From positions 1 to 27,582 of the IMG/VR virus record IMGVR_UViG_3300025264_000084: 27,582 nt of DNA; one strand, written 5' to 3'. Positions 1 to 27,582 of this stretch are shown in pieces. A program made the position numbers and the translations under genes. Numbering within the stretch: the stretch's first letter is position 1; every line of letters begins with the position of its first letter. Below the pieces are notes generated by a model that saw nothing but the letters and a program-made list of their open reading frames with translations, searched no databases and had not been told where the DNA came from. The stretch is from a virus.

Positions 1-372
1 GGATATAACGTCCTCGTCCTTCTTCCGGGCCATGGCGTCACCCATCTGACGTCCGACCAGTCTCCAGATATCCTGGGAGTTCTGGCGGAGCAGACGGTCA
101 GTGATGATGATCTTGGCACCGATCTCAGAGGTCGTGACGCTGATGGTGGACATCCCGATCTCTTCTTCGTCGATCATGTCCTGTCCCTCTTGGAGAGCAC
201 CGATGGTCATCTGCGCTACCTTGGGGACGATCAGGGTGTCAGAACCCTTCTCAAGGTTGAACTTCTCAATAAGTTCCATGCAGGGAGCGTTATGCTCCTC
301 AGTGAATCTGGCCGCCGCAATCATCTCGCGACTGGCATTTTCTAGTGAGCCTGTAGTTGAAGTCTGTGGCAT
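1..372 (-). CDS. Major capsid protein, N-terminal part (runs off the window)
   Basis: The reading frame opens with ATG at 372 and stays open to base 1, giving the first 124 residues. The translation begins MPQTSTTGSLENASREM and continues with segments such as EKGSDTLIVPKVAQ, GMSTISVTTSEIGAKI and DRLLRQNSQDIWRLVG. This is the style of the N-terminal arm and first beta elements of HK97-fold major capsid proteins in phages. A Shine-Dalgarno GGGAGG (about 381-386) precedes the ATG, and the start lies 5 bases after the stop of the scaffold-like gene. The order scaffold then capsid is standard and supports the call. The C-terminal part lies outside the window, so fold completeness cannot be judged. 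Family assignment is by recognition plus position, not by search. Confidence 0.8.
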   Translation of the reverse strand, partial: MPQTSTTGSLENASREMIAAARFTEEHNAPCMELIEKFNLEKGSDTLIVPKVAQMTIGALQEGQDMIDEEEIGMSTISVTTSEIGAKIIITDRLLRQNSQDIWRLVGRQMGDAMARKKDEDVIS

Positions 373-377
373 CTAGC

Positions 378-1160
378 CTACCTCCCGTTTGTTAGCCGAT
401 TGTATTGTTCTGGCGACAAAGAGATCCGACCGTTGATGTAGTCGTCTAGAAGCCGGTCCCGGCTCCTGCCAGAGGCTGGCGAAGACTGCCCTGTATCGAA
501 CTGCTGGGATGGTACCCGGCCCTGTTCGTAGCCAGCAAGCTTCGTCTGCATCTCCTTGGTTTCCGACATGCGCTTGGCTTCACGCTCCATCTCTGCCGGG
601 GTATTGTAGCCACGCAGCCCTTCGATATCGGTTATGTTGAGGCCGTAGTCCTGAACGAACTTGATGGCGGCAGTATACTGCCCTCGTAAAAATGCCTCCC
701 GTTGTTGGGCTGCATTTACTATCTTTGATTCTCGTTCTGCTTGCTCCTTCAGGGTGGTAGCGATCTGTGATGCCTGCTCGGGCAGATATCCCTGACCCTC
801 CAGTTCACTCTGGATCTTTGAAACCTCGGAATCTAGCTGCTGCTGTCGTTGCTGCTGCTGGAACTGTAGGTTCTGTTGCTCAAGCTGTTGGAGTCTATTC
901 GTTTGACCAGGGGCTTCGAACGGCTTCGTGACGTCTGGTATCTCATTTGGTGTTTGAGTAACAACTCCTGGTGTCGATACCTCAGGCTGAGGCGGTACTG
1001 CTGGTTCGCTTCCAGCTTCAATCGCCTCAGTAACCGTCTCAGCATTATCAACAGGTAGATCATCAACAGGCCCAGGTTCATCTACAGGCTCCAAGGGAGT
1101 CTCTGCGATAGCCAGGTCGATGGTTGCGTCTACGTCATATGACTGATTATCTGTCGTCAT
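378..1160 (-). CDS. Capsid scaffolding-like protein
   Basis: A 260-aa acidic protein. Residues 1-80 are rich in Pro, Glu, Asp and Val and look disordered. A Gln-rich segment (QQLEQQNLQFQQQQRQQQ) then leads into a long charged helical region of likely coiled coil. The C-terminus is basic (GRSRDRLLDDYINGRISL), as in scaffolds that contact the capsid protein. Disorder, coiled coil, basic tail and position immediately before the capsid gene together fit a scaffolding protein. I chose ATG at 1160 over the upstream TTG at 1166 because AAGGGGATAGG (1170-1180) is spaced about 9 bases from it. No protease motif is visible. Scaffolds are poorly conserved, so the call rests on composition and synteny. 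Confidence 0.72.
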   Translation of the reverse strand: MTTDNQSYDVDATIDLAIAETPLEPVDEPGPVDDLPVDNAETVTEAIEAGSEPAVPPQPEVSTPGVVTQTPNEIPDVTKPFEAPGQTNRLQQLEQQNLQFQQQQRQQQLDSEVSKIQSELEGQGYLPEQASQIATTLKEQAERESKIVNAAQQREAFLRGQYTAAIKFVQDYGLNITDIEGLRGYNTPAEMEREAKRMSETKEMQTKLAGYEQGRVPSQQFDTGQSSPASGRSRDRLLDDYINGRISLSPEQYNRLTNGR

Positions 1161-1197
1161 GATCAAATCCTATCCCCTTGTTTTTCTAAGTGTCAAC

Positions 1198-4100
1198 TTA
1201 TCTAGTGCTACCGATTGGGGCCATGAGGTCTTCCAATCCCGGTGTATTCGACAACGTAGGTATCTCTGGGGCGTTTGCTGGAGACCAGGCTTGTATGATA
1301 TCCCGCCGTGTCGCCTCTCCTGGGATGGTTTTAGCGGAAGACAAACCAAATCCCCAAGTCATACTCATCTGCTCTAATGTCTGGCCCTCAAATACTGGTT
1401 CTATGTTCCTACGGTTCTTCTCTCGTATCAGGCCCACGATCTCGATGGCTTCAGGTACCCCCTTCGCGTTCTTTAGTACCTGCTGGGCCTGGGGGCCTGC
1501 CTGTAGGTACTGGTAGTAGTTATAAGCAGGCGTACCAGGCTGGTCTAGCGAACCCACTAGCCTGGACAGCACATCGTCTGGCACCCCCCACCATGCCTGT
1601 TCGTAGATAGCTTCAGCATCACGCATACGTTCTAGGAATATCGATGCCTTCGGGTACTTAACACGGTCTATGCGTGTGCCCAGGTGAGTGTATTTAGACG
1701 GTACCCTGGTTCCGTCTTCGAACTCCCCTTTGATGTAGTCCCATACGTGGATAGGACGGCCTTCTGCTTGATCGGCTGTCCATATCACAGGCCCAGGCCC
1801 TATCCAATCGTCGTCACCGTGAGTGCTGTTAACTTCGTTCTGTAAGCCCAGCCGTGATATCTTCTGCCCACGGAAGTCCAGCTCTCCGTTGGCCAGGGTC
1901 TTGGGTTCCGTGTTCCAGTACAGATTGGCGATGACATCCCACGCCTGTTCTTCCCTACGGCCCAGGATATCTTCAAAGTCAACCGACTCTTCCATCAACC
2001 TACTCATAGCACCCAGATCACCCAGTGCTCCCTTGACCATGGTGCGCATCTGACTGTCCGAAGCCCAGTTAATAGGTATGATCCCGTCAGGGTCAGCCTG
2101 ACCGTTCATGGCTTGCTCTATCGAGTTGTAGGTAGACCTGCTGGCTTCACGGATCTCTCCGAGATTCTGGTACACCAGCTCCGCTCCTTCAGGTCTCTTG
2201 GCGGCAGCCTTAAAGTAGGCTTCATCCTGAGCGGCACGGTACTCGTCCGTATCTTTGATGGCCTTCACCGCATCTGGATACAACTGGTTCATATCGGTGA
2301 CGTTAACGTCCTTGGTATTGTTCCGTAGTCTATCTTTGGTCTCGTCCATCCAGGTCTTACCGCTTGCAGGATTTCTCAGCACCTTGGCTAGGTTAAGACC
2401 TATCTCATTTAAGCCGTTATAGACAGTTACGCTGACACCTAACGGCGCGATGGCCGTAGCCAGCAAGCCCAGACCGAAGCTGTCTCGGAAGGCGTCATTG
2501 ATATCCTGGGCGACCAGTGGGCCTAGCCTATTCCATGCCTGCTTCTTGATGCTACCAGGCTCTAAGGACATAACATCGCCAGTAAATGTAGTCCCTCTCC
2601 ACACATCATTTACAAATCCAGCAAATGGAGAGAGCTTACTCTGAACGCTCCTTCCTGCGATGCTCGCCCGATGACGGTCTAGTACCTTATCGTCTGAGTT
2701 CTTGGCCTGCCCCGATATGAACTGGGCGGCGTAGCGTACCACTGTCTGGTGGCCCCCCCAGAAGTCGAAGCGTAGTGCCCCTATCCGCCCCTTGCCGAAG
2801 TCGGGAGACCTGGGGTCTAGCTCAACGGTCACGTTATCCTGCAAGGACAGCAGGTACAGTATGGTGGAGCCTGTAGCCACGAAAGTAGATAGATCCCGTA
2901 TGGCCTGGGCTCTTACTGTCCGTGGGAACAACACATTGAAGTCATCCAGTGTGACCTTGGGGCCAAGAGGGATCCTGCCCTGCGCGCCGAAGAAGTTGAA
3001 CTTCTGGTATGCCATACCCCTGGGGGTAAGTATAGATAGCGGGGCTGTAATCCTGGCTGATACGAACCTGGGCGAGAAGAAGGCGGCGTTTAGGAACTTA
3101 GTGGCTCCTGGGATATTCTCCATAGGACCTAAGCCACCACGTCCCGTGATCCTATTGATGAACAGGGTTAGTTCTTGCATGTCCCGGCGCGTGACGCCCT
3201 GACCGTACCTAAGCCCACCGGATACATCCTTGTGTAGCTTACCTGCCTTGATCCAGTTATCCATGATGGTGTCTGTCACATCCGCCCTGACCAGGTTTAA
3301 GTAGCCAGTGAAGCCGCGCTCAGAACGAAGTACCACCTGGTTAGGTATCGCCAGAGCGTACCCTAGCGACTTCTTGATCCAGTTCATGTCGTCCTTCAGA
3401 GCATCTATGCGCTCAAACATAGTAGATACGAAGGACTCTTCACGTCCCGACATGCCTGCGTTCTTATCAGCTATATATAGACCGTGCTCCTGAAGGAAGT
3501 TAGCATACGGTCTTTCTCCAGACCGCCCGGTTACATAGTCATCAACCAGCTCAGAGTATTGCCTAGACTTGGTTGGGTGTAACAGTAACCGCAGTCCTTT
3601 AGGTATGTTACGGAAGAACTCTACGGGGTGGGTAGGCCCTAAGATCACAGCCTGCCGTAGTGGGGCCGAGAAGTCGAGGGAGCTTACGATGGCCTTAGGC
3701 ATCGACAGGAAGTCTAGGAAGTTCTCCCAGAACCTGGCCGCAGTCGTGCCCGACTTGTTCATGTAACCCTTCGCGGATTCTTCCAGAGACACCCCGTACT
3801 TCTTTTTGAGATCGAAGATGTCATCTAGTATCCGTAGGTTACTGGCATAGGGCAGGTCTCCACGCATGATCTGGTCGATGGACAGCACAGCGTTGGCACC
3901 AGTTATGGGTCTGCCTCTGCCTTTCCCTTTGATCCAGTCATGCACTCCCTTATAAAGATCTTCTACATCCTTACGAGAGAATTCCACTAGAGGGTTACCT
4001 TTAAGGGCTAGGTCAGGGTCTCCGCCAGTATCTACCAGTTTGGCGATAAGCTCACTACGGTATTCTGTAGATAGAGGGTCGCTGATCTGTCGTACTCTGA

Positions 4101-7100
4101 GCTTCCCCATCATATTATTAGCTATATTCTTAGCTTCTTGGGTATAGATACCTGTTTCTGTACCGTTGTTTGATCCGTGCAGGATCTTAGACAGTTCAGT
4201 AGATTCGATCTGCCCCATGATCTCTGCACTTATCTGCTGACGGGCAGCGTGTACCTTCTCAGATGCCCTAGCTACTAGCGGATCGTAGTGATTTATTACC
4301 TTAGCCAGCTTAGCAACAGGGTTATCATCATCGGCTATCTCTAAGGCCAGTTCTTTGACGTAGCGACCACCACCATCACCACCGGCGGCGGCGGCGTCTG
4401 CCTCTACCTTCTTTACCTTGTGCAGTTTCTTGGTTGACTTCTTGGTCGGAGTCTCAGGCTTCGGTGCCTCATCAGGCTCCAGTACCTTCTCCGCTGACAG
4501 CATGTCGGTGGGGTCTTCAGGGGGTACATGGCCAGGAGCCCGTGACCTATGGCCATATCGAACCTCATCTGCCCATGCCAGAGCATCCAGCATGGCGTCC
4601 TCACCAGTAAAGGTAGGCCCGTAGGTATTGCGGGTGGTGTACTTAGCTACTGTAGGGTCTAGGGCTACGCCTTCTTTAGACCTGACCCGTACCTGGACTC
4701 CCTTCGTCCGTGGGCCACCAGCCTTGTTCTCTCTAGAGACATTCTTTGTGTAGACCTCTAGGTCGGGGTCACTGTCTAATAATCTGCGTAGGGCCTGGGC
4801 ATCGTCTCCTACTATCTTTGGTAGAACCGACTTCACCGGATCAAATACTAAGTAAGATATAGAGTCTGGGTCTTCAGATATATTCCTATATATGATGCCA
4901 TCGTGACCTTCATCTTTTAATTGCTGGAACCCCGTCCGGTGTTTGCGCGTCTCCGCCAGTGGTATGCCAGCATCAAGGTCTTCTTTGAAATGAATACGCA
5001 AATTCATTCCGTAGATTTCTGTTTCATCTATAGGATTATCAATAGAGCCATACGGTTTTTCGAGCCTGATCTCTACGGGAACCACCCTCCACTTAGTCGG
5101 GTCAGGTTGAACACCACCTTTGTCGTAGGTACCTAACCGATCTGTAGCGGCTTTTCTTGTACCAAAATGAACACCACCGAATGTCCACTCCGTACCTTCT
5201 CTTAGATCTGGCAGCCCCTGTATTTTACCGGCGGGGCTGTCGGTACCATGGAATACTTCCACTTCAGTCGGAGGGCCAGGAGGACTCTTAGGACGACCCA
5301 TGCCCATATTAGGAGTATCCCATGGAATAACTCCGCCCTGAGGCACAGTAGGAGCTGGAGTTTCCATAGCCCTAGCAGCAGATGCCTTGGAGAACCCAGT
5401 AGCATGTGGGGTGCCGAACCATTCGTTCAAGCCTTGCCAGTCTTCCAGTGACCAGTGCTCTCCCTGTGCATCCTCAAGTCCAGCCGTCAGCCTACGGGAT
5501 ATGGTCTCTAGGTCGGGGTTACCCATCCCGTAATAGATGCCTTCTATTTCTTCTTCTAGAGTTGCATACTGAAGTTCCCATTCTGCTTCTTCTAATGACA
5601 TGTCAATGAACCTGGATCGGGCCACGTCTGCCTGTCCGGTATTAGGGTCTAGGCGTATACCTTCGATGGGTACCCACGCACGTTCGGCATCCAAGCCTAT
5701 CCTGGCGTAGGCTTGGATACCCCAGTTAGGCACGTCAGTCACCACATAGTCGGTGTCACCCAGGCGCATGATCGCGCTAGTCTCTATGTGGAGTTGCCCG
5801 TCTATTGCTGTATGGGGCCAGCTTATGGAGTTGGCTATGGCTGGGCCAGATACTGTCGGGTTTACCACACGCTCGTCAGTAAGACCGGATATGGTGTGGG
5901 TCTCACCAGGTGTGTGGTCGCTCTCGTTATTACGAGCCCCTATCTCATCGGCTACGGTATCCCCTGTCCTCTGGATGGCCTCCGTCTCGGTCATCGGCTT
6001 GCCGTTATCTATGCCAGCATACGGACGCCACCGTATACCCTGGTCGGACTGCTCGATGGCCAGGCTGGTTAGGAAGTTCTTGGCCGCTTTCTCACTCTTG
6101 TACTGGATGGGTTCGTTACTGCCAGGTTTAGACATGAACTGGCCCACACCGCCGCGCTCTTCGAACTGGTAGACGATCTCCTTGGCCGCTCTCTCTGATT
6201 CTTCTACAGCGGTGACAGCATCTCTCGTCTTTAGCCAGTCACGCAGACCCTCACGGATGACCCGTTCGAGCTGAGGCTCACCAGGAGTTTGGGCGTTGAT
6301 GTAGCGCACGTTCTCTAACATCCGTGGAGTTGGCCTGACGCCATCTCCAATGATGTGTTGAGCATCGTTAGTTGCGGCAGTCCACGCCGCTTGTTCGGAA
6401 TCAAAGACCTGGCTGCGTATATGATTATGGTAGAACGCTAGGTCAGAGAACTGATCGGGGTCGAATACTGGAACTTTATTCGCGTATGAAGTAGGACTCG
6501 TATATGCGCCCACCTCATCGGACAGACCGATCATAAACTTATTGGTCTCTTGGTTCCTGGTGACCACAAAGATGGTCTTGACCCAGTTATCCAGTAGTTC
6601 AGGGTTGTCCTGTATAGCGTCCCTGAGCTTGCCACCGTCGAAGTCATCACTCTTCAGTATCGCAGATACCTCAGCTACTTCAACGTCTACCTTATCTATC
6701 TCTCTGGCTACTATCTCGTAGCGCATATCCAGGGCTTTGCTGTTCCTGGCCAGTAGGTCAGCATTGAGAAGTTCCGCTGCCTTCTCTTTATTGCGGAACT
6801 TCGAGACTTTCCCCTCTGCATTGGTATGAAATTTATTCTCTAAGAAGTCGAACGCCTGCCAGTCTGCGCGGTCACTAGCACCGTGAGGTCTGCCTATCAC
6901 CCACTGGCTGTTTATCACCTCGATGCCAGTCCCTCTGGCAGTAGGGCTCTGGAATACGCCTCCATTACTGACGTCAGCGGCTCTGATCACATCATCTATA
7001 TTGGTGTACGGTTCGGTACCACCCATCCTTTCTACGTTGGCATTGATGACATTCAGGTCTGGTACCTGGCCCCGTTCGTTCACAGCCTGCACAGCCAGCT

Positions 7101-9489
7101 CTTCTGGAGTGTGTATACCAGCGGTGAACTCCTCTTTATATGCTGCGTTAGCCAGGCCGTGGAGTGAGTCCTCGGCGTCCATGGCCCCCATCCATTCGGG
7201 GATCTCAACTACTCCACCCTTCTGACCGGAGTCGATCTGACGGGTCACGATATCATCAAGGTAGCGCATGACCGCCGCCTTCATACCAGGCAGCCGGTTA
7301 CGTTTCGCAGCCTTTCCTTGGATGTCCTTGAGTAGTTCTGCCGATATCTTTATCTCTTCGCCCTTGAACTTCCCTGCCTTCCATCTAGGGACGATGGTCT
7401 TTCCTGCCCCACTAGGACGGGTAAAATCTATCCACTCATCTAAGACCTGCTCAAGTCGAGCACGGTAAGCACCCACACCAGCACGACCATCTTGTTCAAA
7501 GAGTCTCTGACCGTCAGCTTCAAAGGCATTTCGTATACCTGGGCCTGGGTCTACTATGTCTATCTCAGGATCTTTAAGACGTCTTAATCCTGCATCGTTG
7601 TCGCTGATACGCAGACGCATCTCTTGTGTAAGGGTTTCACCCCAGTACCGTCTAACCTCGTCGATACGGGCCTGCACCATGGGGATGGCTTCATCTACCG
7701 TCTTAGGTAGTTTGTCTGCGCCCTGAGTGACGAGCGTATAGCCATCACCATATTCCCGTTTGACCGCGTTTAGCCAAGCCTCCTCACCCTGGACAGAACG
7801 GATCGGGATATTTTGGCGTGTAAACGGATCCTCGATAGTACGACCCGTGATGGCGGCATCGGCTATCAGAAACTCTAATCTACGGATTGGGATATCCCAT
7901 AGTTTATGATTACCAAGGAAGATGCTTCCCCATCTATTGGTATTCACCGTGTCTCTAATGGCTATATCCTCATCTACGGCGGCATTAATTCTGGCGCGCT
8001 GGTCGTCAGATAGCTCATCTAGTTTCTTGCCGCCGAAATAGGTAGGCTCTACTCTGCCAGTCTGCTCTTCTAGGAGTCCTCGGGCCACAACCTGCTCGGC
8101 TTCTTCCGCTGCTTCTCGGACATTCTTTCTTATATTGCCGAAGAGAGTATGGAGGTTTGCGACTTCTGCTGATTTACCCCGCGTAGTAACACCAAGTTCC
8201 TCCAGGTCAGCCCACACTTTCTGAACTATGTCTTTCTGTTCGCGTACAAGGTCGTTCTTAGCTTCCACTAAAGAACTTAATGATTTACCCTCGCTACGTG
8301 CTTTAACTATTTGTTCGTCTAAGTCTCTATCACGTAACCTGATCTGATCTAGTTGGTTAGCTGCATCTTCCATGACCCTGAGTGGCTCACGCCCGATCCT
8401 CACGATAGTAGCCACGTCTTCAGGATCTGTTATCCCATGCCTAGCGGCAAACTCCTCTCTGAGGTCGCCAACCGACCTCTCTGCCCAGTTACGTCCAGAC
8501 TCTGTACCGGGTACGTTCCTGGGTGTTCTCCAATGGGCAACATCTGCCTCAGGGTCAGGGGCCTCTACGGCCACCCGGCGTGAGGGTCTAGTAGCATCTG
8601 TCTGTGACGCCCACCGATGGACCTGTTTGACCTTACCCATCAGGTTCTCGCCCAGTCTGCCCAAGATCTCAAAGGGCAACTCGGCGGCAGCCTGGGCTGC
8701 ACCTGGGATCTTAGGTATCGCTCTGGCCCCACCAACCAAAGCTTTCGCTCCTCCCCCTAGTAGAGCCGCACCTACAGCCTCTTCTGCTGCAAAAGGCAGC
8801 AACGCAGTCCTAGCAGCCCCACCGGCATATCCGATAGGGCCAGTCTTGCCTGCGGCAGCGATAGTTCCCCGGATAGGGGCTGTCGCAGGTGCTGCTACCC
8901 AAGGGAGTATCTCGCTGGTCAGTCTGGCAGCTAATGGCTGTTGTTGGTATTGCTCTCGCCACTCATCCTGCCAGGGTGCTAGAGGTGCACCTAATTCAGG
9001 GTCAGGGCCTAGAGGGGTCGGCCAAGGAAGCTCTGGACGGTCATAGAGCGATCTAGTGCCGAACTCGCTCATGATGGTGGCCCCTATGGGCTCGTCAACA
9101 TATTTCTGAAATGCCTGGATGGCAGCCATGGGAGCACCAGCCATGAACTCACGCGCAGCCTCACCCCCACGTCCGGTGACCAGACCACCAACCTCGGGCG
9201 GTATAGCGTAGGTCTCTGCCCCATGGGGCAGGTCGGCCCCAGGCATATCCTCTAGACCAGGTATGGGCAGGAACCCCTGAGTATCACGGGGTGGGGCTAC
9301 CATCGCCCCGAACTCGGCATGGTCTAACACATACTGTTCGAACGCATTACGGACAACAGGATCATCTGTCCCTACCTGTACGATGGGTTCGGTATCAGTA
9401 GGTGCCACAGGGCGCGATGGCATACGCACCTGACTGTAGTCGTCAGCATACGTTATACCTATCGGGTTAGGGAGACGGGGTGAGGTCAC
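1198..9489 (-). CDS. Giant 2763-aa polyvalent virion protein with ADP-ribosyltransferase-like domain
   Basis: One uninterrupted 8.3-kb frame with a GTG start at 9489, overlapping the previous stop by 4 bases (GTGA). Residues ~197-270 are Ala/Gly-rich and hydrophobic, possibly membrane-interacting. Residues ~376-432 look like a coiled coil. At ~1410-1558 is an ART-PolyVal-like domain: FHGTDSP (H1414), GGVHFGT (H1441) and a terminal SYLVFDP (D1550). Residues ~1930-2320 match a conserved region I recognise from phage large polyvalent proteins: LDFSAPLRQ (1938-1946), RSERGFTGYLNLVRADV, GRGGLG, FFSPRF, then VELDPRSPDFGKGRIG followed by RFDFWGG (W2244). Polyvalent proteins (Iyer and colleagues) are packaged or transferred multidomain proteins that act early in the new host. 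The gene sits between portal and scaffold, where MuF-like toxin or ejection proteins often lie. Delivery with DNA and ADP-ribosylation of a host target are inference. About half the length has no recognisable domain. Confidence 0.8.
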   Translation of the reverse strand: MTSPRLPNPIGITYADDYSQVRMPSRPVAPTDTEPIVQVGTDDPVVRNAFEQYVLDHAEFGAMVAPPRDTQGFLPIPGLEDMPGADLPHGAETYAIPPEVGGLVTGRGGEAAREFMAGAPMAAIQAFQKYVDEPIGATIMSEFGTRSLYDRPELPWPTPLGPDPELGAPLAPWQDEWREQYQQQPLAARLTSEILPWVAAPATAPIRGTIAAAGKTGPIGYAGGAARTALLPFAAEEAVGAALLGGGAKALVGGARAIPKIPGAAQAAAELPFEILGRLGENLMGKVKQVHRWASQTDATRPSRRVAVEAPDPEADVAHWRTPRNVPGTESGRNWAERSVGDLREEFAARHGITDPEDVATIVRIGREPLRVMEDAANQLDQIRLRDRDLDEQIVKARSEGKSLSSLVEAKNDLVREQKDIVQKVWADLEELGVTTRGKSAEVANLHTLFGNIRKNVREAAEEAEQVVARGLLEEQTGRVEPTYFGGKKLDELSDDQRARINAAVDEDIAIRDTVNTNRWGSIFLGNHKLWDIPIRRLEFLIADAAITGRTIEDPFTRQNIPIRSVQGEEAWLNAVKREYGDGYTLVTQGADKLPKTVDEAIPMVQARIDEVRRYWGETLTQEMRLRISDNDAGLRRLKDPEIDIVDPGPGIRNAFEADGQRLFEQDGRAGVGAYRARLEQVLDEWIDFTRPSGAGKTIVPRWKAGKFKGEEIKISAELLKDIQGKAAKRNRLPGMKAAVMRYLDDIVTRQIDSGQKGGVVEIPEWMGAMDAEDSLHGLANAAYKEEFTAGIHTPEELAVQAVNERGQVPDLNVINANVERMGGTEPYTNIDDVIRAADVSNGGVFQSPTARGTGIEVINSQWVIGRPHGASDRADWQAFDFLENKFHTNAEGKVSKFRNKEKAAELLNADLLARNSKALDMRYEIVAREIDKVDVEVAEVSAILKSDDFDGGKLRDAIQDNPELLDNWVKTIFVVTRNQETNKFMIGLSDEVGAYTSPTSYANKVPVFDPDQFSDLAFYHNHIRSQVFDSEQAAWTAATNDAQHIIGDGVRPTPRMLENVRYINAQTPGEPQLERVIREGLRDWLKTRDAVTAVEESERAAKEIVYQFEERGGVGQFMSKPGSNEPIQYKSEKAAKNFLTSLAIEQSDQGIRWRPYAGIDNGKPMTETEAIQRTGDTVADEIGARNNESDHTPGETHTISGLTDERVVNPTVSGPAIANSISWPHTAIDGQLHIETSAIMRLGDTDYVVTDVPNWGIQAYARIGLDAERAWVPIEGIRLDPNTGQADVARSRFIDMSLEEAEWELQYATLEEEIEGIYYGMGNPDLETISRRLTAGLEDAQGEHWSLEDWQGLNEWFGTPHATGFSKASAARAMETPAPTVPQGGVIPWDTPNMGMGRPKSPPGPPTEVEVFHGTDSPAGKIQGLPDLREGTEWTFGGVHFGTRKAATDRLGTYDKGGVQPDPTKWRVVPVEIRLEKPYGSIDNPIDETEIYGMNLRIHFKEDLDAGIPLAETRKHRTGFQQLKDEGHDGIIYRNISEDPDSISYLVFDPVKSVLPKIVGDDAQALRRLLDSDPDLEVYTKNVSRENKAGGPRTKGVQVRVRSKEGVALDPTVAKYTTRNTYGPTFTGEDAMLDALAWADEVRYGHRSRAPGHVPPEDPTDMLSAEKVLEPDEAPKPETPTKKSTKKLHKVKKVEADAAAAGGDGGGRYVKELALEIADDDNPVAKLAKVINHYDPLVARASEKVHAARQQISAEIMGQIESTELSKILHGSNNGTETGIYTQEAKNIANNMMGKLRVRQISDPLSTEYRSELIAKLVDTGGDPDLALKGNPLVEFSRKDVEDLYKGVHDWIKGKGRGRPITGANAVLSIDQIMRGDLPYASNLRILDDIFDLKKKYGVSLEESAKGYMNKSGTTAARFWENFLDFLSMPKAIVSSLDFSAPLRQAVILGPTHPVEFFRNIPKGLRLLLHPTKSRQYSELVDDYVTGRSGERPYANFLQEHGLYIADKNAGMSGREESFVSTMFERIDALKDDMNWIKKSLGYALAIPNQVVLRSERGFTGYLNLVRADVTDTIMDNWIKAGKLHKDVSGGLRYGQGVTRRDMQELTLFINRITGRGGLGPMENIPGATKFLNAAFFSPRFVSARITAPLSILTPRGMAYQKFNFFGAQGRIPLGPKVTLDDFNVLFPRTVRAQAIRDLSTFVATGSTILYLLSLQDNVTVELDPRSPDFGKGRIGALRFDFWGGHQTVVRYAAQFISGQAKNSDDKVLDRHRASIAGRSVQSKLSPFAGFVNDVWRGTTFTGDVMSLEPGSIKKQAWNRLGPLVAQDINDAFRDSFGLGLLATAIAPLGVSVTVYNGLNEIGLNLAKVLRNPASGKTWMDETKDRLRNNTKDVNVTDMNQLYPDAVKAIKDTDEYRAAQDEAYFKAAAKRPEGAELVYQNLGEIREASRSTYNSIEQAMNGQADPDGIIPINWASDSQMRTMVKGALGDLGAMSRLMEESVDFEDILGRREEQAWDVIANLYWNTEPKTLANGELDFRGQKISRLGLQNEVNSTHGDDDWIGPGPVIWTADQAEGRPIHVWDYIKGEFEDGTRVPSKYTHLGTRIDRVKYPKASIFLERMRDAEAIYEQAWWGVPDDVLSRLVGSLDQPGTPAYNYYQYLQAGPQAQQVLKNAKGVPEAIEIVGLIREKNRRNIEPVFEGQTLEQMSMTWGFGLSSAKTIPGEATRRDIIQAWSPANAPEIPTLSNTPGLEDLMAPIGSTR

Positions 9490-9830
9490 TGGTACAAGAA
9501 CCTAGCTTGTGGTGCGTATTGTCCTACTCCTGCCCCACGCATAGACGGGGGGAGGGCTTGGAACTGTTGGCTATAGGGGAAGTCCTGTAAGAATTCACCG
9601 AACCGTTGGGTTGGGAGTTGCCCCTGGCCCAACTCACGGCCTAGCCCACCCATGTACTGGTTGTACATATTCTGGAACTGGCCCTGGAAGAACTGACGTT
9701 CGCGTGGGCTACTACCATATGGTGTAGCTTGCCCCTGTCCACCCAAGCCGAAGTAAGCGGCCCTGGGCTCGGCTTCCAAGAAATCCGCAAAGGGATTGGT
9801 AAAGTCGAAATCACCGAATTGTTGAGCCAT
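9486..9830 (-). CDS. Small Gln/Gly/Phe-rich virion-associated protein
   Basis: A 114-aa protein beginning MAQQFGDFDFTNPFADFL and ending QARFLYQ. It is rich in Gln, Gly, Phe and Tyr, without a signal peptide or membrane segment. A Shine-Dalgarno AGGAG lies just upstream and the stop overlaps the GTG start of the giant gene, suggesting translational coupling. A central stretch (PRERQFFQGQF, then QYMGGL, then GEFLQDFPY) resembles motifs in the 464-aa and 580-aa proteins encoded upstream, so this may be a shortened paralogue. No enzyme motif is visible. A minor structural or internal head role is inferred only from its place in the portal-to-capsid cluster. Confidence 0.7.
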   Translation of the reverse strand: MAQQFGDFDFTNPFADFLEAEPRAAYFGLGGQGQATPYGSSPRERQFFQGQFQNMYNQYMGGLGRELGQGQLPTQRFGEFLQDFPYSQQFQALPPSMRGAGVGQYAPQARFLYQ

Positions 9831-9839
9831 CTCTTACTC

Positions 9840-11234
9840 CTATTTAAAAGCCCTGAGTCTGTCTGGTAGCCAGTCAGTCTTGATCACGGCACCACCCTTA
9901 GTTCTGACAAAATCAACTCCGGGGGATGTTTGTTGGTTCTGGAAAGCTTTACCGAGCGGTGCGCCTGTAGCGGTCACTCCGTGTTTCATGAGTATGTCAT
10001 TGTATTCAGCTTCGCTGAGAGCGGGGAGATCAGCTTCCTTTATCTCTCCCCTTTGTAATCGGCCCAAATCCTCAACTCGTATATACCCCTTGCCTGTAGC
10101 AGGGCCTGGGATCCGTATCCACTCAGCCATTTCTGGTTGTTGGGCGTTCATGATGGACTCGACCATCAGGTTCCCTTGTTTATTAGAGTACAGACCACCT
10201 GCGAGGTCCTTTTGTATCTGACTCAGGGCTGTTAGAGTCCCTTCCGTCACATTCAAAGAGTCGATGGTGGAGTCTCCCCTGTCAGTCTGTATATATCCTG
10301 AGGCGTCTCTGACGTTACTCTCTTTCCACATATCGACCAGAGATATCGGATCATCTTTTTCTCCTGCTGCAAGGAATGGCGAAGGTATATTGGCAGTCTC
10401 TAACTCTTCGGTGATAGTCACATCCTCCGGTAAGAAAGATCCTTCCAGAGCGGGATTCCCGAAAACGTTCGCTATAACGGACTCAAGGGGATCGGATTCC
10501 ACAGTCTGAGTAGGATCGGGTTCCACCGTAGGCACAGCCGTAGGTAGAACCGTAGGATTAAGACTCTGGATCTCACTACCCATACCTAGAGCCGGGTTAG
10601 CTAAAAAAGATTCCGGTAACGGCGTTCCCTCCATGCCCAGAGATGCCCGTAAGAAGTTACCCGTTGGGTTAGCCCCCATGAACCTATCGAATAATCTCTG
10701 GTACCCGCTCTGTAAAGCAGAGCGTATGGCAGGAGCAGACCGCTGTAAGGCAGGTAGTGCCGCCGCCGCTAGTTGGTTCTGTGGGTCGGCAAAGGTCTGT
10801 TGTAGTGCCATGTCCAGGGGATTGGTAGCCGCCGCCGCGCCTGGCGATATCAGGTTAGCGATCCGCTGAAGCCTGGTCTGTAGGTTCTGTCCCGACAACT
10901 GGGATGTGAACCTACCACCTGGTGTCGCGGGGTTCATGCCGTATAGGTTCCCCTGTAGGAACTGGCGGTACGGGTTCTGACCCAACATACTCTCGGGCAT
11001 GTTCACACCAGGCTGCTGTAGTGCGTACTGGGTAGAGAGTAATGGTTGCATGGCAGCAGCGGCCTTACGCCCCAGTGGGTTCAGTGTCCACGGTGCTTCC
11101 GCAGTCATCTGACGGTAGACATCGCCGAACGGTACGAACTGCCCAGGGTTGAAGGCAGACTGGGTCATATCGAACCCCGTATCGAAGGGATTGGCGAATG
11201 GGTTAGCTCCGAATACTCCTCCGGTAACAACCAT
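9840..11234 (-). CDS. Putative minor virion protein, 464 aa (middle member of a motif-sharing trio)
   Basis: Not assigned to a known family. The N-terminal third is Pro/Gln/Asn-rich (GANPFANPFDTGFDM) and includes APWTLNPLGRKAAAA, TQYALQQ and NPYRQFLQGN. A similar NPL-x-R / QY / FLQ series occurs in the 580-aa neighbour. Further on, ALQSGYQRLFDRFMGANP parallels SAFQRLYDIAAS near the C-terminus of that neighbour. Residues ~230-300 are acidic with Pro/Thr. The C-terminal ~150 residues look globular (QKDLAGGLYSNKQGNLMVES, GYIRVEDLGRLQRGEI). The ATG at 11234 overlaps the upstream stop as TAATG and is preceded by GGGAG. A structural or ejection role is inferred from synteny. Confidence 0.7.
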   Translation of the reverse strand: MVVTGGVFGANPFANPFDTGFDMTQSAFNPGQFVPFGDVYRQMTAEAPWTLNPLGRKAAAAMQPLLSTQYALQQPGVNMPESMLGQNPYRQFLQGNLYGMNPATPGGRFTSQLSGQNLQTRLQRIANLISPGAAAATNPLDMALQQTFADPQNQLAAAALPALQRSAPAIRSALQSGYQRLFDRFMGANPTGNFLRASLGMEGTPLPESFLANPALGMGSEIQSLNPTVLPTAVPTVEPDPTQTVESDPLESVIANVFGNPALEGSFLPEDVTITEELETANIPSPFLAAGEKDDPISLVDMWKESNVRDASGYIQTDRGDSTIDSLNVTEGTLTALSQIQKDLAGGLYSNKQGNLMVESIMNAQQPEMAEWIRIPGPATGKGYIRVEDLGRLQRGEIKEADLPALSEAEYNDILMKHGVTATGAPLGKAFQNQQTSPGVDFVRTKGGAVIKTDWLPDRLRAFK

Positions 11235-12976
11235 TATCTTAAACTCCCGAACAGACTTGCTATATCTACGTTTGCGCCACCTGCTGGATCTCGGCTTGCC
11301 GCTATATCATACAACCTCTGGAACGCAGACCGCATCATATCTCTTTTGAACGGGTCGGTACGCATCAATGTCGGGGCCTGGACAGCCGACATCATATTCT
11401 CTGGTTGCGCAAGCCAGGCTTTCCATTTGGCAGCCTCTATATCCTCGGGGCCGATCTGAGTAAAGTCGGTTGGAAACGCCGCCGCGCTTTCCATAGCAGA
11501 GGCTAATCCAGTCTCGAATCCTTCTGCACTCCAGGGCTGATAGTCCTGTAAGAAACTCCTGGGGCTCTGGGACTCGCTCAACCAATACTGTAACTGGGCA
11601 AACGGGTTCTGTGCCGCGAGAGCACGACGGGCTAACGGGTTCATAGATCCTGGTGTAGCCGCCGCCTGTTGTCTCCAGGCCGTCTGGAACGGCACCTGTG
11701 AGGCATACGACTCAGCACTCAAGCCAAGAGCCTGCATCTGTTCAGGGTTCATGATCCCTTCTAAGAATCCAAGATCTCCGCCACTAGAAGGATCGGGCAG
11801 CTTAGGAGTAAAGGTAGTCGTAGTTGTTGGATCCATAGGATCAAGATTGTATCCAGTAAGATCGGCTCCCGATGGTTGAAGGTTGCCCCACATACCGGGA
11901 TTGGTGTTCATGTATATGCCGATAGGCAAAGTATCAAAGCCCGATAGGGTGCGTATGTCCCCCATGGCATCTCGCAGCACTGATATCACATTGTTATCAT
12001 CAGCCGCTTGAGCTTTACGGGCATTTGCACTGGTACCATAGTCAGGGTTATTACTTATGTACTCTCTGGCCATATCACCAAGAGCGTTAAAAGACTCTGC
12101 GTCATTAGCCCAACTTGAGGGATCGGTACCAAGTAACTGACGCAAGAACAAGGTGTACGGTGTGTCATCTTTAGCGGTTACATCCTGCGCAGAGCCAGGT
12201 GACTCACGGACTATTTCCCCCAACGGAGTAGGATCACCAGTCATTTGGACGAATTTACCGCTCCCACGACCCCCATTGATATCGCTGCCTTCTACGAACC
12301 CAGCTTTCTCATCCTCAGATAAAGGGGTAGACTCCAGGGCTCCAGTGAACTGGTTCGTGGATACCGTCGTGCCCCGTCTGCTCTGTTCGTTCCTGGCTGA
12401 CCAGAAGAGGCTATCAGTGATGCCCTGACCGCCAAGTCCCTGCTTTACCAGGTCTCCCAATTGTTTATCAGTCAGGTCAGATATCTGTGTATCTTTTCCT
12501 ATACCGAATAACGTAGGACTATCTGGGGCGAGTTCGGCAACGGTCTGGCTGGGATCCCTGTTGGTCATCCGGTTGTAGTCGGTCATAGCCGCCGCTCGCT
12601 GTACCTCTTTGATCGGTGCGTCGATCTCCTGTACATCTGCGGCAGTCACCGGAGCCCCCTGGTTGACCCACTTATCCTGAGCGGCCTTGATCAAAGCCTT
12701 GGTATTGATGGCACTGTTGAATATCTCGGCACTGATGCCAAGGTCCAATGCTTCTTCGAATTCTTCTAATTGTTCCTGGTTATTCTCTGGAGCACCTACG
12801 TTCTGCTCAGATATGGCCTCACGCAGGGCACCCATATCAACAGAACCGTGGCTCCGTTCGATGGCGGCAGCCGCTACCGATAGAGCCGACTCCAGGTTAG
12901 AACGACCCGTGCCAATAGAGATGCCGCCCTTGATCCCGCTTTGGGCTTCGGATAGTCTGACTGTGATCTGCGCCAT
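11234..12976 (-). CDS. Putative minor virion protein, 580 aa (first member of a motif-sharing trio)
   Basis: No family recognised. The first ~100 residues (ITVRLSEAQSGIKGGISI..., then ENNQEQLEEFEEALDLGI) look alpha-helical. The middle is Asp/Ser/Thr/Pro-rich. The last ~190 residues are Ala/Gln-rich and include SMNPLARRALAAQNPFAQLQ, QYWLSESQS, SFLQDYQPW and SAFQRLYDIAAS, which align by eye with segments of the 464-aa and 114-aa proteins downstream. The ATG at 12976 follows the portal stop by 3 bases, with GGGAG upstream. Position between portal and capsid makes a head-associated or ejected protein likely. No catalytic motif is seen. Confidence 0.7.
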   Translation of the reverse strand: MAQITVRLSEAQSGIKGGISIGTGRSNLESALSVAAAAIERSHGSVDMGALREAISEQNVGAPENNQEQLEEFEEALDLGISAEIFNSAINTKALIKAAQDKWVNQGAPVTAADVQEIDAPIKEVQRAAAMTDYNRMTNRDPSQTVAELAPDSPTLFGIGKDTQISDLTDKQLGDLVKQGLGGQGITDSLFWSARNEQSRRGTTVSTNQFTGALESTPLSEDEKAGFVEGSDINGGRGSGKFVQMTGDPTPLGEIVRESPGSAQDVTAKDDTPYTLFLRQLLGTDPSSWANDAESFNALGDMAREYISNNPDYGTSANARKAQAADDNNVISVLRDAMGDIRTLSGFDTLPIGIYMNTNPGMWGNLQPSGADLTGYNLDPMDPTTTTTFTPKLPDPSSGGDLGFLEGIMNPEQMQALGLSAESYASQVPFQTAWRQQAAATPGSMNPLARRALAAQNPFAQLQYWLSESQSPRSFLQDYQPWSAEGFETGLASAMESAAAFPTDFTQIGPEDIEAAKWKAWLAQPENMMSAVQAPTLMRTDPFKRDMMRSAFQRLYDIAASRDPAGGANVDIASLFGSLR

Positions 12977-12979
12977 CTA

Positions 12980-14842
12980 CTATGCTCCCGGTGGAAATAA
13001 GCCTAGTCTTGTTAGCCGTTCGTTTATACCCATCCGACCCGGCCTGGGTGAACCTGCCGGTACGTTAGGTCCTGCCTGCGGCGTGGGCATCGGAGGTGGT
13101 GTCCCCATCATGGCCGGTGGCATCACTGAAGGTGAGACACCCTGGGGAGCGGGACCTTGCTGTGGGCCTCCCGGCCCTCCCGGCCCTGGCGGGGCTCCGC
13201 CCCCAGGAGCCATCCCAGGCATCATGCCCTGGGCTCTCATCATCTGTTTCTGGATGATCACTTCCATGAGCTGACCGAAGTAGAACTGGCTCAGGTCTGA
13301 ACGGCCCCGTTCTTCTGTTGCTTTAAGTAGTGACCAGAGTTGGGCCTCGGGTAGTACCTGTTCTGCCAGTTGTTCTTTGATCGCGGCATCTGCTTCGTCA
13401 GCGTTCTGCAAGCCGAGTATCTCGTCCCGGATCATGCGGTCAGGTAGGAGCGGCATCTGGCCGTCTCTGGCTATCTGGGCCATATTCATCTTGGTCATGT
13501 CATCTTGCGGTAGGTCACCGATCAGGGTGATCTCTGGTGCGCCTATCCCTTCGATGATGTTGGGTTCGATCATCTCGTCGAACCAGTTTCGGTTATTGGC
13601 CCAGCCTGCAAGCTGCATGGTCTGGAAAGAACCCGACGCGTACTGGTCGGAGAACAGGTTGCAGACCTGCAAGTAGGCGTTGGCTAGAGACTTCAGCCGG
13701 GGTTGGATCACGGTCTCGATACCCTGGCGTAGGGTATTTATAGCAAAACCCGAGAGTTGGAACTGAAGCTCCCCGTATACACTATAGGGTAGGGAGCCCC
13801 TCTGTATCTCACCAGATACCAGGCCCATGAAGGAGCTGGACTCCCTGGCCATCTCCATGAGACCCAGGGGCGCGACTTCCTCTCCCTCGGCAAGGCTGAT
13901 CTCCGCACCGGCCTGGTACGGGTCTTCATCTAGTGTCTTAGATCCGTCCCGGCTCCGTACCACGATCCCTTGCTTCCGCGCCCTCGCTACCAACTCCAAC
14001 ATCACAGACATCATGAAGTTGTTCCGTGCGAAGAGTTCCCGGTTCGATTTGAAGATGGACTCGCCGTAGTTAGCGCAGGTATCCGAGCTATAACGGTTCA
14101 TTAGCCGGGGTTGGATGGGGGGTTGGGAGCCTACAGCTCCGACAATGACTGGAACCCGGTTTGAACCGTGGGGTGTGGGCTCTTTAGCGAAGGATCCCTG
14201 GATGACTACGCAGTTATCTTCCTTGTCGTAGTAGTCATAGACGTCGATCCCTATCTCGTCGAACCCGGTGTGGGTGCTCATGCCTTCTTCTAGCTTGAAG
14301 TCAGGGTACTCGGACTCGATCTCGGCACGGGTCTTCCTGATCCGGTAACACGCCCAGTCCAGTCCCTTCCCATCCATACACCAGAAGGTATGGAGCGGAT
14401 CCCACGGCGTGAAGTCGGCATAGGTCTCCCCATCGTCATCTTTCATGAGGAGGGCGCGGCCAGCATACCAACCACGCATAGAAATGTACCAACATAGGCT
14501 TTGTTGGGCTGATGGGAGGAGTAATTGGGTCAAACGCTCGTCATTGGCCCGGAAAAGTCCGATCAAGAACTTCTCTTTGGCATCAAAACGCAGCCTATCT
14601 ATCTCATGGGTGTTGTTATAGGGCATACGGATGATGATCTCGTGGTTAGTGAGCCAACCAACGATCTTATCGGCGTATACCTGGGGTGAGTTGGACGTAT
14701 AGCTCTCATATCCGTCCCCGGCGTCGTATTCCGCCAGGTTATACAGCTCATAGTCCTCTTCCATGCGCACACGGAGGGCATCAGTCTCATCTGCGTGCCG
14801 TTGGACTGCCTGGACGATCTCCTCGGGCTCACATTTAGCCAA
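12980..14842 (-). CDS. Portal protein
   Basis: A 620-aa protein immediately downstream of the large terminase. The N-terminal half has portal-like features: an acidic helical start (RMEEDYELYNLAEYDAG), NSPQVYADKIVGWLTNHE, GWYAGRALLMKDDDGETYAD, WDPLHTFWCMDGKGL, and a mid-protein FKSNRELFARNNFMMSVMLE as in the stem/wing region. The portal forms the dodecameric ring through which terminase pumps DNA. Residues ~540-600 form a Pro/Gly/Met/Gln-rich tail including GPGGPGGPQQGPAPQG, unusual for a portal and likely disordered. The start is TTG at 14842, with AGGAG 6-7 bases upstream and no better ATG nearby. Length and position support the call. Confidence 0.85.
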   Translation of the reverse strand: MAKCEPEEIVQAVQRHADETDALRVRMEEDYELYNLAEYDAGDGYESYTSNSPQVYADKIVGWLTNHEIIIRMPYNNTHEIDRLRFDAKEKFLIGLFRANDERLTQLLLPSAQQSLCWYISMRGWYAGRALLMKDDDGETYADFTPWDPLHTFWCMDGKGLDWACYRIRKTRAEIESEYPDFKLEEGMSTHTGFDEIGIDVYDYYDKEDNCVVIQGSFAKEPTPHGSNRVPVIVGAVGSQPPIQPRLMNRYSSDTCANYGESIFKSNRELFARNNFMMSVMLELVARARKQGIVVRSRDGSKTLDEDPYQAGAEISLAEGEEVAPLGLMEMARESSSFMGLVSGEIQRGSLPYSVYGELQFQLSGFAINTLRQGIETVIQPRLKSLANAYLQVCNLFSDQYASGSFQTMQLAGWANNRNWFDEMIEPNIIEGIGAPEITLIGDLPQDDMTKMNMAQIARDGQMPLLPDRMIRDEILGLQNADEADAAIKEQLAEQVLPEAQLWSLLKATEERGRSDLSQFYFGQLMEVIIQKQMMRAQGMMPGMAPGGGAPPGPGGPGGPQQGPAPQGVSPSVMPPAMMGTPPPMPTPQAGPNVPAGSPRPGRMGINERLTRLGLFPPGA

Positions 14843-14854
14843 TTCTAGCTCCTG

Positions 14855-16219
14855 TTACCAGTGTTTCACCCGAATAGTCTTACGATTCCCGGCGTGGGCG
14901 TACCCAAACTGGTCGACCAGGCCGTAGATCGTGGCCTTTATCCCGTGGTTGTTCCGGTCTTCCGGGATATCGCCTACTATATTACCATCCCGGTCGGTTT
15001 TCCAGCGATATACCCTGGTTTGTCCGTCAAAGGGGTTAGATAAAGCCCCGAATTCACTCAATATGCCCCGGCATTTGTTGTCAAACATGATCCTGGGAGC
15101 CCCGGTCAGGGGGTCTACCTTCAAGAACGTCTTCAACCTCTCCGTTCCCTCGTTGATCCTGACCCTACGGGACGAAAGATAGAGCCCGGTCTCGGCCAAC
15201 CACTGTTCTGCGACGGCTGGCATGTTGTGATGTTGGGTACCGTAGACGTCAACCACCCCGAAATGCACATTACACTCACCGTCTTTACCCCACCAGGGCC
15301 TATTCCTTGCTATCTGAATGATCTCGGAGGTCACCCGGCCCCTCTCGTAGATCTCATCGAACACCCTGACCATGCCATCGATGATCTGGACCGCCATCAC
15401 AGCGCAGGCATCTCCGTATCCAGGGTCGATCCAGAGGTGTACAGGCTCCTCAGGTATCCATTCGACATCCTTTATGTGGGCATCGGGCCGAAATTCGTGG
15501 AATACTAACCCCTTCGGAGGGCAAGGTATCCCCTCGATCCGCTCCATGAAGAACTCATCGGAGCTGGCGGCCCGTAACCTGTCCATCTCGGGGTCTTCCC
15601 GGCCCCCAGGATATAGATGGAAGTTGCTATAAGAGGGCAGAGAGTAACTTACCTCGTCTTCTAACCCATGACTCCACGCCTGGACCAACTGGGGGTACCA
15701 ACCAAGCGACCCTTCCATGGTCCCAGACATGAATAACCACCCACGACGGGGGGCAAGCCTGGATCTCAACCTGTGGTAGGTCTCCAAGTCCAACTGGCTG
15801 GCCTCACACCCCAGTATCCCGTTGGGCGCACGCATCGCCAGCGTCCTCGGATCCTTACCACTCTTCGTCTCAATGCGGGTGCCGTCAAATAAGATGATCC
15901 TGCCAGGGTCAACCCGCTTGGTAGCCTCTTTAAGTACCCCTAACTTCCCAAAATCCTCTACCAGGTACTCAAATTCAGCCCTGGTCCTCTCGTAGTCCGC
16001 CGCAACCAGCCAGTACAGCCCCGGATCCTCAGTCTCAGCGAACCGGGCCAATAGATACTTGGCTGCCACCACCGACTTACCCGCCTGCTCACCACCAGCC
16101 ACCACGATGTACCGCTTCCTACTCGATACCACCTCTTCCTGGGCAGGTGTAGGCTTATACCCTACCGTCTCATACAGCGTCTGTACGTATTGGGGAAGCT
16201 CCGTTACCGTCGTCACCAT
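14855..16219 (-). CDS. terL: Terminase large subunit (packaging ATPase and nuclease)
   Basis: A 454-aa protein with the two-domain TerL layout. The ATPase has an adenine-region Q (TPAQEEV, ~24-30), Walker A GGEQAGKS (42-49), a Walker B-like stretch ending GILGCEA with E139, and coupling motif SGTMEG (165-170). The RNase H-like nuclease carries acidic positions in LWIDPGYGDA (D265), VFDEI (D288), VVDVYGTQH (D324) and EDRNNHGIKA (D421). TerL cuts concatemeric DNA and drives it into the prohead through the portal. The ATG at 16219 lies 12 bases after AGGAGG, and the gene overlaps TerS by 50 bases, so the two are probably translationally coupled. Length is normal for the family. Confidence 0.95.
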   Translation of the reverse strand: MVTTVTELPQYVQTLYETVGYKPTPAQEEVVSSRKRYIVVAGGEQAGKSVVAAKYLLARFAETEDPGLYWLVAADYERTRAEFEYLVEDFGKLGVLKEATKRVDPGRIILFDGTRIETKSGKDPRTLAMRAPNGILGCEASQLDLETYHRLRSRLAPRRGWLFMSGTMEGSLGWYPQLVQAWSHGLEDEVSYSLPSYSNFHLYPGGREDPEMDRLRAASSDEFFMERIEGIPCPPKGLVFHEFRPDAHIKDVEWIPEEPVHLWIDPGYGDACAVMAVQIIDGMVRVFDEIYERGRVTSEIIQIARNRPWWGKDGECNVHFGVVDVYGTQHHNMPAVAEQWLAETGLYLSSRRVRINEGTERLKTFLKVDPLTGAPRIMFDNKCRGILSEFGALSNPFDGQTRVYRWKTDRDGNIVGDIPEDRNNHGIKATIYGLVDQFGYAHAGNRKTIRVKHW

Positions 16220-16625
16220 TCGGTACCACTACCTCCTTGGCTTCCTTAGCCAGCTTCCTGATCTCCGAGAGGGTCTGCTTAGCATTGTCCTCATTCCCGG
16301 CTACGTTCATCTTATACTTCTCAGGCCACGCCCCGTTCAATGCAAAGATCAGCAATGTCGGGTTCTGCCCCGGCTTCATCTCCTCGATCAACGCAAACAT
16401 TTTGGACTCAAGATACTCCCGGTGGCTCTGCCTCGCATGATCATACTTAGCCCGGAAACCGTGTAGGTCATCCTTGAACCACCGATCCACCGTAGACCTG
16501 TCGATCTCGGCTACCTTCGCAGCGTTCCGGACAGTCCCCAACTCGGCGTAGGCCCTCAGATATCTATCCTGTCTTTCCAACACCGCTTCTTTACTATTAC
16601 TAGCCATGTGCACACCTGTGCGCAC
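16170..16625 (-). CDS. terS: Terminase small subunit (DNA recognition)
   Basis: A 151-aa protein with an N-terminal helix-turn-helix typical of TerS: YLRAYAELGTVRNAAKVAEI followed by DRSTVDRWFKDD. Next come a charged helical region (HARQSHREYLESKMFALIEEM) and NPTLLIFALNGAWPEKYKMN, a pattern common in these proteins. TerS binds the packaging start site and loads TerL. I prefer GTG at 16625 because AGGAGGG (16636-16642) is about 10 bases away. The ATG at 16607 is too far from it, although it is the more conventional codon. The first codons fall inside an array of short GC-rich repeats. It is the first gene of the leftward block. Confidence 0.85.
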   Translation of the reverse strand: MRTGVHMASNSKEAVLERQDRYLRAYAELGTVRNAAKVAEIDRSTVDRWFKDDLHGFRAKYDHARQSHREYLESKMFALIEEMKPGQNPTLLIFALNGAWPEKYKMNVAGNEDNAKQTLSEIRKLAKEAKEVVVPNGDDGNGASPIRTDAV

Positions 16626-16691
16626 ACCCTGTGCGCCCTCCTAAAATGACTAAGCGCACACCCTGTGCACCTAAGTGTGCAGGTGTGTGCG
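16607..16691. repeat. Iteron-like array over the TerS start
   Basis: GCGCACACCCTGTGC occurs exactly at 16620-16634 and 16654-16668, 34 bases apart. A related copy, TGTGCACACCTGTGC, begins at about 16607. An inverted, degenerate copy lies at about 16675-16691 (complement reads GCGCACACACCTGCAC). Units contain inverted GTGC/GCAC ends, as expected for dimer-binding sites. The array spans the ribosome-binding site and first codons of TerS. It could be an operator for late transcription, a translational control element, or the TerS recognition (pac/cos-type) site. The sequence cannot choose between these. Confidence 0.6.
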
Positions 16692-17012
16692 CCCTATTTC
16701 ACGCCTATATCAACATTTACTGGGGATAATCCGAGACACAATCCCCCCCAATGCTCGTTTGCTCCTCCTGTCTGCGCCGCTCCGCCAGAGCATAGCGTTC
16801 AAATCAGCTCTTGTCAATGAAAAAGGCCTTTATACACATTGAATTGTCGCGGGTAGGACACTATCTACTCATTAGACGGGTAAGCCATGGGGGGGTAGGG
16901 CCTTTTACTGGCTCGTGGCGCGTGGTGCATGTACTGGTACACGCTAGACAACTAGCCACGTGCAGGCTAGTCTAGTGAAGCCAGGCAAGTTGTCACACGA
17001 GGAGTAGAGCGC
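16643..17012. other. Divergent intergenic control region
   Basis: No convincing gene lies here. It holds the upstream repeat units and the minus-strand promoter. It also holds a palindrome AAAGGCCTTT (16822-16831), a stem CTAGCC/GGCTAG (16952-16957 with 16965-16970), and a longer-range inverted pair GACAACT/AGTTGTC (16947-16953 with 16988-16994). GCCACGTG at 16955-16962 recurs at 17152 and 17347. No rightward promoter is clear: TTGAAT (16839) with TATCTA (16862) at 17 bases is weak. The dense palindromes would suit an origin or a switch region, but nothing proves either. Confidence 0.5.
16789..16817 (-). promoter_or_regulatory. Sigma70-like promoter for the leftward structural operon
   Basis: On the minus strand, TTGACA (16817-16812) is followed by a 17-base spacer and TATGCT (16794-16789). 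This is a perfect -35 and a 4/6 -10 with ideal spacing. Transcription would start near 16782 and give a ~157-base leader before the TerS GTG. That leader contains the repeat array and a weak GGGGAT/ATCCCC stem. No other comparably good promoter was found for the structural genes. Confidence 0.55.
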
Positions 17013-17366
17013 ATGTCGAAACGCAGTCCATCATCCAGAGCGCGCTACGTAGCGCACACCATAGATGCTGAGCCCACGCGCTACATCGTGGCCACGCGTG
17101 AGCCAGTACAGCCTTATGGCTACGTACTGGAGAGCGCGCTACCTAGCCCACGCCACGTGGGCCAGGCTAGTCATACCACTAGATGTGCATCTAGTGAGCC
17201 CGTAAGTCTAGGCAGGCGCAACAGTGAGCCACGCGGATTGCCTACCACGTCCAGCCTACATTCTGAGCGCGCGCCTATAGGCCACTCACGATTGAGCCAG
17301 CATCGGCGCAAGCTCAAGAATCTATCTAAGCCATTCCTGCGCTCGGGCCACGTGAAGGTGTGCTGA
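17013..17366 (+). CDS. Doubtful small basic Ser/Arg-rich protein
   Basis: A 117-aa frame with ATG at 17013 and AGGAG at 16999-17003, a well-placed ribosome-binding site. The product is rich in Ser, Arg, Pro and His and has loose internal repetition (RARYVA, TRYIVA, GYVLESALP). Against it, the DNA is crowded with short palindromes such as GCGCTACGTAGCGC (17042-17055), repeats such as AGAGCGCGCTAC, and one copy of the intergenic palindrome (17177-17196), which elsewhere avoids clear coding sequence. It may be a real gene, a degraded one, or a structured regulatory region that is open by chance. No domain is recognised. Confidence 0.3.
   Translation: MSKRSPSSRARYVAHTIDAEPTRYIVATREPVQPYGYVLESALPSPRHVGQASHTTRCASSEPVSLGRRNSEPRGLPTTSSLHSERAPIGHSRLSQHRRKLKNLSKPFLRSGHVKVC
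17177..17196 (+). repeat. Palindromic repeat R1
   Basis: Exact CACTAGATGTGCATCTAGTG: two 9-base complementary arms around TG. This is the only copy inside a (doubtful) open reading frame, and its flanks do not extend the stem. Confidence 0.9.
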
Positions 17367-17446
17367 GCGCACCTACAATCGAATACGTGCCACGCGCTCA
17401 CGTTAAACGGCGTCGATGATTCAAGGTTAAACCGTAGCCACATTCC

Positions 17447-17466
17447 CACTAGATGTGCATCTAGTA
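17447..17466 (+). repeat. Palindromic repeat R2
   Basis: Core ACTAGATGTGCATCTAGT. After one mismatched pair (C17447/A17466) the stem continues with ATTCC on the left (17442-17446) and GGAAT on the right (17467-17471). It lies 50 bases before the SprT-like gene start. Confidence 0.9.
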
Positions 17467-17476
17467 GGAATCTGGC

Positions 17477-17491
17477 CACGGCTCAGCCGTG
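17477..17491 (+). promoter_or_regulatory. Hairpin upstream of the SprT-like gene
   Basis: CACGGCT C AGCCGTG is a 7-base perfect inverted repeat with a single central base. It lies between repeat R2 and the Shine-Dalgarno AGGAG at 17502-17506. Slightly further upstream, GTTAAAC occurs twice as a direct repeat (17402-17408 and 17426-17432). These could be protein-binding sites or leader RNA structure. Confidence 0.4.
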
Positions 17492-17515
17492 AGTATTTAC
17501 TAGGAGCGTGTCATT

Positions 17516-18199
17516 ATGACCGCAAAGATTACAGTCAGCCCAGCCAGCCTTACCCGAGCCATCAGCCAGTCCGAGACTATATCCAACTGGGCAGCCCAGT
17601 TGATGGTAGGCGCAGATGCTACTATCGACCGAATAACAGTTGTGCCAGGCATCCAAGGCCGAGACCGTTTCTGCGCTCGCAAATCTCCCGAGTATCAACA
17701 GGCAGGCGCAGAAGATACACACCGGGCTATAGTCATTGACGCCAAACATTTCGATACCAGCCAGCCAGACTGGCTCGAAAATCTGTTTATCCAAATCATC
17801 CACGAGACCGCTGAAATGGTAGCCCGAGTGCTACATCTTAAGGTTGGCTCGGGCTGTTGGCATAATGAGGCTTTCCGAGGATTACTGGCTAAGGTAGGGT
17901 TAGAGTTCAAAGGTGCTAAAGGTACTGGTACGCTGGCCAACTTTGGTTATGTTGGAATGAAGTTGACGCCTACGCGCCGCGCGCGTATCGCCGAGATTCT
18001 GGCTGAGCTTAAGGTTGACGTGAAGGCATTCACGGTCTCACGTGTCGAGCGTCCAGCCGCTGAGCCCAAACCCGAGAATAGCCGCGTCAACTTTGGATGT
18101 GAGTGCATGCACATCTACATCACTCGGAAACAGGTACCGGAAATGGAAGCTGGGTTGCACACCTGCGCCGCTGGCCACGAGTGGGCCATCCTATCCTAG
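17516..18199 (+). CDS. SprT-like protein with altered metalloprotease motif
   Basis: A 227-aa protein starting at ATG 17516 with AGGAG nine bases upstream. Residues 90-130 match the SprT-like pattern: a hydrophobic helix with HETAE (96-100), then SGCWHNEAFRGLLAKVGLEF, corresponding to the family's (G)xxHNxxFxxLAxxxGLE block. H116 would be the third zinc ligand. Residues 195-221 hold C195, C197, C217 and H221, resembling the zinc-binding tail of SprT-like phage proteins. SprT-family proteases (bacterial SprT, eukaryotic Spartan) use HExxH. Here the second histidine is glutamate (HExxE), so activity may be altered or lost. The role is inferred: processing of host or DNA-bound protein, or only binding. 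Confidence 0.7.
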   Translation: MTAKITVSPASLTRAISQSETISNWAAQLMVGADATIDRITVVPGIQGRDRFCARKSPEYQQAGAEDTHRAIVIDAKHFDTSQPDWLENLFIQIIHETAEMVARVLHLKVGSGCWHNEAFRGLLAKVGLEFKGAKGTGTLANFGYVGMKLTPTRRARIAEILAELKVDVKAFTVSRVERPAAEPKPENSRVNFGCECMHIYITRKQVPEMEAGLHTCAAGHEWAILS

Positions 18200-18220
18200 A
18201 TTCCATCCAAACCCACGCCT

Positions 18221-18240
18221 CACTAGATGTGCATCTAGTG
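18221..18240 (+). repeat. Palindromic repeat R3
   Basis: Exact 20-base unit. Flanks extend the stem by CGCCT (18216-18220) and AGGCG (18241-18245), making 14-base arms. It lies 21 bases after the SprT-like stop codon. Confidence 0.9.
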
Positions 18241-18302
18241 AGGCGCAATCTATTACAGGAGCGTGAGTACATACACTGATACGTGACCTATCACATCAAC
18301 CC

Positions 18303-18322
18303 CACTAGATGTGCATCTAGTG
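18303..18322 (+). repeat. Palindromic repeat R4
   Basis: Exact 20-base unit. Flanks extend the stem by AACCC (18298-18302) and GGGTT (18323-18327), again giving 14-base arms but with a sequence unrelated to the R3 flanks. Confidence 0.9.
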
Positions 18323-18369
18323 GGGTTTAGTGATGGGCCAACACGACGTGTTGAGATTCAACCCATCAC

Positions 18370-18389
18370 CACTAGATGTGCATCTAGTG
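18370..18389 (+). repeat. Palindromic repeat R5
   Basis: Exact 20-base unit, stem extended by one C-G pair. It ends 15 bases before the ATG of the 68-aa Cys-containing gene, with GGGAG (18392-18396) in between. Confidence 0.9.
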
Positions 18390-18404
18390 GCGGGAGATTC
18401 AGTC

Positions 18405-18611
18405 ATGGAAAACCTAGGTAGGCAAGCAGCCCAGGTAGAAGAACAGTTGAAAGTGGTCCAACTGTGCATGATGGGATGTGGTAGGCAGGTAGACATAGAC
18501 AACAGCATACCCATTGAACCTGGCTTGTTCATCGCTGGCTCACGCATCTGCAACCCATGCGTAGAGAAAAAGATTTTCAAGCAGCAGGCTGAGCGCATCA
18601 CACTCTACTAG
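18405..18611 (+). CDS. Small Cys-containing protein, 68 aa
   Basis: MENLGRQAAQVEEQLKVVQL is followed by CMMGCGRQVD and, later, SRICNPCVEKKIF. Two C-x(2-3)-C pairs suggest a single zinc knuckle at the end of a short N-terminal helix. The frame is open further upstream to 18330, but that would translate through repeat R5 and has no ribosome-binding site. ATG at 18405 has GGGAG nine bases upstream and is preferred. The stop codon TAG is the first TAG of repeat R6. Function unknown. DNA, RNA or protein binding through the knuckle is possible. Confidence 0.7.
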   Translation: MENLGRQAAQVEEQLKVVQLCMMGCGRQVDIDNSIPIEPGLFIAGSRICNPCVEKKIFKQQAERITLY

Positions 18612-18625
18612 ATGTGCATCTAGTG
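18606..18625 (+). repeat. Palindromic repeat R6
   Basis: Core ACTAGATGTGCATCTAGT at 18607-18624. The outer pair is T/G, which can wobble-pair in RNA but breaks DNA symmetry. It contains the stop codon of the upstream 68-aa gene. Confidence 0.9.
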
Positions 18626-18657
18626 AGAAGTCACGATCAAAAATACAGGAGATAAAC

Positions 18658-19074
18658 ATGAGACGTATCCACTGTCAGAAATGCGAGGCGTTCCTAACTG
18701 TTGACCAGACACACATAGACGACGGGCTATGTGATATGTGCTGGCCTTACCGTGATGTGCCGAGACTGCACAAAGAACAGATGGAAGGAGACAAGAGATA
18801 CTGCACCGTGTGCGGTGATGGTGACCTGGAAGAATACTACATCTTCCCTGACTGTAACCCAGGGATGGATTACTTCTGCAACGACCACGAGCCTAAGAAC
18901 ATGACGTTCATGGACGTCATTAGGTTCAACTATCTCAGCACATACCCTAAGTATGACCCTAACACTGTGCCTACCACCATCGTGCGGATAGATAAGTGGA
19001 CGATACTCATACCCACGTTCCAACAGATGTGCGACTACTCCGAGGAGCTGGCGTACTGGACTACAAGAGACTAG
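18658..19074 (+). CDS. Cys-rich zinc-binding-like protein, 138 aa
   Basis: Not a recognised family. Residues 1-30 contain IHCQKCEAF and DDGLCDMCWPY, two CxxC pairs that make one zinc site. Around residues 48-80 lie YCTVCGDGDLEEYY and DYFCNDHEP, a second probable site. The remainder (NMTFMDVIRFNYLSTYP..., TTIVRIDKWTILIP) may form a small beta-rich unit. Shine-Dalgarno AGGAG lies about 7 bases before ATG 18658. The stop TAG is the first TAG of repeat R7. It belongs to the cassette series of Cys-rich genes and has no visible catalytic motif. Confidence 0.75.
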   Translation: MRRIHCQKCEAFLTVDQTHIDDGLCDMCWPYRDVPRLHKEQMEGDKRYCTVCGDGDLEEYYIFPDCNPGMDYFCNDHEPKNMTFMDVIRFNYLSTYPKYDPNTVPTTIVRIDKWTILIPTFQQMCDYSEELAYWTTRD

Positions 19075-19088
19075 ATGTGCATCTAGTG
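19069..19088 (+). repeat. Palindromic repeat R7
   Basis: Core ACTAGATGTGCATCTAGT at 19070-19087, without stem extension. Its left CTAG contains the stop codon of the 138-aa gene. The Shine-Dalgarno of the next gene (GAGGAG) begins directly at its right edge. Confidence 0.9.
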
Positions 19089-19098
19089 AGGAGAGATT

Positions 19099-19446
19099 AT
19101 GCAAGGATGCCAACAACCGCTGGTGTGGTACCAGACAGTACCACTTGGATACTACGACTACAAAGAGATAGAGATGCATACCACGTGCGGTACATCTCAG
19201 ACCGATGTAGAAGGGCACACCAGGACACGTCTATGTGAGACATGCTACCACTGGTATCAAGAGAGATACCCACAAGGCTGGTCATGTTATCCAGGTGACA
19301 CATGCCAACACGGTGTGTATGTAGGTGGCGTGATGTACGACTACCTATGTCCTGACTGTGAGGCAGGTGATGGCGTGTTGACTGGCCCTCGTAAGCGCAC
19401 GCCAGAGGAAATCGTCAGGCAATGGGAGTCTATGAGTGAGAGGTAA
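19099..19446 (+). CDS. Cys-rich protein, 115 aa
   Basis: Function not recognised. The translation contains MHTTCGTSQTD, RLCETCYHWY, WSCYPGDTCQHG and YLCPDCEAGDG, giving about seven cysteines plus histidines, probably one or two zinc sites of treble-clef or ribbon type. The C-terminus is charged (RKRTPEEIVRQWESM). GAGGAG lies just before ATG 19099 and also abuts repeat R7. High Tyr, Trp and Cys content is shared with the neighbouring 138-aa protein and with the N-terminal part of the amidoligase-like protein, suggesting a common binding role for this gene group. Confidence 0.75.
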   Translation: MQGCQQPLVWYQTVPLGYYDYKEIEMHTTCGTSQTDVEGHTRTRLCETCYHWYQERYPQGWSCYPGDTCQHGVYVGGVMYDYLCPDCEAGDGVLTGPRKRTPEEIVRQWESMSER

Positions 19447-19454
19447 TGGCAATC

Positions 19455-19474
19455 TACTAGATGTGCATCTAGTG
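19455..19474 (+). repeat. Palindromic repeat R8
   Basis: Core ACTAGATGTGCATCTAGT at 19456-19473 with a T/G outer pair. It lies 9 bases after the stop of the 115-aa gene and 30 before the start of the amidoligase-like gene. Confidence 0.9.
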
Positions 19475-19503
19475 AAATAAATCTAACTAGGAGATAAGGC
19501 ATT

Positions 19504-21327
19504 ATGCCTACGATATTCATTAGCAACAGGCACTCAAGTGAACCGCACGACTTCAACTGGGTCTGGCCTTCGGACCCGAACGTTCGAAACGAGCACCTAA
19601 CTAACTGGGCCAGGACATACGATAGCCTAGGGGTAGGCGGGTGGACTCACAGATGTGGCTATGATGCCTACGTGTCCATGACACCACCACCGATAGACGC
19701 TGTGACCACAGGTGGTACGGTCATACCAGCGACGGGTTGCTTCGATGTGGTGACACACAGCACGCCCGGCTTGCAGTTCTACTGCCGTCCCGACCGCCAC
19801 GCCTACAACGATAACACTGGCAGATGGGAGCCTGGGTGTGGGCGTACCATCTCTCTGACTGGTACACAAACACACCGTTGTGGCCCGTGTAGCAGGTGCG
19901 GTGAATACGATAACGCCTCGTACCGTGTGGAGAGCACCGACCACAACATGACATACACCCTATGCCGTGTGTGCTACGAATACCTGACCTTCGACAGGCC
20001 ACGGTGCATATGCACACGCTGTGAGCGTGTGATTTCGGTGAATGAGGACGAGACAACCTCATTCGGTGATGGCAACTGGTGTGAGAACTGCATGAGTGAG
20101 TACACCTACACCTGTGATGTGTGCCAAGACTCTTATGACCGGGATAACGGTGCGTACTGTGAGTATTGTGAGTGCTGTGATGCGTGTAGTGACTACTGTC
20201 TGGAGATGCACCAAGAGAACTGCTCTGAGTACCAATACGAGCAGAACGGTGGTGGTGGACGCTTACAAAACTATAGCTTCACACCCTACCTCGTATTCCA
20301 CGGTGACACCCGAGCAGGGCAAGCCCTGTTCATGGGCGTGGAGCTTGAGGTAGACCAGCACCGGAGCAGAGACACTGGATACCCAGACATCGACTCGTTC
20401 CTTGAGGATGCCCAACGTATCCTCACACCCATACAGCGTAGCCAGAACGTGGATGATATGGGTCTGTTCTACTTCAAAGAGGACGGGTCACTCCGTAACG
20501 GTGTCGAGATAGTATCTAACCCGGCCACGCTACAATTCCACATGGATACCATGCCGTGGCGCAGCATCATGGACGCAGCCAGGGACAACAGGTTGTTCGG
20601 GCATAACACCGATACCGCTGGCCTACACATCCACGTATCGAGGACAGGTCTGGGTATCAGCAAGGCCGAGCAAGAGTATACCCTGGCTAAGCTAGTCATG
20701 TTGATGTGGCGTCTATGGCCTGAGTTGTTCGCCTTCTCACGGCGTACCGAGCAGACCATGACCCAGTGGGCCTTGCCCAACCACATGTTCGTACCCGACG
20801 TGAGACGGTGCGAGTGTGGTAACAATGGGTGTAATGACTGCATGTCCAACCTGGCTTTCGACCTGATCAAACGTGGCAATGAGTCCGTATCCAAGTTCAC
20901 CCAACAGAAGTACACGGCAGTCAACACACGGCCACGGGATACCCTTGAGTTCAGGCTGTGGCGCAGCACACTCAGGTACGACACGTTCATGGCTACCATG
21001 CAGTTGACCAAGCTACTGATCGACATGAGCATGGAGTTCGACATCACCCACCTGGGCCACGTGAGTTGGGAAGACCTTCTGTCCCAAGCTGCCAGCCACG
21101 AGTACACCCACTTGTGGGACTACGCCACCACCCCCGAGATACGGGAGAAGATGGAACTTGTGAGGCACAGCTGGTCTCCAGCAAACGCCGTAGCACTAGA
21201 TAAGCGGTACATGAACGACGAGCTACTGCAACTGAGCCACGAACGGTTGGTGATAGCCGACACCATAGCTGCTGCCGATATCCTATACCAACAAACCATC
21301 AATGCTTATACGGCAACAATCAACTAG
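19504..21327 (+). CDS. Zinc-cluster protein fused to a putative amidoligase
   Basis: A 607-aa protein. Residues ~1-120 are unassigned. Residues ~125-240 form a dense Cys cluster (CGPCSRCGEY, CRVCYEYL, CICTRCERV, CENCMSEY, CDVCQDSYD, CEYCECCDAC), probably several treble-clef or RING-like zinc sites. Residues ~275-500 match the putative amidoligase family (Pfam Amidoligase_2), relatives of the glutamate-cysteine ligase/glutamine synthetase fold: FMGVELEVD near 276, FKEDGSLRNGVEIVSNP, GLHIHVSR (373-380) and TLEFRLWRSTL (480-490). These supply the acidic metal ligands and the His/Arg positions of the ATP-binding fold. Such enzymes are predicted to join a carboxylate to an amine using ATP. The zinc cluster may recruit a protein substrate. 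The gene lies directly upstream of an amidotransferase-like gene. The acceptor is unknown. Confidence 0.78.
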   Translation: MPTIFISNRHSSEPHDFNWVWPSDPNVRNEHLTNWARTYDSLGVGGWTHRCGYDAYVSMTPPPIDAVTTGGTVIPATGCFDVVTHSTPGLQFYCRPDRHAYNDNTGRWEPGCGRTISLTGTQTHRCGPCSRCGEYDNASYRVESTDHNMTYTLCRVCYEYLTFDRPRCICTRCERVISVNEDETTSFGDGNWCENCMSEYTYTCDVCQDSYDRDNGAYCEYCECCDACSDYCLEMHQENCSEYQYEQNGGGGRLQNYSFTPYLVFHGDTRAGQALFMGVELEVDQHRSRDTGYPDIDSFLEDAQRILTPIQRSQNVDDMGLFYFKEDGSLRNGVEIVSNPATLQFHMDTMPWRSIMDAARDNRLFGHNTDTAGLHIHVSRTGLGISKAEQEYTLAKLVMLMWRLWPELFAFSRRTEQTMTQWALPNHMFVPDVRRCECGNNGCNDCMSNLAFDLIKRGNESVSKFTQQKYTAVNTRPRDTLEFRLWRSTLRYDTFMATMQLTKLLIDMSMEFDITHLGHVSWEDLLSQAASHEYTHLWDYATTPEIREKMELVRHSWSPANAVALDKRYMNDELLQLSHERLVIADTIAAADILYQQTINAYTATIN

Positions 21328-21364
21328 CACACCTATCCCCCCCTAAAGGGGGGATAGTGTGCTA
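21325..21364 (+). terminator. Strong hairpin after the amidoligase-like gene
   Basis: The left arm runs from the stop codon TAG through CACAC and CTATCCCCCC, with loop CTAAA. The right arm is GGGGGGATAG then TGTGCTA. A 10-pair inner stem and a 7-pair outer stem are separated by one bulged C. There is no U-tract directly after, so a classical intrinsic terminator is not certain. It may act as a processing or mRNA-stability element, and repeat R9 starts two bases later. Confidence 0.55.
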
Positions 21365-21366
21365 CT

Positions 21367-21386
21367 CACTAGATGTGCATCTAGTA
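21367..21386 (+). repeat. Palindromic repeat R9
   Basis: Core ACTAGATGTGCATCTAGT at 21368-21385, last copy of the series. It lies between the strong hairpin and the Shine-Dalgarno AGGAG of the amidotransferase-like gene. No copy follows downstream. Confidence 0.9.
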
Positions 21387-21406
21387 ATATATTTAGGAGA
21401 CACAAT

Positions 21407-22339
21407 ATGTGTATCATATGTCGCAAACAACCCAAGGTAAAACTGGACGAGGAATCCTGGGGTTGGTTAGAGAACTCGTTCGATGGCAACGACGACGGTG
21501 CCGGGTTCATGTACCGGGCCGACGGTAAGGTGCGGATCTTCAAGGGCTACATGACCTGGGAATCCTTCCGGGATGCGGTACTAGATAAGCTCGATATCAT
21601 CAACAAGCAGGAAGTCATCTTCCACTTCCGTATCGGGACGTCGGGTACCACATCCAAGGCCATGTGCCACCCGTTCCCCATATCCAAGAAAGATTCCACT
21701 CTGGGGCAGACCAAGCTTAAGACCAATGCTGCCCTGGTACACAACGGCATCATCCCTGGCTATGGTGATAAGGAGTTCTCGGATACCCATGTATTCGTGA
21801 GGGACGTGCTCACTGAGCTGCCGTATAAGACTAAGGCCATGCGTCAACTGATGGCCTCAGCCTTGCACAGTAAGTTCATGATCATGGACGCTGATACCAC
21901 CTATCTCATGGGAGATTTCGAGAAGGAAGAGGGGTGGGAGTTCAGCAACGGAAGCTACAAGTACAAGCCCCGACCCTATACATACAGCGGTGGCGTTACC
22001 TCTGCCTACGGGGGTAAGGACTACGAATACTCCTGGCACCACGGGTATTCCAAGACGGAAGAGACAGTCAACAGCTTGTTGACTAACAAGGACATCGACC
22101 CGTTAGATCTACCCATACTGGACCCCCTTACCGGGGTCTATATCTACCCGGTGGAGTGTCACTTCTGTGGGGAGCCAGTGTTACCCGACGACCTCATCGT
22201 CCGTGAGGACTTCAAGGATGAGGAAGATAAGCCCGTGTCCATGTGTGACCTGTGCTACGAATTCTACCAAGACGTAGGGCCAGAAGCCTACGCCCACGAC
22301 CTAGAGGAAATCTATCCGACAGTAACAGGAGAGAAGTAA
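21407..22339 (+). CDS. Class II glutamine-amidotransferase-like (Ntn hydrolase) protein
   Basis: A 310-aa protein starting MCIICRKQ. Cys2, exposed after Met removal, is the expected N-terminal nucleophile. Other class II amidotransferase features follow in order: DDGAGFMYRADG (29-40), FHFRIGTSG (72-80, with R75), ALVHNGII (109-116, the HNG oxyanion segment) and SDTHVF (125-130). Residues ~265-310 carry CHFCGEP and MCDLCYEF, an added zinc knuckle. The family normally releases ammonia from glutamine. A relative with peptidase or amidase action is also possible. ATG 21407 has AGGAG upstream. The open frame extends to 21359 only by reading through repeat R9. Adjacency to the amidoligase suggests a joint pathway. 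Confidence 0.8.
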   Translation: MCIICRKQPKVKLDEESWGWLENSFDGNDDGAGFMYRADGKVRIFKGYMTWESFRDAVLDKLDIINKQEVIFHFRIGTSGTTSKAMCHPFPISKKDSTLGQTKLKTNAALVHNGIIPGYGDKEFSDTHVFVRDVLTELPYKTKAMRQLMASALHSKFMIMDADTTYLMGDFEKEEGWEFSNGSYKYKPRPYTYSGGVTSAYGGKDYEYSWHHGYSKTEETVNSLLTNKDIDPLDLPILDPLTGVYIYPVECHFCGEPVLPDDLIVREDFKDEEDKPVSMCDLCYEFYQDVGPEAYAHDLEEIYPTVTGEK

Positions 22340-22740
22340 TGGCTGATACATGGGTGGTAGTCGATAAGATACCAGACTGCGATATGTGCAAGGTATCAGG
22401 TGAGAATATCCCAGCGTATGTTGATGGCCAAACTGTCATGGGGCCGTGGGCTAACATGTGCTCCGAACATTTTGAGCTGTGCGGTGTGGGCCTGGGACTA
22501 GGCAAAGGCCAGAGATTACTAACGGAGGAGCCAATGATGACCTACGATCCGAAGCGTGACCCACTGACCATGCACCCCCTGTATCCGCTGATGCAGGGGG
22601 TACTCCATGTCCTTAACTCTACCGCCTACTACGACAGTGGGCGGTGGGTCATGGATAGGGATGAGGCACTGACCCTGGTGGAGACAGCGTTCAAGCACAA
22701 GATGGAGAGGTTGGACGACGACCTAATAGAGGAGGATTAA
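22339..22740 (+). CDS. Small phage zinc-knuckle protein (MGPWANMC motif)
   Basis: A 133-aa protein whose ATG overlaps the previous stop as TAATG, with GGAG just upstream. Residues 12-57 contain CDMCK, YVDGQTVMGPWANMCSEH and GVGLGLGKGQRL. I recognise this as a pattern of small phage proteins in which two Cys and Cys/His pairs bind zinc and a GxGLGxGKGQRL stretch follows. The C-terminal half (HPLYPLMQGVLHVLNSTAYY, ALTLVETAFKHKMERL) looks helical and resembles no domain I know. The function of the family is not established to my knowledge. Confidence 0.72.
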   Translation: MADTWVVVDKIPDCDMCKVSGENIPAYVDGQTVMGPWANMCSEHFELCGVGLGLGKGQRLLTEEPMMTYDPKRDPLTMHPLYPLMQGVLHVLNSTAYYDSGRWVMDRDEALTLVETAFKHKMERLDDDLIEED

Positions 22741-22742
22741 CC

Positions 22743-23018
22743 ATGAGTGAAGAAGATTTTTTCCCCAACACCACGGAGTTGATGCAACGGATCCAACACA
22801 TAGCCACCCTGCCACAAGAGGTATTGGAGCGAGAGGGCTTGGAGATAGGGGGTGCCCTGATCAAGGTTACATCCCAGTGTCAGATAATGTCACGTCAGCT
22901 TGCCGAGCTTTTCGCCACGCTGATGGAGCAGGTGCCAGTAGACACACGATCTGAGCTGCTGGTGCGCTGGAACCGTGTGCAGGCAGAGCTAAGGCAGAGC
23001 ATCTTGTTGGCTACCTAG
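22743..23018 (+). CDS. Small helical hypothetical protein, 91 aa
   Basis: No family recognised. The sequence after the acidic start (MSEEDFFPNTTELMQRIQHI) is almost entirely predicted helix, with heptad-like leucines (MSRQLAELFATLMEQ, ELLVRWNRVQAELRQ), suggesting an oligomerising coiled coil. Shine-Dalgarno AGAGGAGG ends about 6 bases before ATG 22743, and the gene follows the previous stop by 2 bases, so it is in the same transcription unit. Confidence 0.65.
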   Translation: MSEEDFFPNTTELMQRIQHIATLPQEVLEREGLEIGGALIKVTSQCQIMSRQLAELFATLMEQVPVDTRSELLVRWNRVQAELRQSILLAT

Positions 23019-23056
23019 GGGGAGATAGGCAACGGCCCCGGAACCGATACTAAGTA

Positions 23057-23085
23057 TTGACAAGTGGTCTCTAGGATGCTAATCT
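23057..23085 (+). promoter_or_regulatory. Sigma70-like promoter for the replication module
   Basis: TTGACA (23057-23062), a 17-base spacer, then TAATCT (23080-23085) preceded by TGC, which gives an extended -10 TGn element. The -35 is perfect and the -10 weak but extended. It lies in an 86-base gap before the 59-aa zinc protein, so it could restart transcription for the DNA-metabolism genes. Confidence 0.5.
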
Positions 23086-23104
23086 TTAACAAAGAGGAGG
23101 AGCG

Positions 23105-23284
23105 ATGGATATATTCTGCGAGAATTGCCGACATACCTATGTCGCCGTAAAAAGTAGAAGGCTACCTTTATGTCCTGGGTGTAGAGCCCGAGACAAGGTA
23201 GCCGACTACGTAGTAGATGAATGGTTAGACAACATCCAAATACAAGAAGAGAAGGAAGGTAAACCCGATGGCTACTATAGCTAA
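23105..23284 (+). CDS. Small zinc-knuckle protein, 59 aa
   Basis: A short frame with a strong Shine-Dalgarno (GAGGAGG) before ATG 23105. The translation starts MDIFCENCRHTYVAV and continues LPLCPGCRARDKVADYVVDE. The two CxxC pairs, 15 residues apart, form a typical zinc ribbon, followed by an acidic helix (DEWLDNIQIQEEKEG). It overlaps the start of the ParB-like gene by 17 bases. Ribosome-binding site, four ordered cysteines and promoter upstream make it convincing despite its size. Function unknown. Confidence 0.7.
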   Translation: MDIFCENCRHTYVAVKSRRLPLCPGCRARDKVADYVVDEWLDNIQIQEEKEGKPDGYYS

Positions 23285-24212
23285 GATCCCCGAATGTGTC
23301 CAGCTAATGGAGAACCTGACCATAGAGACGGTCACCCCCGAGCTGGCCAAGGCTTACATTGCAACCATAGATAAGGTATCTGGTATCAAGGCCCGTCAAT
23401 TCAAACAGGTTGTCATAGACCGCCTGTTCTACGACATCCTTGAAGGGTTGTGGATAGCTGATATCGACAGCTTCAAGTTCGATCAGCGTGGCCTACTCCG
23501 TGATGGTAACAATCGGTGCAAGGCTATCATCGAAGCCGATGTAGCTGTGCCAGTCATGATCAGACGCAACTGCACTGAAGAGTACCTGGCCCGTGTGGAT
23601 ACGGGCACCTCTCGTACTACCACCCATGTCCTTCAGATACATGCCGTACATAACCCGGTGGCGACTGGACGTGCCCTAGCCCTGCAATGGCAGTACGAGA
23701 ACCTTTATCTGCCTGGTTCACGCCAACGGAACCGTATCCGTGAGGGTCTCCGCCGGGTAGATAACACCAACATCCTGGCCCACTTACACACCCATCCACG
23801 GATAGAGGACTCAGTGAAATTCGTTGAGGATATGCCTGGACTCAAGGGTCTAGGTAGCCTGGGTGAATTCGCATGGTGCCACTATGCTATATCCAACGTG
23901 AACCCTGGTCGTGCGGATCTGGTGACTGAGTTCTTCAGACGCTTAGCCCAGGGTATCTATACCCAGACCAATGATGTACTGATCAGCTTGCGCAGCCGAC
24001 TGTTCCACAGCATGAATAGCGAACACCGGGGCAACCAAACTCATAGGCTGGCAGCAGGGCAGATGCCTGCTCTCGTCCTGAAGGGCTGGAATATATGGGC
24101 ACAGGGCGAACAGAGAGAGGTGCTACGGTGGACGCCCGATCCTACTAATGCGATGACCAACGAACCTGCCAACTTCGGAGAGATGTACCCGCATCCCATC
24201 CAAGCGGAGTAA
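23268..24212 (+). CDS. ParB/sulfiredoxin-like domain protein, 314 aa
   Basis: Residues ~55-122 follow a pattern I know from phage ParB-like proteins: DILEGLWIADIDSFKFDQRG, then LLRDGNNRCKAIIEADVAVP, then a segment ending VDTGTSRTTTHVL. The common core is DGQHR with a following Ala or Ile helix. Here it reads DGNNR (79-83), so the usual Q-H pair is N-N. The remaining ~190 residues are helical, with a conserved-looking HRLAAGQMPALVLKGWNIW near the end. In this fold, members bind or hydrolyse nucleotides or cut DNA. Which applies here is unknown. GAAGGAAGG upstream supports ATG 23268. It lies in the replication module. Confidence 0.62.
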   Translation: MATIAKIPECVQLMENLTIETVTPELAKAYIATIDKVSGIKARQFKQVVIDRLFYDILEGLWIADIDSFKFDQRGLLRDGNNRCKAIIEADVAVPVMIRRNCTEEYLARVDTGTSRTTTHVLQIHAVHNPVATGRALALQWQYENLYLPGSRQRNRIREGLRRVDNTNILAHLHTHPRIEDSVKFVEDMPGLKGLGSLGEFAWCHYAISNVNPGRADLVTEFFRRLAQGIYTQTNDVLISLRSRLFHSMNSEHRGNQTHRLAAGQMPALVLKGWNIWAQGEQREVLRWTPDPTNAMTNEPANFGEMYPHPIQAE

Positions 24213-24214
24213 CC

Positions 24215-24544
24215 ATGTATACCAAGGCACGGAGAATCGACAGAGAGACCGCCTTTAGGCTGGCCTTTGTAGAGTGCCAAACATTCACGGAGATAGCGGA
24301 GAAGTACGGGGTGAGCAAGCAACGGATACAACAACTGGTGTCTGCTCCCCCCGCTATCCGTAAGTTCGTGTATGAGAACAACAGACGGGTGTGCCGCCAA
24401 TGTGGTGCACCCGTGGTGCTCAGAGACATGCAAGTCCACGAACAAGGGGCAGGTCTCGTAGATAACTACGACAACATATCAATGCTTATATGCATGTGCC
24501 GGGACTGTCACGTCACCGAGCACATAAAAAATGAAGGGGGCTAA
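24215..24544 (+). CDS. HTH plus HNH-type zinc domain protein, 109 aa
   Basis: Residues 11-43 form a helix-turn-helix like sigma70 region 4 (TFTEIAEKYGVSKQRIQQLV). Residues 58-103 carry an HNH/treble-clef pattern: C60-R-Q-C63, VHE with H75, N87, then L-I-C-M-C95-R-D-C98-H99 and H103. This is the layout of small HNH nucleases, except that the usual second H of the first HH is E76. It could be a nicking or homing-type nuclease with its own DNA-reading domain, or a zinc-stabilised regulator. The start follows the upstream stop by 2 bases, with GGAG in place. Confidence 0.68.
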   Translation: MYTKARRIDRETAFRLAFVECQTFTEIAEKYGVSKQRIQQLVSAPPAIRKFVYENNRRVCRQCGAPVVLRDMQVHEQGAGLVDNYDNISMLICMCRDCHVTEHIKNEGG

Positions 24545-24545
24545 G

Positions 24546-25154
24546 ATGCCTAGTATAGTCGGATATATCGAAGAACTGGACAAAGAAGGCAGAGCTACAT
24601 CGGGGCGCAACAAGAAGTACAGCGTCAAGATAAACGATGGGGGCTCACTAGGATCCCGATATTTCGGGGCGTTCCAGAAAGAACTGGTCGCCAACCTAGA
24701 AGAGGGGGACTACGTGAACGTCATGTACAGCGAGACCCCCAACAAGAACAATGCTGACTTCCCATACCTGAACATAGATGCCATGACCAAGGTGACTGAG
24801 GCTGAGTATAACGAGGCCCCATCGGATCCGGTCATCACTGAGGCAGATAAAGCGAAGGCGGTGCAGACGCACGGCCCCTCCAATGGGGCTGGTCCGAGCA
24901 AGGCACAGGCATACAAGATGCCCGACTCCCCTGCGGTGCAACTGTCCTTCCAATGCCAGCACGCTACCGAGGCGGCCATCAAGTACGCCGACATGGTAGG
25001 TGGCAAGACCCTACCCGAGGTCATGGACTACGTGGACTACATAGTCCACCGCTGGAACTCTACGATCCTCAGCCTCAAGGATAACCTTGACGATGAGGAC
25101 TACCTGCAAGAGTCTATCCTCACCTCTGATGTGGGTGTGGAGGAACGATCATGA
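24546..25154 (+). CDS. Possible OB-fold single-stranded DNA-binding protein, 202 aa
   Basis: Residues ~1-85 look like a small beta-barrel: VGYIEELDKEGRATSGRNKK, YSVKINDGGSLGSRYFGAFQ, EEGDYVNVMYSETP, then FPYLNIDAMTKV. This alternation resembles OB-fold phage single-strand binding proteins. A Pro/Ser/Ala linker (~95-125) leads to a helical domain (AVQLSFQCQHATEAAIKYAD, DYVDYIVHRWNSTI) and an acidic end (DNLDDEDYLQESIL), where an SSB-type acidic tail would be. I chose ATG 24546 because GAAGGGGG is just upstream. The frame's earlier ATG at 24531 lacks a site. The call is plausible but not certain. Confidence 0.5.
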   Translation: MPSIVGYIEELDKEGRATSGRNKKYSVKINDGGSLGSRYFGAFQKELVANLEEGDYVNVMYSETPNKNNADFPYLNIDAMTKVTEAEYNEAPSDPVITEADKAKAVQTHGPSNGAGPSKAQAYKMPDSPAVQLSFQCQHATEAAIKYADMVGGKTLPEVMDYVDYIVHRWNSTILSLKDNLDDEDYLQESILTSDVGVEERS

Positions 25155-25336
25155 GTTACGGCGAGTACATATGTAAACCACATGAGGTGATGGAGCCATC
25201 AGGCCCCCATCACTGGTATGCATACCGTCGGAATGAGGATGATACATGGTTCCGCTGTCAATGCGGCGTAACCAGATCAGGCGAGGATCTATACAACCAA
25301 CCCATACCCGAGGAGAAGGACATATGGCCGATATAA
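25151..25336 (+). CDS. Small hypothetical protein, 61 aa
   Basis: Starts at ATG 25151, overlapping the preceding stop (ATGA), with GGAGGAACG upstream. The sequence contains PSGPHHWYAYRRNEDD, then WFRCQCGVTRSGEDLYNQP. CICK-like Cys at residue 8 with CQC near 36-38 and two His could bind a metal ion. No family recognised. The compact overlapping arrangement with both neighbours supports that it is a real gene of the same operon. Confidence 0.6.
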   Translation: MSYGEYICKPHEVMEPSGPHHWYAYRRNEDDTWFRCQCGVTRSGEDLYNQPIPEEKDIWPI

Positions 25337-25488
25337 ATAGCATGACACGCTCAATGGCTAACCTGGAAGATATGAACGAGAGCCTTGAAGAGATCCGCCG
25401 TGCTATCACTACAGGGAACGAGATCCAAGAGCGGATAGCAAAGGCACTAGAAGAGATCATGCAAACGGTGCTAGAAGTCAACAAGTAG
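25324..25488 (+). CDS. Small coiled-coil protein, 54 aa
   Basis: MADINSMTRSMANLEDMNES is followed by LEEIRRAITTGNEIQERIAK and ALEEIMQTVLEVNK, a single amphipathic helix with clear heptad hydrophobics. ATG 25324 has GAGGAG about 8 bases upstream. The longer frame back to 25246 lies inside the preceding gene and has no ribosome-binding site. It overlaps the previous gene by 13 bases. Probably an oligomerisation or accessory subunit. Function unknown. Confidence 0.6.
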   Translation: MADINSMTRSMANLEDMNESLEEIRRAITTGNEIQERIAKALEEIMQTVLEVNK

Positions 25489-25686
25489 TTAACCTAGCGG
25501 TACTTCCTCCCAACCAGGGCACAACAGTTGGCGTGGTGTGACATCCACGTGGGCCGTGTCGCCATCACCCTATTGCACTAGGGCACCCCGGATTTTGTAT
25601 TTTGCCGGGGTGCACATGATGATGGCTGGGTAATCCATTCGGCATTTGTAACGGTTGGCATACCGTGTCGTCAGACAAGGAAGTTA
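25489..25686 (+). promoter_or_regulatory. Structured non-coding leader upstream of the nuclease gene
   Basis: No supported gene in these 198 bases, in a region where genes otherwise overlap. It holds several possible helices: CGTGG/CCACG (25532-25536 with 25545-25549), an outer stem GCCATCA/TGATGGC (25561-25567 with 25620-25626) enclosing the strong hairpin at 25583-25613, and ACGGT/ACCGT (25651-25655 with 25662-25666). Nested stems with purine-rich joints look like a structured RNA, possibly a riboswitch-like or protein-binding leader or a processing site. No known RNA family is recognised. Confidence 0.45.
25583..25613 (+). promoter_or_regulatory. GC-rich hairpin within the leader
   Basis: GCACCCCGG (25583-25591) pairs perfectly with CCGGGGTGC (25605-25613) across the 13-base loop ATTTTGTATTTTG. 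No U-tract follows, so a simple intrinsic terminator is unlikely. Confidence 0.6.
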
Positions 25687-26730
25687 ATGGGGGTCACCTC
25701 TCTCCTAGAGGGTACGGCCCCCGCCGCTATGACATTTAGGAGAATGATGTTTACATACACAGTTAAGGCAACCAAGCCCAAGCGCAAAAGCAAGAGCGAT
25801 GCACTGTACAAGGAGAGGCGTACCTATGACGTGACCTTGTACGAAGACGACAAAGAGATAGCAACCAAGGCTGTCCCCTCGGTGACCACCATACTCGACG
25901 CTATGGGTGGGGATAAGACCCATCGTCTGGTCGGGTGGGCTAAGAGGGAGACGTACAACCACATACAAGCGGCCTTTGCTGGCCTCGATCTAGGCAAGGA
26001 GATAACCAAGCTGCAAGCAGAGGTGGCATCAGAGAACAGTCCACCTGCTGCGAAGTCGGTACTCCAACAGATGGTGATGATGCGCACCGCAGAGGAAGGC
26101 AGGTCTGCCTTTGAGAAGGAGAGCAGCAGGATAAAGGACTTCGGTAGCCGTGCCCATGACGTGCTGAAGGAGCTGCTCACTGGCAACGAGAGCGTGGATA
26201 TACCTGACGACCTGACCCGTGTGGTCCAGGCAGGGCAGGCATGGCTACGTGATGAGGGCATCACCCCCATAGCCATAGAGATACCAGTGTTCCAGGTTAA
26301 GTACCCCTCTATAACCTTATCTCCCCATGCCTTGCTCCAGCGTATCTACTATGCGGGTACGGTGGATGGCATCGGCCTTGATAGGTCTGATGAACTGGTG
26401 ATATGGGACTGGAAGACGGGTGGTCTGTATGCCGAGGGACGTATGCAGTTAGCGGCCTATGCCGCCGCTCTCCATTCCATCCAGTACACAAACCCGGATA
26501 TCTACAAGGCAATGGAACACACCGAGAACTTCCCAGTGAGGGGATACTTGGTACAGATACCCAGAGAATACTCAGAGGGTATGGATCCGTGGAAGGTGGA
26601 GACCATAGACAGTGATGAACTGAATCGCCTGGGCGGGGTGTTCGACTGCGCCGTACCCATATACAAATGGCAAGACAGCGTGAGAGAGGCAGAGAAAGCT
26701 GAAAAGGAGAAGGCGCGGAGCGATGGATGA
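25687..26730 (+). CDS. Cas4/RecB-family PD-(D/E)XK exonuclease
   Basis: A 347-aa frame with the exonuclease motif order of the Cas4/RecB-like family: VPSVTTILDAMGG (63-75), GSRAHDVLKELL with H157, EIPVF with E198, YYAGTVDGIG with D227, VIWDWKTGG with D241 and K243, and MQLAAYAAALHS with Q254. Together these form the metal-dependent nuclease site. Such phage enzymes process DNA ends in recombination or genome maturation. Start choice is unclear. ATG 25687 has AAGGAAG only 3 bases upstream. ATG 25747, 20 codons in, has TTTAGGAG close by. The first 20 residues do not look conserved, so the shorter product is possible. It ends in a charged helical tail. Confidence 0.82.
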   Translation: MGVTSLLEGTAPAAMTFRRMMFTYTVKATKPKRKSKSDALYKERRTYDVTLYEDDKEIATKAVPSVTTILDAMGGDKTHRLVGWAKRETYNHIQAAFAGLDLGKEITKLQAEVASENSPPAAKSVLQQMVMMRTAEEGRSAFEKESSRIKDFGSRAHDVLKELLTGNESVDIPDDLTRVVQAGQAWLRDEGITPIAIEIPVFQVKYPSITLSPHALLQRIYYAGTVDGIGLDRSDELVIWDWKTGGLYAEGRMQLAAYAAALHSIQYTNPDIYKAMEHTENFPVRGYLVQIPREYSEGMDPWKVETIDSDELNRLGGVFDCAVPIYKWQDSVREAEKAEKEKARSDG

Positions 26731-26818
26731 TACTGTAATATGTGATATCTGTGGTGCCCAAATGGTAGGAGCGAAGTGCCGACTTCGCTGCCCTGTCTGC
26801 GGATATCAACGAGATTGA
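26723..26818 (+). CDS. 31-aa zinc-ribbon micro-protein
   Basis: ATG 26723 opens a 31-codon frame overlapping the end of the nuclease gene by 8 bases. The translation includes VICDICGAQMVGAKC and RCPVCGYQ: CxxC, then C and CxxC with basic residues between, a minimal zinc ribbon. AAGGAGAAGG lies just upstream. An 8-pair inverted repeat (AGCGAAGT/ACTTCGCT, 26770-26777 with 26782-26789) falls inside the coding sequence. The four ordered cysteines in frame argue that it is translated. Its role may be an accessory partner of the adjacent primase or nuclease. Confidence 0.55.
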   Translation: MDDTVICDICGAQMVGAKCRLRCPVCGYQRD

Positions 26819-26864
26819 AGCGACCCTTAGCCGATCGGAGGTCGGCCCCATATGAGGAGTAGAG

Positions 26865-27582
26865 ATGAATGAGTTAGAGATAGCCGCCCTTGAGTATGTC
26901 GAGCGAGGCTGGATGGTATTCCCTGTCCATACACCCACCGAAGCTGGTGGGTGTAGCTGTTCCAACGTTGAGTGCGAGAGTATCGGCAAGCACCCCCGCA
27001 CTCAGCGTGGGCTGCACGATGCCAGCCGCAACCCCCAGGATATCAATCAATGGTGGCAGCGTTGGCCAGATGCCAACATAGGCATAGTCACAGGGCAAGA
27101 GCATGGCCTGGTAGTGGTAGACATAGACCTGCCGGGGCTAGATGAATGGCGAGACTTACAAGATATACACGGAGCGGTAGACACCCTGGCCGTATCCACT
27201 GGCAGCGGTGGTGAACACTACTACTTCCAGACCAACGGTACCAAGTACCGTAGCACCGCCTCACATATAGGCACAGGGATAGATACCAAGGGAGAGGGGG
27301 GCTATGTGGTAGCCCCTCCCTCGCTCCACGTCAGCGGAGACACCTATGACTGGCTGATCCACACGGACGATGACATCTTGCACCCCCTACCTATATGGCT
27401 GGAACCCAAGATGCCCATGTTCGATCCACCTACCAAGACAGTGGTGACCACCCCCACCACCAATGAGGAGCCGTGGGTATCTAAGCTGATACTAGAGGGT
27501 GCGTCCAAGGGGGAGCGTAACAACTCAGCCACATCCTTAGCCGGGTACTTACTGAACCAGAAGAAACTACCTGTTGATATAG
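26865..27582 (+). CDS. Primase-polymerase (PrimPol), N-terminal part, runs off the window
   Basis: The frame opens at ATG 26865 after GAGGAG and remains open to the window end, giving 239 residues. It shows the archaeo-eukaryotic primase/PrimPol pattern of phages: an N-terminal helix with GWMVFPVH, a Cys cluster with GCSCSNVEC (29-37), WWQRWPDANIGIVTG (63-77), the catalytic VVDIDLPG with D86 and D88, STGSGGEHYYF (111-121, H118) and DTKGEGGYVVAPPS (140-153). After a Pro/Thr linker, GERNNSATSLAGYLL (217-230) resembles the start of a primase C-terminal domain. A helicase part may follow outside the window. It would make primers for phage DNA replication. Confidence 0.88.
   Translation, partial: MNELEIAALEYVERGWMVFPVHTPTEAGGCSCSNVECESIGKHPRTQRGLHDASRNPQDINQWWQRWPDANIGIVTGQEHGLVVVDIDLPGLDEWRDLQDIHGAVDTLAVSTGSGGEHYYFQTNGTKYRSTASHIGTGIDTKGEGGYVVAPPSLHVSGDTYDWLIHTDDDILHPLPIWLEPKMPMFDPPTKTVVTTPTTNEEPWVSKLILEGASKGERNNSATSLAGYLLNQKKLPVDI

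Follow-up and report, generated by a model that had tools for sequence, protein, structure and literature searches.

Two adjoining genes of a viral record, here called A and B, raise the question of whether they form one enzymatic system and, if so, which bond it makes or breaks. The record, IMGVR_UViG_3300025264_000084, was analysed over positions 1 to 27,582, and this whole stretch of 27,582 nucleotides is referred to below as the window. A putative ATP-dependent amidoligase fused to a zinc cluster had been predicted for A, and an N-terminal-Cys Ntn hydrolase for B. We find that the pair is a real two-gene module of phages, and the reading that ranks first is a two-subunit, glutamine-fed enzyme amidating a carboxylate.

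Gene layout and start sites

The left part of the window encodes structural proteins on the minus strand, including the large terminase; the portal and a 2763-aa protein were named from position and size alone. The latter, a single protein without cysteine and without a Pfam match, fills positions 1198-9489 of the minus strand within the structural block. The right part carries early and replication genes on the plus strand, among them PD-(D/E)XK and Prim-Pol genes, and A and B sit within its early part (Table 1). A divergent intergenic region at 16600-17010 contains the imperfect repeat GCGCACACCCTGTGCGCC at 16620 and 16654, besides further short repeats, and is a probable promoter region or origin. 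The 314-aa product of 23268-24212 belongs to PHROG 5931 (unknown function) and has a DGNxR motif, which we take to recall ParB-like proteins; it has no Pfam support for ParB.

The longest open reading frame of B begins with GTG at 21359. Its true start, however, is almost certainly ATG 21407, as judged from the sequence, since this codon is preceded by AGGAG and yields MCII..., with the catalytic cysteine at position 2 as in the aligned relatives. The hairpin between the two genes was not called by the intrinsic terminator scan, and promoter and terminator scans of the window stayed at chance level. Searches for close relatives using A or B alone returned one near-identical contig only, with eight differences in 15,985 shared bases, five of them near the end of the window; it confirms the window sequence but is not independent evidence.

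Table 1. Features of the locus, in coordinates of the window.
Feature	Position	Strand	Basis or remark
Palindrome copy 1	17178..17195	+	exact
Palindrome copy 2	17448..17465	+	exact
Palindrome copy 3	18222..18239	+	dyad extends into flanks: GCCTC...GAGGC
Palindrome copy 4	18304..18321	+	dyad extends: AACCCC...GGGGTT
Palindrome copy 5	18371..18388	+	exact
Palindrome copy 6	18607..18624	+	includes stop codon of preceding gene
Palindrome copy 7	19070..19087	+	includes stop codon of preceding gene
Palindrome copy upstream of A, ACTAGATG-TG-CATCTAGT	19456..19473	+	exact
Gene A, zinc-cluster amidoligase (predicted)	19504..21327	+	ATG to stop, 607 aa ORF
LIM-like zinc cluster of A, about aa 126-240	19879..20223	+	conserved Cys, LIM profile match
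GS-fold catalytic domain of A, aa 267-555	20302..21168	+	41-relative alignment, structure superposition
GC-rich strong hairpin between A and B	21327..21362	+	GCACACCTATCCCCCC / GGGGGGATAGTGTGC, one bulged base, without T-run
Palindrome copy upstream of B	21368..21385	+	exact
Gene B, class II glutamine amidotransferase (predicted)	21407..22339	+	310 aa, N-terminal Met-Cys
Ntn glutaminase domain of B	21407..21976	+	conserved residues, 28 sequences
C-terminal CxxC zinc-ribbon-like stretch of B	22154..22252 (approximate)	+	sequence

Fold and active site of A

Taken alone, A matches Pfam Amidoligase_2 (PF12224) at 18.5 bits (E 0.0019), below the curated cut-off of 22; nevertheless, all 41 relatives of A match this family at E <= 0.01 (best 1.2e-11), and A itself matches PHROG 16683 at E 4e-39. 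AlphaFold models of A and B were built on alignments of relatives (41 and 28 sequences, respectively). The model of A has a mean pLDDT of 70 and is good in the catalytic domain only. This domain superposes on YbdK with Z 13.4 and on glutamine synthetases (GS) with about 12, and all 50 entries listed for aa 267-555, at Z 11.4-13.6, belong to the GS superfamily; the structural neighbours comprise YbdK and plant glutamate-cysteine ligase (GCL), which are the best ones, glutamine synthetases and GmaS. Foldseek likewise gave 1r8g at E 5e-5, and also PafA, Dop and GS. The ExE, DGS, HxH and ExR motifs of amidoligases are present and conserved, residues E280, E282, D327, S329, E335, H375, H377, N474, E482 and R484 being invariant in the 41 relatives.

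A holds ten CxxC motifs. Within the cysteine cluster, C225, C228 and C240 are invariant, and C170, C173, C196, C204, C207, C219 and C222 are kept in 90% or more of the 41 relatives. The profile of the cluster matches LIM proteins at E 4e-7, and Pfam LIM is found in six of the 41 relatives; the model is weak over part of the cluster, with pLDDT below 50 at 223-250. Thus, the predicted ligase fold is present with its catalytic residues intact, the near-invariant cysteines bear out the zinc cluster, and A is best described as a LIM-like zinc cluster fused to a GS-fold amidoligase, for which ATP-dependent amide formation is predicted.

Fold and active site of B

The match of B alone to Pfam GATase_4 (16.2 bits) is also below the curated cut-off (23), with matches in 24 of the 28 sequences of the family, whose profile aligns with GlmS at E 1.3e-5, including the HxR..THG, NxHP and HNG motifs. 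The model, with pLDDT of about 90 or more over aa 1-180, superposes on EgtC at Z 14.1 and on GlmS at Z 13.6, so that the two are about equal as structural matches, within a range of Z 14.1-10 that includes GFAT and PurF. Residues C2, N28, G33, H73, R75, T78, G80, H88, P89, N113, G114 and D126 are invariant in the 28 sequences; among them are the glutamine-binding and oxyanion residues R75, N113, G114 and D126, of which the R and the NG align with GlmS. B and its 27 aligned relatives all start with Met-Cys, as do most others, and many of them also have C-terminal CxxC pairs. The anticipated N-terminal-Cys hydrolase is therefore confirmed in both fold and active site: B is, by model and alignment, a class II glutamine amidotransferase (GATase) of the Ntn fold, with a predicted glutaminase activity; the synthase-fold protein that adjoins it in most of 77 paired loci among the 80 described below suggests a possible coupling to a synthase.

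The pair across phages

Viral contigs were scanned with the amidoligase alignment, seeded without reference to B, and yielded at least 503 confirmed relatives, compared with about 20 annotated phage records that have a detectable one. The loci examined are the best 80 of these at least 503, chosen by the amidoligase alone, and all counts of loci and groups given below refer to this set. A B-like gene was found by the GATase profile in 77 of the 80 loci, nearly always adjacent and on the same strand, mostly 3-70 bases downstream of the amidoligase or overlapping it, and in some cases up to 3.4 kb off or upstream. The remaining three loci have an amidoligase, and no GATase was found over the whole of these records, and Clostridioides difficile phage AR1086-1 has one without an adjoining GATase. 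No fused A-B protein occurs among the 80 loci. Among annotated phages, the pair can be seen in Marvin and other cluster S mycobacteriophages, MEP401/402, C75C1 and a Christensenellales phage. The amidoligases of ctgrD200 and of the fecal record MT839723 are likewise followed by a gene that reads as a GATase.

Sequence grouping of the 80 loci placed the amidoligase in 28 groups and the GATase in 25 of them, and no other family occurs in more than three. The pairing is far beyond chance, the conserved linkage expected of the two genes is borne out, and the pair is a real, minimal two-gene module; as the next family is found in three groups only, the pair is sufficient in most phages. Protein distances of A and B correlate over the whole set (Mantel r 0.90) and weakly in the 28 dereplicated loci (r 0.31, with 22 of 9999 permutations as high). 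Amidoligases partner GATases of both types, 'MC..V.KP' and 'MC.LFG/MCG.YG', which suggests from the sequences that a glutaminase is needed.

The several small Cys-rich proteins noted beside the pair are real: the products of 18658-19074 and 19099-19446 contain 6.5-7.0% Cys, compared with 0-1.1% in the structural genes. As components of the module they were rejected, since none of the 80 loci has a homologue and there is no third conserved family. The suggested peptide tagging, if of the Pup type, finds no candidate tag, as none of the small neighbours (18405-18611, 18658-19074, 19099-19446, 22339-22740, 22743-23018) ends in GG[EQ]. In the wider sense of the original prediction, peptide tagging and modification of the cell wall or of a protein are possible roles of the pair. 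NCBIfam gave no match to A or B, and in PADLOC neither these two nor two other proteins of the window had one, so a catalogued defence system is unsupported.

Proposed reaction and its rivals

Class II glutaminases such as GlmS, PurF and AsnB usually supply ammonia to a partner synthase, and the ligation of ammonia has its archetype in glutamine synthetase; this makes two-subunit amidation the most economical reading of the pair, to which we give a probability of slightly under one half. A and B, probably made early in infection to judge from their place among the early genes, would act as follows: B would hydrolyse glutamine via its N-terminal cysteine, releasing ammonia; A would activate a carboxylate as an acyl-phosphate at the expense of ATP and join the ammonia to it, giving an amide; and the zinc-bearing parts, the LIM-like cluster in A and the ribbon in B, might dock the subunits together or to the substrate. 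We infer a joint action of A and B, with ammonia as nucleophile and the zinc parts serving to dock. As for the substrate, our guess is a carboxylate of the cell envelope (peptidoglycan precursor), followed by a host or phage protein. That the enzyme is dedicated to one such protein, at which the LIM-like domain would aim it to leave an early amide or gamma-glutamyl mark, seems rather unlikely. In the literature searched, no experimental work on an amidoligase/GATase pair turned up.

Several observations count against amidation. EgtC, a gamma-glutamyl hydrolase feeding no synthase, matches B as well as GlmS does, and A also resembles the gamma-glutamyl ligases YbdK, GCL and GmaS, whose nucleophile is an amine rather than ammonia. 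The absence of a fused A-B protein from the 80 loci, the amidoligases that occur without a GATase and the weak correlation after dereplication also speak against it. Close behind in rank, although distinctly less probable, are a ligase and a hydrolase on the model of EgtA and EgtC in ergothioneine synthesis: A would join the gamma-carboxyl of glutamate to an amine of a small molecule, peptide or protein, and B would remove or edit gamma-glutamyl groups. This agrees with the closest structures of A (YbdK and plant glutamate-cysteine ligase) and of B (EgtC), and also with the gamma-glutamyl cyclotransferase (GGCT), an enzyme cleaving gamma-glutamyl amides, that is added in Phage C75C1 and StenR_269 (annotations) and in one relative locus (L029). 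However, the GGCT family occurs in three of the 28 groups only and is not a regular partner, EgtC and GlmS are tied in Z for B, and a maker and a breaker of one bond would be futile unless their substrates differ. A modification of DNA bases or of a nucleotide, or an unrelated pair for metabolic scavenging, appears improbable: class II GATase domains do occur in phage deazaguanine DNA-modification enzymes, and replication genes are found close to the pair both in MEP401/402 and in the window (Prim-Pol), but no DNA-modification family is among the conserved neighbours.

A further alternative, doubtful to a slightly greater degree than the EgtA/EgtC-like one, is a reduced peptidoglycan-modification cassette of the phiEco32/RIO-1 type, which would alter the host wall so that other phages cannot superinfect. 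Such a role is given to phage amidoligase and GATase genes in PMC5498523 and, citing Iyer 2009, in PMC10580990, and the StenR_269 locus is annotated with GGCT, GATase, glutamine synthetase, D-Ala-D-Ala ligase and amidoligase together. On the other hand, the role is itself a prediction, and Pfam found neither GGCT nor ATP-grasp in 19 open reading frames of the window, including all genes adjoining the pair, on an incomplete contig, so that such genes may lie in another part of the genome; most relatives have neither. This alternative names a substrate rather than another reaction and can hold alongside amidation.

Whichever substrate is right, the pair is a self-sufficient two-gene unit in 25 of the 28 divergent viral contig groups, and relatives of its ligase are widespread. 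Since the system is minimal and its active sites are clear, co-expression offers a direct test of what phage amidoligases modify. With the cell envelope as target, the pair would represent a widespread superinfection-exclusion device, and with a protein as target, a new modification.

Palindrome arrays and a candidate binding protein

The early genes of the window share a second feature. An exact 18-nt dyad, ACTAGATG-TG-CATCTAGT, that is, the near-palindrome ACTAGATGTGCATCTAGT, occurs in nine copies between 17178 and 21385, all in one orientation, with none elsewhere in the window and no matches in 100 shuffles. The copies mostly lie 10-70 nt before start codons of early genes and precede both A and B. 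In bacterial genomes the exact 16-nt core gives isolated single matches. A role in RNA structure was not favoured, since the palindrome regions showed no z-score signal on RNA folding.

Among the 80 relative loci, 28 (within L034-L095) have a palindrome word of their own in 3 to 10 copies, e.g., GTTCGG, GTCGGG, GTCGGC, GTCCGA or GTATTA, and these copies are enriched between genes (108 of 186 vs. 39 expected). When words were mapped on 21 longer contigs of array-bearing relatives (among L113-L152), nearly all copies fell around the pair, in a single early stretch about 4-8 kb long, with few looser, two-mismatch matches outside it. Matching sites have conserved flanks, whereas the two arms of the word vary in concert, a pattern that operators of a binding protein with switching specificity would be expected to show.

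Of 30 families present in at least 12 contigs, an early protein of about 210 aa (e.g., L087:3274-3906, L063:3027-3626) tracks the word best. At 77% background identity, its same-word pairs are 72% identical (n = 7, lowest 66%) and its different-word pairs 33% (n = 30, highest 51%); identity among closely related same-word pairs is 64-90%. The word groups in this comparison were defined with the data already in view, and its pairs are not mutually independent. When all pairs are considered, same-word and different-word values do not separate perfectly, the lowest same-word pair being at 43%. All 21 loci encoding the protein have an array, 52 of the 80 have neither, and seven have an array without the protein, several of them because the locus ends early. 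Neither PHROG nor the annotated phages contain a match to the protein, and Pfam gives no convincing one. In the window, which has an array, no homologue was found (best E 0.4). Many array-bearing relatives encode WhiB, which indicates actinobacterial hosts.

The likeliest interpretation, drawn from these covariation patterns, is that the protein is a phage-private DNA-binding protein with an operator array, and thus a candidate cognate binder of the palindromes; possibly, it is a phage immunity or silencing protein of a new kind. This covariation of word and protein may be more novel than the pair itself.

Comparison with known systems

An array of comparable design is known from cluster O mycobacteriophages (Corndog), where 17-bp palindromes are predicted to be bound by a dimeric protein (PMC4351075). 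Both arrays consist of many exact short dyads, partly intergenic; Corndog, however, has 34 sites genome-wide in both orientations, whereas the nine of the window are confined to 4.2 kb of early genes.

The combination of amidoligase and GATase, which the original prediction supposed might not be described, has already been reported, with a putative function in each case, in OM43 phages and Marvin (PMC10580990) and in a podovirus cassette (PMC5498523). In the Methylophilales (OM43) phages MEP401/402, which have over 30 relatives with such pairs (PMC10580990), the genes for an amidoligase and a class II GATase adjoin in this order on one strand and precede replication genes, as in the window, and the GATase is 33% identical to B; their amidoligase differs from A in a longer N-terminal part and fewer Cys pairs, and the stretch read has no palindrome array. 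Similarly, gp105/gp106 of mycobacteriophage Marvin (cluster S), linked to secondary metabolism or host interaction as cited in PMC10580990, are a zinc-bearing amidoligase and then a GATase with C-terminal Cys pairs. Identity to the window pair is about 25%, and Marvin is an isolated phage with a known host; most cluster S records annotate the homologue of A as 'glutamine amidotransferase domain protein'.

For phiEco32, a cell-wall, anti-superinfection function was proposed (Iyer 2009, as cited in PMC10580990), and RIO-1-like podoviruses have a seven-gene peptidoglycan-modification cassette that includes an amidoligase and a GATase (PMC5498523). Its seven genes also provide GGCT, two ligases and ATP-grasp, whereas the window has two of these functions. 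In cells, a GS-superfamily ligase is functionally linked to an enzyme of the GATase-II fold in EgtA/EgtC and in GmaS/NMG-synthase. Their folds match those of A and B, but they are metabolic enzymes without a zinc cluster, and their sequences are too distant for membership. The window pair is a divergent new member of the described amidoligase and GATase pairs. The present work shows, in addition, how strong and how minimal the pairing is, that the LIM-like zinc domain is conserved and that no third gene recurs regularly.
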